64,000 nucleotides of DNA from a virus, in the IMG/VR virus record IMGVR_UViG_3300027763_000050, positions 1 to 64,000 of that record; one strand, given 5' to 3'. The translations under genes and the position numbers were made by a program. A model generated the notes under the pieces. It was not told the DNA's origin and ran no database searches. It saw nothing but the letters and a program-made list of their open reading frames with translations. This document shows positions 1 to 64,000 of this stretch, piece after piece. How positions within the stretch are numbered: the first letter of the stretch is position 1; every line of letters starts with the position of its first letter.

Positions 1-2
1 CC

Positions 3-3000
3 TTTTCAACCAACACCAACCCATCATCTGGCTATGCAACAGGACTGTTTAATAGCACAATTCAACACGGGTTGGGTGCGTACAGCACTGCGGTTGCACT
101 TTTGAATGGTTATTTAGCTAATATCCAGTTTGTTGACGGTCAAGCACTCACCCCGGCATCATTTGCGGAGACTGACGCAACCACCGGGCAGTGGATACCT
201 AAGGCTTACAGCGGCAGTTATGGGCTGGTTTCAGTCGCTGCGGCCACTGGTGCATTGCCGGCGTGGAATACCACTGATACCTATGGCGCTTCTAAAGGGT
301 CTGGCACTAGAACTGATGCAAATAGTTCGTCGATTGTGCTCGCATTGCCGATGGATGGTGCCAATGGCGGCACATCCTTTGGCGACCAAGGTGCAGTAAT
401 AAAGGGTAGTGGCGTTGCCAAGACAATCACTGTAAATGGCGATACAAGTACCCGTACGGCGCAAAGTAAATTTTATGGCAGCAGCGGATTTTTCGACGGC
501 AGCGGAGATTATCTACAAGCAACTATAGAATCATTAACTGGAGATTTTTGTATAGAAGCTTGGTGGTATCCGTCAGCAGGCGGGCAGCAGTCACTTTTTT
601 CCTTGGGGGATACTGCAACAAGCACCGGAATAGAATTGTATAGAAGCAGCGGAGACAATCAATTATATGTCTACAGCGGGATAACTTTAATGTCCCCTGG
701 CGTTGATTATATAGTTGGTGCATGGCAGCATTATGCTTTAACAAGGTCAGGTTCAACCCTGCGTTTATTTCAAAATGGTGTGCAAATTGGATCAGCGACT
801 AAAACAACAGCCCTTGACAGTACCTTAAGAATCGGCGTTGAATACTACAGTAGTACGTTAGCTCAGTACCTATCAGGTTATGTCCAAGATTTCCGAATTT
901 ACAATGGAGCTGCCAAATACACCAGTAATTTTTCCCCAGTAGTTGCATATAACAATTCTTCCTATCTACAGTTTGCCGACAATTCCAGTAACACTGCCAG
1001 CACATTAGGGAAGGACTATAGCGGGCTGGGGAACAACTGGACCCCAAATAATTTTAGTGTTACAGGGGGCCCTAGTTCGGTGACCTTCCCATCATCAGGC
1101 GGCCCGCCAACTGTTGATTATTTGGTTGTTGGCGGCGGCGGCGGCGGTTGCAACGTAGGAACCGGAGCGCAAACTTACGGTGGCGGCGGCGGGGGCGCAG
1201 GTGGGTTGCGTAGCACAGTGACTGCGACTGGTGGCGGCGGAGCACTGGAGACTCCTTTATCTATAACTGCTGGTGCTAGTTATGCCGTAACAGTCGGTGC
1301 CGGAGGGGCATCAGATACCAGTGGTTCGCCCTCCGTGTTTGGCTCAATTGTTGCGCTTGGCGGCGGAGCGGCAAACGGTGGTAGCAATGTAAAAGGTCCG
1401 ACTGGAGGATCAGGCGGCGGCGAGTCTGGGGTGAATAATCCCATCGGCAATTCATACGGCGACGGCACTGCCGGGCAAGGTTTCCGTGGTGGGTCTCAGG
1501 CAAGTAACTACTTCATATACGGCTTTTATCTTGGTGGCGGCGGCGGGGGCGGGGGCGCTGGTTCTATTGGGGGGGACGCTCCATCTGGCGGACAAACAGG
1601 GGGCAATGGTGGATCAGGTGTTGCAGTATCAATTACCGGGTCATCTGTGACCTATGCCGGTGGCGGCGGCGGCGGATATAGCGGATCTGGCGGATCTGGC
1701 GGTGGCGGCGCAGGAGGATACAGCTCGGCTGGCGCTCCTGGGGCAGCAAATAGTGGTGGTGGTGGTGGTGGTGCAAGCGCCGTAGGGGGCGGCAGCTTTC
1801 TCGGCGGCGCAGGTGGATCTGGCATTGTTGTCATTCGCTATTCAAATAGTTATGCGGATCTTTTAGTTGGCGGGGGCCTTACTTATACATATGCCAACAC
1901 GGGCGGCTATAAAATCTATTCCTTTACCGCCAGTGCTACTGCGGCACAATCTGCAGGCAACGACAGCCTCGTAGACTCCCCCACTAATGGATCGCAATCA
2001 GACACCGGCGTGGGCGGCGAGGTGAGGGGCAATTATGCAACGTTAAATCCGTTGCAAAAAGGTACAGATCTTACTCTTTCAAATGGCAATCTTGATCTTG
2101 CCAAGTCTTCAACAGTTGACAACTGTACTGCATCCACGATAGGGATGACAAGCGGCAAATGGTATTTTGAGCTTACCATTACTAATCTGGGCAGCGGTGA
2201 ATACGCAATAGGTTTTGGCAAGAATATACCAATTCAAAGTTATATGGGGTCAAACGCTACAACTTGGTCCTACGCTGATACTGGTCGATTGATGAACAAT
2301 GGCAGCACTACCAGTTACGGCAGTAGCTACACAACTGGCGATATTCTTGGTGCAGCTTTTGATGGAGACAATGGAACGCTTACTTTCTACAAAAATGGAA
2401 CTAGCCAGGGAACTGCAGTAACTGGATTGACCCAGGGACCTTATTTCTTTACTGCTGGCGCGTACAGTTCAGCCGCCACAAGATCCGCCAACTTCGGCCA
2501 ACGCGCATTTGCCTACACCGCACCATCAGGCTACAAAGCACTCTGCACAACTAACCTGCCAGCCCCATTAGTCACGAAGTCTAATACGGTGTTTGATGTA
2601 GTTAAATATGATGGCAATAGTGCGTCTTCAAGAGCACTTACGGGCCTTGGATTTTCCCCTGATTTTGTTTGGATTAAAGACCGCTCAAACGGTTACAACC
2701 ATGTTTTATTTGACGCTGTGCGCGAAGCTGGTGGCAGTAAGGTTTTATTTTCAAACAGAACTACAGCAGAAGGTGGTGGGGCTGGTGAAGAAGGAACAAA
2801 CTACGGAGCTATTACGTCTTTTGATTCCAATGGTTTTACTGTTGCGCCAGGAGCAGTTAATTCAGTTTGGGTAAACCAAAGTAGTGATGCTTACGTCGGC
2901 TGGTGCTGGAATGCCGGTGGGTCAACCGTATCCAACACACAAGGCAGCATCACTAGTCAGGTGCGGGCTAATGCTACGGCTGGGTTTAGCGTGGTCACAT

Positions 3001-3620
3001 TTACAGGATACACCTTCTACACTAACTACACTATAGGTCACGGATTAAATGTTGCCCCTAGCTTGATTATTTGCCGAGATTCAAATCTAGTTTCGGAGTG
3101 GGGTGTTTACCATTCCAGCCTGACTGCTAATCATAATTTATACCTAACCAGTACAGCGGCATCCGCAACAAGGTCTGGGTTGGAGCTATTCGTGGGAAGT
3201 CCTACTTCTAGTGTTTTTACTTATCGCTCTAATAATGGCGGCAGTGGACATAAAGGGATTGCCTACTGCTTCGCCCCAGTAGTCGGGTACTCTTCTTTTG
3301 GCAGCTATACCGGCAACGGGAGTACGGATGGGCCGTTTGTGTTCACCGGACTGCGACCTCGATTCTTAATTTATAAGCGAACTGATGCAGCAGATACGGT
3401 TGGGTGGATCATGATTGACAGCGCAAGAGATCCTTATAACGTTGCAACAAAATATATTGTAGCAAACGGTTCTACAGCGGAAGGCACGACAAATGTTGTT
3501 GACTTCTTGTCTAATGGTTTTAAATTGCGTGTCCCTGGTGCGGACGGCAACGTGTCTGGTGGTACATACATCTACGCAGCATTTGCCGAATCCCCCTTCA
3601 ACTACGCCCGCGCCAGGTGA
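3..3620 (+). CDS. Large tail adhesin/receptor-binding protein, LamG + Gly-rich + SPRY + DUF7483-like (5' truncated by window edge)
   Basis: The frame is open from base 3, so the true start lies upstream and 1205 residues are visible. The order is: a LamG-type beta-sandwich in roughly the first 300 residues (GDFCIEAWW, WQHYALTRSG); a stretch of about 240 residues that is almost half glycine, opening with YLVVGGGGGG; a SPRY-like domain near residues 690-850 (GKWYFEL, GDNGTLTFYKNG); and a C-terminal repeat region of the DUF7483 kind (GLGFSPDFVWIK, SNGFTV, YIYAAFAESP). This architecture is known from tail and surface proteins of marine and freshwater phages and probably contacts the host surface. 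The role is inferred from the architecture; the reading frame is certain. Confidence 0.85.
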   Translation, partial: FSTNTNPSSGYATGLFNSTIQHGLGAYSTAVALLNGYLANIQFVDGQALTPASFAETDATTGQWIPKAYSGSYGLVSVAAATGALPAWNTTDTYGASKGSGTRTDANSSSIVLALPMDGANGGTSFGDQGAVIKGSGVAKTITVNGDTSTRTAQSKFYGSSGFFDGSGDYLQATIESLTGDFCIEAWWYPSAGGQQSLFSLGDTATSTGIELYRSSGDNQLYVYSGITLMSPGVDYIVGAWQHYALTRSGSTLRLFQNGVQIGSATKTTALDSTLRIGVEYYSSTLAQYLSGYVQDFRIYNGAAKYTSNFSPVVAYNNSSYLQFADNSSNTASTLGKDYSGLGNNWTPNNFSVTGGPSSVTFPSSGGPPTVDYLVVGGGGGGCNVGTGAQTYGGGGGGAGGLRSTVTATGGGGALETPLSITAGASYAVTVGAGGASDTSGSPSVFGSIVALGGGAANGGSNVKGPTGGSGGGESGVNNPIGNSYGDGTAGQGFRGGSQASNYFIYGFYLGGGGGGGGAGSIGGDAPSGGQTGGNGGSGVAVSITGSSVTYAGGGGGGYSGSGGSGGGGAGGYSSAGAPGAANSGGGGGGASAVGGGSFLGGAGGSGIVVIRYSNSYADLLVGGGLTYTYANTGGYKIYSFTASATAAQSAGNDSLVDSPTNGSQSDTGVGGEVRGNYATLNPLQKGTDLTLSNGNLDLAKSSTVDNCTASTIGMTSGKWYFELTITNLGSGEYAIGFGKNIPIQSYMGSNATTWSYADTGRLMNNGSTTSYGSSYTTGDILGAAFDGDNGTLTFYKNGTSQGTAVTGLTQGPYFFTAGAYSSAATRSANFGQRAFAYTAPSGYKALCTTNLPAPLVTKSNTVFDVVKYDGNSASSRALTGLGFSPDFVWIKDRSNGYNHVLFDAVREAGGSKVLFSNRTTAEGGGAGEEGTNYGAITSFDSNGFTVAPGAVNSVWVNQSSDAYVGWCWNAGGSTVSNTQGSITSQVRANATAGFSVVTFTGYTFYTNYTIGHGLNVAPSLIICRDSNLVSEWGVYHSSLTANHNLYLTSTAASATRSGLELFVGSPTSSVFTYRSNNGGSGHKGIAYCFAPVVGYSSFGSYTGNGSTDGPFVFTGLRPRFLIYKRTDAADTVGWIMIDSARDPYNVATKYIVANGSTAEGTTNVVDFLSNGFKLRVPGADGNVSGGTYIYAAFAESPFNYARAR

Positions 3621-3665
3621 GTAGTGGACACGTGTTCTCTGGTGGCGACATTTGCTCGAATATAG

Positions 3666-3720
3666 GAACGTGCTTGTAAATTTACGAACGTGCTCGTAAC
3701 CATTTTCGTGGCCTCACGAA
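3666..3720. repeat. Direct and inverted repeats in a leader region
   Basis: GAACGTGCTYGTAA occurs at 3666-3679 and 3686-3699, a 20-base period. The second copy also forms the inverted repeat TTACGA...TCGTAA (3682-3699). A further perfect inverted repeat, TTCGTG-GCCT-CACGAA (3705-3720), ends one base before the ATG at 3722. It is either an operator or the transcription end of the tail gene; there is no T-run, so it is not a standard terminator. Confidence 0.5.
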
Positions 3721-3721
3721 T

Positions 3722-3952
3722 ATGGTCCGCTCCTTCTTCGCCCGCACGTATTGGCGGTTCGGTCAATACATGGGCAGTATTACCTGGGCCGCTTCCCCAG
3801 CTAATACTTCGCCAACAAAAGACTTCAGCGCCAAACGCCGCGCCCGCATTGATGAGCGCCAGAAGCGCCATGGCTTGCGAAATGCTTCGTGCAGTGGTAT
3901 AGTGCCCTTAAGACTACCGAGAAATTCTCGGAAGCTCAAGGGCACTCACTAG
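3722..3952 (+). CDS. Small basic hypothetical protein, 76 aa (doubtful)
   Basis: This ORF starts with ATG directly after the inverted repeat at 3705-3720. The N-terminal half (FFARTYWRFG, then a Lys/Arg-rich helix near residues 36-52) looks protein-like. The C-terminal third runs through the cruciform at 3899-3947 and may be non-native. No family is recognised. It could instead be a spurious ORF in an intergenic region. Confidence 0.35.
   Translation: MVRSFFARTYWRFGQYMGSITWAASPANTSPTKDFSAKRRARIDERQKRHGLRNASCSGIVPLRLPRNSRKLKGTH
3899..3947. other. Nested hairpin/cruciform
   Basis: The outer arms AGTGCCCTT and AAGGGCACT (9 bp) enclose an inner stem CCGAGAA/TTCTCGG. It sits about 23 bases before the ATG of the next gene. 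There is no T-tract, so an RNA structure or protein-binding site is more likely than an intrinsic terminator. Confidence 0.5.
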
Positions 3953-3969
3953 TCCCGCATACCAATCAC

Positions 3970-4257
3970 ATGACTGACCATCCAGTCACCCCGCCGCCTG
4001 AGCTTATGGAAAAAACTTTATTTACAGATCTTTTTAAAGCTCTTGGAGGAACTTTTCTGGAAGAAGATAGAGATTCAAATTTCCCTAACGAAAATACAAT
4101 AGATAAAGATCCTTACAAAAATCTGTGTCGGGAGCTTGTTGAGACCTGGGATGAGACTGTAAGGACACCGGGTAGTTTTGATTCACGGCGCATTGAGTTT
4201 TGTGCAAAAGCTGAACGTATTGTTTCTAATGCTCGTGCCCGCTTGGCTGGCTGTTGA
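3970..4257 (+). CDS. PITPPPEL-tag family protein, divergent member, 95 aa
   Basis: I chose the start at ATG 3970 because the sequence around it (ACCAATCAC-ATG-ACTGAC) is shared with two other genes (4284 and, on the other strand, 28519). The protein opens with MTDHPVTPPPEL, a tag I recognise from many small proteins of picocyanobacteria and their viruses. The remainder is acidic and helical and lacks the family's usual RRPKPP tail. No function is known. It is the first of four tandem small genes. Confidence 0.7.
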   Translation: MTDHPVTPPPELMEKTLFTDLFKALGGTFLEEDRDSNFPNENTIDKDPYKNLCRELVETWDETVRTPGSFDSRRIEFCAKAERIVSNARARLAGC

Positions 4258-4283
4258 ATTTAGTAGTCCCGCACACTAATCAC

Positions 4284-4646
4284 ATGACTGATCATCCAAT
4301 CACCCCACCGCCTGAGCTGGTGCAGCAGTTATGCGACAGCGCCGCCCTTTCGCGTAGCTTTAAGAACATCAGCATAAGAGAAGTTGACGTTCTACTTATT
4401 CTGGAGGCCTTTCAAGCTGGCGCCGACCAAGAACTGGATGCGTGTTGTGAGTGGTTTGTCCGGGACTGGACTGACATTGAAACAACAAACAAGCTCCGCG
4501 CCGCCAGACGCCCCAAGCCGCCGACGCTGAAAGAACAGGCAATTAAAGATCTAGACGATCTGGAGGTTAATCTGAAAGATTTTGGGATGGGGTTTGTCCC
4601 TATTACAAACCTTCGCAAAGCCCTGGAGGCATTGCCTAATGACTGA
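4284..4646 (+). CDS. PITPPPEL-tag family protein, 120 aa
   Basis: The protein starts MTDHPITPPPELVQQ and has a Cys-containing helical middle (ELDACCEWFV). The motif AARRPKPPTLKEQA follows, which I associate with the same family. The ATG at 4284 sits in the same upstream context as the gene at 3970. It overlaps the next gene by 8 bases, so the two are probably co-translated. The function is unknown; abundance in cyanobacterial accessory DNA is recalled knowledge, not shown here. Confidence 0.75.
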   Translation: MTDHPITPPPELVQQLCDSAALSRSFKNISIREVDVLLILEAFQAGADQELDACCEWFVRDWTDIETTNKLRAARRPKPPTLKEQAIKDLDDLEVNLKDFGMGFVPITNLRKALEALPND

Positions 4647-4878
4647 CCTATCACCCGCTGCTCAGGCAGTGCTGGATGCTGCTTACAAAGTCCGACCTTG
4701 GATGATCCGCGTAAATAGCGGATATATTGCTGCCGCCGCCCTTCGTGCTGCTGCGGATCAGGCACATCCAAAAGCTCACATTGAAGACATTAATTACGTT
4801 CATCAAAATTATGTTGACGGATGGAAAGATGCTCTTGATGTAATCCTCGCCATTGCCGACGAACTAAAGGCAGTATGA
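4639..4878 (+). CDS. LSPAAQ family protein, 79 aa
   Basis: It begins MTDLSPAAQAVLDAA, followed by an AAALRAAADQ helix and a C-terminal AIADELKAV. This is a small alpha-helical family common in Synechococcus/Cyanobium and their viruses, with no known function. It starts inside the end of the preceding gene. A paralogue lies at 4916-5140 and a probable remnant at 4875-4919. Confidence 0.7.
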   Translation: MTDLSPAAQAVLDAAYKVRPWMIRVNSGYIAAAALRAAADQAHPKAHIEDINYVHQNYVDGWKDALDVILAIADELKAV

Positions 4879-4919
4879 AGGAACAACTCGCCATCGACGA
4901 CGAACTGGAGGGACAATGA
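4875..4919 (+). pseudogene. 14-codon remnant of an LSPAAQ-type gene (or a coupling mini-ORF)
   Basis: The ATG overlaps the stop of the gene before it, and the TGA overlaps the ATG of the gene after it. The peptide ends AIDDELEGQ, resembling the C-termini of both flanking paralogues (AIADELKAV, LIDELEAQ). I read it as the tail of a deleted third copy that keeps translation coupled. It is too short to claim as a functional protein. Confidence 0.35.
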
Positions 4920-5140
4920 CTAAACTTTCCCCCGCCGCTCAATCAGTACTAGATGCTGCTATGCAACATTCAGGTCCAGCGTTTGAACCAGTGGCTTGCA
5001 AAATGGTTGCCTCCGCCATCCACGCTATTGACGAAGAACTTGCTTCTTGCCTTTTTGTTGGTCCCGATGAAGGCGACATTAAACGTGTGATTGATGTCAG
5101 TGATCTACATGACCTCATTGACGAACTGGAAGCCCAGTAG
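4916..5140 (+). CDS. LSPAAQ family protein, 74 aa, paralogue
   Basis: It opens MTKLSPAAQSVLDAA, like the gene at 4639, then diverges (a VASAIHAIDEEL helix and an acidic segment) and ends IDELEAQ. It is the last gene of the rightward mini-operon and is followed by a symmetric terminator. Function unknown. Confidence 0.7.
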   Translation: MTKLSPAAQSVLDAAMQHSGPAFEPVACKMVASAIHAIDEELASCLFVGPDEGDIKRVIDVSDLHDLIDELEAQ

Positions 5141-5146
5141 TCTGAA

Positions 5147-5181
5147 CCTCTTCTAAATTTAATGACTTAATTAAGAAGAGG
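5147..5181. terminator. Bidirectional intrinsic terminator
   Basis: The arms CCTCTTCT and AGAAGAGG are separated by an AT-rich loop. It lies between the rightward gene ending at 5140 and the leftward gene ending at 5189, so it suits convergent termination. Confidence 0.6.
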
Positions 5182-5188
5182 CCCAGGC

Positions 5189-5503
5189 TTAATCTTTAGC
5201 GACCGTAGTAGTCGGTGCGGGTTTGACGGGTGTAGCCGCCGCCATAGATAGGGGTAGTTGTATAGGTTTCGGTACGGCTGGTCCCACCGCCCCTATTTTG
5301 GTACGTTGTGCTTCCGTCCCCACCGCGAGGGGAGTAAGTGGCGCCAGATCCGCCGATTCCATCGCAATAACGGTTATACCCAGTTCCGTGCGTTCTTCCT
5401 TGAACTGCCCCCAGGCCTGGGTAATGGTCGGAAGCTGGGTCACTGAAAAGCCGTACTCTGTCAGGAGGTTACACGCTACCTTGCAGATTGCAAACCCCAG
5501 CAT
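5189..5503 (-). CDS. Hypothetical protein, 104 aa
   Basis: I start this ORF at ATG 5503. The frame extends further upstream, but only by running antisense through the DUF3310 gene. The N-terminal half (ICKVACNLLTEYGF) is protein-like; the tail is Ala/Pro/Thr-rich and linker-like. The bidirectional terminator just past its stop supports a real leftward gene. No family is recognised. Its start is only 9 bases from the divergent DUF3310 start, so promoters would have to overlap coding sequence. Confidence 0.5.
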   Translation of the reverse strand: MLGFAICKVACNLLTEYGFSVTQLPTITQAWGQFKEERTELGITVIAMESADLAPLTPLAVGTEAQRTKIGAVGPAVPKPIQLPLSMAAATPVKPAPTTTVAKD

Positions 5504-5512
5504 GCAGAAAGA

Positions 5513-5770
5513 ATGGGTGCCGCTGACTATGACCCGGTCGACAGGCCTAGCCATTACGCGGAAGGCCGGGCAATCGAGGTTATTGACGTACTGGAAGACT
5601 GGGTGGCAAGGGCGCCAGACCCAGTAACCGGATCGCTTTTGTGGAATACCTGCAAGTACCTCGGCAGGCTGTTTGACAAAGGGCACCCACTGCGGGACGC
5701 CAAAAAATCTCGCTACTACCTCAATCGATTGATAAGCAGGCTCGAAAAGCTCGAGAAGGGGGATAGCTAA
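5513..5770 (+). CDS. DUF3310-family protein, 85 aa
   Basis: The family signature is complete: DYDPVDRPSHY near the N-terminus, then an IEVIDVLEDW helix and KYLGRL...AKKSRYYLNRLI. DUF3310 proteins are small, widespread phage proteins, sometimes fused to nucleotide kinases, and their biochemical role is unsettled. The length is normal for the stand-alone form. The next gene starts on the base after its stop. Confidence 0.85.
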   Translation: MGAADYDPVDRPSHYAEGRAIEVIDVLEDWVARAPDPVTGSLLWNTCKYLGRLFDKGHPLRDAKKSRYYLNRLISRLEKLEKGDS

Positions 5771-5989
5771 GTGGCCGATCCGCCAAGCGCTTCAGAATTA
5801 CTGGCAATGCTCTCAGCACGGGACTTCTTGATAACACTGTCCCAGCCAAGGTTAGTGCCGCGAATTCCCCGTGAAATGAGGGAGGAAATAAAAGCGATTG
5901 CCCGCCGCTACCCAACGTCAGATCGAGTCAAATCCTGGTTCCCCGATGTCTGGGTGCCGGATGGTAGGGATGCAAACAAAACTTCCTAG
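5771..5989 (+). CDS. BPSL0761-family-like phage protein, 72 aa
   Basis: A GTG start directly follows the DUF3310 stop. The segments ARDFLITL, VPRIPREMREE and ARRYPTSDRV match my memory of the small BPSL0761 phage family (helix, PRxPRxxR, then RHYP). Function unknown. A CTAGAATA promoter-like element begins inside the last codon. Confidence 0.55.
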   Translation: MADPPSASELLAMLSARDFLITLSQPRLVPRIPREMREEIKAIARRYPTSDRVKSWFPDVWVPDGRDANKTS

Positions 5990-5993
5990 AATA
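5986..5993 (+). promoter_or_regulatory. CTAGAATA -10-like element
   Basis: This is one of at least seven copies of CTAGAATA or close variants ahead of genes in this window. Here it is 65 bases before the ATG at 6059, a longer leader than at the other copies. Confidence 0.5.
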
Positions 5994-6058
5994 AGTCCAC
6001 GCAAAGTTGTCCGGTTGCGCGCTGGATAGCTTTATCAGAAGACAAAACTAGGAAACCA

Positions 6059-6676
6059 ATGTTTATTCTTGACGGCCGGTCACTGGCGCTTGACACGCCA
6101 TTTACTACGTGGGATGGGACTCAGTATCCAGCGAATTGGCTGAGGCTTGCTTCCCCGGAAGAGCGAAGCAATATTGGGATTTACGAAAGCATTGACCCCA
6201 TTCCCTACGACCAGGCTTTTTATTGGGGCTGGGATAATGACAACAAGTTAATACCTAAAGACCATGCGCAGTTGGTACAGCAATGGGTTGCCACGGTTAA
6301 GCAAACCGCCAACACCCTGCTCGCAGATACTGGCTGGTACATCGAGCGCCTGAACGATCCAAGCTCAGGGAAACCGGTTCCTCAGTCCGTCCTGGATCGT
6401 CGAGCAGAGATTCGCGACCTAAGCAATGCCAAGGAAGACGCCATCGTTGCCACCACCAGCACCGATGAACTGGCGGCCTATGTGCGGAGTTCGGATTTCA
6501 ACACATGGTCAGCTCCTTCTAATGACGCTCTTCCCGGGCTGGGTGGAATCACGGCGGCGGAGGGTATTACTGCGGCGGCCCCCTTGGCTGGCGCGGCCGG
6601 CCCTGACACCATCACGTTTTTCTCAGGCGGGTCAACCTCTTCCGGGGTCTCAACCGTTGACACCGTCCTGGGGTAG
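6059..6676 (+). CDS. Tail fibre assembly/baseplate-type protein, 205 aa
   Basis: It opens with a tail-protein signature: a short beta-rich domain (FTTWDGTQYPANWLRLASPEE), then YDQAFYWG, QTANTLL, and DTGWYIERL. I know this layout from phage tail-fibre assembly or DUF4376-like proteins, including cyanophage ones. The last 60 residues are Gly/Ala/Ser/Thr-rich. It is the last virion-type gene before the recombinase. Confidence 0.55.
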   Translation: MFILDGRSLALDTPFTTWDGTQYPANWLRLASPEERSNIGIYESIDPIPYDQAFYWGWDNDNKLIPKDHAQLVQQWVATVKQTANTLLADTGWYIERLNDPSSGKPVPQSVLDRRAEIRDLSNAKEDAIVATTSTDELAAYVRSSDFNTWSAPSNDALPGLGGITAAEGITAAAPLAGAAGPDTITFFSGGSTSSGVSTVDTVLG

Positions 6677-6730
6677 CCCTTACGGCTAGAGCCCAGTTGT
6701 AGCAAGGGTTCTGACTATGTGCGCTTTAGT

Positions 6731-6752
6731 TACATTCTCTAAAGAGAATGTA
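6731..6752. repeat. Perfect inverted repeat, 10-bp arms with 2-bp centre, beside the recombinase gene
   Basis: TACATTCTCT-AA-AGAGAATGTA lies 39 bases upstream of the probable recombinase start at 6792. Perfect dyads with a 2-base centre suit serine-recombinase crossover sites, which exchange at a central dinucleotide. They also suit dimeric repressor operators. The sequence alone cannot decide. Confidence 0.55.
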
Positions 6753-6791
6753 GACATAGCGCAGAATAGGTGGGGACTGAGTTTTGGGGCG

Positions 6792-8096
6792 ATGAGGCTA
6801 GGTTACGCGAGGTGCTCCACGGACGAGCAAGAGGGCGCCCTGCAAGCACAGATCCTGCGCCTGGAGCAGGCTGGATGCGACACGGTGATCTCTGAGCTCG
6901 TGTCTGGCCGGAAGAACGACCGGGAAGGGATCCTCGAGGCGGCCGCGCTGGTCAAGGCAGGCAAAGTCAAGGAGCTGGTAGTTACACGGGTAGACCGGCT
7001 GGGCAGGGACGCAGCTAACACCGATCTACTGCTGGCCTTATGCGCCGAGAAGCAGGTCGAGGTGTCTGCGCTGGATGGTGGCGTGATCGAGACCGCTAGT
7101 CCCCAGGGGTTTCTGATGGCAAGGCTGCATACCTCCCTGGCTGAGATGGAGAGCCGGATGCTGTCCATGAGAATCAAAAAGGCAATGGTCGTCCATAGAC
7201 AACAAGGGCGTCACCTTCGTCGGCGCAAACCATTTGGCTACATGGGCGGCCCAAATCATCAGTTAGTGCCAGACCCTAGTAATTGGGATCACGCCAAGAG
7301 AGTCCTACGGGAATTGAAAGAACGAGGAAGCTTTAGCAAAGTCAGCCAAACCTTGCCGGAATGGTGCCCGTGGACGCCAGCTACCAACTCCTTGCATTCC
7401 TGGTTCTGCAATCCAGTAATACGCGGACACCTTGGCCACCTAAGGGACGGCGGGCAGGGCTGGAAGAGCTACTACAAACAGATGCTGTATGACCAGCACG
7501 AACCGTTAATTTCAGAGACGGAGTGGCAAGCGCTTGCCGAAATCCTTAAAAGGGCTAGAAACAGGTTCCAGCCAAAGGATGACTCAAGAGTTGCCCATGC
7601 ATTGACGGGTGTGCTGAAGTGCGCAAATTGTGGTCACAATCTCAGGTACAACACATCAAACGGAACCGCTTGGTGGCGATGCCGTCATCGTCTATGTAAA
7701 GAAAGAGGAGGAATAAAGGAGGAAATTGCGCAGAATGTAGTTCTAGATGCCTGCATATTATCCGCAGATAACCTGGCCAAAATGATTGCAAACCCAGCCA
7801 AGGAAGACCCAGTGTTGGCCGCAAAACGTAAAGACCTGGCTGACCTGGAGGAACTTGCCAGGCGCTGGCCCGACGCCGTATCAACAGAGTCCCTGCGGCG
7901 TGAAATTGCGGATTTGGAAAGATGTGATAGATCGTCGATCGACCTTAAGCAGTTTAATATTTACCGAAGAATGATGAAGGATCCACAGTTTTATCGGGCT
8001 AGGCCAGACGAGTTGCATCCCGTGTTTCGCATGGTTTTACTCGAGGTACGAGTGGCGGCAGGTGGCGGCGCTGTAGCCGTGCCTCGTACCGTTTGA
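6792..8096 (+). CDS. Large serine recombinase (XisF-like)
   Basis: Site-specific recombinase of the resolvase/invertase superfamily, 434 aa. An N-terminal catalytic domain opens MRLGYARCSTDEQ with the nucleophilic Ser at residue 9. It continues with VVTRVDRLGRD and SLAEMESRMLS, then a recombinase domain (RRKPFGY...) and a zinc-ribbon segment (LKCANCGHNL, RCRHRLC). A helical C-terminus follows. The frame also offers ATG 6717, but that would read through the inverted repeat at 6731-6752. The compact layout resembles XisF, which excises the fdxN element in heterocystous cyanobacteria. It implies integration, excision or inversion. Confidence 0.85.
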   Translation: MRLGYARCSTDEQEGALQAQILRLEQAGCDTVISELVSGRKNDREGILEAAALVKAGKVKELVVTRVDRLGRDAANTDLLLALCAEKQVEVSALDGGVIETASPQGFLMARLHTSLAEMESRMLSMRIKKAMVVHRQQGRHLRRRKPFGYMGGPNHQLVPDPSNWDHAKRVLRELKERGSFSKVSQTLPEWCPWTPATNSLHSWFCNPVIRGHLGHLRDGGQGWKSYYKQMLYDQHEPLISETEWQALAEILKRARNRFQPKDDSRVAHALTGVLKCANCGHNLRYNTSNGTAWWRCRHRLCKERGGIKEEIAQNVVLDACILSADNLAKMIANPAKEDPVLAAKRKDLADLEELARRWPDAVSTESLRREIADLERCDRSSIDLKQFNIYRRMMKDPQFYRARPDELHPVFRMVLLEVRVAAGGGAVAVPRTV

Positions 8097-8365
8097 CCAT
8101 TATCAGTAGAGCTTCTCTTGCGGTCAGAGGCTGGGAAGGGTGATCCATGGGAGGCGCAAGCTGTGGCAAGCAGCATACACCCCTGGGGCGTGCGGGATAC
8201 AGATTAGGCGCCCCTTAAAGAAATGTTCAGTGTTAACGCCCGTTGACACCCCTGAGCGATTGGCGGATTAGTCGACGATTTAATAATTTAGCCATTGCAG
8301 GTGGGAACACTTTTAGCCCACTACAGGGCCGTCCCTAGTCTGAGCGCAGCCATCTGAATAGGGCC
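8097..8365. other. Intergenic region after the recombinase
   Basis: No convincing ORF on either strand. A TTGACA at 8243 followed by about 17 bases and an AT-rich hexamer could be a promoter for the HNH gene. An attachment site could lie here, but I see no duplicated core. Confidence 0.35.
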
Positions 8366-8956
8366 ATGACTCCAGAGCACTGGGATCAGTACATGTATGG
8401 CCTTGTTGAGCTAACCCCCAAGACAGCCCGTAAGAAATTTAAGCAATCAATTAAAGATGCTTGGGGCGGTTGCGCGTACTGCGGCAGAACGCACGGCAGT
8501 TCCGGGGAAGAAATATCACTTACATTGGATCACGTCAGGCCTCGCTCCAAGGGCGGTAACTCCCTGAGATCCAATCTGGTTGCGGCATGCACACGCTGTA
8601 ACGTCAGCAAGGCTTCAGAAGAGTGGAAGGAATGGTACTCACGCCAACCCTTTTACTGTGCCGATAGGGAGCAGCGCATCACTACATGGCTCGAACCATG
8701 TAAGTGGAGCGATCCATATAAATTCTTCATGGATTTCAACGGAGGGTATTGTGGGCAAACGACTGACGATGGAGCAGGAATACCTGCTACGCCGTATTGC
8801 GCTGGAGGCTCAGGAGCTGACCCAGGAGGAGTTGATCAGCGCACTTTGCGATTCCTGGGCGGCACGGTTTCAGCAGAAATTTACCTTCATGAAAATGTCT
8901 CGCTCGGCGGGATACTCGTTCAAAATGCAGGAGAAAGCTCCATGCGGTGTGCCTAA
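8366..8956 (+). CDS. HNH endonuclease
   Basis: Classic HNH fold in residues 30-80: CAYCG (first zinc pair), LTLDHVRPRSKGG (catalytic His) and ACTRCNVSK (second pair). This is a metal-dependent DNA nuclease, possibly a packaging-associated or homing enzyme. The final 68 residues overlap the next gene in another frame and look unlike protein, so the functional part probably ends near residue 130. Confidence 0.85.
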   Translation: MTPEHWDQYMYGLVELTPKTARKKFKQSIKDAWGGCAYCGRTHGSSGEEISLTLDHVRPRSKGGNSLRSNLVAACTRCNVSKASEEWKEWYSRQPFYCADREQRITTWLEPCKWSDPYKFFMDFNGGYCGQTTDDGAGIPATPYCAGGSGADPGGVDQRTLRFLGGTVSAEIYLHENVSLGGILVQNAGESSMRCA

Positions 8957-9095
8957 AACTCAAGAAGAGTTTGCAGAGATGATGGGGTTTACTCCTACAA
9001 TTAAGCAAGCTGAAGAGTTCGCACAAGAACTTTATCAGGACGCTTCCATGGAGCTAGACATGGAGGAAATCATCGACAGCACTGACAATCTGTGA
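8751..9095 (+). CDS. NblA-like phycobilisome degradation adaptor (putative), 114 aa
   Basis: GTG 8751 has a GGAGGG Shine-Dalgarno 4 bases upstream. An alternative ATG is at 8769. Residues 6-45 (MEQEYLLRR, EAQELTQEELISAL) align with the NblA helix-turn-helix signature (EQ-x-F, about 13 residues, then S/T-R/Q-E-x-L). NblA recruits Clp protease to phycobilisomes, and virus copies are known from cyanophages. This protein is about twice the usual NblA length, with an acidic C-terminal extension. It starts inside the HNH gene and its stop overlaps the next start (GTGA). Homology is judged by eye. Confidence 0.5.
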   Translation: MGKRLTMEQEYLLRRIALEAQELTQEELISALCDSWAARFQQKFTFMKMSRSAGYSFKMQEKAPCGVPKTQEEFAEMMGFTPTIKQAEEFAQELYQDASMELDMEEIIDSTDNL

Positions 9096-10252
9096 CTTAC
9101 CGCAAACAGGACGCTCAAGCAATTGTCCAGTCAGCTAAACAGTTGGGTGTTGACCCAGGCAGCCTCGCTGGTCTATTTGAGCTGGAATCAGGCGGCGACC
9201 CTAACATCTGGGGCGGAGAAGGCGGCAAATACCGAGGCCTAATTCAGTTCGGCCCTGATGCCAGGCGGGAAGTCGGGCTGCCAAATAAAAGCATGTCCGT
9301 CACGGAGCAATTGCCATACGTAGAAAGGTATTTACGACAAAGAGGATTTCAGCCTGGTAAGATGGGTGCCAAGGAGCTTTATCGAACAGTATTAGTAGGA
9401 AATCCCTTTCAGGGCGGAACGGATTCCTTCGGTACAAATTCAGATAAAGCCGCAGCAAGAATGGCCCCAGGTGGCGACCTCTACAAGCGAGGGCTTGGGA
9501 GGATTCAATCAGGCCTAGGCAGCTCCTTATCACCAACCGCGACAAGCGGAGTAAGCAGCAGTTCAAAGCCTATGGATTTTATGGGGCAACAAGTGTCAGC
9601 GCCAATGGAGGAATCAGTGCGTCCTCCCATGGCGGGAGACATATTTTCGGCTCCTGCGGGGGAAGAGTCAGGTGAAATGAGTCCTCACCTAGCAGCCGCG
9701 ACGGACGCAATGATGAAGGCACTTGATATGAGCTCAACGCCGACTCCTGCCAATGACGCGGCCATTGGAGTCAGCACAGCACTGGCCGGGAGCGAGGTAC
9801 CCGCAGGTATTAGCGGGGCTCCCACGGTAAAAGTTGGAGACGTAGTTGATCGGGCGGGGCGATCATCATTGGGGTTAAACAAGGGTGTTGGCGAGGCCTG
9901 CGCTATCAGTGCGGCAACAATACTGAACAAGATGGGAAGAAACGTGCCAGTCCCTAGCGGCAAGAGCTGGGATGGATTGTCTACCGGTGGGGCGCTGGCA
10001 TCAAGGTTCTTCAATGATCAGGTGGCGACAAAGATACCCATTAGCCAGGTGCAGCCTGGGGATCCAATTGCGTTTGCTAATACCTATGGCAACTGGGGGC
10101 CAGGAACAATTACTCATGTCGGGGTGGCAGCGGGCAAAGATCCAAATACCGGCCAACTAATGATGTACGACCACTCGTCAAGATCTGGAGTAGTAAAAAG
10201 GCCGGTTAGCACTTTTGCTCAGCCTCTTTACGCCGCAAGACTCAGGGATTAG
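9092..10252 (+). CDS. Virion lysin: lytic transglycosylase-like + CHAP/NlpC-like
   Basis: 386 aa. The N-terminal domain (residues 5-100) has the goose-lysozyme/SLT-like pattern LAGLFELESGGDP...GLIQFG, with the catalytic Glu in ELES. A Ser/Thr/Pro-rich linker of about 120 residues follows. The C-terminal domain (residues 245-386) has EACAISAATILNKMG and later THVGVAAGKD, as in CHAP or NlpC/P60-type hydrolases with Cys and His. The protein probably opens the peptidoglycan during entry. Its GTG overlaps the previous stop. Confidence 0.7.
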   Translation: MTYRKQDAQAIVQSAKQLGVDPGSLAGLFELESGGDPNIWGGEGGKYRGLIQFGPDARREVGLPNKSMSVTEQLPYVERYLRQRGFQPGKMGAKELYRTVLVGNPFQGGTDSFGTNSDKAAARMAPGGDLYKRGLGRIQSGLGSSLSPTATSGVSSSSKPMDFMGQQVSAPMEESVRPPMAGDIFSAPAGEESGEMSPHLAAATDAMMKALDMSSTPTPANDAAIGVSTALAGSEVPAGISGAPTVKVGDVVDRAGRSSLGLNKGVGEACAISAATILNKMGRNVPVPSGKSWDGLSTGGALASRFFNDQVATKIPISQVQPGDPIAFANTYGNWGPGTITHVGVAAGKDPNTGQLMMYDHSSRSGVVKRPVSTFAQPLYAARLRD

Positions 10253-10324
10253 CGGCGACAGATTGGGATACTGGCAAAAGGAAAAGCAGATACATTGCCG
10301 GGGACAACAAATGCCCGTCAATCA

Positions 10325-10762
10325 ATGGATGCTTTTATCCAGGTAGTGGCACCAGGTTTGCTGGGAGTCGGGGCTACCGCACTGTCCTGGGCGGCCGGCA
10401 AGGCGGTTCAGCGCACAAAGATGAAACGGATCATGCCTGTCTTGGCCCGGGCGTATTCAATTCTTGACCCGCTGCTAAATACGTACATCAAGTCTTACAG
10501 CGGCTCAGACGTGGAGTTTGCGTTCAAGAGCGTTATCTACGCCATGGCCGACGGCGAGCTAACACCAGGGGAAATTAAGACCGCCCTGGGGGAAGCACAG
10601 CGACGTTGGTTGCCATCCCGTGCGGCCGGTAAAACCATTGACCCCGAAAATGTCACGGGGAGAATGGTGGCCGAGGTTAATAAGACCATACAGCTTGATC
10701 CGCACAACCGTGACATAAGCGCATTGGCTAACACACTAACTCTGATTGGAAAGTATCACTAA
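10325..10762 (+). CDS. Membrane-anchored hypothetical protein, 145 aa
   Basis: I prefer ATG 10325 to the TTG at 10295. The first 30 residues form a hydrophobic segment (VVAPGLLGVGATALSWAAG) followed by basic residues. The rest is soluble and helical, with TPGEIKTAL. Its place after a lysin suggests a lysis or virion-membrane role, but no family is recognised. Confidence 0.6.
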   Translation: MDAFIQVVAPGLLGVGATALSWAAGKAVQRTKMKRIMPVLARAYSILDPLLNTYIKSYSGSDVEFAFKSVIYAMADGELTPGEIKTALGEAQRRWLPSRAAGKTIDPENVTGRMVAEVNKTIQLDPHNRDISALANTLTLIGKYH

Positions 10763-11106
10763 TGGAATTCCTAATAGCCGGCGCCCTTTCGGCAATTATC
10801 GGAGCGGGGGTCGGAGGCGGCCTGGTGAATATTGGTCGGGGGAGACAGGACAAATCCCTGTCAAGCCGTTTGGCTAATCTGGAGCAGACCGTTCCCGAGT
10901 TGATCTCCAGGAGCGAGGTTCAAACGGCATTTCAGCAAGCCGCCCAAATCCAGGCCCAGCAAATTGCCCAACAACAGGCTGCTCAGCAGTTTTCAGTGCA
11001 GCCCCCTCGTGCAGGCGCTGAATTGAACGGACAGATTAACGAGCAGTTAAAAGGACTAGACAATCGGCTGCGGCAGGTTTACAGCCAATTTGGGCTACAG
11101 GGTTAA
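10762..11106 (+). CDS. Membrane protein with Gln-rich coiled coil, 114 aa
   Basis: The ATG overlaps the last base of the previous stop (TAATG). A glycine-rich transmembrane segment at residues 3-22 is followed by a long helical region rich in Gln and Ala. The layout of one membrane anchor and a coiled coil fits a spanin-like or virion-injection protein. The function is inferred only from layout. Confidence 0.6.
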   Translation: MEFLIAGALSAIIGAGVGGGLVNIGRGRQDKSLSSRLANLEQTVPELISRSEVQTAFQQAAQIQAQQIAQQQAAQQFSVQPPRAGAELNGQINEQLKGLDNRLRQVYSQFGLQG

Positions 11107-11432
11107 TCAATCCCATCGTCGTTATCAAACCAGCGCGGGTTAGAGACCGACGAAGACTTGAATGTGCAGGGGGCGGCCAAACCGTCTCCTGTATCAAGGA
11201 CCAGTCGCTGCAGCAAGTTAGTGGGGAGTTTGCCGCAATGGGAGCGCTCTGCGGCCCTAAGTAGCAGCCCCAGGGGCTTCTCAAAATCTCCCAGTCCGCA
11301 GGGGCGGCTATCGGATATTGAGGACAAAGAATCAATAGCTTGGGCCAGATAACTGCCGGTTCGCTGATCGCCGGCCCACTGCTGGGAGAAAACGCGGGCT
11401 GCGAGGGAATGAAATCTCATGGTTGGTTCCAT
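11103..11432 (-). CDS. Hypothetical protein, 109 aa
   Basis: It is convergent with the gene ending at 11106. ATG 11432 or the second ATG at 11420 may be the start. It has a mixed helical body and an acidic C-terminus (RWFDNDDGID). No family is recognised. It is divergent from the gene at 11473. Confidence 0.55.
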   Translation of the reverse strand: MEPTMRFHSLAARVFSQQWAGDQRTGSYLAQAIDSLSSISDSRPCGLGDFEKPLGLLLRAAERSHCGKLPTNLLQRLVLDTGDGLAAPCTFKSSSVSNPRWFDNDDGID

Positions 11433-11472
11433 TTTCGTAAGATAGATAAAAGCCCGAACCAGGGCATGCAGA

Positions 11473-11856
11473 GTGCAAGCCGTGGATCGAAGATACAGCC
11501 AAAACCGCTTTTACGACGGCACTAGGGCAACCGCTCGAAATGAGCAAAGGGGTGACGCCTTGGTGCGTCGGTACCTGGGCAGGGCTAGGCAGGAGAACAG
11601 ATTTGCCCAGGATTTCGGGGGAAGCACGGGCGGGCAGTCGAGCATGGATTACAGATCTGGTGGCGGTAAAGTCTCCAGCCTGCGTCGCCAAGAAAGGGAA
11701 AGCGGAAACGCTGTATTTGAATCCGAAGGGAGTGGCCAGCTGGGGGCGGCGGCGGAACTTAAGGCGGCCCGGCCCAAGTCTTACTACGCCCTCAAGCCCG
11801 GCGATGGATTTAGTCCGTCTCAGGAGGAGCTTGACCAACAGAATTTGATGCCGTAG
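11473..11856 (+). CDS. Arg/Gln/Gly-rich hypothetical protein, 127 aa
   Basis: Probable GTG start. The composition (Arg, Gln, Gly, Ser; few hydrophobics) resembles small virion-internal or DNA-binding proteins. Its end overlaps the convergent gene at 11810-12280 by 47 bases. The start codon lies within a TGCAGAGTGCAAG sequence related to the dyads at 14610 and 16882. Confidence 0.5.
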   Translation: MQAVDRRYSQNRFYDGTRATARNEQRGDALVRRYLGRARQENRFAQDFGGSTGGQSSMDYRSGGGKVSSLRRQERESGNAVFESEGSGQLGAAAELKAARPKSYYALKPGDGFSPSQEELDQQNLMP

Positions 11857-12280
11857 GTGGCCACTGGATTTCGACCCAGTTAGACGAAATACGGGTGGCA
11901 TTGGGCTGGGTTCGCAGGGACAGGTATCGAATAACTTCGTCGGCGCTGTAACCCTCAACCTTAAAAAGACAGCGACCGCCTGTGTCCCATTCGTCATCGT
12001 CATAGGGATCCCACCAACGGCCAACGGTGAAGGGGGATTCCTGGAGAAGGCGATAATCCGGCATCTGCTGATGAGCAAAATGAATCCGCCGCGCAAGATC
12101 AGCAATTCGCCGCATAACAAGTGGGGTTAATTGGCCGCGCTCCTCCTCCGATGCGGGGAGCGCATCACGCCACATAAGCCAAGAGTCAAGGACTATTGCC
12201 CGCCATGAACTCCACCAGACACCAGTTGGCAGTCTGAATTCATCGCCTGGCACCATGCTGAAAGGAAGATGTAACGACAT
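11810..12280 (-). CDS. Hypothetical protein, 156 aa
   Basis: Last gene of the leftward run that begins with dCMP deaminase. Trp-rich segments (VWWSSWRAIV, RWWDPYDDDEWD) and a conserved-looking end (NWVEIQWPP) suggest a compact folded protein. No family is recognised. Only four bases separate it from the methylase-like gene upstream. Confidence 0.65.
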   Translation of the reverse strand: MSLHLPFSMVPGDEFRLPTGVWWSSWRAIVLDSWLMWRDALPASEEERGQLTPLVMRRIADLARRIHFAHQQMPDYRLLQESPFTVGRWWDPYDDDEWDTGGRCLFKVEGYSADEVIRYLSLRTQPNATRISSNWVEIQWPPTASNSVGQAPPETD

Positions 12281-12284
12281 GGAT

Positions 12285-12908
12285 CTAGGCGTAAGGTTTT
12301 TTGTGAAGGGTTTCCCAGTTTTGCCGCCAAGTTATATCGCCAGAATCTGAGTTCATTACGACCCTGCCGATTGGGCCACAGATTCCATAGAAAGCAGCCA
12401 AGCGTTCATGAAACTGCCGCGGTTCAGCAGGTGGCAGGAAAACGATGTAGGTCCAAGTGGACGGGTAGGTATCAAAAAACTGTTCAAGGTCCGGGTCAAA
12501 CCACTGGCTCCTTAGTCGCCTAAATGGGAATGCAAGAGGGAAATCCCAAGACCAAGGCGTTTTGCAGAGGGCTTCATTCGATGAAGTGATCAGCACCGCT
12601 TGCCTAATATCACCGGCCCGATACGCCTCCCAGCAACGGGTAAAAAGCCTTGTTGTTACCGGAACGCCAAACGGAGAGAAGGCAAGGACTCGGGTGTCTT
12701 TGCAAACATTCCAGTCTTGGCGGCAGGCTTCTTCTAAGGAAAGCTTGTTGCGGTCAAAGTAATTTTTAGCAAGGACAGCTTTATTGGCAGTCTCACAGGA
12801 GAAAGGATCGAGATCAATGCCGCCCATAGCAGAGCGGGCGATTGTGATTGCGACCTTGGGTGGGGCTATTTCGCTGCGAATTGGTTCAAGAAACTTTTTC
12901 TTGGTCAC
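12285..12908 (-). CDS. DNA N6-adenine methyltransferase-like protein with altered catalytic motif
   Basis: 207 aa. The N-terminal half matches the phage Dam-like methylase family (PF05869 type): GGIDLDPFSCETANKAV, then AKNYFDR and a Trp-containing segment. At the expected catalytic motif (N/D-P-P-Y/F) this protein reads VLAFSPFGVP, so Asn is replaced by Ser and one Pro is missing. It may be inactive or use a changed motif. Its end and start overlap or abut neighbours in the leftward operon with ThyX. Confidence 0.65.
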   Translation of the reverse strand: MTKKKFLEPIRSEIAPPKVAITIARSAMGGIDLDPFSCETANKAVLAKNYFDRNKLSLEEACRQDWNVCKDTRVLAFSPFGVPVTTRLFTRCWEAYRAGDIRQAVLITSSNEALCKTPWSWDFPLAFPFRRLRSQWFDPDLEQFFDTYPSTWTYIVFLPPAEPRQFHERLAAFYGICGPIGRVVMNSDSGDITWRQNWETLHKKPYA

Positions 12909-13357
12909 GGTTTATATTCCTCCAGCATGGCAAGGATTGCGCGGGCTGGCTGATCACGAGTAATTATCAGCAATTCAAGACGAGAGCCATCAAGGAGCAA
13001 GATTGGTACATATTTTTCAGTGTTTAATTCAGTCAGCTTGAGGGCAATTTCGGCAAGACTGGCGGCAATCGCGGTGTCGCCTTCTGCAATCGCAAGGTCT
13101 TTGTCTGCATGGATCTCGTCAAGGGTCATGTAGCCAGACGGGCCGGCTTTTTTGGCAAGACGATTGACCAGTACACCTGGGCCCTGGGCGGAAAAACCGG
13201 CATCAAACAGATTTATTTGATCGGCCAGAATCGCTTCACAGGCCAGAGTGTTGTATTTGAGTGAGGCCTCATTGTCAGCAATTGAGCCACCACCGTGGTT
13301 AGAAAAGAAGTGGTGAACAAATTCAACGCGGGTGGGTCTAGTGCGGGGTGACTTCAT
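12905..13357 (-). CDS. Hypothetical protein, 150 aa
   Basis: Overlaps the next gene by 4 bases (ATGA type) and the previous one by 20. It is mixed alpha/beta with a C-terminal beta-alpha segment (YVPILLLDGSRLELLIITRD). No family is recognised. It is co-transcribed with thyX and the methylase-like gene. Confidence 0.65.
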   Translation of the reverse strand: MKSPRTRPTRVEFVHHFFSNHGGGSIADNEASLKYNTLACEAILADQINLFDAGFSAQGPGVLVNRLAKKAGPSGYMTLDEIHADKDLAIAEGDTAIAASLAEIALKLTELNTEKYVPILLLDGSRLELLIITRDQPARAILAMLEEYKP

Positions 13358-13592
13358 GGAATCGTACGGCGAGGTGATCGGTTAAAAGTTCAACGGCTGT
13401 GCAAAGGCCAAGGAGTTCGGGCTGATCGTTCATGCGACGCAGAACTTCTGCCGTTTCACTCATTAGCCCGTGCGCGGTAATTACCTTGTCGAGCAGGTGA
13501 TGCAGCTCTAAACAGCTAAGATCTTGATCCATTCGAGAATCTGAAAAATCCTCTAAAGCAAGTTCAAGATCTTCAGGGCCAAATGGAGTCAT
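13338..13592 (-). CDS. Small acidic helical protein, 84 aa
   Basis: Rich in Leu, Glu and Asp, predicted all-helical (LELALEDF, LELHHLLDKVI). It overlaps both neighbours, as is typical for this leftward operon. No family is recognised. Confidence 0.6.
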   Translation of the reverse strand: MTPFGPEDLELALEDFSDSRMDQDLSCLELHHLLDKVITAHGLMSETAEVLRRMNDQPELLGLCTAVELLTDHLAVRFHEVTPH

Positions 13593-13867
13593 GGTGATTC
13601 CTCATTGGTTTGGGTTTGCTGTTGCTGAGCCGATAAGCAGTCGCCAATCGTGAAGTCTTTGTCAATGCCTTTGGCGTATACCAAGGTGTCAACGCTCCAA
13701 CCAACTGGCGGCTCATTTAGCTCTTCTGAATGCGCATCCCAGCCCCAGTTGCAGGAATCCTTTATGGCGTCCCAGATGAAATCATTGATAGCAGCAGGAG
13801 CGGAAGTAGACCACGCAAAGTAGGTGGTAGAAACTTCGACCTTGAATAGCTGGCGATTATCTGTCAC
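13589..13867 (-). CDS. Hypothetical protein, 92 aa
   Basis: A short N-terminal beta segment (LFKVEVSTTYFAWS), then an aromatic-rich middle and a Gln/Thr-rich tail. Four-base overlaps join it to ThyX upstream and the 84-aa protein downstream. No family is recognised. Confidence 0.6.
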   Translation of the reverse strand: MTDNRQLFKVEVSTTYFAWSTSAPAAINDFIWDAIKDSCNWGWDAHSEELNEPPVGWSVDTLVYAKGIDKDFTIGDCLSAQQQQTQTNEESP

Positions 13868-14574
13868 GGGGCAAGCCTCGCTTTACCGCAGCGATGATTT
13901 ACCCACCAGCCGGTGACTTCTGGGGCCCAGCGTTTGATTTGTGCAAGAGTCATTTCCATCAACTGACGGATTTCATATTGCGCATTGGGCTTAAGTCTCA
14001 TGTCGAGAATGTGCAGCCAGGAGCGCAGACTGCCGCTGACAAGGCCGCACTGGAAATAGGTAGTTACCAAGACTTGCCTGGCCTGCTCCTCTGGGACGCC
14101 TCGATCCCTTAAACGTTTGTAGTCATGGGCCGAACTTAGACATATGGCCAGGTGTTCCTCGACGTCATCGTCAGTCCAGGCGACAACTTCCCCTTGGCGG
14201 TCACGGTAATTACCAGGCGGGCGGACGTAGAAAACTTCTTCTACTAAACGCTTACCCTCGGCAACATCGACGACACGCGCCCCGGTGTATCGAAGGGATT
14301 GAAAGTCGCAGGTGATATGACGATGAGTGCGGAGTTGCATCATCGTGTTGTGGTCAGCCTGAATTGCTAGCGAAATCTGAGGGTGCTCAAGGGGGCCGTA
14401 GTGACCACGGTCGCCAGCCAAGAGCCGTGAGACGCAAATTTCACCGCACTTGGCTTCATCAAGCGGGGTGTCGACTACATAGTCCTCGCTGTAGTCGGTG
14501 TGCATAGCCAGGTAGGCCGTGCGCTGGGGGAGTTCGGTGGCCGCAACAGTGGCTACCTGAAAGGGGGCTTGCAC
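13864..14574 (-). CDS. thyX: Flavin-dependent thymidylate synthase
   Basis: Makes dTMP from dUMP using FAD, NADPH and methylenetetrahydrofolate. The ThyX signature is present as QLRTHRHITCDFQSLRYTG (the RHR...S...RY motif in its cyanobacterial/viral variant). EHPQISLAIQ lies before it, and RSWLHILDMR...AQYEIRQL near the C-terminus binds dUMP. 236 aa is typical. GTG 14574 is the likely start. With the dCMP deaminase upstream it would raise the thymidylate supply for viral DNA. Confidence 0.92.
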   Translation of the reverse strand: MQAPFQVATVAATELPQRTAYLAMHTDYSEDYVVDTPLDEAKCGEICVSRLLAGDRGHYGPLEHPQISLAIQADHNTMMQLRTHRHITCDFQSLRYTGARVVDVAEGKRLVEEVFYVRPPGNYRDRQGEVVAWTDDDVEEHLAICLSSAHDYKRLRDRGVPEEQARQVLVTTYFQCGLVSGSLRSWLHILDMRLKPNAQYEIRQLMEMTLAQIKRWAPEVTGWWVNHRCGKARLAP

Positions 14575-14594
14575 GGGGATTGCGTGACTGGGCG

Positions 14595-14626
14595 CAGTGT
14601 AAGCCCTGTCTTGCAGACTGCAAGCC
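14595..14626 (-). promoter_or_regulatory. thyX promoter with an overlapping dyad
   Basis: Leftward TTGCAG, 16 bases, then TACACT, ending about 21 bases before the thyX GTG. The -35 region lies inside the palindrome CTTGCAG-A-CTGCAAG (14610-14624), which would suit a repressor. Related CTTGC-N5-GCAAG sites occur at 16882 and, in degenerate form, 11470. Confidence 0.45.
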
Positions 14627-14660
14627 CTAATTTGTTTCGATTGAGTTAAGACCCCTCAGG

Positions 14661-15503
14661 TTAAGCGTTCTTTATGTCGGCTAGAAGCGTCTGGTAGTAA
14701 GCCATGGGGTCTTTTACGGATGGGACCTTTATGCCCTTGAGGTTAGAAATAGCCGAACTCATTGCATCGCCAGTCTCCTCAGCGCTGAGGTATGCCATGT
14801 CGTGGAGATAGTTAATACCCTTGCGTGAATTCTCCTTGTCGTCGTCTGCATCGGCAAGAGTTGCCATTGTTGCCTGATCAGAGGTACCTGGTCGTGATGG
14901 CGGCTTGCTGAGGGCGTCGCTCCAGATCTTGGCTTTACTGGCCGGCGAAGTATCCCTGAATGTTTGAGCTCGATTAACGGCATCGGCATAGCGAGAGTTA
15001 ACGGGGAGCGGTGCTGATGCGGTGCTTGAGGGTGCGGTGCCTGAAGATGTGGCGTCTTTTGGGGTGTAGAACGCCGTGCCTTCGTATGAGTACCCAAAGT
15101 CCTGCCCCGGCTTGCCCTTAAGCCTTGCTATTTCATCTGCGTCAGAGGTAAAGACGTAGTCCCCTTTGATATTCCTGAAGCGTCCAACCGCATTCCGGTT
15201 ATTGGCAGCCTGGGTAAACGCTCTGCCAGTATTCTCCTCTAACGTATATCCGTGCTCAGTAGTGGCCTTATCCCGCTCTTCGTCGCTGGTCGTCAGCAGA
15301 TGTCCACCGGTTTGAGAATTGAATAGGCGGTAGACCTTGGCAGCACCTGAGTTCTCGGGTGAGTCATCAAGAAGATTAAAAGCAGTGCCTTCCTTTTTGA
15401 ATTGCCCTGCCCGTTCAAGAGCCTCCTGTTCCGGGGTATTGGTAGTAATGTGATGCTGACCAGTAGTCGGATTGAAGTAACGAACTGCAGCAGTGCTAGC
15501 CAT
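14661..15503 (-). CDS. DUF5648-repeat protein, 280 aa
   Basis: Three copies of a beta-repeat (VRYFNPTTGQHHITT, VYRLFNSQTGGHLLTT, GRFRNIKGDYVFT), each ending in a Gly-aromatic or Gly-Thr-Ala-Phe step (GTAFNLL, GTAFYTP). They match the DUF5648 repeat found in bacterial surface and extracellular proteins. The C-terminal third is helical. It could be a virion decoration or host-surface-binding protein. It has its own CTAGAAT promoter-like site (15525-15531) and is therefore probably separately expressed. Confidence 0.65.
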   Translation of the reverse strand: MASTAAVRYFNPTTGQHHITTNTPEQEALERAGQFKKEGTAFNLLDDSPENSGAAKVYRLFNSQTGGHLLTTSDEERDKATTEHGYTLEENTGRAFTQAANNRNAVGRFRNIKGDYVFTSDADEIARLKGKPGQDFGYSYEGTAFYTPKDATSSGTAPSSTASAPLPVNSRYADAVNRAQTFRDTSPASKAKIWSDALSKPPSRPGTSDQATMATLADADDDKENSRKGINYLHDMAYLSAEETGDAMSSAISNLKGIKVPSVKDPMAYYQTLLADIKNA

Positions 15504-15524
15504 CTGAAAATCTACGTTATGTCA

Positions 15525-15531
15525 ATTCTAG
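15525..15531 (-). promoter_or_regulatory. CTAGAAT -10-like element (leftward)
   Basis: Reads CTAGAAT on the minus strand, 21 bases before the ATG at 15503. It is the only clear minus-strand copy of this element I found. Confidence 0.5.
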
Positions 15532-15535
15532 GGAA

Positions 15536-16195
15536 TTAAGTTTCTTCTTCTTCCTCTTCCTGCGCTTGGTCTTCCAGTAGGTCAATACGGTCCCTGAGCC
15601 ACTGGCCGCCTTCCTTGATCATTAAGCTATGGAAATCAGGGGCGCGGACCTTGGAGAGATGAATGAAGTTATTGGTTTCATTCATTAATTTTTGGACGGA
15701 GAACTCAAGGTCAAGTTTGTCAAAGCCTCTGCCGTCACGGAAATGCGGTATGCCCTTAGCCCTGTAATGCAAGGGGTTTACGCAGAATTTATTGTCACAG
15801 AGTCGCTCAAGGGGTAGCCGGCCGATGTCACCCCACGTCGTCCAGACAGCAAAGCGAGACGCGGAAAAAACCGGAGTTGAGCTCCAGTGCCTGGGGACCC
15901 TGAAATAAGCGGAGCCGCGATGGATTAAGCCGTGCCAATCCCAGCATGTATCGGGCGATTGGAGTTCAACAAAGGACCAAAACCTGAGGAATCTTTTACG
16001 CCAGGCTCGGTGAATTTTGTGGATGTCAAGGGATATGCGCCCTTCAGCAAAGCGGGCACAGCAACGGACACAAGCGCAACTATCGGAGTAACGGGGTATT
16101 TTATTGTCTCTTGTGCCGTACGAGTGTTCAGCGAAAGGGCAAGGCGCTGACTGGACTACCTCAGAGTGCAGATTTACAGGTATTGTCCACACCAT
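15536..16195 (-). CDS. HNH-type nuclease-like protein with poly-Glu tail
   Basis: 219 aa. The pattern CWDWHG...ASRFAVWTTWGDI...LCDNKFCVNPLHYR is that of intron-type HNH homing nucleases (CDNxxCVNPxH). The residue usually His before the first Cys is Arg here (ERLCDN), so activity is uncertain. The N-terminus has several Cys pairs (CACVRCC) and the protein ends in EEEEEET. It lies in the dCMP deaminase-thyX run. Confidence 0.6.
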   Translation of the reverse strand: MVWTIPVNLHSEVVQSAPCPFAEHSYGTRDNKIPRYSDSCACVRCCARFAEGRISLDIHKIHRAWRKRFLRFWSFVELQSPDTCWDWHGLIHRGSAYFRVPRHWSSTPVFSASRFAVWTTWGDIGRLPLERLCDNKFCVNPLHYRAKGIPHFRDGRGFDKLDLEFSVQKLMNETNNFIHLSKVRAPDFHSLMIKEGGQWLRDRIDLLEDQAQEEEEEET

Positions 16196-16351
16196 GGCAT
16201 AACAGGTCGTAAAGAGAATCTATCGAAAAGTGCGGGACTTACGCTTGACCCTTGCATCAGAGGCTCTTCCTACAGCCAAATTGATGTCCGCTGTCAGACC
16301 CCAAATGGGGAGAGTCGCGCCGGGGCCTGCCCCCGACTAGCCGCCCGCAGA

Positions 16352-16609
16352 TCAATCAGCTTTTAGCAGCCGGTTGACAGCGTGTTTACGGGGGCTCTGC
16401 AGACCGTCCCATACGACCATTGCGTAGGTAGTTGTGTATCCGCGGGAATTGCGGTCAATCACCAGCTCAGTGACTTTGCCGTGACGAATTTCTGAGACGC
16501 AGCGAACAAAGTCACTGAACCCAGGGCTAGAAGGGGTTGCAACGTGAACTCCTTGATTGGAGCGTTCGATAACTCGATCACCAATGCCAAGGCGGGATTT
16601 AGTAGTCAT
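16352..16609 (-). CDS. Small beta-rich protein, 85 aa
   Basis: Start at ATG 16609, which overlaps the stop of the upstream gene. LGIGDRVIER at the start and YAMVVWDGLQSP near the end suggest a KOW/SH3-like small barrel. The upstream neighbour has a similar opening, so they may be related. Function unknown. Confidence 0.6.
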   Translation of the reverse strand: MTTKSRLGIGDRVIERSNQGVHVATPSSPGFSDFVRCVSEIRHGKVTELVIDRNSRGYTTTYAMVVWDGLQSPRKHAVNRLLKAD

Positions 16610-16881
16610 GCTTTGAGAGGGTAACCGGCGGGAGGTGTGTACGTACCGCCCAGGGCAACGGGCTGCTCGTGGGCCGCCATAGGAGTTATGAAGCCAATAG
16701 GCCACAGCTCCTGTCGGGTACTTCCCTCAATTGCGACCGGTAGAAGTCGAGCGCCGCCAGGGGTTAGCTCGGTCCGGCCAATTACAAGTGCAGTGCGCTT
16801 GGTGACTGTGTGAGTTACGCGACTGCCGATAACTGGAGTGGGCATCCGTCCGAGGGAAGACGAAGGCATGTTATCGCCCAT
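16606..16881 (-). CDS. Small beta-rich protein, 91 aa
   Basis: PVIGSRVTHTVTKRTALVIGR looks like a small barrel, as in the gene that follows with a 4-base overlap. The dyad CTTGC-GGAGT-GCAAG ends a few bases before its ATG. It sits between dCMP deaminase and the HNH-like gene. Function unknown. Confidence 0.6.
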   Translation of the reverse strand: MGDNMPSSSLGRMPTPVIGSRVTHTVTKRTALVIGRTELTPGGARLLPVAIEGSTRQELWPIGFITPMAAHEQPVALGGTYTPPAGYPLKA

Positions 16882-16897
16882 CTTGCGGAGTGCAAGC
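16882..16897. promoter_or_regulatory. CTTGC-N5-GCAAG dyad
   Basis: An interrupted palindrome just ahead of the ATG at 16881, of the same form as the exact dyad in the thyX promoter (14610-14624). It may be a shared operator. Confidence 0.35.
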
Positions 16898-17445
16898 TAG
16901 GAAAGGGCCAAATCAAGCGGATTGGATTCGGTCTCGTCGTCCACGGGCATTCCAGCCTCGTCGGGCGAGAGGCCGTTACCGCGAGAGGAGATGCGGTCAA
17001 CTTTGACGGAGGCCTCGAGGAGCATTTCCCGGGCGCGGGCAAACGACTCTTGCCAGCGGATGGGTTCGACAAAATCAGGAACGACGATTCGACCGATGTC
17101 TGCCTGGATTAAAAGGGCGGCGCACTGTGAGCAAGTCATCAGGGGCCACACATATACGTCGGCTCCGGCCAGGCAGACACCATTGCGGGCGGCATAGGCG
17201 ACAAGGTTTGCCTCGGCGTGGACGGTCATTGCCAAACGGGTATCGCGGTTTTTAAGCCGGTGGTCGGTATCGGCAACACCAGAGGGCAGTCCGTTGTATG
17301 CCGTGCCAAGAATCCGCCGCTGTCTAACTGCTATAGCTCCGACTTTTGTGGATGGATCCTTTCCCCAACTGGCTACATGAGCGGCCAACTGCAGGAAGCG
17401 TGAATCCCAGTCGGGTGGTGTTTTTGGTGGTTTTATTGAGCCCAT
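16897..17445 (-). CDS. dCMP deaminase (cytidine/deoxycytidylate deaminase family)
   Basis: Converts dCMP to dUMP, the ThyX substrate. The zinc site is intact: HAE (VHAEANLVAY, catalytic Glu) and PLMTCSQCA (PxxxCxxC). The N-terminal DPSTKVGAIAV and YNGLPSG are typical. I start at ATG 17445 (MGSIKPPKTPPDWDSRF), giving 182 aa; the longer frame to 17478 would cover the divergent start. First gene of the leftward nucleotide-metabolism run. Confidence 0.9.
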   Translation of the reverse strand: MGSIKPPKTPPDWDSRFLQLAAHVASWGKDPSTKVGAIAVRQRRILGTAYNGLPSGVADTDHRLKNRDTRLAMTVHAEANLVAYAARNGVCLAGADVYVWPLMTCSQCAALLIQADIGRIVVPDFVEPIRWQESFARAREMLLEASVKVDRISSRGNGLSPDEAGMPVDDETESNPLDLALS

Positions 17446-17477
17446 AGAATCACAAGGTTGACAACCCGTTATGAGCA

Positions 17478-17777
17478 ATGTACCGATTCACTCGCGACAA
17501 ACCGGAGGCTCCTGTAACTAACAAGCGCCTGTCGATCGTTGAAGTGATCAACGAGTCCGCTGCCATGATTGTTGCGGTTGGAATTACCAGTATTGTTGGC
17601 TTGCTGGTAAACATACAGATCCAACAAACCAAGCTGGACCAAGGGATTGCAGGGCTCAGGAGCGACATGGATGAGATTCGTAATGAAGTGCGTCTAAAGA
17701 TGCAATCCGTCCAGCTACAAATTGAGAAGCTGGATGATCGGACAAGGCGGCTAGAAATAAAAGACGCCGGAAACTAA
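17478..17777 (+). CDS. Membrane protein with coiled coil, 99 aa
   Basis: A transmembrane segment near residues 28-48 (AAMIVAVGITSIVGLLVNI) is followed by a long charged coiled coil with heptad-like spacing (LRSDMDEIRNEVRLKM). Two bases separate it from the next membrane gene. The pair resembles a holin/spanin-type lysis cassette, but this is inferred from topology alone. Confidence 0.65.
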   Translation: MYRFTRDKPEAPVTNKRLSIVEVINESAAMIVAVGITSIVGLLVNIQIQQTKLDQGIAGLRSDMDEIRNEVRLKMQSVQLQIEKLDDRTRRLEIKDAGN

Positions 17778-17778
17778 A

Positions 17779-18042
17779 ATGCCCCGCTGGTTGTCTGCTG
17801 CAATTGTGGGGGTTGTCGGCACCACGGCAGCCCTTTCAGTTGGGATGTATTTGAGCTGCAGTTTTTATTACAACCCGCGGGTCATTGAGTATTACAAAAA
17901 CGCTCGACCCAGCCAGGAGGGAGTGGACAGCAGGTTGCAGGTAATGAGTTGCGCCGGGGCTGACGACAGGGCGCTGACAGTCCTGGCTGGCTTACTGGCA
18001 ACCCTGGTGTCACTGGCAAGTCAACCGCCAGGTCGGCCGTAG
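17779..18042 (+). CDS. Holin-like membrane protein, 87 aa
   Basis: Two hydrophobic segments (AAIVGVVGTTAALSVGMYL and TVLAGLLATLVSLASQ) are separated by about 40 polar residues. This is the size and topology of class II holins. It directly follows the coiled-coil membrane protein. Confidence 0.55.
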   Translation: MPRWLSAAIVGVVGTTAALSVGMYLSCSFYYNPRVIEYYKNARPSQEGVDSRLQVMSCAGADDRALTVLAGLLATLVSLASQPPGRP

Positions 18043-18049
18043 GGATGGG

Positions 18050-18373
18050 CTAAGTCGTTTCAGTTACGTCAGCGCCAGAGCCCACTGCTGCCTGTTCGAG
18101 CTCAGGCTGGGGTCTATAGCCGGCCGCCCAGAGAGCACGGCATTTGGCGTTGAGCTGGTCCCTGGTGAGGCCCCATGCTTTGAGTGCGGCTTCTAGGTCC
18201 GCAACGATGCCGGTGCTGCCTGGGAAGTCCTCGTGGCGAATTAGCAGGCGGGCGCAGTTAGTTAGATGGGAATCGTTTGGCGAGGAGCCGCTGGCCAGGA
18301 CTGAGTCGGCTATACGGCGATCAGCGGAGTAGAGGGGGTGGAGTCGATCGTTTTCCAGCGGCTGAACGAGCAC
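18050..18373 (-). CDS. Hypothetical protein, 107 aa
   Basis: GTG start at 18373. The middle reads like a conserved cyanobacterial/viral protein (LTNCARLLIRHEDFPG, ALKAWGLTRDQLNAKCRALW). Helical, two Cys. Convergent with the holin-like gene. No function known. Confidence 0.55.
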   Translation of the reverse strand: MLVQPLENDRLHPLYSADRRIADSVLASGSSPNDSHLTNCARLLIRHEDFPGSTGIVADLEAALKAWGLTRDQLNAKCRALWAAGYRPQPELEQAAVGSGADVTETT

Positions 18374-19003
18374 TTTGCAAGCTGCAGGGTACTACTGAGA
18401 CTACCAGCCAGGGGGGCAAGGCGGGGGAAACGGGCAAGACTCAGTAAGACAAACGTAAGACTGAAACTAAAAAGGTGACATGGTACAAAATGAACAGTGC
18501 TGTCGTACCAATGGGTTTGGAGCTGTGTGCGCCGTGATCGGAGGGTCATGTTTCGGCCTTGTTAATCGCCGAGATCGACTGCAGGGGAAGGAGTCTAAGG
18601 GGGTTGTGCGCCGTGTGCGCTGAAAACCCTACCTAACACTTATATAGGATTTATCTTTCTGGTTTAGGTCCACCAGAATTCCTGTTAACAAAATCATAGC
18701 GCAAGCCACAGAAAGCATAAACATGTTCACCCCGATACAAAACTCCCCCTCTTTCTGCCGAATTAATTATTTTGTAGCGGTAATAGGAAACCGACGCACG
18801 GCAGCACACAGCCCGGTCTCATTCCAGTGCAGGGAGTTTCGAGGACGCAAAAATTTAGACCACCCGCACACTTCTTATTTTGAGACAAAAAATCCCTCAA
18901 ATCCATTCCAGCGCAGTACCAGCAAAATCAAGCTAATCTCAAAACAGGGGTTGCGCTCTCAGTCTTAGACAGATACCAGCAAGACACAAAAGCCAAAATA
19001 AAA
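18374..19003. other. Gene-free region of about 630 bases
   Basis: No convincing ORF; the ORF at 18723-18968 has no protein-like character. Around 18600-18980 the sequence is richer in A+T than its surroundings. Its position beside the primase-helicase makes it a possible origin or control region. I see no clear iterons. Confidence 0.4.
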
Positions 19004-19028
19004 GCCCCGGTGTGCGCGGGGCAAAAAA
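19001..19028 (-). terminator. Intrinsic terminator after the primase gene
   Basis: GCCCCGGTGTGCGCGGGGC (19004-19022) is flanked by A-runs on both sides. Read leftward, the stem is followed by TTTTATTTT. Confidence 0.75.
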
Positions 19029-19045
19029 GAGGGTGAGCGATGGGG

Positions 19046-21523
19046 TCAGCCTGGGTTGCCCGCCTGTTCAGGGGGCGAAGGCGCCACCCAGATGTAGGTG
19101 ATGCGGCCCATGATGCGTTGCCTGCGACTGGTGTACCCGAGCCGTTTCAGCACGTCCGTGATTGGAGTGGTCATAGAACGGTGATCGGTAATGTCCAACC
19201 GCAGCCAACTGAACAAATCCGCGAGGGTGACGTAGGCCTCTCCGGTACGGGCATAGCCACTGATGTTGCGGCTGAGTACCGACATGACGTTGGCTTGGAT
19301 CGGGTTATCAGCAAAGAAGCCCTCGATGTAGCCGCGAATGCTTTCTAGTTCGTAGCTGGTGAACTCCCAGACGGGTTTGTCGAGGTAAGCCTTGTACGCC
19401 GCCGCCCAGATTGAGTCGCGGTCCCGCTGGAGTCGGTCTAGGTCAATGGTCTTAATGCTGTCGTTTTCCCTGCTGGGGACCTTGCCAGCAACGTGGATGG
19501 GCATAAAGCGTCGGTTGCCAGTGGGATCCCGCAGGAAGTCAGTGCTGTTGGTCGCCCCTGCCAGGACAAAGGCACGGGGAAAACTGCGCTCGTTTTCGTA
19601 CTTGCGGGCGGATCGATCGACGGAGACGGAGATCAGGTTCTTGAGTTCTTCCACGTACTCCCGCCTGAAGTAGCGCTCGGTTTCATCGAGAACAACGATC
19701 CAGCCGGCATGGAGGGAATGGGGTTTTTCTTTTAGTTGTTTGATCCCCTGCTGGAGGTAACAGACCCAGGGGAAGGTGCCGGGATCGGAGGGTGACGGCG
19801 GGGTGAGGTATTCAAAGAACTTGGACTTACCGCAGTTCTGGGAGCCAACCAGGATCGGCATCCAAGGCATAGAGCACCCTGGACTGAATACGCGAGCAAC
19901 GGCAGCAATAAGGAACCGTTTCAGTACAGCATTAGAGAGGAGCTCACCGTTGGGAAGTTTTGGGGCCTGAAGGTTGTCGGTCGGTTCGCCTAGTAACTCA
20001 CTGGCTAGACGATCAAAGTAGGGGCATGGTTCGGCATTGACTGAACAAGCCTCGATATAGCGGCGGACAGGGTGATAGGAGTTTTGGCCAGCAACCACCG
20101 AAGTGATGTCAGCGACGAGGGATTTGGTGGCGTTGCGGCCCGTTCGTTCGTTTATGTGGATATAGGTATTGGGCAGGTCTTGGATGATCTGGGGGGAGCG
20201 AGCGGGCCCGTACTCCAGCTCCAGGTTCACAAGGTTCAACCTGAGGCCCGGGTAAAGGGCATTGATTTCTTCCTTTAGCAGTGCGGTCAGGTTCTCGCCC
20301 TCACCCTCGGCATTGGCTTTGGGACGACCTGGGGAGCGGCGCTTAGGGGAATCTGCCTCGGAACGTTCTGCCTCTGCGAGGGTTTTGGCCCACTCCTCTG
20401 GGGAAGGAGGCGGGAGGGGATCATCTTGATCGTCCTCAAAGTCGTTGCCAGGGCTGCGGGGCTGAGGTGGCGGAGACGGTTTAGCCCGTGCTGCCCAGGG
20501 TGCGTCAGGGTTGAACAAGCCGTAATCAGGCTCAGCGGGCGACGGCTCGAACTGAAAATCAAACGGATTAAGGAAATCCTCGTGCGAATAACCGGCGACC
20601 ATTGGGAAAGATCTACGCATGGGGTCCTCTCCAGCGCCGCCCTTGAGCTCGTCTGGCAAACGGTCGCGCCAGGTTGGGTCTAGGTCTGAGGCCAGGAAGA
20701 ACAGTGAGCCCAGAGAGGATCCACGTAACCCGAGAAAGAAGCGTTCGCCTGCTTGACGGGAGTTCTTGCCTTTGCCGTGGTGGCCGCGGGATGCCCAGTC
20801 GGACCAGCAAGGGAACAATTCCATGCCTGCTGATCTGGCTGCTGCTGTGACGCGGATAAATAGGTCCCGTTCGCCGTCATTCGTGGGAGGTATGACTCCC
20901 TCCAGAACAAAGCGCGCCTTTTCAATCGAATCGGAGTCGTAATGCGCGAGATCGGGGTTATAGGAGGAACGGGCCCTGGCTGCCTCCCTGTTGGCGTCAT
21001 CAAGGATGGAAGAAGGCAATACGGCGTCGGGCTGCCAGAGGGGGTGCTCAGCGCGGGAGTTGCCGTAAAAGATGCGAGCTACGTCCTTACAAGACTTGTC
21101 GCCACCGAGAGCCGAGGATAAAATCGTATTAATGGCCCTAAAGAGGTCCGGGTCCTCGATGCGACTGGGGAGACGGAAGACCGCTCGGAACCGATGCTTC
21201 TCGTTGGCCGGGTCATGGGAGCAGGTTGTGTAGACCCAGGCGGCGTACTGAGCCAAGGGATGCTCTAGGAACTGCTCGACACTCAGGCCGTGATCAATGT
21301 CGACAACGGCTAAATCACTGGAGCGGAAAGCGGAATTACTCCGGTGTGCAGAGTGCAGCGCTGATGGCACAAATGCGCCCCCTTTCTGCACCTGAGCCCG
21401 GAGGTCCTCGAGGGTGCCCGAGGTGGTTTTCCAGCCCTTGGCGTAGGACGGATCCCAAGTCTCGGGCTTGTCGAAAATGGAGTCGTGGACAGCGAATTCG
21501 CAGAGGTGCAAGACAGGCGACAT
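19046..21523 (-). CDS. Primase-helicase: AEP-type primase + VapE-type SF3/AAA+ helicase
   Basis: 825 aa from ATG 21523; the frame runs on but upstream residues look non-native. The N-terminal half has an archaeo-eukaryotic primase motif DLAVVDIDHG (metal-binding D-x-D) and TCSHDPANEKHRFRAVF (the S-x-H and Arg elements). A long low-complexity linker (PPPSPEE, RRSPGRPK) leads to a C-terminal virulence-associated-E domain. This has Walker A GSQNCGKS, Walker B WIVVLDE and sensor AGATNSTDFL...TGNRRF. It would prime and unwind viral DNA. Confidence 0.88.
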   Translation of the reverse strand: MSPVLHLCEFAVHDSIFDKPETWDPSYAKGWKTTSGTLEDLRAQVQKGGAFVPSALHSAHRSNSAFRSSDLAVVDIDHGLSVEQFLEHPLAQYAAWVYTTCSHDPANEKHRFRAVFRLPSRIEDPDLFRAINTILSSALGGDKSCKDVARIFYGNSRAEHPLWQPDAVLPSSILDDANREAARARSSYNPDLAHYDSDSIEKARFVLEGVIPPTNDGERDLFIRVTAAARSAGMELFPCWSDWASRGHHGKGKNSRQAGERFFLGLRGSSLGSLFFLASDLDPTWRDRLPDELKGGAGEDPMRRSFPMVAGYSHEDFLNPFDFQFEPSPAEPDYGLFNPDAPWAARAKPSPPPQPRSPGNDFEDDQDDPLPPPSPEEWAKTLAEAERSEADSPKRRSPGRPKANAEGEGENLTALLKEEINALYPGLRLNLVNLELEYGPARSPQIIQDLPNTYIHINERTGRNATKSLVADITSVVAGQNSYHPVRRYIEACSVNAEPCPYFDRLASELLGEPTDNLQAPKLPNGELLSNAVLKRFLIAAVARVFSPGCSMPWMPILVGSQNCGKSKFFEYLTPPSPSDPGTFPWVCYLQQGIKQLKEKPHSLHAGWIVVLDETERYFRREYVEELKNLISVSVDRSARKYENERSFPRAFVLAGATNSTDFLRDPTGNRRFMPIHVAGKVPSRENDSIKTIDLDRLQRDRDSIWAAAYKAYLDKPVWEFTSYELESIRGYIEGFFADNPIQANVMSVLSRNISGYARTGEAYVTLADLFSWLRLDITDHRSMTTPITDVLKRLGYTSRRQRIMGRITYIWVAPSPPEQAGNPG

Positions 21524-21657
21524 AGTGCGGAAGCTGGGCGGAGGAATAGTAGCAACCTCACGCACGCCTGAGCATGCGCACCCCACATATTCGGCAAAAG
21601 GTGCTAGACGGCAGGCTTTATGGGTACTAAGTTGGCAGCTGCACGACGTAAGCCCTG

Positions 21658-22281
21658 ATGACAGCCAGGACACGGGAGGAGGGCAGAAGCCCGGAATGGA
21701 CTGCAGAGCCGGCCACATCGCTACGGAAGCAGCGGTTCGCCGAAGCTGTGACGACAGCAAGCCAGCGGCGAGGGATCTCGTTACGGGCCTTGTGCGAGAT
21801 GCTCGACATACAGAGCGGCACCATGACCAAATACACAAAGGCCGAGATCGACCCCTGGAGCACTAAGGCAAAAATTCAGGCGTTACTAGCTGAAGCGCTT
21901 GGGGTGTCGTTTGATGCGCTGATGAATTTCTATACGACGGGCGAGTTTGTGGCAGGGGTAACGCTTAGTTCCGTTGAGAGCTGGATTAGCCAGGAAGCGG
22001 CGCCCGAGGATTCGGCGAAGATATTGAAGGCATTAGCAGCGATGCACGAACGTTCGACTGTGAAAACTACTGAGTTGTACGCATGGCCTAGGCAGGTGCT
22101 GGAGACATCGCCGTTTGATCGGAGCACTCTTGAGCTGATGGGCGTGACAGAAGAGAAAATCTCAGCTGTTGAGCGGGGCGGTGATGACGATGGGACAATG
22201 GCAAGGGTGATAGCGCACATACTCAATAAGAGCCAAGAAGAGGTATCCGAGGTGCTGGCTCAACGAAAGGAAATTAGTTGA
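21658..22281 (+). CDS. HTH DNA-binding regulator, 207 aa
   Basis: Residues 22-85 form a Cro/CI-type helix-turn-helix (RFAEAVTTASQRRGISLRALCEML-like spacing, then GTMTKYTKAEIDPW). This is the layout of cyanobacterial and phage XRE-like proteins, in which the region before the recognition helix is followed by a conserved Trp. The C-terminal half is helical and acidic. It is divergent from the primase, so it probably regulates it. Confidence 0.65.
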   Translation: MTARTREEGRSPEWTAEPATSLRKQRFAEAVTTASQRRGISLRALCEMLDIQSGTMTKYTKAEIDPWSTKAKIQALLAEALGVSFDALMNFYTTGEFVAGVTLSSVESWISQEAAPEDSAKILKALAAMHERSTVKTTELYAWPRQVLETSPFDRSTLELMGVTEEKISAVERGGDDDGTMARVIAHILNKSQEEVSEVLAQRKEIS

Positions 22282-22301
22282 AGCACAGAGTTATAGACAA
22301 T

Positions 22302-22329
22302 AAAAAACCCCAGCGCTAGGCCAGGGTTT
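22302..22329. terminator. Bidirectional-type terminator
   Basis: AAACCC...GGGTTT arms around a GC-rich loop. Read leftward, the stem is followed by TTTTTTATTG, which serves the micro-ORF and exonuclease transcript. It also lies past the end of the rightward HTH gene. Confidence 0.6.
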
Positions 22330-22347
22330 GAGGTATTTGCGGGTAGA

Positions 22348-22404
22348 TCAGCAGCCTTTTTTGCCGCCGCCTTTTGCACCCTTGCCGCCTTTCTTGGTAG
22401 CCAT
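22348..22404 (-). CDS. 18-residue Lys/Gly microprotein
   Basis: The ATG at 22404 encodes MATKKGGKGAKGGGKKGC and stops. Eight glycines and seven lysines, ending in Cys, are followed at once by a terminator. It lies 53 bases after the exonuclease stop on the same strand. A purposeful tiny gene fits the terminator placement. It could also be an untranslated tail, since no Shine-Dalgarno is visible. Confidence 0.5.
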   Translation of the reverse strand: MATKKGGKGAKGGGKKGC

Positions 22405-22456
22405 GGTTGTGAATGAGAGTGAACTAATTAAGCATAAGAAAAAAGAGCAAGGACCA

Positions 22457-23218
22457 TTAACCTGCTGCGGCTAATTCTGTGTCCTTAGCAAGTTCTTCTG
22501 CTTCTCTGATTTCGTAGAACTTACGGACTTTCTGGAGGAACTTGGTTTTGTAGCGAGCCAGTTCGTCTCCATGGATAAAGAATTTCTGGGTGATGTGAGG
22601 AGTGCCGACCAGGATTTCAACTAGATCAATCTTTATGTCAAGGGTTTCTTCTAAAGCAAACGCATAGGCAGCGAGCTGGGTGGCGCACTTGGCGTATTTC
22701 ATGTAACCACCAAAATACTGGCGGTTATCGTCTTTGGGGAAATGCCTGCAGTATGGCCCGGTACTGGTTTTGAGGTCAGAGAGAATTGTCAGTCCATTGC
22801 GGGTGCCGACAATATCAGGGCAGCCACAAAATTGGTACTTGTGAGACCAGATGCGTGAGATCCCGTCATCACCAGTGCAGAATTTCCAGTTCGGCTTGAG
22901 TGGTTTTTCGGACCAGATGAAGCTGTCGTAAGGGTCCAGGTGTTGAGCAATGCCTTCCCAGTAAGGCATGTAGTCTTCTGGAAGTTCGACGGGTAGGCCA
23001 CGGATATAGTTTTCAACGGCAGCATGGACGGCGGATCCACGTTTGCTTGCCGCTTCTAGTCCACCTGGGTTCTTTTCATTCCAAGTTTGCAGTGCCTTCC
23101 TAGAGGATTCGCCCGCGGTTTTCGAAAGGATAGTGGTTACGGATGGGTAAGCTTTATCTGATTTGTCAGTACGGTAATAACGGAGGCCGTCCTGCTGGTA
23201 TCGAGTGGGCAGGGCCAA
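22457..23218 (-). CDS. PD-(D/E)XK exonuclease (RecB/Cas4/MGME1-like)
   Basis: 253 aa. The RecB-type nuclease core reads FCGCPDIVG (metal-binding Asp), ILSDLKTSTGP (D/E-x-K as DLK) and ATQLAAYAFA (QxxxY). GSAVHAAVENY is the typical upstream helix with His. It would resect or degrade DNA in recombination, repair or host-genome breakdown. It leads to the micro-ORF and terminator. Confidence 0.8.
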   Translation of the reverse strand: MALPTRYQQDGLRYYRTDKSDKAYPSVTTILSKTAGESSRKALQTWNEKNPGGLEAASKRGSAVHAAVENYIRGLPVELPEDYMPYWEGIAQHLDPYDSFIWSEKPLKPNWKFCTGDDGISRIWSHKYQFCGCPDIVGTRNGLTILSDLKTSTGPYCRHFPKDDNRQYFGGYMKYAKCATQLAAYAFALEETLDIKIDLVEILVGTPHITQKFFIHGDELARYKTKFLQKVRKFYEIREAEELAKDTELAAAG

Positions 23219-23287
23219 GCAAAGCCGAGACGGCGCCGCTTAAATGTAATGTAAAGGAAAGTTACGAAAGCCCTTACTGCTGAAGGG

Positions 23288-23722
23288 CTATTGATTGGCG
23301 GCTGTTTTGCCTTCCTGTTCGTCCCAAGGGTTATTGATTAGTTCAGCCTGGTCGTCGATATAGTCCCTGCCGCCTTGTTCGGAGCGATAAGCTGCCAATT
23401 CCTCGAGGGTGCGGCGAGCGAGGATTGTGGCGCCTTTGATATATTCCTCCAACGGAATGTCCTCCTCTGCTAGCTTGCCAGCAAGAAGGGGCCCAAGAAT
23501 CGCCAGGTAAGAACTTGTAAAAGCATCGGGGATGTAACCGTTGAAGCTGGCTCCCCCGCCAGTAAAACCGTTCACTAAGTACTCAAGGTTGACCAGGCGC
23601 TGATTTATTGAGCCCAATAGTTCTGCTGACTGAGCTTGCATTAAGGCCTGGGATTTTAGCAACTGTTCGAGGAGAACGAGGTTTTGCTTGGAGACATCTA
23701 GGAAAGTGAGATTCTCATTCAT
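23288..23722 (-). CDS. Hypothetical helical protein, 144 aa
   Basis: I use ATG 23722 (MNENLTFLDV), which overlaps the stop of the upstream gene by 8 bases. The N-terminal 60 residues look like a coiled coil (LVLLEQLLKSQALMQAQSAELL); the C-terminus is acidic. No family is recognised. It sits between the exonuclease and two small genes. Confidence 0.65.
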   Translation of the reverse strand: MNENLTFLDVSKQNLVLLEQLLKSQALMQAQSAELLGSINQRLVNLEYLVNGFTGGGASFNGYIPDAFTSSYLAILGPLLAGKLAEEDIPLEEYIKGATILARRTLEELAAYRSEQGGRDYIDDQAELINNPWDEQEGKTAANQ

Positions 23723-23996
23723 CGATGGAAATGTCATAGCTGATAGAGGGAGTGTTATCGGGCCGAGAGAAAAAACGCATCAGACCAAGGGCGCCCCGTC
23801 TTTCGGGAGGGAGCAGGTTCCAAGCGGTCTGACAAGTAACTTCATCGTAGGTGGAGATAACGGCGCGAACGTCCGCGCAGGTAGAGCAGGTTAAAAGGGA
23901 ATTAAGCGCTGACTGGATATGAGCAGAGGAGGTAGAGGGAAGTGGGCGCTGCAATGACCCGCCAGTCGGTGGGCTTGTGCTTGGCGATGTAGTCAT
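23715..23996 (-). CDS. Hypothetical protein, 93 aa
   Basis: Start at ATG 23996 (TTG 24017 is an alternative). A Ser/Thr/Pro-rich N-terminus precedes a helical domain with LTCSTCADVRAVI and PPERRGALGLMRFF. It overlaps the following gene by 8 bases. Function unknown. Confidence 0.6.
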   Translation of the reverse strand: MTTSPSTSPPTGGSLQRPLPSTSSAHIQSALNSLLTCSTCADVRAVISTYDEVTCQTAWNLLPPERRGALGLMRFFSRPDNTPSISYDISIDE

Positions 23997-24108
23997 TAGC
24001 TGATTGGTGCGAGTCAATTCTTTGTAGAGAATATGAAGCGGTTGGGGTATGGAGAAAATTGTCAGAAGGAACTGGGGAAGACTCGGGAATTGATTCCAGC
24101 GTAGACAT
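23902..24108 (-). CDS. Hypothetical protein, 68 aa
   Basis: First gene of a leftward run. Its C-terminal 95 bases overlap the next gene in another frame. DYIAKHKPTDWRVI is protein-like; the final segment may be a read-through. No family is recognised. Confidence 0.45.
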   Translation of the reverse strand: MSTLESIPESSPVPSDNFLHTPTASYSLQRIDSHQSANDYIAKHKPTDWRVIAAPTSLYLLCSYPVSA

Positions 24109-24138
24109 CGGTAGATTCAGTGAAGGTTAGATAAAACA

Positions 24139-24450
24139 ATGAAGCAAATTGAAAGCTCAAAGGAGCAGGAGAACGTAATGGAATCCCGTATGGACGAACA
24201 GTTCGCCTATGAACGACTTGTGAGGTCCTTGGACGGGGCGACCAGGGCTGAGCTAGTCGAGATGTGCAGACTTCTGGCTAAGCAGAGTCTGGTTCTGTAC
24301 CCAGCAGCCATGCGTTATATGGCGAACGAGGCGGCGCGCAACCTATCGGGCGGAGGGCTTGGATGGAAGACGCGGGAAGCTGAACGGCTAGTAGAGCTAT
24401 TGACGGACGGCCAGGGAGTGTCAACTAATACAACCTCCCCGGAAAGCTAG
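24139..24450 (+). CDS. Small helical protein, distantly NblA-like, 103 aa
   Basis: The start may be ATG 24139 or the inner ATGs at 24178/24190. MDEQFAYERLVRSLDGATRAELVEM has the EQ-F, spacer, T-R-x-E-L order of NblA helices, with a one-residue shift. RYMANEAARNL follows. The resemblance is weak, and a generic helical hairpin is equally possible. It is divergent from 24108. Confidence 0.55.
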   Translation: MKQIESSKEQENVMESRMDEQFAYERLVRSLDGATRAELVEMCRLLAKQSLVLYPAAMRYMANEAARNLSGGGLGWKTREAERLVELLTDGQGVSTNTTSPES

Positions 24451-24614
24451 TGGAGGAGGGGAGGGGAACAAGAATGCGAACATTTGTACCATGCACTCTG
24501 GCTTGCAACGATTATGCAGAACGCTGCATAAATGCGTCAACCCATATGAGGGGGTTCATGCAATTACTGCATAGGTATCAAGGAATACATGCCCCCTCCG
24601 CCTTGGGCTAGGGA

Positions 24615-25310
24615 TCAGTCCCAGCCAGACGGCATCCCAGAGGTGGCGACCTCTTGATCAGCGCCGAGCTCGTCCCGCCTTGTAGGTGGCAGCCCCTCGA
24701 GCCTGGCCTCTGCGGGAGGGCCAGCAAAAGGATCGGCGTTTATGTATAGAGCGGGCAGCCAGATAGAGCCTTTTACTGCTGACCAGCGTTTTTCCTCGGC
24801 CTTGATTGGCGCCTTGAGCGTTGGCAGCATTGTGTAAGTGGTATCGAGCTTCTCGCCCTTGCGCTTCAAGGTGAGGTAGAAATTCGCCATTCCCGAATCG
24901 AGGGACTGGTAATCCTCCATTGCAAGAATTTCCTCGAACTGCTCGCGGATTCCTTTTTGGGAAATGGTAACAATTACAAATTCATCACCTTCACGGCGCA
25001 ATGCGGTAAAGGCAAGGAAGTATTTGGGCTTGTCCTTCTCATCAGTACCGTTTGTCTTGGCCTCCCAGGTAAGGCCAATATCGTCAAGGTAATTTTGCGG
25101 GTACTGAGGGAAGCGACGCGGTTTCCCATCCATGTCGTAGTAACTCCAGCCGCAGATAACGTGGCCGGTGTCATGGGTACCGCAGGGGCGCAGGGTAGTG
25201 GATTCACCGTCCTGCAGGGATCTGGGCTCGAAGTAACGATTGCTGCCGGCCCCGTTGCCAGCCTTGTTGTCATCACCTGTGGCGACGTAGTTATCAGGAA
25301 GAAATCCCAT
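24615..25310 (-). CDS. Probable single-strand DNA-binding-associated protein, 231 aa
   Basis: It has a Gly/Asn-rich N-terminus with FEPRSLQDGES and THDTGHVICGW. The middle is beta-rich (KPKYFLAFTALRREGDEFVIVTI) and the tail is acidic and ends GWD. It lies two bases from the SSB gene. The layout suits an OB-like replication accessory protein, but no precise family is recognised. Confidence 0.5.
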   Translation of the reverse strand: MGFLPDNYVATGDDNKAGNGAGSNRYFEPRSLQDGESTTLRPCGTHDTGHVICGWSYYDMDGKPRRFPQYPQNYLDDIGLTWEAKTNGTDEKDKPKYFLAFTALRREGDEFVIVTISQKGIREQFEEILAMEDYQSLDSGMANFYLTLKRKGEKLDTTYTMLPTLKAPIKAEEKRWSAVKGSIWLPALYINADPFAGPPAEARLEGLPPTRRDELGADQEVATSGMPSGWD

Positions 25311-25312
25311 GG

Positions 25313-25978
25313 TCAGCTCCAGTCAAAGGGCATGGTGTTGTCAAAAGTCTCGTGGTCGTAACCAGTTGCAGCGCTAGCAGAAGCAGGGTTATGTCCCCCG
25401 CTGCCGTTGCTGCCGCCACGTTTAAAGGTGCGAATTGTGCGGACCTTTAGCTCGTGGTACATCTTGTTGTCCCTGTTTGTGCGGACATCAAGGATTCCGT
25501 GGACTGCAACCAGCGATCCTTTGGGGGTCTCGATGAGCTTGTCCTTGGAGTAACCAAAAGCGCGAATAGGCCACCAATCGGTAACCTCCTCTCGCTGAAC
25601 GTACCTAGAAACGGCGAGGGTTGATCTCGCGGACTTGCCGGACTCAGAAGCAATAGGCTCGCGGGTTAGGCGACCAACGAGCACAACTTCATTGAGAAAC
25701 TGCTCTGCTGTGGCGGGAACCAAGGACTGGCCGCGGACAATGGCCTGGTCGCCGCCTTCATCGAGACCGATGGCACCGGAGGCAATGAATACCTGCCCGG
25801 TAGTGGAGCCAGCCAGAAGATCTCCCCCTGCTGAACCGGCCCGAATCTGCAGAATGACGGGGACGGGGGAATCGCCCGGAGTGGAGCAGATCGTTTCAAG
25901 CACTTCAAGCCCTTCTTTTGGGAGGGGCTGCTGGGCGGGCGGGGAACCCGTGATCAGGGTGATCGTTGCGAACGACAT
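25313..25978 (-). CDS. Single-stranded DNA-binding protein (SSB-like)
   Basis: 221 aa from ATG 25978. The C-terminal half is an SSB OB-fold (EVVLVGRLTREPIAS, WWPIRAFG, GSLVAVHGILDVRTNRD, ELKVRTI). A Gly/Ser linker and an acidic tail with DNTMPFDW follow, similar to the DDDIPF tip of bacterial SSB. The N-terminal half is an extra beta-rich domain with a possible second OB-fold. It works with the primase-helicase and exonuclease nearby. Confidence 0.78.
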   Translation of the reverse strand: MSFATITLITGSPPAQQPLPKEGLEVLETICSTPGDSPVPVILQIRAGSAGGDLLAGSTTGQVFIASGAIGLDEGGDQAIVRGQSLVPATAEQFLNEVVLVGRLTREPIASESGKSARSTLAVSRYVQREEVTDWWPIRAFGYSKDKLIETPKGSLVAVHGILDVRTNRDNKMYHELKVRTIRTFKRGGSNGSGGHNPASASAATGYDHETFDNTMPFDWS

Positions 25979-26077
25979 GCGACTGTCAAATGCATGCCAA
26001 GGTAGCCAGTTTGCAAGATCTGACAAGGATCATCTGTAAGAGCCGGTGAGTATCACGCGAATTGACCAGAGATTCCC

Positions 26078-26683
26078 CTAGGCGCTTACGTATTCCCTTA
26101 GGTAGCGGGCAACTGGAGCGGGCTCGGCTGCATTCAATGGCATTAAAAACACAGTGGCATCCAGGGAATCGGTCTGGATTCGCAAGGGCCCGCCGTCATA
26201 GGAGCTGAATGTGCAGTATTCACTCAAGGGCGCAAGGATGTTGAAGATGCGCAGAAGGTAGTCCGCGTCGTAGCGCCCCTCCGAAACCGGTAACTCGCTG
26301 TCCCATGCCTGCAGACACCTGGACAAGGCCTGGCGGATAGGGGGAAAATCCGCAGTGCTGCGCTGAAAAGTAGAAGTTTTTTTCTCGAAGTTGGTTTTGC
26401 GGAGGGTCAGCACAGTGGCGGTCGAATCTTCCAGGGTTAGGCGCCTCTCTGCTGTCTTAATTGGGCGAGCAATCTTAAGGAGCTGCGGATCTGGTATGAC
26501 ATTGACGGATTCGTCAGCGCTGCCAGTGGGGTCATGGGCAATGAGCGTCACCCTGCCCTGGTCAGAGGAAACGAAAAGCACTCCCCCAGTTGCATGGGGC
26601 TCTATATGTATGACGTGAAAAGGTAGATAGGTACCCAGGAAGGCGCTGGCTACTGAGAAATATGCAGCATTGCATTCAATCAT
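26078..26683 (-). CDS. Sliding-clamp-like protein (DnaN-fold candidate), 201 aa
   Basis: Two halves each read as the beta-alpha-beta unit of a processivity clamp. The C-terminal part, YDADYLLRIFNIL...DGGPLRIQTDSLDATVFLMPL, resembles the last domain of beta clamps (x-P-L-x-I...Y-V-x-M-P). At 201 residues it is far shorter than DnaN and would resemble a two-domain clamp. The assignment is by pattern only. It overlaps the small gene upstream. Confidence 0.45.
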   Translation of the reverse strand: MIECNAAYFSVASAFLGTYLPFHVIHIEPHATGGVLFVSSDQGRVTLIAHDPTGSADESVNVIPDPQLLKIARPIKTAERRLTLEDSTATVLTLRKTNFEKKTSTFQRSTADFPPIRQALSRCLQAWDSELPVSEGRYDADYLLRIFNILAPLSEYCTFSSYDGGPLRIQTDSLDATVFLMPLNAAEPAPVARYLREYVSA

Positions 26684-26858
26684 GACTAAGTAGTGAGGGG
26701 TTATCGGGGATTAGCCAGCGAAATCGCCAAGGTGAATTACGCAGTTCTAGGTTTTGATTGGCGTCCTGCAGCTCCTCAGGGGAGATGGTTGGCGTCCAGG
26801 ACTGGTCAATAGGGTTGCCGGTGAATGTATCAACAAGAATCACTTTGCCGAGGGTCAC
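26676..26858 (-). CDS. Hypothetical protein, 60 aa
   Basis: GTG start at 26858; its stop overlaps the clamp-like gene's ATG by 8 bases. A beta hairpin (GKVILVDTFTGNP) precedes a Trp-rich end. No family is recognised. Probably translated together with the clamp-like gene. Confidence 0.55.
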   Translation of the reverse strand: MTLGKVILVDTFTGNPIDQSWTPTISPEELQDANQNLELRNSPWRFRWLIPDNPSLLSHD

Positions 26859-26928
26859 GCTTGGGTGCGCGGCCCTACAAGCTAGAAATTAAATCATTGG
26901 TAAAGAAGTTGAGGCCAACGGACGATCG

Positions 26929-26935
26929 CTAGACT
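26929..26935 (+). promoter_or_regulatory. CTAGACT -10-like element
   Basis: Variant of the CTAGAATA element, 23 bases before the GTG at 26959. Confidence 0.4.
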
Positions 26936-26958
26936 GCATCGACACAAAGAGACAAACC

Positions 26959-27228
26959 GTGATAGGGGTTAAGGAGGTTGGACTTGCTGTAATTGGTGTA
27001 CTGGGATGCAAGTTGGCCTGGGAATGGCGGCGTCTAAATAAGAAGCGAAAAAAACGTCATCTAAACCAAGAATTGGCAAAGCAGTACAGCAACGCCTATG
27101 TGGCGATGATGCAGCGGGCGTACAGAAAGCGGCAAGAATTTCTGCAGCAACCAGGGGTAAAAGATGTCAGGGCAGCGCTGGAGGGCCGAGACTTGATAAT
27201 TGTGGTGACAAAGGTGGCTGAAAAATAA
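26959..27228 (+). CDS. Membrane-anchored basic protein, 89 aa
   Basis: GTG start. The N-terminal hydrophobic segment (VGLAVIGVLGCKLAWEW) is followed by a strongly basic stretch (RRLNKKRKKRHL). It could be a small inner-membrane or nucleic-acid-binding protein. No family is recognised. Confidence 0.6.
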   Translation: MIGVKEVGLAVIGVLGCKLAWEWRRLNKKRKKRHLNQELAKQYSNAYVAMMQRAYRKRQEFLQQPGVKDVRAALEGRDLIIVVTKVAEK

Positions 27229-27232
27229 ATTA

Positions 27233-27240
27233 CTAGAATA
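27233..27240 (+). promoter_or_regulatory. CTAGAATA -10-like element
   Basis: Exact copy, 20 bases before the ATG at 27261. Confidence 0.55.
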
Positions 27241-27260
27241 TTTACACGAGCAATACGACC

Positions 27261-27599
27261 ATGGGACTGGAGCAGAACGAAGACTTTACGTTACGTGGAC
27301 GAGAAGCAACAAGTTATTACGTCGATGACGGTTTGACTGTAGTTTGGTACGAAGAAACCGAGACAGAGCCTGGAATTCTGGATATTCTGTGGGAAGCCGA
27401 CGGGCCTTATGCGGACCTAGACGACGCCTCGCCTGAGGAATTTGAAGAGCGAGTCAGGGAAATTTTGGCCGAACTCTTTGGGGGGGAAGAAGGGGACTTG
27501 GACTTCGAGTTAATTGGGTACGAGGAAATTGGCGAAGAAGAGGAAGAAGAGATAGATGAAGAGGACGATGGCTTTAACGGCTGCAAATTGCCGGGTTGA
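27261..27599 (+). CDS. Highly acidic protein, 112 aa
   Basis: About a third of residues are Glu/Asp, with runs such as EEEEEEIDEEDD. The N-terminal 50 residues are beta-like (SYYVDDGLTVVWYEE). Small acidic phage proteins often mimic DNA to inhibit host enzymes. That is a guess from composition only. It has its own promoter-like element. Confidence 0.6.
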   Translation: MGLEQNEDFTLRGREATSYYVDDGLTVVWYEETETEPGILDILWEADGPYADLDDASPEEFEERVREILAELFGGEEGDLDFELIGYEEIGEEEEEEIDEEDDGFNGCKLPG

Positions 27600-27781
27600 T
27601 AGGGCGAAATATTAAGCGAGATCGCTTCGGACCAACAGGGTTGAGCCTGACAGGTAAATTCCGCCTGGATGGCAGGGGTCTCACTTGTGCTGGATAGAAA
27701 TTGTTGCAGTGCCTTAGACGGTGAGGCAAAAGGGGATTCGATGCAGACAAAGGCGCGGACATCGATCAGGTGGTAATACAT
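27407..27781 (-). CDS. Hypothetical protein, antisense overlap with the acidic gene (doubtful C-terminus)
   Basis: The first 60 residues (YYHLIDVRAFVCIES...) lie outside other genes and look real. The rest is Ser-rich because it is antisense to the Glu-rich 3' end of the gene at 27261. Whether the whole frame is translated is uncertain. Its ATG follows the gene ending at 27817. Confidence 0.4.
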   Translation of the reverse strand: MYYHLIDVRAFVCIESPFASPSKALQQFLSSTSETPAIQAEFTCQAQPCWSEAISLNISPYQPGNLQPLKPSSSSSISSSSSSPISSYPINSKSKSPSSPPKSSAKISLTRSSNSSGEASSRSA

Positions 27782-27816
27782 GCAGCGTGAAGTGGGTTTA
27801 TAGGGGGAGTAAGTCG

Positions 27817-28167
27817 TTAAGCGTCGGCGGGTGGGGTTGGAGACAGATACTGTAAGAGAGCTACTGCCAAATCAATCGCGTATGTTTTCTCGGTAATTAC
27901 TGCATGCCCGGATTTCAGCAGGGCGAGAAGAATGATGTCCTCAAGGTCCCTGTAGCCCCAGGAATTGACCTTAACGAGACGGATAGAGGATTCATCTGCT
28001 GCAGGGTCCAAAGTGCCTTCTTGTTCGGCGTGGGCTTCTAGGACTGATTCGGCGTAGTCCTCGTTGTGGGTTTCAAGCGCAGCCCCAAGCCGTACCAAAT
28101 TCCAGTGAGCTTCTTTACTGATCTCTAAGTGATAAGAGAACTTGCCATTGAATAAGGAGGAAGTCAT
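27817..28167 (-). CDS. Hypothetical protein, 116 aa
   Basis: A well-formed mixed protein (FSYHLEISKEAHWNLVRLG, DLEDIILLALLKSG). The leader GCTTTTCCTGCA-ATG is pyrimidine-rich without a Shine-Dalgarno. No family is recognised. Confidence 0.65.
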   Translation of the reverse strand: MTSSLFNGKFSYHLEISKEAHWNLVRLGAALETHNEDYAESVLEAHAEQEGTLDPAADESSIRLVKVNSWGYRDLEDIILLALLKSGHAVITEKTYAIDLAVALLQYLSPTPPADA

Positions 28168-28243
28168 TGCAGGAAAAGCGGGCGACTAGATGCAGGAAAA
28201 GCGGAGCAATAAGGGGTTGATTAATGAGAAATAGAATTGTCTG

Positions 28244-28519
28244 TCACCCAATGTCACTATCTTCCAGGGCTGCTAGCGCCTGATACTGCGGGCTCGGTGG
28301 CTTAGGGCGCCTGCAAGAGTGCAGATACTTAGCAATAGTTGCACTCTGATTGATTGTCAATAAATGGCACTGGGAAATTTGAGCACAGCACGCCTGCAGT
28401 TCACAGTCACTCCCCCAGCCGGCGACAAGGGTAAATACATCTTGGTCCGAACGCGAACCAAGCATGTCTACCCACTCCTGCACTAGCTCAGGCGGTGGGG
28501 TGATTGGGTAATCAGTCAT
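28244..28519 (-). CDS. PITPPPEL-tag family protein, 91 aa
   Basis: The start is fixed at 28519 by the shared context CACTAATCAC-ATG-ACTGA, seen also at 4284 and nearly so at 3970. The N-terminus MTDYPITPPPELVQE, a Cys pair (ELQACCAQI) and CRRPKPPSP near the end are the family marks. Function unknown. It lies 24 kb from its relatives and on the other strand. Confidence 0.75.
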   Translation of the reverse strand: MTDYPITPPPELVQEWVDMLGSRSDQDVFTLVAGWGSDCELQACCAQISQCHLLTINQSATIAKYLHSCRRPKPPSPQYQALAALEDSDIG

Positions 28520-28529
28520 GTGATTAGTG

Positions 28530-28772
28530 TTAATCATGGGCAGGGACAGCTTGGATAAGGGTTTTGATTTGATTAAGTGAAAGAAGGTCACGGTCTAGGC
28601 GCTCAATGTCAGAGCGAATTTCCTCAGTGACTTCAAGATGCCACTGCTGGTCTTGCTGGGAAGGGAACTTGCTGGAACGAGATGCGTAGTACGCCATCTC
28701 TTCTTCCAGTTGCTTGGTGCAGCTCTTGAGCCCAAGAGTGCATTCGTTTATGTAGAAATCAAGAGTCGCCAT
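28530..28772 (-). CDS. Helical coiled-coil protein, 80 aa
   Basis: Start at ATG 28772 (MATLDFYINECTLGL). Charged heptad-like helices (EEIRSDIERLDRDLLSL) fill the C-terminal half. No family is recognised. The long frame upstream of this ATG is Ser/Cys-rich and unlike a protein. Confidence 0.6.
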   Translation of the reverse strand: MATLDFYINECTLGLKSCTKQLEEEMAYYASRSSKFPSQQDQQWHLEVTEEIRSDIERLDRDLLSLNQIKTLIQAVPAHD

Positions 28773-28946
28773 CAGATTGGATTGTCCAGGCCTGGGCTTA
28801 GCTGAGGAGACCGGGGAACATGCAGACGCCGGGGTTTCAGCGGGGGTTGAAACGACACTGCAAGATGAAAACGAGCTCACGAGGACGAGGCAGGACGGGC
28901 AAAGCTTACCCTGTCTTGCAGCGTGTGTCACCCCAGCGAGCAGGAA

Positions 28947-29474
28947 TCAGCCCAGGTATTTGAGAACGTTTCTCAAGGTGTTTGGATCGCCAAGGTTGCG
29001 GATTGGAATGCCGTAACTTTGGGCCATGCGCAAGGCTTGACCTGTGCCACCAACGATGCCGCCGCTTGGTGTGTAGGCGACGACAAGGCTTGCCGGTTCA
29101 TCCATTTGAGGACCAAGAACTTGCATGGCATTGCGGGCCATGAGTGCTCGGGCGTATTCCGATAAGCGTCCTGGCGCAGGGTGATACTGATTAACCGTGG
29201 CCAGCGCCTGCTGCCAGCTAGGTAGAGAGCTAGCGTCAACGTAGTCTTGCGAATTAGCCCGCCTACCGTTGAAGTACGCAGCAGGTAGGTAAATCTGTTT
29301 GGCCCTGGGGTTCGCCACTCCTGTCTCAAAGGCAGAGTCAGCGCCCCTCGCCCCTCCAGAGCGAAGCATCCAGCCGTCCGACTCAAGACGACCGGCAAGG
29401 ACTCGCATTACATCAAGAATTTCGCCGGGCGTGTCACGAGAGCCAATACCCGCGTAAGTTTTTGGGGTTGCCAT
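28947..29474 (-). CDS. SLOG-superfamily protein (YspA/DprA-related)
   Basis: 175 aa from ATG 29474. TYAGIGSRDTPGEILDVMR, a helix, then GWMLRSGGARGADSAFE is the Rossmann-like SLOG nucleotide-binding core (YspA/DprA type). Relatives bind nucleotides or nucleotide-sugar signals and occur in phages and defence loci. The ligand here is unknown. It stands alone between small genes. Confidence 0.75.
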   Translation of the reverse strand: MATPKTYAGIGSRDTPGEILDVMRVLAGRLESDGWMLRSGGARGADSAFETGVANPRAKQIYLPAAYFNGRRANSQDYVDASSLPSWQQALATVNQYHPAPGRLSEYARALMARNAMQVLGPQMDEPASLVVAYTPSGGIVGGTGQALRMAQSYGIPIRNLGDPNTLRNVLKYLG

Positions 29475-29600
29475 TTTGCTAACATAATTAATATTAAGTA
29501 ATGCCAGTCTAAGAACAAAAGCGCCTGGCACCAAGGGTTTTAATCGCCTGCATGGGAAGACAGCAGCAGTTCTTGCATGGGGCGATCTGTGGCCCGTTTC

Positions 29601-29699
29601 TCAGCCAATGTCGGTAACTGTTACTTCGCAGGTGGGGAATAAAACGCCGACAATGCTACCTATGGCGTTGTATTCGTTTGCGTAGTTAACCTCACTCAT
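29601..29699 (-). CDS. 32-residue protein
   Basis: The ATG at 29699 overlaps the stop of the gene before it (AATGAG), and the peptide MSEVNYANEYNAIGSIVG... ends at 29601. Translational coupling supports it; function unknown. Confidence 0.4.
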   Translation of the reverse strand: MSEVNYANEYNAIGSIVGVLFPTCEVTVTDIG

Positions 29700-29899
29700 T
29701 CTTCCTCCTCCTCAATGTCCATCAGTAAGTCGGCGTCACGGAGGGAGGAGGCCAGCTTGAGGGAAAATTCCTGCCATAAGCCTGTGTAGTGACCAGAGGT
29801 GCGACCGGAAAATTTGTAGAGGGAATCCATGATCAATGAGCGCAGGTTCTGCAGCTCATGTTCCTTGAGCTCGGGGGTGAGGTCTTGATTCTCTGACAT
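29696..29899 (-). CDS. Small acidic helical protein, 67 aa
   Basis: ATG 29899 (MSENQDLTPELKEHEL), with leader CTTTTCAAC. Helical, ending in EEEEE. It overlaps the neighbours on both sides. Function unknown. Confidence 0.55.
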   Translation of the reverse strand: MSENQDLTPELKEHELQNLRSLIMDSLYKFSGRTSGHYTGLWQEFSLKLASSLRDADLLMDIEEEEE

Positions 29900-30125
29900 G
29901 TTGAAAAGCTTGGGTGTAGTTGTAAACGTAACGTTGATGGCTGTGCTTGTTGCCATTGGTAAAGACATAGCAGCCCTGGGCGATTGCTTCTTCTTTGGTT
30001 AAGAAGTGGGTGCCAGGTTGCAAGCGCTTTTGATGGCGAAGGGTGGCAAGCTGCCTGTAAGAAAGTTGAAGCCTTAACGAATAGGGGATGTCATTGTCAC
30101 TGGCAACCCAAAGAGGCTCAGCCAT
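29856..30125 (-). CDS. Small protein with possible winged/HTH element, 89 aa
   Basis: LSYRQLATLRHQKRLQPGTHFLTKEEA resembles the helix-turn-helix and wing of excisionase-like proteins. C-terminal residues overlap the next gene by 44 bases. With a recombinase elsewhere in the window, a directionality factor is conceivable but unproven. Confidence 0.5.
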   Translation of the reverse strand: MAEPLWVASDNDIPYSLRLQLSYRQLATLRHQKRLQPGTHFLTKEEAIAQGCYVFTNGNKHSHQRYVYNYTQAFQHVRESRPHPRAQGT

Positions 30126-30321
30126 TGGTGCCCTGCTGTGCTAAAGCGGAGTCACTCCGGATAAGGGGATCGTGCAGGGGGCAGCCACCGGCAATGAAGA
30201 ACAACCCTTCCCGGTGGTAAGCGCCACGCCCATGGTGGTTATCCAAGACAGGGCACTTGCAGCCACGGGCAAGGGCCTCATCGCTGCCTGGGTTAGGGGG
30301 CATCTCACGTGCGTTAATCAT
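30118..30321 (-). CDS. Small zinc-binding-type phage protein, 67 aa
   Basis: ATG 30321. The pattern PNPGSDEALARGCKCPVLDNHHG...IAGGCPLH is one I recall from many phage and prophage genomes; its Cys/His spacing suggests zinc binding. Function unknown. It overlaps both neighbours by 8 bases. Confidence 0.65.
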   Translation of the reverse strand: MINAREMPPNPGSDEALARGCKCPVLDNHHGRGAYHREGLFFIAGGCPLHDPLIRSDSALAQQGTNG

Positions 30322-30727
30322 TAGATGACTCGTAGGCGGAGCAATCGGAGGCGAAGAAACCACCGGCCTCAGGGAATTCAAGGGAGCATTTGTGGCGGCT
30401 CATATCCATGTGGGCGCAGTTATCACAGCTCAGCCGGAGTGATGGGGTTGGCTGCTCAGGGACTGGGACCTCAAGGGCAATGCCGTGGCGATTGCGGATT
30501 AAGTCCAGGTTGTTCAGGCAAGTCAGCAGCTGGTTGTAAGCAAGCTGGTCACGTTTGAGGCGATTGAAATAGGCTTCGGGCAATTCATAGACGGTGGAAC
30601 GGGTATTGCAGCCGTCACACCTCATGCGCCGCCGCCTGTGGGTAGAGGTGGTGCGGCTTTCAATGACACGATTGGAAAAATTGCGGCACTCATTACAGCG
30701 ACTGAGGGGCGCTACGGCGTAGGCCAT
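30314..30727 (-). CDS. Zinc-ribbon protein, 137 aa
   Basis: An N-terminal zinc ribbon CNEC...RCDGC with an intervening Arg-rich stretch (STHRRRRMR), in the style of NrdR or Ogr-like fingers. A helix and a second Cys cluster (CDNCAHM...C...C) follow. Probably binds nucleic acid. The stop of the gene upstream overlaps its ATG. Confidence 0.65.
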   Translation of the reverse strand: MAYAVAPLSRCNECRNFSNRVIESRTTSTHRRRRMRCDGCNTRSTVYELPEAYFNRLKRDQLAYNQLLTCLNNLDLIRNRHGIALEVPVPEQPTPSLRLSCDNCAHMDMSRHKCSLEFPEAGGFFASDCSAYESSND

Positions 30728-30927
30728 TAATAGGAGGAAGGATTGACGATTGAGTTGTGGTGTGGTTCAAGTATTGCCAGCCACTCAGAGGGAGTGTGCG
30801 ACCGTTCCGCCTTGCTGTTCAGGTACGGCGCGACGGAAAAGTGGCCGAACTTGACGCCATTGCACTCAAGGCGCAGGGCGTGGTAGCTGGCAATGAGTTG
30901 TTTGGCCGTGAGCTCAATAGAGTTCAC
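30727..30927 (-). CDS. Hypothetical protein, 66 aa
   Basis: GTG start overlapping the stop of the 56-residue gene upstream (CGTGAAC). IELTAKQLIASYHALRL is a likely helix. No family is recognised. Confidence 0.55.
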   Translation of the reverse strand: MNSIELTAKQLIASYHALRLECNGVKFGHFSVAPYLNSKAERSHTPSEWLAILEPHHNSIVNPSSY

Positions 30928-31094
30928 GATTCAAGGACCTTGTAATTAAGGCGAAACCCAAGCCGGGAATTAGACAGGGATCTCACTGCATCACGCAGGA
31001 GGTGCTGCTCGCTGGCCTGGAAGGTCAAGACGGTGCGCTCACTACCGGTGCCGACAATGAGCTGCACGAGAGGGACTTTGGCTGAGAGGGGCAT
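30924..31094 (-). CDS. Small alpha/beta protein, 56 aa
   Basis: An unbroken frame from ATG 31094 (MPLSAKVPLVQLIVG) through TVLTFQASEQHLLRDAVRSL to a stop that overlaps the next start. The beta-beta-alpha pattern and coupling make it a convincing small gene. Confidence 0.6.
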   Translation of the reverse strand: MPLSAKVPLVQLIVGTGSERTVLTFQASEQHLLRDAVRSLSNSRLGFRLNYKVLES

Positions 31095-31181
31095 GGTGCG
31101 CTAGGGGATTGGAAATGGGTTGTGCACGCCACAGCTATCAAAGCACACACTGGGTAATGCGTCTAGGTAGGTACTGGGTTT

Positions 31182-31961
31182 TTAGAAGGTCAACGATTGC
31201 CCAGCCGCAATGACATCAGGGTTGTTTAGTCGGTTCTTTGTGACCAGTTGTTCGACGGTGGTACCAGTGGCGCGGGCTATGTCGGTAAGGGTATCGCCGC
31301 TTCGGACCGTTACTTTGCGCGGCTGGACTGGCGCTGCTGCAACTGGAGCGGGGCTAGGGGAAGCTGCCGGGAACGTATTGAACTGACCGCCAATTCCAAA
31401 TCCCTGCCTGCCTGCCCCTGTAGTTCCAGCCAAAATATCAGGAGAATCTGCGATTGCCCCGACCAAATCGCCGCGAGAAATGGCCTTTTTCGCGGTGTCC
31501 AAGGCCGCCATTACGTCGCCGCCGCTGGCAGCATTGAAGTCGTAGCGCTCTTTAGGGGCTATCTCATAGCCAGTGGGCGTTGACTTGGCCCACATTCGCC
31601 CGGTCACAAGGCGACCAAGAGAGTCAAAGGGGTTTTTAGATTGCGAATAATCCCCGTAGTTGATGGCCGTAAACCCATCCTTGCGAGGTGCCTTGGGATT
31701 AGATTCAGCGCGGTTAATAGCATCGCCCAGGGCTTGACGAGTTGCGGGAAGAAAAGATGAAGGGCTGACCTGCTCTTGCCTGCCGGTTACAGCCCTATAG
31801 GCATTATTGGCAGCATCTAAAGCAATGCTTCCCTTGGAGACCAAGGGATTGGTCGGGGCGATCTTGCCAAATATCTGCCCTGCGAATCTAAGATTACGAA
31901 GAGCTGACTCAGCTCCGGTTGCCTTCCCTGCTGCGTTTAAGAGCGACTCTAGTAAGTTCAT
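31182..31961 (-). CDS. LysM-domain virion/lysis protein, 259 aa
   Basis: The C-terminus is a LysM peptidoglycan-binding module (VRSGDTLTDIARATGTT, then QSLTF as the last strand). The N-terminal 200 residues are helical and Ala-rich, as in internal virion proteins. It probably binds the cell wall during entry or exit. It starts inside the 3' end of a membrane gene. Confidence 0.75.
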   Translation of the reverse strand: MNLLESLLNAAGKATGAESALRNLRFAGQIFGKIAPTNPLVSKGSIALDAANNAYRAVTGRQEQVSPSSFLPATRQALGDAINRAESNPKAPRKDGFTAINYGDYSQSKNPFDSLGRLVTGRMWAKSTPTGYEIAPKERYDFNAASGGDVMAALDTAKKAISRGDLVGAIADSPDILAGTTGAGRQGFGIGGQFNTFPAASPSPAPVAAAPVQPRKVTVRSGDTLTDIARATGTTVEQLVTKNRLNNPDVIAAGQSLTF

Positions 31962-32229
31962 TGCTACGAGAAAGAAGAAGGAAGCCGAGTGCCGTCACGC
32001 CAGCCTGGAGCGAAAGAACTCCCAGGAAAGCGAGCACGACGGAGTTGAAACGATGAATATCCGCCCGCTCCTTATAGTAACTATTCCGTGACTGCTGGTA
32101 TTCGGTATCCGCCTTAAGTGCAAGGGGATATTCCCCAGCGCCAAAGCCAGGGAGACCGAAATACCAGCCAACACTGATAAAGCCAGTAAAGCCGGAAAGA
32201 AAAACAGAAAACACAAGACAGCGTTTCAT
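31909..32229 (-). CDS. Two-helix membrane protein (holin-like), 106 aa
   Basis: Transmembrane segments near residues 4-24 (VFSVFLSGFTGFISVGWYF) and 65-85 (VVLAFLGVLSLQAGVTALGFLLL), with a charged loop. Adjacent to the LysM protein, so a lysis-related pair is possible. Confidence 0.6.
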   Translation of the reverse strand: MKRCLVFSVFLSGFTGFISVGWYFGLPGFGAGEYPLALKADTEYQQSRNSYYKERADIHRFNSVVLAFLGVLSLQAGVTALGFLLLSRSNELTRVALKRSREGNRS

Positions 32230-32307
32230 TGGCTTAAGGGAGAAAGGTGTAGTCAATGGAGGTTAATTTTTGAGTAATTTAGCAATTGCTTGGCAGACTG
32301 TCAATTC

Positions 32308-32439
32308 CTACTTGGGTTCAAGGTCGCAGCCATCGCCAATGGGCGAATAATGCTCAGTAAGGGCCAGGAGTTCCCAGTAAATCCAGTCTGCATCGTGGGG
32401 GGTGAGGCGCAGGCTGACAGACAATTTGCGTTCGGACAT
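32308..32439 (-). CDS. 43-residue protein
   Basis: ATG 32439 follows the pyrimidine leader TTTCTTTTTCTTCCTTTC. The product (MSERKLSVSLRLTPHDADWI..., ending LEPK) is an orderly beta-then-helix peptide. No family is recognised. Confidence 0.5.
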   Translation of the reverse strand: MSERKLSVSLRLTPHDADWIYWELLALTEHYSPIGDGCDLEPK

Positions 32440-32512
32440 GAAAGGAAGAAAAAGAAAGGACAAAGAAATGCCGTTTCAGCAATTGATGAAACGACCAAGG
32501 AAAATGAAGGGC

Positions 32513-32683
32513 TTAGAAACCAGGGAGAGCCGGGCAGATGGCGCCAATGTGGCATTCAACGCCTGGAATATCGGAGACCATCTCTTTGGCGTACTCCCTG
32601 GCGTCGCGATCGGATGTGGCTTGTATCAGGACGACTTGCCTAGAGACAATCTCAACGGCAAATGTCTTAGAGGGAAAGAGCAC
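32513..32683 (-). CDS. Hypothetical protein, 56 aa
   Basis: GTG 32683 (VLFPSKTFAVEIV) overlaps the end of the signal-peptide-like gene at 32667-32798. The rest, VVLIQATSDRDAREYAKEM...CHIGAICP, is protein-like. A frameshift joining the two would make one exported protein. Confidence 0.45.
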   Translation of the reverse strand: MLFPSKTFAVEIVSRQVVLIQATSDRDAREYAKEMVSDIPGVECHIGAICPALPGF

Positions 32684-32798
32684 GACTGGTTGCAACAACG
32701 GGCTGAGGATCGGGGTTAGGTCCTCGCCCCGCCAAGGCGCTGACAAAGGAGCACAAGGCAAGAGAGAGAAGGCAGAATATGAGGGGCAAGAAGTTCAT
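32667..32798 (-). CDS. 43-residue exported/lipoprotein-like peptide
   Basis: MNFLPLIFCLLSLALCSFVSA is a strong signal-peptide-like segment, followed by about 20 Pro-rich residues. The leader before the ATG is pyrimidine-rich. It might be a small spanin or toxin-like peptide; no family is recognised. Confidence 0.45.
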   Translation of the reverse strand: MNFLPLIFCLLSLALCSFVSALAGRGPNPDPQPVVATSRALSL

Positions 32799-32834
32799 TG
32801 GAGAAAGCAAGAAGTAAGAAAAGCTAAAGCGGAA

Positions 32835-33023
32835 TCATTCCGGCTTAGGTGATAGCAGTGGCTGGACTGTGGAATTGGCCAAGGCAGTGGCGATGGTTTC
32901 AAGCCCCCTGCTGTCGTTCGTAGAAACGATGGCGTGAATGTAAAGACGAGTTTCGGGCGGCAAAAGGCTGAAGTCTTGGCGCAACATTTCACTGAGAGTT
33001 AAACCAATCGGCTGTAATGTCAT
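32835..33023 (-). CDS. Hypothetical protein, 62 aa
   Basis: ATG 33023 after a TTTCCTTTG-type leader. Helical (LTLSEMLRQDFSLLPPETRLYI). The frame upstream of this ATG is Arg-rich and not protein-like. Function unknown. Confidence 0.55.
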   Translation of the reverse strand: MTLQPIGLTLSEMLRQDFSLLPPETRLYIHAIVSTNDSRGLETIATALANSTVQPLLSPKPE

Positions 33024-33067
33024 GAGCAAAGGAAAGTAATTGGAGTTAACGGTGAAAGTGGTTGAAG

Positions 33068-33433
33068 TCAATCGTTGTCTGCAAGCTTTGTTGCAGCGAG
33101 CTGGCCCATGACGTATCGGTGAGCCGTGTAAGCGCTTATGGTTACTACTGCGCAATAGTCGTAACGATCGGCGACGGTATCCGATGCGCGGAAAAAGCAA
33201 ACGGTCCAGCCGCCGGTACTAATATCCATCGGTCCTAGATTTCTGTATAGCTCCGTCTCCGAAAGACTACGGATATAAGAAGCCAATGAATCGGCGTCCT
33301 TAAAGCCAAGCGGGTTAATTACCTGCAGAGTTTTGGCTACATAGATCAGGTCAGCTTGATCCCATTTGACACGGGGCCAGGGACCTTTGTCCGCTGCGGC
33401 GCGGGCATTAACTTCTGCTTGAGTGGCGGTCAT
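33068..33433 (-). CDS. Hypothetical protein, 121 aa
   Basis: ATG 33433. Well-formed mixed protein (WDQADLIYVAKTLQVI, DISTGGWTVCFF, YDYCAVVTISAYTAH). No family is recognised. Confidence 0.6.
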   Translation of the reverse strand: MTATQAEVNARAAADKGPWPRVKWDQADLIYVAKTLQVINPLGFKDADSLASYIRSLSETELYRNLGPMDISTGGWTVCFFRASDTVADRYDYCAVVTISAYTAHRYVMGQLAATKLADND

Positions 33434-33471
33434 TTGATTGATGAGTAAGAGTGCTGAAGGTATGGGGGAAG

Positions 33472-33720
33472 TCAAGGGAAGACAATCGCATCGGTTGCGC
33501 TGAGTTCATCTAAGGCAACTGTGTCGGCAATAATGTCGTGGATGCTGCCGCCCTGGTAATCACTGCTTTGATCCTCGCAAACCTCCAGCCCGGCAATCTC
33601 GATGTCAGAAATAGCTTGCTCAACGGAAAGCGAACTTGGCATGCGGACCCAGCAGTAACGACCGCTGGCGTCATTGCAAAGAAAGACATGAAAGGAAGCC
33701 ATGGATTTAGCGGCTGACAT
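33472..33720 (-). CDS. Hypothetical protein, 82 aa
   Basis: ATG 33720 with leader CCTTTCTTCC. MSAAKSMASFHVFLCNDASGRYCW then an acidic alpha/beta segment. It overlaps the end of the upstream gene by 14 bases. Confidence 0.55.
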   Translation of the reverse strand: MSAAKSMASFHVFLCNDASGRYCWVRMPSSLSVEQAISDIEIAGLEVCEDQSSDYQGGSIHDIIADTVALDELSATDAIVFP

Positions 33721-34321
33721 AGTTGCTGGAAGAAAGGTTGGAATGGGCGTAGGTAAATAACCGATCACGTAAGGCTTTGTTTTGGACGTGTGGTAGAACA
33801 TTGACCCACTGTTCGCGGAACATGCTTCCACAATGGCGGCATCGAACAAGAGGTCTCAGTTCTTGCTGACCATCGGGCAATTCATGGTTTTTGATAAAGC
33901 AGAGTTCCCAATTGTGGTAGGCCTTGCCGTTCCAAAAAGCCTTAATATCGGCTCCAACGTCGGGAAGTTTGACGCCGTGATAGCAATTGACATTTAACAA
34001 AAGACCACTGCTTTCGTGGTGGAGTTGGATGGTGCCGGGCTCAACTTCATCGTCAGGTTCGTAGGACTTCCAGCGATCGTCTTCTTCTTCCCAGGGCAGG
34101 AGAGTGACCCTTTTGTCATGGGATTCGTAGGCGCCGGGGAGAATGTCGTCTTCTTCTGGCAGGGGCAGGCGCCAGTAAAGATTGCCTTCGGTTGCGGGGT
34201 TAAGGCTGCCGGGCAGGGGTGTTACTTTGTGGCGGTCATCCCAACGTAGGTAGTACATCGATTCGCAGGTGCCGATCTTGATTTCGACACCGTCAGATTT
34301 GCGTTTTGCGTATTCGCCCAT
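33707..34321 (-). CDS. Cys-motif protein, 204 aa
   Basis: N-terminal beta-rich half with many charged loops (VEIKIGTCESMYYLRWDD, LPWEEEDD). A C-terminal zinc-knuckle-like CRHCGSMFREQW precedes a helix. No family is recognised. Confidence 0.65.
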   Translation of the reverse strand: MGEYAKRKSDGVEIKIGTCESMYYLRWDDRHKVTPLPGSLNPATEGNLYWRLPLPEEDDILPGAYESHDKRVTLLPWEEEDDRWKSYEPDDEVEPGTIQLHHESSGLLLNVNCYHGVKLPDVGADIKAFWNGKAYHNWELCFIKNHELPDGQQELRPLVRCRHCGSMFREQWVNVLPHVQNKALRDRLFTYAHSNLSSSNYVSR

Positions 34322-34380
34322 GGTGGTAGTCTGGTGAAGGGAGAGTAAGGGAATAGAAGATTAAGGAAAGTATTTCGGGA

Positions 34381-34962
34381 TCAAGCTGCTTGATTCTTTT
34401 CGAGCTGCGTGATACGCGCCTCAAAAGCTTCCATGCGTGCGGCAAGAGGATCAACGCGGTTGTGTGTGTATCGATCTATAACTCCGCCATGAAGAGAAAT
34501 GCCTCGTTCAACTCGATCGGCGATAGTCTTAATTGCCTGGTCGCTGCGGGCAAACTCAAACATGAGAGCTCTAAGCACGCCCGCATAATGTTCGCTTCTA
34601 TCTACTGTGGAATCAGGAAAGCCAGTGTCGCCGTAGTTGCCGGTAATTGCTTCGCGAATAAAGTCTCTAAGGGTGTCGATGAACTGGGAATTTTCGAACA
34701 GGCGCCAGGCAGATCGGGAAAAGAAATTTGCGCGTCTCTCCATGGCACCTGCCAGGTCTTCAATCAGATCAGGAAAAAGATCCAAGATGTGATTGGCAAG
34801 ATTCGAACACATGAGATTGCGGGATAACTGTGCAATCTCATCTTGAGAGAGCGGACGATGAAAGCCATGATCCCTGGCTGACTTAATCTCATCTTGGTAA
34901 GCAACAAGCAGCCGATCAAGTTGATAGAGATTGTGTGAAACGTTGACGTTGTCGGTAGTCAT
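34381..34962 (-). CDS. Helical hypothetical protein, 193 aa, next to the E1-like gene
   Basis: ATG 34962 lies two bases after the E1-like stop, so the two are probably co-transcribed. Long helices (YQLDRLLVAYQDEIKSARD, a coiled coil at the end, EAFEARITQLEKN). It could be a partner or substrate of the conjugation cassette, but nothing in it shows this. Confidence 0.6.
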   Translation of the reverse strand: MTTDNVNVSHNLYQLDRLLVAYQDEIKSARDHGFHRPLSQDEIAQLSRNLMCSNLANHILDLFPDLIEDLAGAMERRANFFSRSAWRLFENSQFIDTLRDFIREAITGNYGDTGFPDSTVDRSEHYAGVLRALMFEFARSDQAIKTIADRVERGISLHGGVIDRYTHNRVDPLAARMEAFEARITQLEKNQAA

Positions 34963-34963
34963 G

Positions 34964-35662
34964 TCAGGAAATAGCAAAGGAAAAGGAGCGGCCGTTGAAT
35001 CCCAGTTGGGAGTAGAGATTGTTGAGCTTGTTATCCAGGAAGTTTTGGACAACAAGCAGCGCGCTGGTAGCTGCCAGGGAATTGGCAGCAATTAACTGCG
35101 GGCGCGAAGGTGCGTGTTCCATGCAGCCGCCCGATCTCGGTATCGTGTCCCGAGGTGATGCAAGGTTTTCGCAGGTGAGGCGAGGGTCAATGCCAAAGGT
35201 GGTGTCATCGATCAGACCCCAGAACTGGACCTGACCCTTGATGTCTTCGGTGCCGTCGGAATTGCCGGGACTGATCCAGAGGAAGTTGCGGTTACTGCTG
35301 AGGCGCTCACCCATTACCTCCAGAGTTGCGGCCCGAGTGGCGTCGTTGTCTACGGCAAGAACAATCAAGGGCTGCTGAGCTTGCTGCAACAGACGCCGCA
35401 ACATATTCTTATCTAGGTATTCGGAGTAGGGCTGAGCGTTTAGACCTTGACTCTCAAGGTGCCGAGCCAGGGAGACCGCTTTATTGACGCCGATGTCAGC
35501 GGGGCCAACGATCTGGCGGGTAATGTTCTTGTTTTCGTAGGAGTCGCCGTCAATGATGGCAAACTGCGGCTCCTCGCAGGAATAGGTAAGCAACCGGGCC
35601 AGTGGTGCAGCGAGGTGACCGCCTGTGCCGCCAGCGCCAATCAATAGGCAAGTGTCAATCAT
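34964..35662 (-). CDS. ThiF/E1-like adenylating enzyme (PRTRC-type)
   Basis: Activates a ubiquitin-like protein by adenylating its C-terminal Gly. 232 aa from ATG 35662. Visible motifs: nucleotide-binding GAGGTGG at residues 9-15; the acidic strand and Arg finger IDGDSYENKNITRQ; DIGVNKAVSLA; and AVDNDATRAA, all in E1/ThiF order. A candidate catalytic Cys lies in GGCMEHAPSRP. It is minimal in size, like PRTRC ThiF proteins of plasmids. It overlaps the upstream gene by 8 bases in the same operon as the JAB and Ubl genes. Confidence 0.85.
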   Translation of the reverse strand: MIDTCLLIGAGGTGGHLAAPLARLLTYSCEEPQFAIIDGDSYENKNITRQIVGPADIGVNKAVSLARHLESQGLNAQPYSEYLDKNMLRRLLQQAQQPLIVLAVDNDATRAATLEVMGERLSSNRNFLWISPGNSDGTEDIKGQVQFWGLIDDTTFGIDPRLTCENLASPRDTIPRSGGCMEHAPSRPQLIAANSLAATSALLVVQNFLDNKLNNLYSQLGFNGRSFSFAIS

Positions 35663-36566
35663 TGGGGATCTGTCCGATAAGGGTGTTGCGGTGAATAAAC
35701 CATTGACGTAAAAGAGCATCTGCTTCGGTAATGAAGCCTTCGTTGTTGAACACCGTGGCCCGCTTGACATAGGCCGCAAGCATCCCGCTCTCACCCACGG
35801 TGCCTATGCCGGCAGTGCGTAGCTGACGGAAAGCGTCGCGATGAAGTTGCGGGTGAAGAAGTAGTAAGGCATCTGCGCCGCTGCGATACTCGAAGCTGGG
35901 GTCAGCGGGGACGGATGAAGAAAAAGAATTAATTTCGGAAGCGTTATCCCGGTATTGATCGAGAGAAAGTAAATCGTCGTTTGAAGGTGTGGCAGCAAAC
36001 GTACTTATTGCCTGATCAATTGACGTCGGGAAGTCAGAGCGTGTCCCCCAGCAGACGTAATCATTGTCAGCAAAGCAATTTAGATTTCGCTCCACGCCAG
36101 ACAAGCGAACTTCGCTGTCATCCGCTGAGCTGGTGACGCATTGTAAATATGAGCGTATGTTTGGTTTTCGTTCGCCATCCTCGGGCAATAAGGCTATAAA
36201 TTTATCAGGAAGGAAGACACTGGGCTTGAAATAAAACTCAAAGCAAGTAGGTGCAAGTTTATAGTCTTCGTCAGCATTGTCACTGGAATCGCCAACGTCA
36301 TAGCCTTCCGGGCATTGTTCATTGTAATAACTACTAAAGCCTTCCCGATAAGCGTCACAGCAAGAAGTAGTAGTAATGACGTAACTATTCCCATCGTGAT
36401 CCTGTCCATCATCTACGTGCTCATCAAACCAATAGCGACAACTGCGGCAATTTGAAGAAATAAAATTTTCCTCATCAAAACCCTGACCTAAATGTTGTGC
36501 ATCGGCCCAGCCATCAGGTAGCCAAACCCTGACGATTATGCCGTCATGTTGATGGCTGTAACCCAC
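35655..36566 (-). CDS. Cys-rich protein in the E2-like (PRTRC B) position
   Basis: GTG 36566 lies 10 bases after the JAB stop, giving 303 aa. ATG 36704 would overlap JAB by 128 bases. The N-terminal half holds clustered Cys (SSNCRSCRYWFDEH, TTSCCDAY). A middle section reads FLPDKFIALLPEDGERKP...NCFADNDYVCWGTRSDFP. This recalls PRTRC protein B (prokaryotic E2 family D), where a short NV-x-DG-x-VC-x-G motif precedes a Pro. The order Ubl-JAB-this-ThiF fits PRTRC. Assignment as E2 is inference from position and a weak motif. Confidence 0.5.
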   Translation of the reverse strand: MGYSHQHDGIIVRVWLPDGWADAQHLGQGFDEENFISSNCRSCRYWFDEHVDDGQDHDGNSYVITTTSCCDAYREGFSSYYNEQCPEGYDVGDSSDNADEDYKLAPTCFEFYFKPSVFLPDKFIALLPEDGERKPNIRSYLQCVTSSADDSEVRLSGVERNLNCFADNDYVCWGTRSDFPTSIDQAISTFAATPSNDDLLSLDQYRDNASEINSFSSSVPADPSFEYRSGADALLLLHPQLHRDAFRQLRTAGIGTVGESGMLAAYVKRATVFNNEGFITEADALLRQWFIHRNTLIGQIPND

Positions 36567-36576
36567 CAGGTCGGCG

Positions 36577-37659
36577 TTACTTGGCAGGTGTTCGAGATGT
36601 ACCGGAGGCGGCGCCGAGGGAGAGAGGAGTGATAAATTCAAAATCGTCGGATTCGGCGGCTGATGGATCGAATCCGGTGTGTTGCTCAATGTCGGCAAGG
36701 GCATAGGAAAGCTCGGAGTAGAGATCGCGGAGGGAGTCGTGGTCGCCAGCAGCGGTGAGGTATTGAATGGCGTTAGTAACGTCGTCGATGATGTCGGACA
36801 CTTGCTGGTATGAACTTTTTTGACGCGGCATGTATGGACTCCAATTGCCGCCAAGGTCATTGCCCCAGCCGTCATCCCAGGAGTAGGGGTCCGAAATGCT
36901 GCCGTAGTGGAAATTGGCGCGCTGATCCTTGGCCTCTGTGCCGGACTTGCCAGATGTGATTACGGGCTTGAACAGCGGCCAGACGCCGATCGTTATGGCA
37001 GTCAGTACGTTGGGATGAAATGTGACGCCGTTTACTGGTGTTGTATCAACGACAAGGTTGTGGTCAATGGCGAAGCGCCGTTTGCCCGCTGTAATGGAAG
37101 CAGTAAGTGCGTATGACATTTTCTGGGAGTCGATGCTGCCAACAACAATGTGCAGGCCTGGATCGCCGAGCTCGTATTTGTCATCGGTGCCAGAGAAGAA
37201 AGCCGCCATGGTGTTGTGGCTGTGGGATGAGCCGCAAGGAGTCCAACCATCGGGCGGGTAGCTGGTAACTGTCTCGCCGGTGATGATGTCAATGGCTTTA
37301 TCGAAGCTCTCGACGCGGACACTGGCTGCATCAACTTCTTGAACGGGTACAAGCAGACGGAAGCAAGTGGGATCGCTTTCGCTGCGAAGAATGCGAACAG
37401 AGACCTCGGCCTGACTTGGGACCTTGGTGACGTAATGGAAGGTGAGCTGAATCCAAGCAGCCCAGAGATCGGCTGGAATTCGGGCAATGTTATTGGCGGG
37501 TTCAAACTTCTTGAGGTTCTCATCGGTGATGATTGCGTTGGCGGTAGGGTCATCGACGGGGCTGAGGTATGAGCCCCAGGAGTTAGCGGCAACTTTCCAG
37601 CAGCCACTGCGGTGAGTGCGAAGAACGCTGGGGGAACTGGGTGCGGTGGCTGAAGTCAT
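36577..37659 (-). CDS. JAB/JAMM isopeptidase-like protein (PRTRC A-like), 360 aa
   Basis: The zinc-metalloprotease motif is intact: HSHNTMAAFFSGTDD gives H146-x-H148-x7-S156-x2-D159. An upstream Glu in AEVSVRIL is the likely general base. Such enzymes process ubiquitin-like precursors or remove the conjugate. The N-terminal 80 residues and the C-terminal Trp/Asp-rich segment (DPYSWDDGWGNDLGG) are additional. ATG 37659. It lies between the Ubl and E2-position genes. Confidence 0.8.
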   Translation of the reverse strand: MTSATAPSSPSVLRTHRSGCWKVAANSWGSYLSPVDDPTANAIITDENLKKFEPANNIARIPADLWAAWIQLTFHYVTKVPSQAEVSVRILRSESDPTCFRLLVPVQEVDAASVRVESFDKAIDIITGETVTSYPPDGWTPCGSSHSHNTMAAFFSGTDDKYELGDPGLHIVVGSIDSQKMSYALTASITAGKRRFAIDHNLVVDTTPVNGVTFHPNVLTAITIGVWPLFKPVITSGKSGTEAKDQRANFHYGSISDPYSWDDGWGNDLGGNWSPYMPRQKSSYQQVSDIIDDVTNAIQYLTAAGDHDSLRDLYSELSYALADIEQHTGFDPSAAESDDFEFITPLSLGAASGTSRTPAK

Positions 37660-37709
37660 TGGGATAGAGGAGGAAGTAAGCCCCAGCGGGAGGCCGGGGC
37701 TGGTGACGA

Positions 37710-38237
37710 TCAACCCTTGGCTTCGCTGGTGACTGAAGCGCGGACGATGGTGCCAGGGGCGACAACGGACGAGGGCACCAGGATTTGCCCCTCGGCAACG
37801 AAGCGTGCGCGATTAACGTCAATACCGAGCTCGCCTTCGTAGAGGGAGAAGAGTTCATGGAGGCTTTTGCCGTCAGCGATTGCGGCGGGGACTTCGACAA
37901 GTGCGCCGTCGTTTGCGGTTAGTACAACGGGGGGCTTGGCTGCAGCTGAAAGATTTTCAAAGAAGCTTCCAGATGTGGGGTTGTTATTGGCAGCTTTTGG
38001 TTCGGAGGTAGTGCCGGCGTCGGGCTCGGTGTATGAAGCGTGGCCAACGGTTATAGATTCATAGAAGGTTGCGCCGGCAGTGGCTTCTTCGGTGACGGCA
38101 ACCTTGGAGCCGTTGTCTGCGCTTACTGCGACTGGACTTTCGGCGGGAGTTTCAGGGGGTAAAACAAACTCAAGGGTGGTGACAAGGAACTTGTAAGCGG
38201 ACTTGTAAGCGGATTTAAGAGCGGAAAAGGGAGACAT
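37710..38237 (-). CDS. Ubiquitin-like beta-grasp protein ending in Gly
   Basis: 175 aa. The C-terminal 75 residues (PVVLTANDGALVEVPAAI, LHELFSLYEGEL, VPGTIVRA-like end strands) have the strand-strand-helix-strand order of beta-grasp proteins and finish EAKG, a free Gly as in PRTRC C and other prokaryotic Ubls. An earlier stretch (PVAVSADNGSKVAVTEEA) looks like a degenerate copy of the first hairpin. The N-terminus is helical and basic. It is probably the modifier for the E1 and JAB encoded next to it. Confidence 0.68.
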   Translation of the reverse strand: MSPFSALKSAYKSAYKFLVTTLEFVLPPETPAESPVAVSADNGSKVAVTEEATAGATFYESITVGHASYTEPDAGTTSEPKAANNNPTSGSFFENLSAAAKPPVVLTANDGALVEVPAAIADGKSLHELFSLYEGELGIDVNRARFVAEGQILVPSSVVAPGTIVRASVTSEAKG

Positions 38238-38315
38238 AAGAAAGCTTTAGTGGGTCGGGAGGGCGAAGGCAGCATCAAGGGCCAGGCTGCGATTGGCCGA
38301 TCTACAGGAGCTATG

Positions 38316-38933
38316 TCAGTCGAACTGGGGCTCGAGGAATAGCGAGCGGCGAATGGAATTGATTGCAATTTCAAGGTCATTGCGATCGGGGCCGATTGAC
38401 TGCGAGATAACAGGACGGGCAGTTTGAGCGCGTAAAAATTGCGGATCGTCTAGCCCCGCAGTAAAGAGACGGAAAAAGGAAGTCTTATCTCCCTTGGTTG
38501 TTTGAAGTTTGATAATGCGCTCGGAAAGATTGTCAACAACAAGAAGCGCGCCGAGTAGGGTACGGGCGGGCTGGGTGTTAACTGGTCCGGCTGGTTTATT
38601 GGATTGGGCTGCTACACGAAGCAGGTAAGGAGTGGTTGGATCCGCTTGGTGTAAGCGCAATTCGAGGTAATCTCTGGGGCCGTACTCAGAGGCAGCTCCC
38701 CGTTTAATAAGTTGCAAGTCAAAGGGAGCGCCAATAATTGCCGTAATTATTCGATCGGGGTCAGGTCCAGAGGCAGCAGGCGGAGAGTCTCCGTATGAGT
38801 AAAGATCGCCGCCGAAAGAGAGGCCTATAACAACCGGTTTCGGCAAGACAGTCGCAGGGCGAATACCGGAATTGGGATCAACGTCTGGATCAATAAGCAG
38901 CTCAACAGGATCAAGTGGCGCGAGAGTTGTCAT
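38316..38933 (-). CDS. Hypothetical protein upstream of the Ubl gene, 205 aa
   Basis: ATG 38933, preceded by a TTTCAACCGTGC leader related to the hairpin leaders of the mini-gene array. Proline-rich start, then an alpha/beta body (DYLELRLHQ, ARTLLGALLVVDNL, RIIKLQTTKG). No family is recognised. Being first in the run to the Ubl/JAB/E1 genes, it may belong to the system. Confidence 0.6.
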   Translation of the reverse strand: MTTLAPLDPVELLIDPDVDPNSGIRPATVLPKPVVIGLSFGGDLYSYGDSPPAASGPDPDRIITAIIGAPFDLQLIKRGAASEYGPRDYLELRLHQADPTTPYLLRVAAQSNKPAGPVNTQPARTLLGALLVVDNLSERIIKLQTTKGDKTSFFRLFTAGLDDPQFLRAQTARPVISQSIGPDRNDLEIAINSIRRSLFLEPQFD

Positions 38934-39159
38934 GGTTAACAAAGGAAACAGCACGGTTGAAAGACCCATCAGAGACGAATCGTTGAGCCCCTCGGCGAAG
39001 ATGGGCGCGGATATTACGAATGGAGCGAGTGGAAATACGCCTGCCAAAAGGAATGATCCCTTTGGTGCTAGTAATAGTGTGAGTAAGGCGCCAGTGTTTG
39101 GAGCCAGCGGTTATGTCGTAGCCGAGGGAGCGGGCTTCTTTGATGAGGTCAGCGGACAT
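38911..39159 (-). CDS. HicA-like protein, 82 aa
   Basis: LIKEARSLGYDITAGSKHWRLTH has the HicA-type fold start, including the conserved His in a strand (G-x-K-H-x-R/x). RRISTRSIRNIRAHLRRG forms the closing helix. HicA toxins cleave mRNA and normally pair with HicB, which is not present nearby. It may be a regulator or an orphan. It overlaps the downstream start by 23 bases. Confidence 0.6.
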   Translation of the reverse strand: MSADLIKEARSLGYDITAGSKHWRLTHTITSTKGIIPFGRRISTRSIRNIRAHLRRGAQRFVSDGSFNRAVSFVNHDNSRAT

Positions 39160-39162
39160 TAG

Positions 39163-39717
39163 TTAGATACGGATAGATTTCTCCTCTTCCTCGGAAAGCT
39201 CAAAGCCGCGGGCCTTGATGAATGGGATAAGTGCAGTAACTGTGAGTTTCTGAACTTCCATCGAGCGTGGTTTCTCGATGCAACCAACTAACTTGCTGGT
39301 GTAGTTGTAGGCGCGGCAGACTTGCTCGATGAGTCCAGCCAATGTGGGATCGAGCAGAGGTCCGGTTTGGATGCGAGGGGAGGCGGGTTTGGCGAGGGTT
39401 TGGGAAGTGGCGGTAATGGCAGTGATAGGGTCTGGATCTTTCCAGCCGTCTTCGCTAGCAGGGATTGAAGGGTGGTCAGTTCCTTCCTCGTAATCCACCG
39501 CGAGGAACGAGCCCCCGAGGTCAGGATCGAAGCAGATTTGGTCTTCGTTGAATTGGTAGCCAGCGCGGAGGTCGGGGGCACTGGCGCGATGGATGAAGAC
39601 AGTGGGTTCGCCGCCCTTGCGAGTTTTGATGGACCTCTCGATGTTGTTGTAGTAGGCGTAGAAGAACTCGCTGTTACGGGCTGAGTGGCGAGGGTCGGAA
39701 GTGAGGACGAGTGCCAT
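39163..39717 (-). CDS. Hypothetical protein, 184 aa or longer
   Basis: ATG 39717. The frame stays open to about 39905 with protein-like residues (SRSAFVDFFDRVGTSPRGN) but lacks a standard start there. The visible part has FFYAYYNNIERSIKTRKGG and ends in an acidic helix. No family is recognised. It lies between Gp157 and the HicA-like gene. Confidence 0.55.
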   Translation of the reverse strand: MALVLTSDPRHSARNSEFFYAYYNNIERSIKTRKGGEPTVFIHRASAPDLRAGYQFNEDQICFDPDLGGSFLAVDYEEGTDHPSIPASEDGWKDPDPITAITATSQTLAKPASPRIQTGPLLDPTLAGLIEQVCRAYNYTSKLVGCIEKPRSMEVQKLTVTALIPFIKARGFELSEEEEKSIRI

Positions 39718-39932
39718 GGCTGGATCAGGAAGTGAGTCGTTAGGTAGTTCTTTAGTGCGAGGAATTGTGTTTCCTCGAGGAGAAGTGCCGACCCGATCGA
39801 AGAAATCAACGAAGGCGGATCGGCTAATTGCTGCTGAAGGTAGAGCTTGGCCTTGGGGGAATTCGGAGTAAGAAGCAGGCGGCGCTTGCTGGGTGCAAGA
39901 GAGAGCCAGAAGTCAGCTATTTGATTGACCAA
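39718..39932 (-). other. Region with two competing minus-strand frames
   Basis: One frame begins TTG 39932 (VNQIADFWLSLAPSKRRLLL) and overlaps the Gp157 stop. The other is in phase with the gene at 39163-39717. Either a small gene lies here or one protein is split by a frameshift. Confidence 0.35.
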
Positions 39933-40528
39933 TTACGGCGTTTAACAAGTTCAGCTCCGGGGACTGTGGTGCCGGCTTTGATTGCAGCTTTGATTGCGGT
40001 CTTGTCTGGGGCGTATTTGATCGTCTCCCGCAACAGGTCATTGGGGATCAAGCCCTCGTCAACAACATCGACGGCCTCGCTGACCCGTGATACAAGCTCA
40101 TGGGTGGGGAAGGAGAAGCGGGTGTTGTCGGGGTTGAGTTTGAGAAGGATGTCGATCAGGTAGGTCTGAAGTTTTTCGGCGCGGCGTTGATCGGCTTTAG
40201 CGAGGGCGGCAAGACGGTCGGCCTCCTTGGCGCGGAAGTCAGCCTTGCCGTGAAGTGCGTCGATTACATGGCAGACCTGATCGGCCTTGGTTGTTAGGGC
40301 CGACCTGGCGGATTCATCGAGGGCGAGGAAGTGCTCAACCAGTCCCCGGGCTGTGTCCTGCTGTTCGGGGTCGTCGGAGTCAAGGAGTTCAGCGGCAAGG
40401 GCTAGCTCACCGCTTACCTCTTGGACTTGGATTGCGAGGTTGAACAGGGTCGGGGAAGAGCTCGAAGTGGTGGAGAGTTCCGTCTGGGCAGATGGGAGGC
40501 GGGTTGCCGTTGGCGAAGTTGTGGACAT
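39917..40528 (-). CDS. Siphovirus Gp157-family protein
   Basis: 203 aa from ATG 40528. The C-terminal 130 residues match Gp157: helices AEKLQTYLIDILLKL, a beta segment, then IKYAPDKTAIKAAIKAG, VPGAELV and WSIK. Gp157 proteins are frequent in early phage regions, and some are linked to resistance or recombination. The N-terminal 40 residues are Ser/Thr-rich and overlap the gene before it. Confidence 0.8.
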   Translation of the reverse strand: MSTTSPTATRLPSAQTELSTTSSSSPTLFNLAIQVQEVSGELALAAELLDSDDPEQQDTARGLVEHFLALDESARSALTTKADQVCHVIDALHGKADFRAKEADRLAALAKADQRRAEKLQTYLIDILLKLNPDNTRFSFPTHELVSRVSEAVDVVDEGLIPNDLLRETIKYAPDKTAIKAAIKAGTTVPGAELVKRRNWSIK

Positions 40529-40715
40529 ACGTGTTGAGTGATTGAGGGCTGTCAAAGGCGATTGACCAAATGAAGTCAGGCTTTTCGCAGTGGACCAGCA
40601 GGTAATCGGGCGTGACTGCGGTGAGGGTGTAGCGGCCAACAACCGTGTCGGCGGGAAACGGTGCTAGCGCTGCCTTAAACCAGGCGACTAGGCGGAGGGC
40701 GAGGGGAAACCACAT
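40407..40715 (-). CDS. Hypothetical protein with N-terminal membrane segment, 102 aa
   Basis: ATG 40715 (MWFPLALRLVAWFKAALAPF). The rest is beta-rich (GRYTLTAVTPDYLLVHCEKPDFIWSI). Its last 120 bases overlap the Gp157 start in another frame. Function unknown. Confidence 0.55.
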   Translation of the reverse strand: MWFPLALRLVAWFKAALAPFPADTVVGRYTLTAVTPDYLLVHCEKPDFIWSIAFDSPQSLNTYVHNFANGNPPPICPDGTLHHFELFPDPVQPRNPSPRGKR

Positions 40716-40766
40716 GAATGGCGCAAGCTGGAGCAAGCAGAGTATGGCAGCGAATAGCGTGAAAGG

Positions 40767-40799
40767 AAAGCCCCAGCATGCGGCTGCACACCAGGGCTT
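40767..40799 (-). terminator. Intrinsic terminator
   Basis: AAGCCC...GGGGCTT stem followed leftward by TTTCC. It is positioned after the gene ending at 40812. Confidence 0.6.
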
Positions 40800-40811
40800 C
40801 AGGGATGGGTG

Positions 40812-41177
40812 TTATGCGACGGGGATAGCGAGCTTGGCTTCCTCTGCGGCACGGAGACCGGCGGCAGTGGCGTCCTTCTCGACCTTGGCCATCAGCGCTG
40901 CGGTGTAGACCTGCTTGGCGGAGATGGCGTGGACGGCGTTGCCCTGTTTGACGAGCTTGCCGAAATAGAGAGTGCCGGTGTTAGGGCACTCAAATGTGTC
41001 GGCGGGGTTATCAGCGCCAAGGGATGCAATGGCATGCTCGGATTTGAAGCCGGCACGAACAGCGGTTTCCCTGCGGGCAAGACCACCCTCGTCACGGGAT
41101 ACATATGCGAGCTCAACAGATGACCAATTGTCACCAGCGAATGCACGAAAACGGAGAGGACCAAGAGATAGATTCAT
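40812..41177 (-). CDS. Hypothetical protein in a hairpin-leader cassette, 121 aa
   Basis: ATG 41177. Beta-rich N-terminus (LRFRAFAGDNWSSVELAYVS), a FECPNTGTLYF segment and an Ala-rich C-terminal helix. A variant of the array leader (41205-41224) precedes it and a terminator follows, so it has the same cassette plan as the genes at 43.4-45.9 kb. Confidence 0.65.
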   Translation of the reverse strand: MNLSLGPLRFRAFAGDNWSSVELAYVSRDEGGLARRETAVRAGFKSEHAIASLGADNPADTFECPNTGTLYFGKLVKQGNAVHAISAKQVYTAALMAKVEKDATAAGLRAAEEAKLAIPVA

Positions 41178-41236
41178 GTGATGCGCTGCCGTGAGTAAGG
41201 AAATTGCACGGTTGAAAAGGCGCAAATAAAAAATCC

Positions 41237-41243
41237 CTAGACT
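41237..41243 (+). promoter_or_regulatory. CTAGACT -10-like element
   Basis: 23 bases before the ATG at 41267, the first gene of a short rightward virion-type run. Confidence 0.45.
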
Positions 41244-41266
41244 GGGCAAAGAGAGTTCACAAATTT

Positions 41267-41782
41267 ATGCTCGGCCAAAACAAATCAGGGCTGTCTGGCT
41301 TAGATCAGCGCATTGCAAAAGAAGCGGCAACCCGGGCCGATGCATATGGGCAAGCTGGCCGTGCTGCCAGATTGGAAGAACTAAAAGGACGCGACAACGA
41401 AAGCCTTGCCGCCCAACTGCGTGGTGCATTGCAGAACAAGGGTGACAGTTACCGTACGCAGGTCATGCTTGGCGGCGACGGTGATGTGCCCATGGACGCA
41501 ATGACAGGCAGGAACGGGCTAGATCAGGCCGAGTTAGTGAAATTCCTAGCTGGCCTTGCTCCCGCTGAGCGTCAAGACCTTTTAGCCCGGATGTCAGGTC
41601 AGCAGACTGGTGTGCTGGAAGGTATCAATCGGATGCTGGCTGGTGATAATCAAGTTGGCAAGATCAGCCGGGGCGCTGCGATAGGCGGCATTGGTGTTGG
41701 CACTGGGCTTGGTTTGACTGCTGCCGGCAAGGGATTGATTGACTTGATGGAATATTTACAGGAAGGCCAAGGGGCGCAATAA
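41267..41782 (+). CDS. Virion-type hypothetical protein, 171 aa
   Basis: Helical and Gln/Ala/Gly-rich (LDQRIAKEAATRADAYGQAG), with a C-terminal glycine-rich hydrophobic stretch (GAAIGGIGVGTGLGLTAAGKG) that could cross a membrane. This resembles other internal virion proteins at 49-55 kb. The next ATG overlaps its stop. Confidence 0.6.
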   Translation: MLGQNKSGLSGLDQRIAKEAATRADAYGQAGRAARLEELKGRDNESLAAQLRGALQNKGDSYRTQVMLGGDGDVPMDAMTGRNGLDQAELVKFLAGLAPAERQDLLARMSGQQTGVLEGINRMLAGDNQVGKISRGAAIGGIGVGTGLGLTAAGKGLIDLMEYLQEGQGAQ

Positions 41783-41973
41783 TGCTGGATGAGGTCGTGA
41801 TTGTGGACTTTAAGCCCACCGAACGAGAGTGCGAATTGTGGTGGAAAGTCCGCCGCTCGCTAGAAGCCAATGGAAAAACGTCCTGCCATTACTACACAAT
41901 GGCGCTGGAATATACCGGCAAGTGCGGCGGGCTTGAGAGTAAAGTTAAAGCAGAGGTTGGCAATGGATCCTAG
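41782..41973 (+). CDS. Hypothetical protein, 63 aa
   Basis: TAATG coupling with the gene before. FKPTERECELWWKVRRSL is a likely helix. Overlaps the next gene by 11 bases. Confidence 0.55.
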   Translation: MLDEVVIVDFKPTERECELWWKVRRSLEANGKTSCHYYTMALEYTGKCGGLESKVKAEVGNGS

Positions 41974-42592
41974 GTTTGCTGGCGACATCTTTAGTGATGA
42001 ATGGGATCGCGTTGGCGGCCAAGGTATAAACGATCCGCCGTCCAAGTTCCGCCGGCAAGGTGGCCCAGAACAAGTATCTATTGAGTCAGGAAAAACCTGG
42101 AGCAAGTCATTCCCTGCAGATGCAGTCAAAGAAAATCTTGAGGACTCGGCGAGAGAGGCCGGGTATGTAGGCGCAGGCAGACAAGTAATAAATGCGCTGA
42201 CTAACGGGTCGTTGAACTTTAAAGACGATACTGGCAGCATTGGCGTTTATCCTGGCGGTTTTAGTGTGCGCAGCAAGAATGGCTGGGGTGTAAATGTTGA
42301 TGTGCCAAGTCAGTCAGCAAACGTAAACGTCGGCAACGTAAATATTCAGGGTGGATTTGGCGCCAACCCCAACGTCAAGATTGGGTTACAATTCCCTGCC
42401 CCAAGCGTCGACCAAGGTGGCGGCAATCAAATGGTTAATCCCAGCCATCAGCTTGATCAACAGTTGAGGCAGTACGAACCAAGGCAAAAGGCAAAAGCGG
42501 TTGATACTGGCTGGCAATTGAGGGATGAGCTGGAGTCACGCAGAAGTAATCAAGGTTTACTAGAAAAATTGATCGGGCGCGGGCTTATTTGA
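41963..42592 (+). CDS. Virion-type hypothetical protein, 209 aa
   Basis: ATG 41963 (MDPRFAGDIFSDEW). The central section alternates Gly, Asn and Val in short beta repeats (VNVGNVNIQGGFG), as in spike or needle-type beta structures. The C-terminus is Gln-rich and helical. Function unknown. Confidence 0.6.
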   Translation: MDPRFAGDIFSDEWDRVGGQGINDPPSKFRRQGGPEQVSIESGKTWSKSFPADAVKENLEDSAREAGYVGAGRQVINALTNGSLNFKDDTGSIGVYPGGFSVRSKNGWGVNVDVPSQSANVNVGNVNIQGGFGANPNVKIGLQFPAPSVDQGGGNQMVNPSHQLDQQLRQYEPRQKAKAVDTGWQLRDELESRRSNQGLLEKLIGRGLI

Positions 42593-42703
42593 GCAACTGT
42601 ACTGGTCTGCGACGACACGGCAGATCCAGGGTTTGTCCGGGGGACTCGCCCAGACGAATGCGTTGCTTGCCCGCATTGTGACATGGCCGGGCCCAAGGTA
42701 CAT
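42560..42703 (-). CDS. 47-residue protein
   Basis: ATG 42703 with pyrimidine leader TCTTCTCTTTCCTG. MYLGPGHVTMRASNAFVW then a Cys/Trp segment. Overlaps the convergent virion gene by 33 bases. Confidence 0.45.
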   Translation of the reverse strand: MYLGPGHVTMRASNAFVWASPPDKPWICRVVADQYSCSNKPAPDQFF

Positions 42704-42782
42704 GGCAATACAGGAAAGAGAAGAGCAGACAAAGTTAATCATGTGAAAGTGTTGAGTAAGATGTGGTAAGTGTTAAGCGGTA

Positions 42783-42986
42783 ATGGAACTTAGATTTGCT
42801 GGCACGGAGCTCGACAAGGAGCTAGGCCTCGGGTTTCAAGGGCTTGGGGATTTGAGTAAGTTAATCCCTCGCCAAAGAATTGAGCATCCTCGGCTGCCGG
42901 GGTTAACACTTGGCGATGATTCAGTGCCCGAGAACGCAGGGCCGGGTTATGACGGTACGACGCCTGGATTTACTTACGGGGCTTAG
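42783..42986 (+). CDS. Hypothetical protein, 67 aa
   Basis: ATG 42783 (MELRFAGTELDKEL), then a Pro/Gly-rich end with PGYDGTTPGFTYG. The opening resembles the start of the 209-aa virion protein (RFAG). Convergent with the AbrB-like gene. Confidence 0.5.
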   Translation: MELRFAGTELDKELGLGFQGLGDLSKLIPRQRIEHPRLPGLTLGDDSVPENAGPGYDGTTPGFTYGA

Positions 42987-42996
42987 GACAACCGGC

Positions 42997-43182
42997 TTAG
43001 TCGAGATCGACGCTGGTATTGAAGTCTTGCTCAGGTTGCGCTCCGTCGTAAAGCTCAACAACAAGGTCTCCGTCAAAGCCCTGGCTGAGGATAAGTTCAT
43101 CGCCGGCCACCCATCCGAGCTGATCGAGAATGCCTTTGGGTAAGGGGAGGAATCCGTCGTCGTCAACAACCAGAGTTGGCAT
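42997..43182 (-). CDS. AbrB/SpoVT-like DNA-binding protein, 61 aa
   Basis: MPTLVVDDDGFLPLPKGILDQLGWVAGDELIL is the swapped-hairpin AbrB signature (strand, D-x-x-G-x-x-x-L/I-P, helix, G-D). Such proteins are transcription factors or antitoxins. No toxin gene is adjacent. Start at ATG 43182. Confidence 0.7.
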   Translation of the reverse strand: MPTLVVDDDGFLPLPKGILDQLGWVAGDELILSQGFDGDLVVELYDGAQPEQDFNTSVDLD

Positions 43183-43213
43183 GTTGCAAGATGCATATTG
43201 CACAAGGTAACAA

Positions 43214-43248
43214 GAAAAAAACCCCGCCCAGAAAACTCCGAGCGGGGC
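43214..43248 (-). terminator. Intrinsic terminator
   Basis: GCCCCGC...GCGGGGT stem followed leftward by TTTTTTTC. It ends the transcript with the genes at 43254-43615. Confidence 0.75.
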
Positions 43249-43253
43249 ATGGA

Positions 43254-43472
43254 TCAGACGGGCTCGAGCATGAACTCGCGCATGAAGTCTTCCTCGCGGT
43301 CGGCAAGGAAATCAAGGAGGTCAGCCTTAGTGAACTCGTCTTCCTCGATCACCATCGGTAAGAATCCGAATTGGGACTCGAGCTGAAAGCCAACCTCGCC
43401 AATGAATGCGGGGCTGCCTTCGTAAAAAACTTCCTGACCATTGGGCCAGGCGGTAAGACGGAGAAATGTCAT
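43254..43472 (-). CDS. Small acidic protein, 72 aa
   Basis: Beta-rich start (TAWPNGQEVFYEGSPAFIG), acidic helix at the end (ADLLDFLADREEDFM). ATG overlaps the stop of the gene before it. Second ORF of an array cassette. Function unknown. Confidence 0.6.
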   Translation of the reverse strand: MTFLRLTAWPNGQEVFYEGSPAFIGEVGFQLESQFGFLPMVIEEDEFTKADLLDFLADREEDFMREFMLEPV

Positions 43473-43615
43473 CGTGCTACTCCACCGAAGCGTGTGGTGA
43501 AGTAGTCGTTGCTGAAGGAGCGGCCTCTTTGCTGCGTAGAGACATAGCTCTCGGTCAGCATGGGACGTGGGCGGCGGCGTGCGCGGTCAATGTGAGCTGC
43601 TTGCAGGAGCGTCAT
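43469..43615 (-). CDS. 48-residue basic protein
   Basis: ATG 43615 (MTLLQAAHIDRARRRPRP). Arg-rich. It follows hairpin leader 43636-43655 with a TTTCCTTTGACC tract next to the ATG. Confidence 0.5.
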   Translation of the reverse strand: MTLLQAAHIDRARRRPRPMLTESYVSTQQRGRSFSNDYFTTRFGGVAR

Positions 43616-43635
43616 GGTCAAAGGAAATAAAGAAC

Positions 43636-43655
43636 TGCACTGTTGAAAGAGTGCA
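43636..43655 (-). repeat. Array hairpin leader, copy 1
   Basis: TGCACT...AGTGCA arms around the conserved loop, read leftward as CTTTCAAC. The ATG is 20 bases downstream. Confidence 0.75.
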
Positions 43656-43663
43656 AAGAAAAA

Positions 43664-43694
43664 CCCTCCACCCCTGGGCCAGAGGAGTGGAGGG
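43664..43694 (-). terminator. Array terminator 1
   Basis: CCCTCCACTCC...GGGGTGGAGGG stem then TTTTTC, ending the upstream cassette (43714-44154). Confidence 0.75.
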
Positions 43695-43713
43695 AGATTG
43701 CGGCTAGTTGGGA

Positions 43714-44154
43714 TCAGGCTTCTGGCTCGGCGACAGGGGCGGTGCGTTCCAGCGGTGAAAGCGAAGTAAGCACCCACTCGGAACAGCGGCGACCGTCTTG
43801 GGTGTGATAGGTGGACTCGAACGCGGTGATGGCGAGGAGAAACTCACCGGCTGCGTGAAGTTCAGCGAGCTTGGTGGCAAGGGGGCCGTTGCCGTTGTCA
43901 TAGGCGACGAGGTTCTTGGCTTGCCCGTAGGTGCGGCTGCCATCTCGCTGGCGCTGTCCTTTCTGGGCGGAAACCTTGGTGAAGGTTTTGCCAGTCGGGG
44001 TTTGGCCGGTGAAAATCTCGCGTTGAATCCAGAGGACCTGGCAGAGTTCGTCTCTGCGTTCTTCGGCAGGGGCAGTAGGCGCGGGTGTTGCAGCGAGCGC
44101 GGCTTCGAGTTCGATAACGCGCTGCTGGAGATCGGCTTTGGTCATGAGAGCCAT
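43714..44154 (-). CDS. Array cassette protein, 146 aa
   Basis: ATG 44154 (MALMTKADLQQRVIELEAAL, a coiled coil). A beta-rich middle part (LCQVLWIQREIFTGQ, KTFTKVSAQKG) and an acidic/Pro tail follow. It could be an OB-like nucleic-acid-binding protein. Preceded by hairpin leader copy 2 and an extra GGGC-x-GCCC-type hairpin. Confidence 0.6.
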   Translation of the reverse strand: MALMTKADLQQRVIELEAALAATPAPTAPAEERRDELCQVLWIQREIFTGQTPTGKTFTKVSAQKGQRQRDGSRTYGQAKNLVAYDNGNGPLATKLAELHAAGEFLLAITAFESTYHTQDGRRCSEWVLTSLSPLERTAPVAEPEA

Positions 44155-44191
44155 GGAAGAACCGGGTGATGTGCCCGGGGGAAAGGGAAAT

Positions 44192-44232
44192 TGCACTGTT
44201 GAAAAAGTGCGTAAAAAGCCCCACGTCTGGGG
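44192..44232 (-). repeat. Array hairpin leader, copy 2, plus terminator of the upstream cassette
   Basis: GCACT...AGTGC (44193-44210) adjoins the stem GCCCCACGTCTGGGGC with leftward TTTTTAC, which ends the cassette 44264-44617. Confidence 0.7.
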
Positions 44233-44263
44233 CCGAGGAATTAGACAGCTGCAGGCGAAGGAG

Positions 44264-44617
44264 TCAGAAGGGGCGGCCGTCGAGGTAGTAGATAAAGGCG
44301 CTCGGTTTCATGCGCCCCTGCATGAGGAGATCAGCGTTGCGGCGGGTACTCGCGAGATGGTCAACAAAGGGCTCGCGAATGGAGAGATAGCGAGCGGTGA
44401 TGTCGTTGGCGGCAAGGGTTATGTATTCATCGCGGTTGGAGACGAGGTCCGTGATGAAATTGTTAGCGGCGTGAATGATCTTGCCGAGGATGTATCCGGC
44501 CACATAGAGGGCAGTTATAGCGGTGACCAGGTAGCGGGCAATGGTCTTGATAGCTGGTCCCCAGTCGGCTTTGGCGATCGAGGTTGCTTTGGCGGCGATG
44601 GCGTTGAAGTTTGGCAT
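44264..44617 (-). CDS. Array cassette membrane protein, 117 aa
   Basis: ATG 44617. A transmembrane helix near residues 30-50 (YLVTAITALYVAGYILGKI) is preceded by a charged N-terminus and followed by a soluble helical C-terminus. Function unknown. Confidence 0.6.
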   Translation of the reverse strand: MPNFNAIAAKATSIAKADWGPAIKTIARYLVTAITALYVAGYILGKIIHAANNFITDLVSNRDEYITLAANDITARYLSIREPFVDHLASTRRNADLLMQGRMKPSAFIYYLDGRPF

Positions 44618-44654
44618 TGGCGGTAGTTGGGTGGTGTACCCAGGGGAAAGGGAT

Positions 44655-44711
44655 TGCACTGTTGAAGAAGTGCAAAAGAAAATCCCCTCACCCCGGCGTG
44701 GAGTGAAGGGA
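44655..44711 (-). repeat. Array hairpin leader, copy 3, plus terminator
   Basis: Leader 44655-44674 (TGCACT...AGTGCA). The adjoining terminator 44684-44711 (CCCTTCACTCC-ACGCC-GGGGTGAGGGG, then TTTTCTTTT leftward) ends the cassette 44720-44911. Confidence 0.8.
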
Positions 44712-44719
44712 TGATGCGG

Positions 44720-44911
44720 TCACAAAACCATTTCAATCGAAGATTCCATCATCTCAGCAAAGCTAAGAATCTGAATTCCAACGGTACCTTGGACTCCATT
44801 ATTCAATTCAGGAGAATTGTGCATAAAGTCAAGCTGTGCGGCTTCTACTAATGCTTCTTCTTTGCATTCGCACAAACAAGCCTGTTGTCCGTTAGCAATT
44901 ACAAAGTACAC
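44720..44911 (-). CDS. Array cassette protein, 63 aa
   Basis: Probable GTG 44911 (VYFVIANGQQACLCECKEE). Two close Cys, then helical and acidic. Function unknown. Confidence 0.5.
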   Translation of the reverse strand: MYFVIANGQQACLCECKEEALVEAAQLDFMHNSPELNNGVQGTVGIQILSFAEMMESSIEMVL

Positions 44912-44952
44912 GTTAATGCTCCGTTGTGCGGTACCTATCTCCGCTGGGGTAT

Positions 44953-45009
44953 TGCACTGTTGAAGAAGTGCAAAAGAAAATCCCCTCACCCCGGCGTGGA
45001 GTGAAGGGA
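44953..45009 (-). repeat. Array hairpin leader, copy 4, plus terminator
   Basis: Leader 44953-44972 is identical to copy 3. Terminator 44982-45009 is identical in sequence to that at 44684-44711. Confidence 0.8.
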
Positions 45010-45018
45010 TGATGCGGG

Positions 45019-45150
45019 TCAAAGCATGCGAGCGCGGGTGCCGCATGTGGCGTAGAAGGCAATCATGTTCTGCGCCTCCGCAAGGGTGTTGAAGGACTGA
45101 GTCCTCCAGGCGCCGTTGCTGTAGGGCGGTTGAAAGGTGATCTTGAACAT
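45019..45150 (-). CDS. Array cassette protein, 43 aa
   Basis: ATG 45150 directly abuts the hairpin. Product MFKITFQPPYSNGAWRTQ..., with a beta hairpin then a helix; ends RARML. Confidence 0.55.
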   Translation of the reverse strand: MFKITFQPPYSNGAWRTQSFNTLAEAQNMIAFYATCGTRARML

Positions 45151-45207
45151 TGCACTGTTGAAGAAGTACAAAAGAAAATCCCCTCACCCCGGCGTGGAGT
45201 GAAGGGA
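45151..45207 (-). repeat. Array hairpin leader, copy 5, plus terminator
   Basis: Leader 45151-45170 with one G-U pair (TGCACT/AGTACA). Terminator 45180-45207. Confidence 0.8.
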
Positions 45208-45224
45208 CTCAGGAGCGGGGTAGA

Positions 45225-45407
45225 TCAGTAGCGGTAGCCGTAGGATTTGCAGAACTCGATATGAGCCTGGTGCTTGTCTGCGGGCCAGTCGTGGTGGGCA
45301 CATTGGGCAGCGGTGGCGGAATCGAGAGCTTTGACGCCTGCATTTGCGACGGCGGATACCGCTGCTGCTAGTGCCAGGGAGATCGCAGCGAAAAGGAGCT
45401 TGGACAT
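45225..45407 (-). CDS. Array cassette exported protein, 60 aa
   Basis: ATG 45407. A clear signal peptide (MSKLLFAAISLALAAAVSAVANA) with an A-N-A cleavage-like end. A mature part of about 37 residues follows, with two Cys (AAQCAHHDW, FCKSYGYRY) that could form a disulphide. Possibly periplasmic. Confidence 0.65.
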   Translation of the reverse strand: MSKLLFAAISLALAAAVSAVANAGVKALDSATAAQCAHHDWPADKHQAHIEFCKSYGYRY

Positions 45408-45408
45408 T

Positions 45409-45464
45409 TGCACTGTTGAAGAAGTACAAAAGAAAATCCCTCCACCCCGGGAAGGAGTGAAGGG
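45409..45464 (-). repeat. Array hairpin leader, copy 6, plus terminator
   Basis: Leader 45409-45428. Terminator 45438-45464 is a slightly different stem (CCCTTCACTCC...GGGGTGGAGGG). Confidence 0.8.
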
Positions 45465-45482
45465 ACGGTGCTGTTAGCCAGG

Positions 45483-45653
45483 TCAGCCCGGTGTCCCAGG
45501 CAGCCATTCGGGGTAGCTGGCGTCCCCGGCAAGGTAATCAAGGAAGCGGCAGTACCGATCCATGCCTTCGTCTTCCGTCTCCGCCTTGGCCCAAAGTTCC
45601 TCGAGTGCTGCCCAGTCGGGCTCGTCGATGAATTGGCTGTTTGAACTGGACAT
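45483..45653 (-). CDS. Array cassette acidic protein, 56 aa
   Basis: ATG 45653 directly after the hairpin. MSSSNSQFIDEPDWAALEEL then an acidic Trp/Tyr-containing helix; ends LPGTPG. Confidence 0.55.
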   Translation of the reverse strand: MSSSNSQFIDEPDWAALEELWAKAETEDEGMDRYCRFLDYLAGDASYPEWLPGTPG

Positions 45654-45709
45654 TGCACTGTTGAAAAAGTACAAAAGAAAATCCCCTCACCCGGCGTGGA
45701 GTGAAGGGA
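45654..45709 (-). repeat. Array hairpin leader, copy 7, plus terminator
   Basis: Leader 45654-45673. Terminator stem about 45683-45709, one base shorter in its loop. Confidence 0.8.
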
Positions 45710-45725
45710 TGGTGTGGCGTGGAAT

Positions 45726-45899
45726 TTAGACGCGGTAATGGGGGAGGTTGGTGTCGTTTGCCGCCGCCGCCTGGAGTTGTGCTTCTGCTGTGTGTATTAA
45801 GTGCATGAGTAAATCCATGCGCTCGTGAAGTTCAGCGAGCTCTTGATGGTAGTGCTCAATGTTGAAACGGAGACAATCAGCGCTGGAAAGAACGAGCAT
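45726..45899 (-). CDS. Array cassette helical protein, 57 aa
   Basis: ATG 45899 overlaps the hairpin edge. Helical throughout (IEHYHQELAELHERMDLLMHLI). First cassette of the leftward train. Confidence 0.55.
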   Translation of the reverse strand: MLVLSSADCLRFNIEHYHQELAELHERMDLLMHLIHTAEAQLQAAAANDTNLPHYRV

Positions 45900-45919
45900 T
45901 GCACTGTTGAAAAAGTACA
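45900..45919 (-). repeat. Array hairpin leader, copy 8
   Basis: Same hairpin (TGCACT/AGTACA) but without a terminator before it, since the promoter region lies upstream. Confidence 0.75.
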
Positions 45920-46836
45920 GAGCTAAGATTTAACTTACCGGCGCGGCGCGTAGATCATCAATGTGCAGAGGATATGCAGAGGAAACCTACACAAATAGGA
46001 CGCAATCGGAGGGGCAGAGTTGTAAATGGGGGTCATTATAGCACATCTCGAAAAGTTTTACGCGGCGAGCGTCGCGCCCGCGAGAATAATTAATGATAGC
46101 GGCGGAGCAAAAGTATAGGTTCTTAATTAACAACAACCGTGTTATTACTATATAACACTAACTCAGACTGAAAACGTGATTTTCCGTCGATTCTACGTGC
46201 GCGATAGGATCCATAGCACCTTTGCGTATTCTGATCTATTGAATTACGCGATACGAATTCAGATCAGACATATGTACGCAGTAGCCTACATTTAACTCGC
46301 GTATTCTTTCGCATACCTGCTACAACGCAGCACTTCACATGCTACGCGCGCGGCTTCCTAAGCACCCTTAAGCACTAGCAACAGCACATACGCAGTCTTA
46401 AGCATCCCCTGCTCTTGTGCCCCTCTCTCCTGTGCAGGGCAGTCTTCTCATGCTTTCGTACGTTCCCTCTCATCAGCGCGGGGCAGGTGACTCACTCGCT
46501 CCTCAACTGCTCAGGGCATGCTTCCTTCGCTCTCTCATACGCCTCTCATCAGCGCGGGGCAGGGGTCTGTGCTACAGAGCCTCTCGCGTTCTCAGGCGCA
46601 CTCGCACTCCTCGCTATGACAGGGGCGGTGCGTACCTTTTTTTTGTCTGGCAACCATCGGAACTTGACGGGGGTGTTTGATGTATTTCGCGCCGCCAAAA
46701 GTAAAAACGCCTTTCTATAGAGCCGCGCCACCGGGTACGAAATTGCGTATTTTTTGTACCCTATTTCAAAACACCTAGATACCGCCAGGTGTTTCGTTCT
46801 TTCTAAATTAGAGAAACGGAATAAATTTTCAAAAAA
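45920..46836. promoter_or_regulatory. Repeat-rich gene-free divergent control region (possible origin)
   Basis: Separates leftward cassettes from rightward virion genes. Contents: the dyad GCGTA-TTCTGATCT...AGATCAGA-CATATG-TACGC (about 46224-46279) enclosing GAATT...AATTC; GCGTATTCT again at 46299; many CGCG steps; and a 22-base direct repeat (next entry). Several AT-rich patches (46090-46160, 46780-46836) could hold promoters. ORFs here are low in protein character. Origin, packaging site or promoter hub are all possible. Confidence 0.55.
46466..46563. repeat. Two identical 22-base direct repeats
   Basis: The sequence from CCTCTCATCAG to CGCGGGGCAGG occurs at 46466-46487 and 46542-46563, 76 bases apart start to start. 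A weaker third form lies near 46422-46443. Confidence 0.7.
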
Positions 46837-49125
46837 ATGGAGTCGCGGGAAAGTAAGCTCGGACGTCGCCTATCTCGCGAAGAATTCGAAGCATTACAGG
46901 CAGCTAAACAACAAGTTCAAGGCGCTCAATCCGCAATCGGTGGTATCGGTCAAATGCGCCCCGGCCTTGGCTTGCTGCCTCCCGCTGGCGAGCGTCGCTC
47001 AGAGTTAAGCGTCGCGGGTCTGCCGCCCCCGGGAACTTCGACTGAAAGCATCGATGGATATATCAAAGGTATGTACCCAGGTAGAGGAGAAGAAACGATT
47101 GCGCGACTAAGGGAGAGGGTTCCTTCCCGGAAGAAAGATGACGAACCTATAAGCGCAACAGACGTCATGATGCAGGTAAGGACAATCCCTGGCGCTTCCA
47201 TCTATGACCAAGGAAAAGACGTAAGCGGTTTTGTGCCAAGGCTTGAGCGAGCTGTCCAAGAGAACGCCGAAGGAAAGCAAGAACGAATGGAGGCAAGGCA
47301 GCGAGAATTGTCCGATCAACTTGCGGCCGAAGTTGCAGCCAATCCCGAGCTCGCTGAATTTCTTGGCCAAAAAAACGGCATGTTCACTCTGGACAGGGAA
47401 ACCGGCACTGCTGACCTGTCGCGATCCAATAACGACAAATACGGCGAATTTGCTTCCGAAGACCCAAGCGGATACAAGTATTCCTACCGCGGCGGCTCAG
47501 CTCCTTCTGAGTTGAACCCGTACGGCGGGATAGAAGTAACCGGCACAAACCGTCGCGATGTAAGGATTTACCCGGGCGATCCTGTGCTGACCCGTACAGG
47601 AGATCAAGATGACACGGCCTCCTTCCGGCGAGAGGAAGAGGTAACGCTTGGGAAACTAGCGCAAGAGCTTTCGAATGAATACAAGACTGAATCAATTACC
47701 CGTGGGGGATTGGTAAGGCTTCGGGATAAGGGCCTATTTAATCCGCTGCCAGTGGCACAGCGGGATCGGTCGTTGGTGGGCCATATCAGCCGGCTAGAGA
47801 GAGCTTCCAACCTCTCTGAAGACCAAGTCAGCCTGCTTGGACTAGACCCAAACATGCGGGTATTGAATCCAAACTCCATGGTTCGGGTGCCTGTCCCTGT
47901 TTTTGCCGTAACAAGGGTTGATCAAAATACTGGTGAAAGGGTGCCGGTTATTCAGCAAGAGACCGGTGAACCCTTATATAGAGTCGGCGAGCCTGTTAAC
48001 CGAGATCTGGACGCAATTCGCGACGAGCTACGTCCTTTTGTCCCCTCCGCTGCAGGGCAATTCAGTCAAGATGAGGTTCTGCGCCGTGGGTCAGAAAGTG
48101 CGGACCGTGAAAACGCTGCAAACGAACAGGCTCGGCAAAATAAACGGGCGGCGCTGCGAGGAAGAGCTGCTGAACAAGGCGGTACCGGCAGCTTCCAAGA
48201 CCTCCTAAAGGAGATTGTGGCCGGTGGTTTCATGGAGTCCGCCCCTGTCATATCTCCCGAGGCGGTAGATCGCCGTATCGCAAAGCTCAAGGCAGGTCTT
48301 ATCGCTAGGGCTGGAGAGGCTGGACCCATGATCTCGCAGGAACTTGGCGAAAATCGGACCCTAGATGAGCTGATTCGAGCAAGTTCCGCTCCACGGGGCC
48401 GCGAGGTGGACCTGTTCAGCGAAGAACCAATCGATGAAGCCCTGCTCCGAGCTCATAATCCACTGGAAGCGGACGAACAGCTCGGCGCCGAAATCCAGGG
48501 CTTGACCGCTAGAGGCTCCGGATTGGATACCTCGGAAGAAAATATGGCCAATTGGGCAGATATTGACTACTCACCAGAGAGCCGCGGTTACCAGATCGAG
48601 CAATTCGACCGTGACCCAGCCCGCCAGCCATGGAGGGAAACCTTTGTTGACCCCATTACCGGTAATCCTTACCCCAATCCACTGAAAAACCGCATTAACG
48701 CCCTTGAAGAGACAGCGCAAAAGCTGAATCCCCTTGCTGACGCCGCTCAAGTCGACTTGATGACCAAGGCAATGGAGCAGGAAATGGCTTACCGGCAGCG
48801 GATTGGCGCTCCCCGCTCCCAGGAGTCCATGGCCGACGCACGCACCACCGCACAGTCAGCGCTCAATGCCCCCGCGAGCGCCTCTGTGGCCCCCCAGGAA
48901 GTTGGTCAAGAGCTGTTCGCCCGCCCAGTTCGCACCTGGACCCCACCCAGGGAGCCCGATCAACTGCTGGCTGACTCAATTCGCTCTAAATACCAAAGGA
49001 CTGTCCCAGGAATGCGCGAGTTCTCCTACACAGGCCTTGCTGACGCACTTGGGGGAGAGGTCGGCGACCCCCAACAGGAAGCAGCCATGAAGTTTTTAGC
49101 TGAGCGCATCGCTCGGAGGCGCTGA
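46837..49125 (+). CDS. Large virion-type protein, 762 aa
   Basis: ATG 46837 after an A-rich leader. Mostly charged, helical and low in hydrophobics, with Arg/Glu/Gln-rich segments (RLSREEFEALQAAKQQVQ, ADRENAANEQARQNKRAAL). It leads the rightward structural block and its size is like internal (ejection) proteins of podoviruses. No domain is recognised. Confidence 0.6.
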   Translation: MESRESKLGRRLSREEFEALQAAKQQVQGAQSAIGGIGQMRPGLGLLPPAGERRSELSVAGLPPPGTSTESIDGYIKGMYPGRGEETIARLRERVPSRKKDDEPISATDVMMQVRTIPGASIYDQGKDVSGFVPRLERAVQENAEGKQERMEARQRELSDQLAAEVAANPELAEFLGQKNGMFTLDRETGTADLSRSNNDKYGEFASEDPSGYKYSYRGGSAPSELNPYGGIEVTGTNRRDVRIYPGDPVLTRTGDQDDTASFRREEEVTLGKLAQELSNEYKTESITRGGLVRLRDKGLFNPLPVAQRDRSLVGHISRLERASNLSEDQVSLLGLDPNMRVLNPNSMVRVPVPVFAVTRVDQNTGERVPVIQQETGEPLYRVGEPVNRDLDAIRDELRPFVPSAAGQFSQDEVLRRGSESADRENAANEQARQNKRAALRGRAAEQGGTGSFQDLLKEIVAGGFMESAPVISPEAVDRRIAKLKAGLIARAGEAGPMISQELGENRTLDELIRASSAPRGREVDLFSEEPIDEALLRAHNPLEADEQLGAEIQGLTARGSGLDTSEENMANWADIDYSPESRGYQIEQFDRDPARQPWRETFVDPITGNPYPNPLKNRINALEETAQKLNPLADAAQVDLMTKAMEQEMAYRQRIGAPRSQESMADARTTAQSALNAPASASVAPQEVGQELFARPVRTWTPPREPDQLLADSIRSKYQRTVPGMREFSYTGLADALGGEVGDPQQEAAMKFLAERIARRR

Positions 49126-49127
49126 TC

Positions 49128-49373
49128 ATGGCGGATGAACAGGAAAAACGGGGGAAAGCCAAGGATTTGGCTAACTCTTTTAAGCGAATGAGCAAACCTG
49201 CCAGCCAAGGCGGTACCGGGGGCACCTTCTCCGCCGCTGCCACCAAGGCCGGATACCCTGACACCCCGAAAGGGCGCTCTCAGTTTGCAGAAGCCGTGCT
49301 TAAAGAGAAAGATAAGTACAGCGAAAAGATGGTCAAGAAAGCCAACTTCTATAAGAACGTCATCAGTAAATAA
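49128..49373 (+). CDS. Small basic virion-type protein, 81 aa
   Basis: Two bases after the 762-aa protein. Lys/Ala/Ser-rich (KAKDLANSFKRMSKPAS, EKMVKKANFYKNVI). Possibly DNA-associated. Confidence 0.55.
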   Translation: MADEQEKRGKAKDLANSFKRMSKPASQGGTGGTFSAAATKAGYPDTPKGRSQFAEAVLKEKDKYSEKMVKKANFYKNVISK

Positions 49374-49377
49374 TTCG

Positions 49378-49385
49378 CTAGAATA
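49378..49385 (+). promoter_or_regulatory. CTAGAATA -10-like element
   Basis: Exact copy, 23 bases before the GTG at 49409. Confidence 0.55.
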
Positions 49386-49408
49386 AGCGCACGGCTGGGA
49401 TTACGTAA

Positions 49409-49687
49409 GTGGCTGGCGGGCGCGTACAAGATACCACTAGGCCCTCGCTGAATCAGTCGATCCGGCAGGCCCTGCAGAATAAGCGCGAACGAGCAGAAGT
49501 ACCTGTTGTTTTTGGCATGGAAAAAGGCTCACCCCAGAGATTTGCGGGTGAAGAACTTAAAGTTGCCGGCATGAATGGACAGTTTGGCGCTAAAACTGAA
49601 GATCCCGCCTCGCAGCCATACTTCAAGAAGTTCGTATCTCGCTATGTTGCGGGAGAAGGTCTACTTAACGGTAACGGGGCAGCGTAA
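49409..49687 (+). CDS. Virion-type protein, 92 aa
   Basis: GTG start. Basic/Gln-rich first half (SIRQALQNKRERAEVP), Gly/Pro-rich second half. TAATG coupling to the next gene. Confidence 0.55.
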   Translation: MAGGRVQDTTRPSLNQSIRQALQNKRERAEVPVVFGMEKGSPQRFAGEELKVAGMNGQFGAKTEDPASQPYFKKFVSRYVAGEGLLNGNGAA

Positions 49688-50220
49688 TGAGATTCTCTGG
49701 TGAAAAAGTTCTCGGCCTGTTAAGTAAGATTGCGACCGGTGGCCGAGCGATGAGCAAGGGAGAAGCAGCCCTTGAGTTCGGGCCAGATATTGTCATGGCG
49801 GCGCTTACCGCTGCGACCTTGCCCGAGGGCGTGGATCCAATGCTGCGAGCAGGGGCTGGGGCCGAGGATTTAGCGTACGGTCTGGGCGGCTCATTGGCCG
49901 GTCGATTCCTCGGTAGGCGGGGGGCTGCTCTATTTAGGCCGGGTGACGACATGGCGGCCAGGGGCATAGAGCAGGTTGGCGGGATGCTGGGCGGTATTGT
50001 CCCAAGCATGATGGCGCCTCGACCCATACTGAACCAAGCAATTGAGCAGGCCTACAGCAGGCAAGGGCAAAGGGAAACGGCTAAGAAGAATGAGCAGCAG
50101 GGGGAGAGCAATGAAGCGCTGGCGGATGCTCTTTTAAGGCTTGGCTACGTAAGCGCCTCTGGTGATGTGGGAGTTTCACCGGAAGTTATCGCTCGAGGTG
50201 GTATTGGGACTATCGTCTGA
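49687..50220 (+). CDS. Virion-type protein with hydrophobic segment, 177 aa
   Basis: Helical, with a Gly/Ala-rich region (GGSLAGRFLGRRGAAL, VGGMLGGIVPSMMAP) that may cross a membrane, then a Gln/Glu-rich segment. Such features suit ejection proteins. The stop overlaps the next start. Confidence 0.55.
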   Translation: MRFSGEKVLGLLSKIATGGRAMSKGEAALEFGPDIVMAALTAATLPEGVDPMLRAGAGAEDLAYGLGGSLAGRFLGRRGAALFRPGDDMAARGIEQVGGMLGGIVPSMMAPRPILNQAIEQAYSRQGQRETAKKNEQQGESNEALADALLRLGYVSASGDVGVSPEVIARGGIGTIV

Positions 50221-51575
50221 TGGCGAACGATTTCCGGGGAATAAGGCGGGCGTTTTTAGGCGGGATCAACGCTGATCCAGGCGCTTACGGCAAATGGGAA
50301 CAGAAAGAGCAGACCTTAGCCGGTAATGATTACGAGCCGAGCCCGAGTGAGTACATGCTCGGACGTTCGCCAATAGTTGACTATGTCCGCAGGCTGCTAC
50401 CCGGCAGAGTTTCAGACGTTAAGCCAGTAGTAGAAAGCTGGGGATTGCGCTCACCTGCAATGCCAGGTTTTATATCCAACTTGCCACTGGGCGGATATTC
50501 TGGCAAAGAAAAACAAAGCTACCTAGAGGCGCGTGACAACGACAAATTACTAAAGGAAAGCACGATTCGCCCGGGCTTCATGCCAACCGGCGAGTTTGGC
50601 GAAGAAGAAAAGATTAACCTCTTAAAAGACAAGACATCCCCCCCGGGACCGTCGATACTCCCTGGCAACAAGGAGATAGACGTAGACGGAGCAACTCAGG
50701 CAGCAGCACAGGCCGCGGGTGTGGCGGCAAGTGATTTTGTTGGCGATGGTGCTCGAAATATTTGGTGGTTCCTTAACGCGCCACAAGCAATTGCCCAGGT
50801 CGCCACTTTTGCGGGCCTGCATGGGGCGGGCAAGGGAGTTGCGCCGGATGAGTATGGACCAATTCTCAAGCGCGGTGGGCATCGTTTCGCTGCTGCACTG
50901 CCGGCAACGATTGCGGTCTCGTTTGGTATCGGTAGTGCCATGCGTCAACCGGGTTACGGAGCCGCGGTGCCGGACGAGGATTTGCGAACCAAGGCAGCGG
51001 ACCCTGTTACTGAATTGGGCGCAAGATACTTCTTGGGTAGAAGTGGCAATTTGCTGCCCTATGAGCAATTTAAGTTAGAGCGCCCTGACGTATCGGAAGA
51101 GGAGTATCAGGAGTACAAGCGCTTCCTTCACGGCAACAAGTCACCATTAAAGGCGACGCTCGAGGGGATCAACGGCCCAGAGGTGAATTTCATGGGCAAG
51201 AGCGTTCCGGTTGTGACAACGATCCTACCCGTAATAGCGTCAATTGTTGGCAGTCGTTACGGGGCAAGAAAGGCCGCAGAAAGACTTGCCAATGGCAGCG
51301 AGGGAAATCAATTTGTTAAGTCTATGCTTGTCAGGGAAGAGGTAAAAGAAATTGAGCGTGACCTAGAAAGGGACAAGCCGGAGTACACCAGGGAAGATTT
51401 AGTAGCAGCGCAGGCGGAGTCACTTGGATTGCACCGCGACATACAAAATGAAGTCCTAAAAAGCGCTTTGACTTACGGTTCTGGCTCTCTTGTTACTACG
51501 GCCGTATTAGGATCGGCACTAGAAGAAGTCCGCCGTTCAATCGGCCCAATGGCTGAACTGGAGCCCAAGAAATGA
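50220..51575 (+). CDS. Virion-type protein, 451 aa
   Basis: It has several moderately hydrophobic helices (AAALPATIAVSFGIGSAM, VTTILPVIASIVGS) and acidic helices near the end (EEVKEIERDLERDKPEY). It is coupled to both neighbours by overlaps. Possibly an internal virion protein; no domain is recognised. Confidence 0.6.
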   Translation: MANDFRGIRRAFLGGINADPGAYGKWEQKEQTLAGNDYEPSPSEYMLGRSPIVDYVRRLLPGRVSDVKPVVESWGLRSPAMPGFISNLPLGGYSGKEKQSYLEARDNDKLLKESTIRPGFMPTGEFGEEEKINLLKDKTSPPGPSILPGNKEIDVDGATQAAAQAAGVAASDFVGDGARNIWWFLNAPQAIAQVATFAGLHGAGKGVAPDEYGPILKRGGHRFAAALPATIAVSFGIGSAMRQPGYGAAVPDEDLRTKAADPVTELGARYFLGRSGNLLPYEQFKLERPDVSEEEYQEYKRFLHGNKSPLKATLEGINGPEVNFMGKSVPVVTTILPVIASIVGSRYGARKAAERLANGSEGNQFVKSMLVREEVKEIERDLERDKPEYTREDLVAAQAESLGLHRDIQNEVLKSALTYGSGSLVTTAVLGSALEEVRRSIGPMAELEPKK

Positions 51576-52015
51576 GATTTAGAGCAAGCGAACAAGCAAG
51601 TAATTTTCTGCATAACCTGGGGACAGACACCAGCAGCGAGGCGGATCTCGCCGGAGCAGGGTTATCTGCATTTGGGACAAGCAGGGCAAGGCATCTAAGT
51701 GATCTGGCAGCTGCACAGGCACGGGATACTGCTGCGCCTTTGGAGGCATACGGAAAAATTTTGCGGGCCCAAAACACGCCACAAGGATCCTCAAGCAGCA
51801 GCGGTGCAAATACCGGCAAACTGGTCTCGGCCGGCGCTGACTTGATCAAGGGTATTGGTGGTTTACTTGGCGGCGGTGGAGGCGGAGGTGTTTCGTCCTG
51901 GGGGCTATCGGGTCCCAGTGGCGCAGTGAGCTACGGCGGCGGTGCTGGCGAGGCATTGTCTGATTGGAAAATTGGCTCAACCGATTGGTCGGGCATTGGT
52001 AGCGGTTGGGGCTAG
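51572..52015 (+). CDS. Gly/Ser-rich virion-type protein, 147 aa
   Basis: ATGA overlap with the gene before. Helical first half, then a Gly-rich stretch (GIGGLLGGGGGGG) and an aromatic/Gly end (SDWKIGSTDWSGIGSGWG). Confidence 0.6.
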   Translation: MRFRASEQASNFLHNLGTDTSSEADLAGAGLSAFGTSRARHLSDLAAAQARDTAAPLEAYGKILRAQNTPQGSSSSSGANTGKLVSAGADLIKGIGGLLGGGGGGGVSSWGLSGPSGAVSYGGGAGEALSDWKIGSTDWSGIGSGWG

Positions 52016-52024
52016 GAGAAAGAA

Positions 52025-52558
52025 ATGGCTTTTGGTTACAGCGATACAAGCACCAACCCAGTAGACCCATTTGCTGTTACAAGATTCAGTGGCGACGATG
52101 ATTGGCTCAAGTCACCAAAAGTTAACGCCCTGAGTAATGTTCCAAATTTCAGCGGCAAGCAAATCTCTCCTGACAGTTCGGGGGAGGTGGCATACCAGGG
52201 GTCATTCTCGCCATCGGGTGGTGCTGTCAGCGCAATGGATGATGTTCTATCGACAAATAAAAGTAACGAAACAAGGATGGCAGGGGACGCGCTAAAGGGT
52301 GCTTTCCAGGTTTCGCAGGCCAGGAAGGAAGCAGAGAAAACTCAAAGGGAGGCCGAGCAGCAGGCACAGGCAATGGCGTGGAATAATTACGCCAATGCAA
52401 TAGCGGCGCAAAAAGCCAATAAGAAGTCAGGTGGTAATAATTTCCTGAGCACTGCACTTGGAATAGGTAGCTCAGTGGCAAGCCTCATTCCTGGCGGGCA
52501 GGCCGTGGGAATTGCTTTAGGTGCTGGCGCTAAGGGGGCAGGCGCGCTTGGTGTTTAA
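52025..52558 (+). CDS. Virion-type protein, 177 aa
   Basis: Preceded by AGGAGAAAG, a good Shine-Dalgarno. Disordered N-terminal half, a coiled-coil segment (SQARKEAEKTQREAEQQAQA) and a Gly/Ala-rich hydrophobic C-terminus. Confidence 0.6.
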   Translation: MAFGYSDTSTNPVDPFAVTRFSGDDDWLKSPKVNALSNVPNFSGKQISPDSSGEVAYQGSFSPSGGAVSAMDDVLSTNKSNETRMAGDALKGAFQVSQARKEAEKTQREAEQQAQAMAWNNYANAIAAQKANKKSGGNNFLSTALGIGSSVASLIPGGQAVGIALGAGAKGAGALGV

Positions 52559-52609
52559 TTATCTTGAGCTGATCGGCTAACTGCTGCTATATCGAGCAAG
52601 CTGTATTTA

Positions 52610-52617
52610 CTAGAATA
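52610..52617 (+). promoter_or_regulatory. CTAGAATA -10-like element
   Basis: Exact copy, 30 bases before the ATG at 52648. Confidence 0.55.
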
Positions 52618-52647
52618 ATGAACAAGTAAAACTGTCTCTGCGATCAG

Positions 52648-53433
52648 ATGACGTCTGGGTTCTCTTATTATCCGTCGCGTAACGGATCTACTTACGATCT
52701 TGGCGGCACCGACCGAGTCGTTGTTCTCCCAAAAGATAGAGGGCCAGGGGTTGATTTTGACGCCGGAGATTTACTCTCTACCGTAGCGGCTACAGGTGGT
52801 GGGCGCAAAGCTGGCGATTTAGGGCTAGCAGCGATCAAGCAAGGATTGATAAATGCGGGTAAATCGCCTGCGGAATTTGTCGGTAGGCATGGCGGCAAAT
52901 TGGCAGGTTTAGGTGTTTTGACTGCGATTCTTGGCGGCGCTGCTGAATTGGCCGATTCGAAAGATAACCTCGCTACTAACGTGGCTGAGGGCGTTGGATT
53001 TACTACTGGCACCCTTGGCGGCATGGCTGCAGGGGCCGCCGCTGGGGCCGCTCTGACAGGCCCTCTCGCACCGTTGGGGGCATTGGCCGGGGCTACGATC
53101 GCGGGGGCACTGGGCGGGACGGCGGGCAAGGGGCTGCTTGGCACAGTGGCCAACGCAATTCAAGGCATATCACCGGAAGACAGAGAGCTCAATCAGCGCT
53201 TGCAGGGTTCACGGGCTGAAGGGCGTTTGCGTTTGGAGCAAATGCGGGAATCGCTGCCCGTCATGGAACAGTATTTGGCGGTCAAGCGTGATGATGATAT
53301 TCGCCGTTTGGGGACCCAGGTGGGTGCGACAAATGACGTGAATTTTGCAAGCGCCTTAAACGCCATGCTGGTTAACAGGGGCAATCAGGCGGACGTACAA
53401 ATGCGTGAAATGAATCGGGGGCTATTTGGCTGA
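52648..53433 (+). CDS. Virion-type membrane-active protein, 261 aa
   Basis: The central 60 residues are Gly/Ala-rich and hydrophobic (GTLGGMAAGAAAGAALTGPL, AGATIAGALGGTAGKGLLG), flanked by charged helices. This glycine-zipper type of segment suits membrane-inserting ejection proteins. Stop and next start overlap. Confidence 0.6.
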   Translation: MTSGFSYYPSRNGSTYDLGGTDRVVVLPKDRGPGVDFDAGDLLSTVAATGGGRKAGDLGLAAIKQGLINAGKSPAEFVGRHGGKLAGLGVLTAILGGAAELADSKDNLATNVAEGVGFTTGTLGGMAAGAAAGAALTGPLAPLGALAGATIAGALGGTAGKGLLGTVANAIQGISPEDRELNQRLQGSRAEGRLRLEQMRESLPVMEQYLAVKRDDDIRRLGTQVGATNDVNFASALNAMLVNRGNQADVQMREMNRGLFG

Positions 53434-54140
53434 TGGCATTTGATCTGCCCGGTTATAGCGTCGCTTCAAATTACCTGGCCTCCTACCGCCCAGTGGGGAA
53501 GGTGGAAGGTTTTGCCAACGTATTAAGCAACAGCGGCACAAATGCGCTGGCAAGAATTCCTGGCGACAACCAGGCGATGGCCACTCAGCTGACGGAGCGG
53601 GCGTTGGCTGAACAGGGTGGCATAAAGCGCCAGAAGTTGGTTAACGAGCAGGCGGTTGAGAACAGCAAGGCATCACTGGCAAAGGATTTCAACATCTACC
53701 TGCAGCAACGTGCAATCAACGAGCAGGTAAGCGGATTAAAGCAAAAGCCAACTTTGTTTGACAAGCTAAATCTTGCGGCAACCCTTTCCCAGGGATTTAG
53801 CGGCGGCGGATCTGCCAGGGGGCTGACAGCTAGTGAAATTGGGATAGGAGGCAACCCTCTGGACAAGTTAAATAATTTGCTGTCCGGCACAAGAACGTTA
53901 AGGGGTGAAATTAATCAAGCGCTGGGCGGAAGTAGCGGAATGACAGCAAACGCTCTTAGGTCACTACCTTCTATCGATGCGTCTGCCGGGCGGAGTTCCG
54001 GGGGGATGACTGTAACGGAGCCAGCGCAGGCCCAGTTACGGCAGCAATCTGCGCCAAGCGTTCTCAGGGGTGATAGAGCGCAAGATGATTCAGACTTTAT
54101 GAATTTCTTGCAGCAACAAAGGCTTGGCTCAGCGAGTTAA
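53433..54140 (+). CDS. Virion-type protein, 235 aa
   Basis: Gln/Asn/Ser-rich helices (RALAEQGGIKRQKLVNEQ) and a disordered C-terminus ending FMNFLQQQRLGSAS. The following 50 bases contain GGGAGG before the next ATG. Confidence 0.6.
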   Translation: MAFDLPGYSVASNYLASYRPVGKVEGFANVLSNSGTNALARIPGDNQAMATQLTERALAEQGGIKRQKLVNEQAVENSKASLAKDFNIYLQQRAINEQVSGLKQKPTLFDKLNLAATLSQGFSGGGSARGLTASEIGIGGNPLDKLNNLLSGTRTLRGEINQALGGSSGMTANALRSLPSIDASAGRSSGGMTVTEPAQAQLRQQSAPSVLRGDRAQDDSDFMNFLQQQRLGSAS

Positions 54141-54190
54141 TTTTTTTGCCAAGCTGCAACGACTAAGATAGAAAGGGAGGATGCACTCTT

Positions 54191-54727
54191 ATGACACAGC
54201 CAAGCAATAGTATTGCGGACCTCCTGGCATGGGCCAAGAGTCGTAACCTGGTTGACGAATTCAATAAGCCAACCAAATACGGCGCTGAAACCTTTGCTGC
54301 GCGCAAAGCTCAGCCGTATCAATCGGACGCCCAGTCCAGGCTGCTAAACACTGCCGCCGCTGGAAAGCTTAGTAATGAAAATTTCTCTGACCAACAATCA
54401 CGGATAACCCAGGCGACTGCGGAACGAACACCTGTAGTCTTAAATGCCTTACGTGGCCAATCGGATATACGGGGAGACGAGCAGGAGCGCCGGGTAGGCC
54501 TTCTTAGAAATCAGCTAATTGACCCGCAGGGTAAGCGAGAAACTGATTTATACATGGCGGGAATCGGGCCTGGCGGGTTAGCCGACCGATTAATGGCATC
54601 GGATGAGCGCAAGTACGCGCAGGCGCTTGCATCACAAGAAAAGGCAAATAATCGAAATAGCGTTCAAAACTTAATTGATAACATTCTCAAGACCGGCGCA
54701 ATGATCCTGCCGTTCGCACTCTCCTAG
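54191..54727 (+). CDS. Virion-type protein, 178 aa
   Basis: ATG 54191; GGGAGG lies about 13 bases upstream. Soluble helical protein with a hydrophobic C-terminal end (ILKTGAMILPFAL). No domain is recognised. Confidence 0.6.
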   Translation: MTQPSNSIADLLAWAKSRNLVDEFNKPTKYGAETFAARKAQPYQSDAQSRLLNTAAAGKLSNENFSDQQSRITQATAERTPVVLNALRGQSDIRGDEQERRVGLLRNQLIDPQGKRETDLYMAGIGPGGLADRLMASDERKYAQALASQEKANNRNSVQNLIDNILKTGAMILPFALS

Positions 54728-54729
54728 AT

Positions 54730-55434
54730 ATGTCCTCCTACGCATCGCCATCCGCACCAGTAACAGGGGCTGACGGAAAGACACTCCCTTATCCGTACAC
54801 GACTTCTGGCACCCTGATAAGCTCAGGGATGAAGAACCTGGTTGATATTGGCAACCAGTACAAAGACAATGAATCAATTGGGGCCTTGGTCGCAGGCGGG
54901 TTAATTGATGCTGCTAAAACGACGATTAATACCGGCCTTGAGAATCAGTACAACGATTCATTCCTGGGCAGCATGGCAACTTACAATAAAACTCTTGACG
55001 ACAACAAGACTGGCAACACCAAGGGCTTGATGGCTACCGAGGCCGGGCTCACTAAAGAGGTAATCCAGAAGAATGCCGATGAAAGTATCAGACTCGGTCA
55101 AGCGGGCTACGGATCAACTGGATACATGACCCAAGCCGAGGTTGCTAAACAGGGCGCGGTTAACACTGGAATGTTAGATGTAGCAAGGGAAAATCGCTTG
55201 GGATCTGACTTTGCTGAAGTCACCCGTGGCCAAACAGCTCGGGATGTGGCGTCAACACAAGCAAGTGGAGCCCGTGACGTAGCCACAATTCAGGGTGACT
55301 ACAACGTTCGCAATACAACGGAAACTGGTCGACAAAGCCGTTTGCTAGAGGGCGAGAAGACTGACCAACAGATGCGATTAAGGGCAGATGCCAGGGGCGC
55401 TATCCGCTCTGCTGGTGGCCGTTTTTATGGCTGA
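54730..55434 (+). CDS. Virion-type protein, 234 aa
   Basis: Thr/Gly/Asn-rich with long helices, e.g. ARENRLGSDFAEVTRGQTAR, and an Arg-rich end. Ends six bases before the next gene. Confidence 0.6.
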   Translation: MSSYASPSAPVTGADGKTLPYPYTTSGTLISSGMKNLVDIGNQYKDNESIGALVAGGLIDAAKTTINTGLENQYNDSFLGSMATYNKTLDDNKTGNTKGLMATEAGLTKEVIQKNADESIRLGQAGYGSTGYMTQAEVAKQGAVNTGMLDVARENRLGSDFAEVTRGQTARDVASTQASGARDVATIQGDYNVRNTTETGRQSRLLEGEKTDQQMRLRADARGAIRSAGGRFYG

Positions 55435-55440
55435 TAGCTA

Positions 55441-55950
55441 ATGTTGGCTAAAGAGTCAGATCAGGTAACAGTATTTCTCAGGGCCCTGGGGGATAGCGCC
55501 CGAGAAGCCTTTGTTAATTACGCCGAACATACATATTCCGTCTACGAGATATGGTTATATGCTGGCGTGCTTGGGTATAGCGGTTCTTTTGTAGAACTTG
55601 AGAAATGGGTAAGCGAGAATCACAAAAAGTTAAATAGGCGTGATTTGCTGCTGAGAGAAATATGCAAGCTAGAGGAAGACATTGATGCGATCCGACAGCA
55701 ATCAATTTGCAACATGGTAAAACCGGAATCCGCCGCGTCTCGGATTGCTCAGCTATCAAAAGAAATGCGGGGGCACGTAGTCGAGGTCGAGCGTATGTCT
55801 AAACCAGTGGATAGGCGAGGGCTGGTATTGGCCGGCGCTGACCGGGTGATGAGAGAGCTAAATACAATCTTCGAGAACAACGCAGAAATTAAAGATGCGC
55901 TGGATGAGGCGTTTGAATCAATCTGGACTCGACTCATAGCAGAGGTGTAG
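55441..55950 (+). CDS. Small-terminase candidate, 169 aa
   Basis: Directly precedes the large terminase. Helical N-terminus (DSAREAFVNYAEHTYSVYEIW), then a coiled coil (LLLREICKLEEDIDAIRQQ). Position and helical build suit a small terminase subunit, but no HTH is obvious. Confidence 0.45.
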   Translation: MLAKESDQVTVFLRALGDSAREAFVNYAEHTYSVYEIWLYAGVLGYSGSFVELEKWVSENHKKLNRRDLLLREICKLEEDIDAIRQQSICNMVKPESAASRIAQLSKEMRGHVVEVERMSKPVDRRGLVLAGADRVMRELNTIFENNAEIKDALDEAFESIWTRLIAEV

Positions 55951-55953
55951 TCG

Positions 55954-55960
55954 CTAGATT
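55954..55960 (+). promoter_or_regulatory. CTAGATT -10-like element, leaderless spacing
   Basis: Only six bases separate it from the terminase ATG. If it is a -10 element, the transcript would start at or near the ATG. Confidence 0.4.
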
Positions 55961-55966
55961 GGCGAC

Positions 55967-57496
55967 ATGGCTGTAACTTCGATCGCCCTGGCGCACAAGC
56001 GATCAGCAAAGCTTGCGGCAAAAGCTGTAGTCAAGAAACCAGATATTGTGGTCACGCCGCCACATGTAATTAAAGCGCGTAATAGTTTCGCGTATTTTTG
56101 CGAGCTTATGGGTCATCCCCCTGCTGCTCACATGAAGAAATGGCACCAGGAGTTGCTGACCGGCAATGGCAATGATCACCTCAAGTGGGTGGCAGGGGCA
56201 AACACCGTTCTCTTGAGCCCGCGGGGTTCGGCCAAGAGCACTGTTATTGGGATGTTTGTTGCCTGGCTTATCGGGAAACACGCGATTGAAAAGAAGCTAC
56301 TCCGCACCCTCTATGTTTCGTACAACGTAGACGTAGCAAGGAACAAAAGCGCTGCGATCAAGAACCTAGTCCAATGCAAGGAGTATAAGGAGATCTTCCC
56401 GACAGTGCGGCTATCTAAGGGGAGAACTAGCGATGAACTCTGGTCCATTGATTTTGACTATGCACAAATAGACGTAAGGGGCGAGGACGCATTCACTATT
56501 GCCTGCGCAGGCCTCAAGGGGACCATTACATCCAAGCGAAGCAGCCTGGTAATCGTGGATGACGCCATCAAGTCTGCGGCAAGTATTCAGAACCCGGACA
56601 TCCGCCGTGAGATGGAGGCGAACTGGTCAAACGTGATTGTCCCGACGATGTTTGAGGGTGCTCGGGCGATCTGCCTTGGTACTCGATTCCACTTTGATGA
56701 TCTATTCGCAACGATCTATACAGAGGCTAAGGGCTGGAAGGTGATCACCCAGACGGCCCTCTCATACGACGACGACGGGAGGCCAAAGTCCTATTGGCCG
56801 TCCCAGTGGTCCACAAAATACCTGTTGCAGCTCCAGGCGGAGGACAGAACGGCCTTTGCTTACCAGTACCTGAATACACCGGTAAGGAGCACCGAGCTGG
56901 GCATATCGCCTGACTTGTTCGTGCGCGGGGAAGTGCCCGATGACTACGACTCGATTGGGGTTGGGATCGACTTGAGCGCAGGGCTGGGCGAGCGCAATGA
57001 CTGGACAGTTTTTACGTTGGCTGGCCGGCATGAGGACAAGTGCTACATCATTGATTACAAGCGAATGAAATCAATGGGCAACCTCGAGAAAGTCGAGGCC
57101 CTATGCGAGCTGCTGGTTGAGTGGAACCTGCTGAACGTCAATGAAGAGGGCCAGTATTTCGCTAGCACCTCACCAGTGACTATCTGGCCAGAAGCCGTGG
57201 CCTACCAAAAGTCATTTGAGGGGGATTTGCGGCGGATGCTTTTCAACGAATGGGGCCTCTACAACTTGAACGTCAAGCCTGTTTCTGGGTTCAGGGGAGA
57301 CAAGCTGGCTAGATTACGGGGGATCCTGGGCCTATTCCAGGCGAAGCGAGTTATCTTCAACAAGTACAGGGACTTTACCTGCATGGTGGACGAGATTATC
57401 AATTTCGGCCACGCCCCTCACGACGACTGTGCAGACTCCCTCAACATGGTTGTATCTGGGCTGATGCGCAGAGGGAACGCCCATATTGAATGGTAA
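55967..57496 (+). CDS. Terminase large subunit
   Basis: 509 aa. Packages DNA into proheads. ATPase: Walker A-like SPRGSAKST, Walker B SLVIVDDAI, and a coupling region GTRFHFDDLF. The nuclease domain begins GVGIDLSAGLGERNDWTVF (metal-binding Asp) and ends HDDCADSLNM (second acidic pair). This order and length are typical of TerL. Preceded by a possible leaderless promoter. Confidence 0.92.
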   Translation: MAVTSIALAHKRSAKLAAKAVVKKPDIVVTPPHVIKARNSFAYFCELMGHPPAAHMKKWHQELLTGNGNDHLKWVAGANTVLLSPRGSAKSTVIGMFVAWLIGKHAIEKKLLRTLYVSYNVDVARNKSAAIKNLVQCKEYKEIFPTVRLSKGRTSDELWSIDFDYAQIDVRGEDAFTIACAGLKGTITSKRSSLVIVDDAIKSAASIQNPDIRREMEANWSNVIVPTMFEGARAICLGTRFHFDDLFATIYTEAKGWKVITQTALSYDDDGRPKSYWPSQWSTKYLLQLQAEDRTAFAYQYLNTPVRSTELGISPDLFVRGEVPDDYDSIGVGIDLSAGLGERNDWTVFTLAGRHEDKCYIIDYKRMKSMGNLEKVEALCELLVEWNLLNVNEEGQYFASTSPVTIWPEAVAYQKSFEGDLRRMLFNEWGLYNLNVKPVSGFRGDKLARLRGILGLFQAKRVIFNKYRDFTCMVDEIINFGHAPHDDCADSLNMVVSGLMRRGNAHIEW

Positions 57497-57497
57497 T

Positions 57498-57503
57498 TAG
57501 ACT
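57498..57503 (+). promoter_or_regulatory. TTAGACT-type element before the portal gene
   Basis: TTAGACT-GGTCCC-ATG has the same spacing as before the terminase. Confidence 0.35.
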
Positions 57504-57509
57504 GGTCCC

Positions 57510-59747
57510 ATGACTCAAAATTCGCGGGAACGATTCCGACAAATTATTGAGGCCGCCCGCACCAGGGATGGTCACACCGGAATCGATACGATGATCGTGA
57601 ACTCGCATCTCACGCAGATGCGGATGTTCATGCTGCGGCAGGGCTTGGAGTTTTACCCGCGGCAGGACACGTTTGGTTTCCGTAAGAGCTTTGTCAACAG
57701 CGTGATCGAGGAGAACGAGATCGACGCCCGCCTCGAGGGGGTTGTTGACGACTTCCTGATTGACGGCAAGGGATTGTTCTATTTCCGGCCAGTCAGGGAC
57801 ACATACCGGATCATGTGGTTCAGCCGGGACAACTACCGGGCTTATTACGACCAGGTAGGCGGGCTAGAGGAGGTTGAGCTAATTTATTCTTTCCAGGTAA
57901 GGCAGCCGGGCCTCGGTTTTGCCTCAATGGACTCCGGCTCTCAGGGCGCGACCAAGTACGTAAAGCTTAAGGTCAGGAAGGGGGAAATCAAGGAATCAAT
58001 CACTGACGACAAGCCAAGCTTTGAGGTTGGGGTTGGCCTGCTGTCCGGCGCGATGAATACCCGGACAACAAAGAACAGTCTGGGTTTTATCCCCGCTGTT
58101 GAGTGCTTCAACAACATGAAGTCAACCGGGACCGAGGCGACCGGTGATTTTGATTGGCTGGCAGAACACATCATTGTTCATGATGATTTAGTTAAGAACA
58201 TCAGGGCAAACATCACGTTTTACGGCAACCCAACCCTGGTTTCCAGCAGGCCCAAGCAGGACCTCGTGGAGAGCGGGGACAGCGGCGGGATGCGGCCAAC
58301 CATTAGCTCCCAGGCAGGCTTCTACGCAGCCAACCGGCCATCGACACGAACCAGCCAACCGCTGCCTGGTGGTGTCGGCGGGCAGAGAATACCGCGGATT
58401 ATTGCCAACATCGAGGCCTCTGATCGGGTTGCATACATCACCCCGGACGCGGTTTCTGGTGATCAAAACCTATACGCAAGACAGTACAGGGAAGAAATTC
58501 GTAACGCTCTTGGTGGAGTTGACGAATTAGGCGCCTCAACTGGTGCGACCGCCTACGAAATCAAGTCACTATTTGGCCGGGCTGCGACAACAGCAAACAG
58601 AAAGTGTCGTGGATTGCTGACATACGGACTATGTAAGTTGCTGGCCCTGATGGTGTTTCACGAGGAACGAGTTTTCCGTGAATCATTTGCCGCCGCAATC
58701 GGGATGCCGGAGCCGCCTGCCCCAATTCGCGAGGAGATGAGTGATGAAAAGGTTTTCCTTGACACACTTAAGAAGTACACCACTGCGATGTCTCAGTACG
58801 AGCAGGCGCTAGAGGAGAAGATTAGAGAAGCAGTGCAGTCCGAGAATCTGCCGCCTAATGTCGTGGGCCTGATACCCGATGGCGATCGAACTATTGAATG
58901 GCGCTGGACAGGTCCGGTGTTCGCTGAAAGCACAGAAGATATACTTAATTCAAGTATTGTTGTACGTAACCTCCAGGAACTCGGCGTAAATTCGATCGAG
59001 GCCCTGCGGTACTTGTTCCCGGACAAGACCGACGAGGAACGTTCAGCGATGCTCAGTGGTTATCCATTTAGGATGGCCCAGGCTACACAACAAAGCATTG
59101 GGACATTCCTGACGCTGATCAGCAATATGAGGCAGACGCCTCATCCTCAGTCCCCAGATCTACCGCTACTTGCGGATCCTAGACTTGATTTAACGCCCTT
59201 TGTTTATAGGGCACTCGAATTCCTTAAGCGCGAGCTAACTTACAGTGGACAGTATTCAGACACAACCGACGCAGGCGATCCAGGCGCCCTCACCGGCCTC
59301 GAGCGCGCCCGTGTCGAACGGGGTCTCCCCCCAGATTCAGGCACAGCCAGCGCCCGCTTCATACCAGATCCAGGCGGCACCTTCGGCTCCTCAGGCTTAC
59401 CAACAACAGGCGGCCCCTCAACAGGTCAATCCCTGGCAGGAGGCATTCAACCGCCTCAACGAAAGTTTGAGCGCGAACAGGAGCTACCAATCCCAGGCGC
59501 CCTCCTCTCCGACGATCCAACAGCCGGCGTATACGCAGGAACAGGCGGCCTATCCCTATCAGGCGGCAACCCAGGCATATCAGGCAGCTCCTTCCTATTC
59601 GGGGCTCCTGACCTCGGCGTTTCCTCAAACGCAGGCATATTCCCCGGCGGCGTACTCAACGGCTCAAGCCCCGATGAGCGCGCAACCCCAGCAGGCCGCC
59701 CAGGCAAGCGACGGGTACCTGGAAGGCGTCAGCAACGAAAGCCTTGA
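57510..59747 (+). CDS. Portal protein
   Basis: Up to 745 aa, following the terminase. The first 580 residues are the portal body (DGKGLFYFRPVRDTYRIMWFSRDNYRAYY, VHDDLVKNIRANITFYGNPTL, TGATAYEIKSLFGRAATTANRKC). Residues from about 580 onward are Gly/Pro/Ser-rich and overlap the next gene for 503 bases in another frame. That tail may be a true low-complexity extension or an accidentally open frame. Large size fits podovirus-type portals. Confidence 0.85.
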   Translation: MTQNSRERFRQIIEAARTRDGHTGIDTMIVNSHLTQMRMFMLRQGLEFYPRQDTFGFRKSFVNSVIEENEIDARLEGVVDDFLIDGKGLFYFRPVRDTYRIMWFSRDNYRAYYDQVGGLEEVELIYSFQVRQPGLGFASMDSGSQGATKYVKLKVRKGEIKESITDDKPSFEVGVGLLSGAMNTRTTKNSLGFIPAVECFNNMKSTGTEATGDFDWLAEHIIVHDDLVKNIRANITFYGNPTLVSSRPKQDLVESGDSGGMRPTISSQAGFYAANRPSTRTSQPLPGGVGGQRIPRIIANIEASDRVAYITPDAVSGDQNLYARQYREEIRNALGGVDELGASTGATAYEIKSLFGRAATTANRKCRGLLTYGLCKLLALMVFHEERVFRESFAAAIGMPEPPAPIREEMSDEKVFLDTLKKYTTAMSQYEQALEEKIREAVQSENLPPNVVGLIPDGDRTIEWRWTGPVFAESTEDILNSSIVVRNLQELGVNSIEALRYLFPDKTDEERSAMLSGYPFRMAQATQQSIGTFLTLISNMRQTPHPQSPDLPLLADPRLDLTPFVYRALEFLKRELTYSGQYSDTTDAGDPGALTGLERARVERGLPPDSGTASARFIPDPGGTFGSSGLPTTGGPSTGQSLAGGIQPPQRKFEREQELPIPGALLSDDPTAGVYAGTGGLSLSGGNPGISGSSFLFGAPDLGVSSNAGIFPGGVLNGSSPDERATPAGRPGKRRVPGRRQQRKP

Positions 59748-60276
59748 GGTTCTCCAGCACTTCGGCGCTGAAGCCCCTGCCCTGCTGAATCGCTACAGCT
59801 GCGTAGTTGAAGACGCCCTGCTTAACCAGGCCCGTCAAACCGCAGAGATCGTTCAAATCGCTGAGGCTCTCCGGGGCCAGATGGAACAGGCCCGCACGAT
59901 TATCACTGCCGCTGCAGAGGATAACGCTGCGTACCACACCATGCTGACCAACCCCGGTCTACTGTCTGACTACGTAAACGACTTCTTCGGCGCCAACGGG
60001 CCTTACCCCGTGGAGACCTCTAAGGATCGTTTAGTGGCTGACATTCAGGCCCAGGAGCAGCGCACTTTTACTGCAGCCCCGGCTCCCGCCCCCGCTCCTT
60101 ATTCCCGCCCGCAGCTTGATATGCCCTCACCTGGCGTACAGGCATCTGCGGAAGACGGCAGCTTCTGGGCAGTTTTCTCGAACCTGAGCGAACGCAACCC
60201 TGAAGCAGCTTGGCAAATGCTGAGCCAAGCAACACCCGACGCCCTGCGCAGCAAGGTGCTGGTTTCTGAAGGTTGA
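59245..60276 (+). CDS. Scaffold-like head assembly protein, 343 aa
   Basis: GTG 59245 (or ATG 59672, which would give 201 aa). The N-terminal 140 residues are Gln/Ala/Pro-rich with one ordered piece (VNPWQEAFNRLNESL). The middle is helical (QHFGAEAPALLNRYS, QTAEIVQIAEALRGQMEQA), as in scaffolding proteins that sit after the portal. The C-terminus has AEDGSFWAVFSNL. It is followed by an intrinsic terminator. Confidence 0.7.
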   Translation: MDSIQTQPTQAIQAPSPASSAPVSNGVSPQIQAQPAPASYQIQAAPSAPQAYQQQAAPQQVNPWQEAFNRLNESLSANRSYQSQAPSSPTIQQPAYTQEQAAYPYQAATQAYQAAPSYSGLLTSAFPQTQAYSPAAYSTAQAPMSAQPQQAAQASDGYLEGVSNESLEVLQHFGAEAPALLNRYSCVVEDALLNQARQTAEIVQIAEALRGQMEQARTIITAAAEDNAAYHTMLTNPGLLSDYVNDFFGANGPYPVETSKDRLVADIQAQEQRTFTAAPAPAPAPYSRPQLDMPSPGVQASAEDGSFWAVFSNLSERNPEAAWQMLSQATPDALRSKVLVSEG

Positions 60277-60286
60277 GAACATTATC

Positions 60287-60310
60287 GGCCCCTGAAATAC
60301 GGGGCCTTTT
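60287..60310 (+). terminator. Intrinsic terminator
   Basis: GGCCCC-TGAAATAC-GGGGCC-TTTT. It lies only three bases before the next ATG. Confidence 0.75.
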
Positions 60311-60313
60311 ACT

Positions 60314-60721
60314 ATGAACATCCCACAGGCATTTAAGTATTCCCCGGCTGAACTGGCGCTGATGAGTAATCCGCAGTTGGTATCACGGGCAAGTATGCAC
60401 CCTGGTATCACTGAGCAGGGAGAATCAGCTCATCAGGGCGCCCAGCTGGCTTCCCAGGCAATTAGCAATCAGCAAGCCCGGGCAATACCTCAAGGCAACC
60501 AGAGTGAAGCTCGGCTTCAAGACGCATCCCGCAACATCAACGTTGCGGAAAACACGCAACAGCTTCAGGCTGATCAGCTGCTGTTTAACTACAAAGCTGG
60601 GTTACAGGAAGCCGCGGTGCAGCGGAACCCAGATGCGCTGCCCGGTCTGCGCGGGGCTGGCGAACTTGCCGCACAGAAAGTGTCTCCCGAGCAAATGCTT
60701 AACGCGCTTGGTTTTGCTTAA
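60314..60721 (+). CDS. Virion-type protein, 135 aa
   Basis: Gln/Ala/Asn-rich helices (HQGAQLASQAISNQQARA, NTQQLQADQLLF), then LPGLRGAGEL. It starts right after a terminator hairpin, so some read-through or a separate promoter is needed. No domain is recognised. Confidence 0.6.
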   Translation: MNIPQAFKYSPAELALMSNPQLVSRASMHPGITEQGESAHQGAQLASQAISNQQARAIPQGNQSEARLQDASRNINVAENTQQLQADQLLFNYKAGLQEAAVQRNPDALPGLRGAGELAAQKVSPEQMLNALGFA

Positions 60722-60731
60722 TAGGAAAACC

Positions 60732-60739
60732 CTAGAATA
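60732..60739 (+). promoter_or_regulatory. CTAGAATA -10-like element
   Basis: Exact copy, 20 bases before the ATG at 60760. Confidence 0.55.
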
Positions 60740-60759
60740 GTTTCACTTGCGGGCACGTA

Positions 60760-61074
60760 ATGCGCTTGGCTGGTGGGCCAGAGATTTATCAAGCCCTGGT
60801 CCAACATTTCTCCAGTGACAAGATTCCGTCATCCGCGGCGGAACACCTTGCTGCGGAGGTCATGGCGCATGGTGCCGAAGCAAATACTCGGATTGAGACT
60901 TTCTTCCGTCTCTACGAGCTGCTGCAATCAAAGGGCTATAGCGAGCCGGCAAGTCAGCATCTAGCGGTAGAGATGATGGAAGGTCGTGAGCCAATGGCCC
61001 AAGAGACAAGACGTTTTTCGGGTACCTATGACGACGAATGCTGCGACCCCGGGGCTTACGGCAGCCCTTATTGA
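60760..61074 (+). CDS. Hypothetical protein, 104 aa
   Basis: Helical (EIYQALVQHFSSDKI, IETFFRLYELLQSKG), ending in CCDPGAYGSPY. The last 47 bases overlap the lysozyme gene. Function unknown. Confidence 0.6.
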   Translation: MRLAGGPEIYQALVQHFSSDKIPSSAAEHLAAEVMAHGAEANTRIETFFRLYELLQSKGYSEPASQHLAVEMMEGREPMAQETRRFSGTYDDECCDPGAYGSPY

Positions 61075-62221
61075 GCGATTCGAGGGAATCGAGCTTAAGG
61101 CGTATCTCGACCCAGTAGGCGTACCGACAATCTGCGCGGGCCTAACGTATTACCCGGGGGGAGCGGGCGTACGGCTTGGCGATGTTTGTACCGCCAGCGT
61201 GTGCCGAGGGCATTTAACTGAATTACTGGCAAAGGATTTTTTACCCAAACTTGAACGGATTCCGGGGTGGGGGAAGCTTCCGCCTGAGCGCCAGGCTGTA
61301 TTAGGGAGCTTTGCATGGAACATGGGAGCCGCGTTCTATGGCTCGGTCGGGTTTGAGACAATTACACGGGTACTGAAAGACGGAGCTGTTGACAACACGG
61401 TATATTCCCAGTTAGCAAGTGCGTTAATGCTTTACGTGAATGCAAACGGTAAGCGATTTGAGGGGCTTGTTAAGCGACGAGCTGAAGAAGGGAAGCTGTG
61501 GGATAGGGTTGCGTATGGTCAGCTGCAGTTGGTAGCAAAACAGGACACCTGGCTCAAAGTTACACCAATTGACGCCAAGTATCTTTCTACCGAGGGGAAA
61601 CGCCCAGTCGTAGAGGGAGGGACACTAAAGATTACCAAGCTCGAGGAGATACCTCGCGATGCTCACTGCTGGGTAACTCTTGAGGGAAGCCAGGATCGGT
61701 GGTCAATATTCATGCCTCATTTCAGCAGGGTAGAAGAAGTAAAGCCGGCGCCCCCTGCAAAGCCCCAAGCGGATCCCAGCCCTGTTAGTGCAATTGATTG
61801 GACAAATTTCAATGCCAAGGTTGGTAAGTACATAACAGTTGGCGAGGTTCTGCAGATGGACGGCCGCAGGAAGCCGCGACATGGCTCGCCGGAAGAGAAA
61901 GCGATAATTGCCATCTGCCGCGAGTTTGACAAGATCAGAGAAAGCTGGAATGGGCCTCTGGGCGTGACGTCGGGTTACAGGCCAGAACCGATCAATAGCG
62001 AAGTTGGCGGGGTCCAAAATAGTTACCACGTAAAAGGCATGGCCCTTGATATATACCCAATTGGAGCGTCACTGGAAGAGTTCTACAACTGGCTAATTCG
62101 TCGCTGGAGCGGTGGCTTTGGGGACGGCAGAAACAAAGGATTTATTCATATCGACACTCGCGATAATGGATATTTCAGCGTAAGGCCAGATCAGAAGCCT
62201 GCCGCTGTGTGGGATTATTGA
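61028..62221 (+). CDS. Endolysin fusion: GH24-type lysozyme + D-Ala-D-Ala/M15 peptidase
   Basis: 397 aa from ATG 61028. The lysozyme domain (residues 5-150) has the Glu of IERFEGIELKAYLDPVGVPT and FAWNMGAAFY. A beta-rich middle (160-240) resembles an SH3-like wall-binding module. The C-terminal peptidase domain has the zinc motif SYHVKGMALDIY (HxxGxAxD) and FIHIDTRD. It cuts both glycan and peptide bonds of peptidoglycan at lysis. Confidence 0.88.
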   Translation: MTTNAATPGLTAALIERFEGIELKAYLDPVGVPTICAGLTYYPGGAGVRLGDVCTASVCRGHLTELLAKDFLPKLERIPGWGKLPPERQAVLGSFAWNMGAAFYGSVGFETITRVLKDGAVDNTVYSQLASALMLYVNANGKRFEGLVKRRAEEGKLWDRVAYGQLQLVAKQDTWLKVTPIDAKYLSTEGKRPVVEGGTLKITKLEEIPRDAHCWVTLEGSQDRWSIFMPHFSRVEEVKPAPPAKPQADPSPVSAIDWTNFNAKVGKYITVGEVLQMDGRRKPRHGSPEEKAIIAICREFDKIRESWNGPLGVTSGYRPEPINSEVGGVQNSYHVKGMALDIYPIGASLEEFYNWLIRRWSGGFGDGRNKGFIHIDTRDNGYFSVRPDQKPAAVWDY

Positions 62222-62262
62222 TTAGCTCTGCGCAATCAGAATCGGATTACTAAAGGAAGCCT

Positions 62263-62270
62263 TTAGAATA
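62263..62270 (+). promoter_or_regulatory. TTAGAATA -10-like element
   Basis: One mismatch to CTAGAATA, 30 bases before the ATG at 62301. Confidence 0.5.
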
Positions 62271-62300
62271 AATAAAGACAAATCAGAGTAAGCCAGAAAA

Positions 62301-62741
62301 ATGGCCGTCACCGACGTAATCAACCGGAGTAGCCGTTACTCAAATCGGCGCGTGACAGGACCCGCGAACTTAGTTGGTCCAAAGTCAAATCAGACAAGTT
62401 CTGACATGATCCGATTGGGCGGAACCAGGTCTAAAGTTGATGTATACGAGTTCAATACATCAGGCGGGTTTGCAACAACCGGTACTTATACGATTACGAT
62501 CAGGCCTCTGGCAGTTGCTGGCCTAAATGCTTTAGTGCGCTCAACGGGCGATCTGGTGATCTTCAAACAGACAGGCGGCACCGGAGCTCCCGTTGTCCTG
62601 CAGCGCATTACCGTAGGCAACCGGACAAGCCCCATTAGCACTGCCGGTCACGCATTTACAACCGCGGATAAAGGCTGGGTTGTAATTGAGCGCAAAGACA
62701 GCTCAACCCTGCGCTACCGAATCGAGCTAGATGTCACCTAA
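62301..62741 (+). CDS. Head/tail decoration-type protein, 146 aa
   Basis: Beta-rich (TGTYTITIRPL, GDLVIFKQTGG, KGWVVIERKDSSTLRYRIEL). It suits a small virion decoration or stopper protein. Convergent with the basic gene at 62742. No precise family. Confidence 0.55.
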   Translation: MAVTDVINRSSRYSNRRVTGPANLVGPKSNQTSSDMIRLGGTRSKVDVYEFNTSGGFATTGTYTITIRPLAVAGLNALVRSTGDLVIFKQTGGTGAPVVLQRITVGNRTSPISTAGHAFTTADKGWVVIERKDSSTLRYRIELDVT

Positions 62742-62876
62742 TTAGCGGCGGCCCTGACCACGGGATTTTTTACGTCCGTGGTTAGCTCTGCTGTTTTGAC
62801 CGTCCCCTTGGCGGGTCTGTTTTGGTTTTGATTGGTGGGGCAAAGTGCCGTGAAGCCCCGCCTTTGCCTTGGCCAT
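62742..62876 (-). CDS. 44-residue strongly basic protein
   Basis: ATG 62876 overlaps the stop of the gene upstream (TGATG). About a third of residues are Lys/Arg, ending GRKKSRGQGRR, with many Gln/Gly/Asn. It is probably nucleic-acid-binding and perhaps packaged in virions. No known family. Confidence 0.55.
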   Translation of the reverse strand: MAKAKAGLHGTLPHQSKPKQTRQGDGQNSRANHGRKKSRGQGRR

Positions 62877-63298
62877 CAGACCACCCGAATCGCCATGGCG
62901 CCAATATTGAATTGAACTGTGTCACCGCTTTGTACGCTGACACTTGAAGTCAATGAACCGCTGGCCAGAAAGTTACCAGCAGTTGCAGCGTTCCAAATAC
63001 CAAAATGAGTCAGGGTTTGAGGGGAACCATTGACCGCGCTGGTGGTAATTTGAACAGTACCGGTGTTGGTTATTTCAAACCCCCCGCCAGACGCTGCAGC
63101 AACTGACGAAAAAGCAGCACTTGAAACAGCTGTACGGTTGGCCGATCCCGTTACGGTGCTGGTGACATCGTTACTTGTGCCAGCAGTGCCGGGGTCGCCA
63201 GTGTGAATGGAGACGTAAACATTACTAAGTGCAGAGGCAAAGGTGGTACCTTTTACCCAACTTAGGACTTGAGATGCTAGATACTGGGAAAATGCCAT
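62876..63298 (-). CDS. Tail protein, 140 aa
   Basis: Contains YVSIHTGDPGTAG, a short motif typical of small phage tail proteins, then beta-rich Ser/Thr/Gly repeats (TLTHFGIWNAATAG, GSLTSSVSVQSGDTVQF). It is probably part of the tail tip or fibre. Coupled with the basic 44-aa gene. Confidence 0.7.
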   Translation of the reverse strand: MAFSQYLASQVLSWVKGTTFASALSNVYVSIHTGDPGTAGTSNDVTSTVTGSANRTAVSSAAFSSVAAASGGGFEITNTGTVQITTSAVNGSPQTLTHFGIWNAATAGNFLASGSLTSSVSVQSGDTVQFNIGAMAIRVV

Positions 63299-63364
63299 TC
63301 TCTTGGCGACTCTTCCTTATTATTGTGGCGAAAAACAGAAACTTGATGTAAGGCTTTGTTGGTT

Positions 63365-64000
63365 TTAGTATCCGCCGTACGGACTTGTAACTGTTAACGT
63401 TGCAACGTTTTGGTTTGTACCTCTTGCTGCACCAGCGATCCTGAATGTTGCCTTGATTCGACCGTAGGGTGTCATACTCAGGGTGAAGACACCACGAGGG
63501 ACAATTGCCGTTGCTTGCAGTGGCCCGGTTTGAGAAGTATTGCCAGCGAGCTTCTTGATTTGAGCACTTGGCTTGAGCGTACCCACTGAATTGCTGCTAC
63601 CCAGAATTGCGCCAAGAAGATTGCGCAGGGAAAGGCGACCCGAGAGTGGAGCACTACCTCCAGCTGCTCCAGTTAGCTCTAGGTAGCGAATAACAAATAT
63701 CGCCACCCCATACGGGAGAGCCTGCCACTGGGAGGACGAGACGGTGAAGTAATAGGTGCCGGCTGGGAGCTTTAATTCTGATTCGTTCTCATCGGTGCCG
63801 ACCACGTCATTCAGGTATGCCGTACCTAGCTCAGTGAGTGGCAGTGGCCGACGATCTGAATCAAGGATGCCTGTGCTGAGGTATTGGTCTTCGTAGGGGT
63901 TGCCGGCGACGATTACCGACTGAAGACCGGCGGCCCCGTTGGTTTCGACCTTAAAGAAAAGCGTATTAGTGCCGGTCTGAGAGCCAATTGAGCCGTTGAT
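63365..64000 (-). CDS. Virion beta-structure protein (5' truncated by window edge)
   Basis: The frame is open to base 64000, so the start lies beyond; about 211 residues are visible. Beta-rich throughout (TLFFKVETNGAAGLQSVIVAG, GTYYFTVSSSQWQALP, ATLTVTSPYGG). Likely a tail or fibre component. It lies upstream of the tail gene 62876-63298 on the same strand. Confidence 0.65.
   Translation of the reverse strand: MNGSIGSQTGTNTLFFKVETNGAAGLQSVIVAGNPYEDQYLSTGILDSDRRPLPLTELGTAYLNDVVGTDENESELKLPAGTYYFTVSSSQWQALPYGVAIFVIRYLELTGAAGGSAPLSGRLSLRNLLGAILGSSNSVGTLKPSAQIKKLAGNTSQTGPLQATAIVPRGVFTLSMTPYGRIKATFRIAGAARGTNQNVATLTVTSPYGGY

Follow-up and report, generated by a model that had tools for sequence, protein, structure and literature searches.

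The window analysed here, 64,000 nucleotides from the IMG/VR record IMGVR_UViG_3300027763_000050 (full record 78,367 bases, a tailed-phage contig), carries four adjacent minus-strand genes in the order ubiquitin-like protein (Ubl), JAMM/JAB protease, E2-like protein and E1, with only the E2 gene separating JAB from E1 (Table 1). This is the set of genes, with the positions and order, that the preliminary description of the locus had reported. The JAB, E2-like and E1 reading frames extend further upstream (36577-37713, 35655-36875 or 406 aa, and 34964-35794, respectively), and alignment with relatives makes the internal starts given in Table 1 more likely in all three.

Table 1. Features of the cassette and its downstream flank, in window coordinates.
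Feature	Position	Strand	Basis
Ubl, 175 aa	37710..38237	-	AF2, Foldseek, family alignment
Ubl beta-grasp domain	about residues 101-175 (37713-37937)	-	AF2, Foldseek
JAMM/JAB metalloprotease, 360 aa from ATG 37659	36577..37659	-	Prok-JAB, conserved active-site columns
E2-like protein, Prok-E2_D group, about 328 aa from TTG 36641	35655..36641	-	HMM and hhalign
Four-Cys insert inside the E2-like protein, CxxC ... C ... CPxG	36312..36449	-	Alignment
Candidate catalytic Cys of the E2-like protein	36051-36053	-	Motif N-x8-C-W-G ... N-x-D-L
E1/ThiF-like adenylating enzyme, 232 aa from ATG 35662	34964..35662	-	ThiF, PRTRC_ThiF, conserved columns
Small gene directly downstream of E1	34381..34962	-	Cluster comparison, hhalign

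The cassette is virus-borne and has phage genes for neighbours, as originally proposed. The virus encodes a terminase large subunit, virion structural proteins, an endolysin, a helicase/primase and a serine-type integrase, the last of which suggests that it could be temperate. It is a phage infecting cyanobacteria and a relative of Synechococcus phage S-EIV1, a protein of which is 46% identical to one of its structural proteins; several further genes also match S-EIV1. The cassette shares a leftward region with helicase/primase, exonuclease, SSB, DprA-like and Gp157 genes. S-EIV1 itself has no JAB, E1 or E2, and our most sensitive search found no credible Ubl there either; the cassette is thus accessory.

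The Ubl had been described as a beta-grasp protein ending in Gly, and structure prediction bears this out. AlphaFold models residues 101-170 with pLDDT 92-97 and a beta-beta-alpha-beta-beta-beta topology, and a Foldseek search of the model against the PDB gave 37 matches with E<0.001, every one a ubiquitin-fold protein (ubiquitin, SUMO, NEDD8, ISG15, and related or designed proteins, some of them inside larger complexes). An N-terminal extension (residues 1 to about 95) is missing in most relatives; a second, degenerate beta-grasp repeat considered within it (residues 33-58) was not significant. The window protein ends in ...VTSEAKG, and the -KG at the end of the domain is invariant in the 17 aligned sequences of the window group, followed by 0-2 variable residues depending on the member (S, F, LG, VY, AA, RH). 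Tails of this kind mark a precursor that a protease has to process, and the JAB is the obvious candidate for this. The window Ubl needs no maturation, so there the JAB would act as a deconjugase.

The JAB active site is complete, comprising E103 and the intact HxH-x7-S-x2-D motif noticed earlier (H164-S-H166-x7-S174-x2-D177, ORF numbering), and these columns are kept in 59-62 of 65 relatives. Pfam Prok-JAB matches the protein with E=7e-5, and the top NCBIfam model is PRTRC_A, at 26.2 bits against a cut-off of 101.8. The long N-terminal region contains R32, W46, W84 and W87, all invariant within the viral group.

The E1 retains GxGGxGG at residues 53-59, D82, D84, R93, K105 and D149 (ORF numbering) in columns conserved among its relatives, and Cys224 is the candidate thioester cysteine. 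The earlier identification of a ThiF/E1 gene holds (ThiF, E=1.8e-11), and all four proteins belong to ubiquitin-like chemistry, as had been assumed. The best curated model is PRTRC_ThiF (1e-12; 47.9 bits, cut-off 144.75), ThiF/MoeB models also match, and the E1 profile additionally recovers MccB, Uba4, Cap2 and UBA1 structures. In the E1 tree, the window sequence falls within a viral-only clade of 15 (support 100/97), with plasmid PRTRC-like E1s placed elsewhere together with two viral rows. The small gene directly downstream of E1 has candidate relatives in the same place in both the S-EIV1-like and the large-cyanophage groups, and the families of the two groups are weakly linked (hhalign 92.7% over 38 columns), making this gene a possible fifth member of the cassette.

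The third gene had been described as encoding a Cys-rich protein in the place where PRTRC loci have their E2-like gene. Its product is a divergent relative of the E2_D proteins and carries a four-Cys insert. Pfam Prok-E2_D matches 18 of the 37 alignment members, the window member not among them, and the window protein has no direct Pfam match. We used an independent HMM trained solely on E2s whose loci have other gene orders, several of these proteins matching Prok-E2_D; it recovers relatives in the window group at 1e-11 to 1e-4 and the window protein at 0.0035, with one or two members weaker. Profile-profile comparison of the window-group E2s with the other-order E2s gave a probability of 97.3% (hhalign, E=2e-11). 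The family motif N ... C-x-G ... N-x-D-L has its first Asn and its Cys in 53 of 53 sequences and its second Asn in 51 of 53. The insert cysteines (C143, C146, C173 and C188, numbered on the 406-aa ORF) are invariant in all 17 proteins of the JAB-E2-E1 group and were not seen in E2s of the E2-JAB-E1 group described below; from this pattern, the insert is predicted to be a metal-binding element. AlphaFold modelled the whole protein at pLDDT 83.5, and Foldseek found no meaningful match for the model in the PDB or BFVD, with no E2 among the matches listed. The E2 assignment therefore rests on sequence profiles and on the precedent of Iyer et al. 2006 (PMC1779556).

Relatives were gathered by profile scans of IMG/VR followed by per-locus searches; single-protein viral scans were too narrow, returning no relative for the window E1 and one for the window JAB. 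At least 13 further non-redundant viral loci share the order Ubl-JAB-E2-E1, and such a recurrence of four reading frames in one fixed order excludes chance. The JAB-E2-E1 arrangement is found in the window and 16 other compared loci, each with an E2_D partner. Of the 16, 13 yielded a window-type Ubl, the exceptions being L036, which begins close to its JAB gene, and the divergent L014 and L016, where none was found. Four carriers of this arrangement are S-EIV1-like (L002, L012, L013 and L043; structural protein 51-73% identical), and others are large contigs (224-284 kb); psbA/D-type genes are present in two of these, the two that were checked. The Gp157 gene and its neighbours flank the cassette on one side in L012 and L013 and on the other in the window and L043. 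Neighbouring genes thus change place while the four keep their order, and the cassette behaves as a unit.

A second arrangement, E2-JAB-E1, often with a Ubl upstream, is that of Vibrio phage D69 and Bacillus phage KLEB27-3 and is also seen in many viral contigs and in cyanobacterial plasmids. Ubls of this arrangement terminate in GTKG or a similar sequence and come as single, double, triple, five-fold or six-fold tandem repeats. Head-to-tail repeats are seen in distant phage relatives, namely L017 (six copies, each ending in GTKG), L050 (five) and Vibrio phage D69 (three), and these arrays resemble polyubiquitin. When 84,980 bacterial and archaeal genomes were scanned twice with pattern seeds, no relative was returned; the seeds were short and exact, so this does not prove absence. 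Plasmid JAB matches are weak.

We propose, with a probability of roughly 70%, that the cassette is the phage's own self-contained ubiquitin-like conjugation pathway. The E1 would adenylate the C-terminal glycine of the Ubl, probably linking the Ubl to itself as a thioester, and the Ubl would then pass to the invariant Cys of the E2_D-like protein and be attached to lysines on its targets. The JAB would trim precursor tails where present and remove the tag. Sequence shows the conserved four-gene unit, the -KG terminus, the invariant E2 cysteine and the intact E1 and JAB active sites, and structure prediction shows the beta-grasp fold. Acceptance of the Ubl by the E2_D protein and the formation and identity of conjugates are inferred from the anatomy of the cassette, which makes conjugation likely. 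The open-licence literature searched contained no experimental conjugation by an E2_D system and no paper on a phage Ubl-JAB-E2-E1 cassette.

For the targets, the best pointer that we found is replication, and it is a lead and no more. Eukaryotic precedent exists in PCNA, which is modified by ubiquitin and SUMO, and by this analogy the targets might be DNA-replication and recombination proteins of the phage (or the host), our leading guess, though one that we hold at clearly less than even odds. The helicase/primase, exonuclease, SSB, DprA-like and Gp157 genes on the leftward strand with the cassette point the same way. Across 72,556 plasmids, 168 match plasmid dnaN, the sliding-clamp gene, and 255 match a related ThiF; the top-60 lists for the two share 22 accessions against 0.14 expected, a count inflated by near-duplicate plasmids and by both queries coming from one plasmid. 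In several cyanobacterial plasmids the listed coordinates place dnaN at about 1-6 kb from ThiF; in others the distance is tens of kb. Each of the six plasmid records inspected has dnaN, a gut phage contig has the order JAB-E1-dnaN, with JAB-E1 adjoining dnaN, and in a Lysinibacillus plasmid ThiF overlaps dnaX. The window phage has no dnaN match, and only plasmids and a few relatives show a strong link to the clamp. A fuller picture, which we regard as speculative and rather unlikely to be right in all its parts, is that phages run an autonomous, vertically maintained Ubl pathway that marks proteins of the replication machinery during infection, in which the metal-binding element fused to the E2 may stand in for an E3, the JAB serves as deconjugase, and distant relatives make polyubiquitin-like precursors.

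The same conjugation chemistry aimed at a different target would give an anti-competitor or host-takeover weapon, with the Ubl placed on rival-phage or host proteins to achieve superinfection exclusion or host control. Bacterial Bil systems have been reported to tag phage tail proteins, and several observations fit such a role: the cassette is accessory and patchy (not in S-EIV1, present in contigs of about 40-284 kb), the integrase hints at a temperate life style, and the E1 resembles E1-E2 defence proteins across the E1 domain. However, E1 and E2 are separate genes here, the E1-E2 models align over their E1 part only, JAB, Ubl and E2 have no match to any defence family, and the cassette sits among replication genes. 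We consider this role rather unlikely.

Counter-defence, which the preliminary description had raised as a possibility alongside tagging of host or virion proteins, appears improbable. The JAB, possibly helped by E1, E2 and Ubl acting as decoys, would here strip or jam host Ubl-based immune conjugation such as that of CBASS Cap2/Cap3, and its complete active site is of a protease class that could cleave host conjugates. Such a function would, however, make a dedicated -KG Ubl and a whole conserved E1-E2 pair unnecessary, and the lack of defence-family matches for JAB, Ubl and E2 weighs against it as well; the presence of a stand-alone tag together with dedicated E1, E2 and JAB genes is mild evidence against a purely counter-defensive role. 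Sulfur transfer, with the Ubl as a ThiS/MoaD/CysO-like carrier, the E1 making its thiocarboxylate and the JAB trimming it, draws on the ThiF/MoeB matches of the E1 and on sulfur-assimilation loci that also combine JAB, E1-like and beta-grasp proteins (PMC1779556), but is highly improbable given the PRTRC_ThiF top model of the E1, a Ubl terminus of KG rather than GG, an E2_D partner in every locus of the window arrangement, polyubiquitin-like arrays in distant relatives, and no sulfur-metabolism gene seen among the scanned cassette neighbours.

On the conjugation reading, phages seem to have a protein-tagging pathway for their own use. If E2_D proteins do transfer Ubls, full ubiquitin-style conjugation would be in use by phages as well as by eukaryotes and bacterial defence systems, and the polyubiquitin-like arrays would form a striking parallel to eukaryotic polyubiquitin genes. 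The compact, conserved phage version and the Vibrio and Bacillus phage loci offer tractable systems in which to test Ubl transfer by E2_D proteins and to find the targets.

Among known systems, type II CBASS (Cap2/Cap3), 6A-MBL and Bil are bacterial defence systems that share the E1, E2 and JAB logic of the cassette, and the window E1 domain matches E1-E2 and 6A-MBL models. They differ in that the window E2 comes from another group, and CBASS type II has a fused E2-E1 Cap2 where the window has separate genes. The named Vibrio phage D69 and Bacillus phage KLEB27-3 each carry E2_D, JAB and E1 side by side; both have the order E2-JAB-E1 and no four-Cys insert, D69 has a three-repeat Ubl ending in GTKG, and no Ubl was found in KLEB27-3.

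Plasmid PRTRC systems offer counterparts to all four genes, with a C-like Ubl (the Polaromonas C protein ends in GAKG), an A-like JAB, a B-like E2 and ThiF. The preliminary description had read the window order as that of a PRTRC C-A-B-ThiF segment, which proved incorrect: Polaromonas pPNAP01 has ParB-E-C-F-B-A-ThiF, so that JAB and E2 are swapped in the window relative to the plasmid B-A. Its statement that ParB is absent agrees with our finding of TIGR03734 in 0 of 20 virus records, the window virus included, although these records may be incomplete; PRTRC_E also gave no match, as did its controls. With a different gene order, no ParB, and PRTRC_A and PRTRC_ThiF scores far below their cut-offs, we reject PRTRC membership. 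The order and the distance of JAB and E1 below those cut-offs indicate a separate lineage, not a clipped PRTRC locus.

The closest precedent is the type 6d operon predicted by Iyer et al. 2006 (PMC1779556), which comprises a Ubl, a JAB whose N-terminal domain has strictly conserved Arg and Trp, an E1, an E2 with a conserved Cys and an absolutely conserved downstream His, and an alpha-helical protein; in our reading, its parts correspond to those annotated as PRTRC. Four components match: a small stand-alone beta-grasp Ubl with a C-terminal Gly, a JAB with an intact motif and a long N-terminal region encoded together with an E1-like protein, a stand-alone E2-like protein with a conserved Cys, and an E1 without a rhodanese domain. 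In contrast to type 6d, the window has JAB before E2, a four-Cys insert in the E2, no matching downstream His (the Asn of N-x-D-L sits at the matching place) and no helical gene found between the Ubl and the enzymes, and its cassette is virus-borne and forms its own clade. The window cassette is therefore best read as a phage-specific variant of the type 6d operon predicted in 2006.

A small gene follows E1 in the window and in the related loci L011, L027, L033, L036-L041 and L045, which cover both cassette-bearing phage groups, the S-EIV1-like phages and the large-cyanophage contigs. Between the two groups, hhalign links these post-E1 genes weakly (92.7% over 38 columns), and the gene may be a fifth member of the cassette.

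Features of the window phage in and outside the cassette
Feature	Window position	Remark
DUF5648 protein	14661-15503	Pfam 4e-24
LysM-domain protein	31182-31961	leftward region, close to cassette
Small gene downstream of E1	34381-34962	
Ubl N-terminal extension	37950-38237	~95 residues

In the N-terminal extension of the window Ubl, residues 3-21 are predicted to form a helix; a weak likeness between the extension and a portion of a second Ubl repeat is not significant. Among the relatives, three phage genes are polyubiquitin-like, with GTKG closing each tandem Ubl repeat: L017:1764-2843 (six almost identical repeats), L050:5063-6169 (five) and VPHD69_0307 of Vibrio phage D69 (L003:3295-4086; three). 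The 371 kb viral contig L042 carries two much alike Ubl genes (4193-4675 and 5823-6149), both upstream of E2-JAB-E1.

Loci of a further viral group (L052, L057, L060, L068, L069, L071, L075-L077, L082 and L085) have the arrangement E1-JAB, and the E1 is short. No E2 was found in these loci, and their short E1s form a group of their own in the E1 tree.

An element-encoded dnaN (sliding clamp) or clamp loader co-occurs with PRTRC-like E1/JAB genes, often a few kb away, on plasmids NZ_CP040277, NC_019699, NC_020157 and NZ_MT075580 and on phage contig MT835919 (L004).
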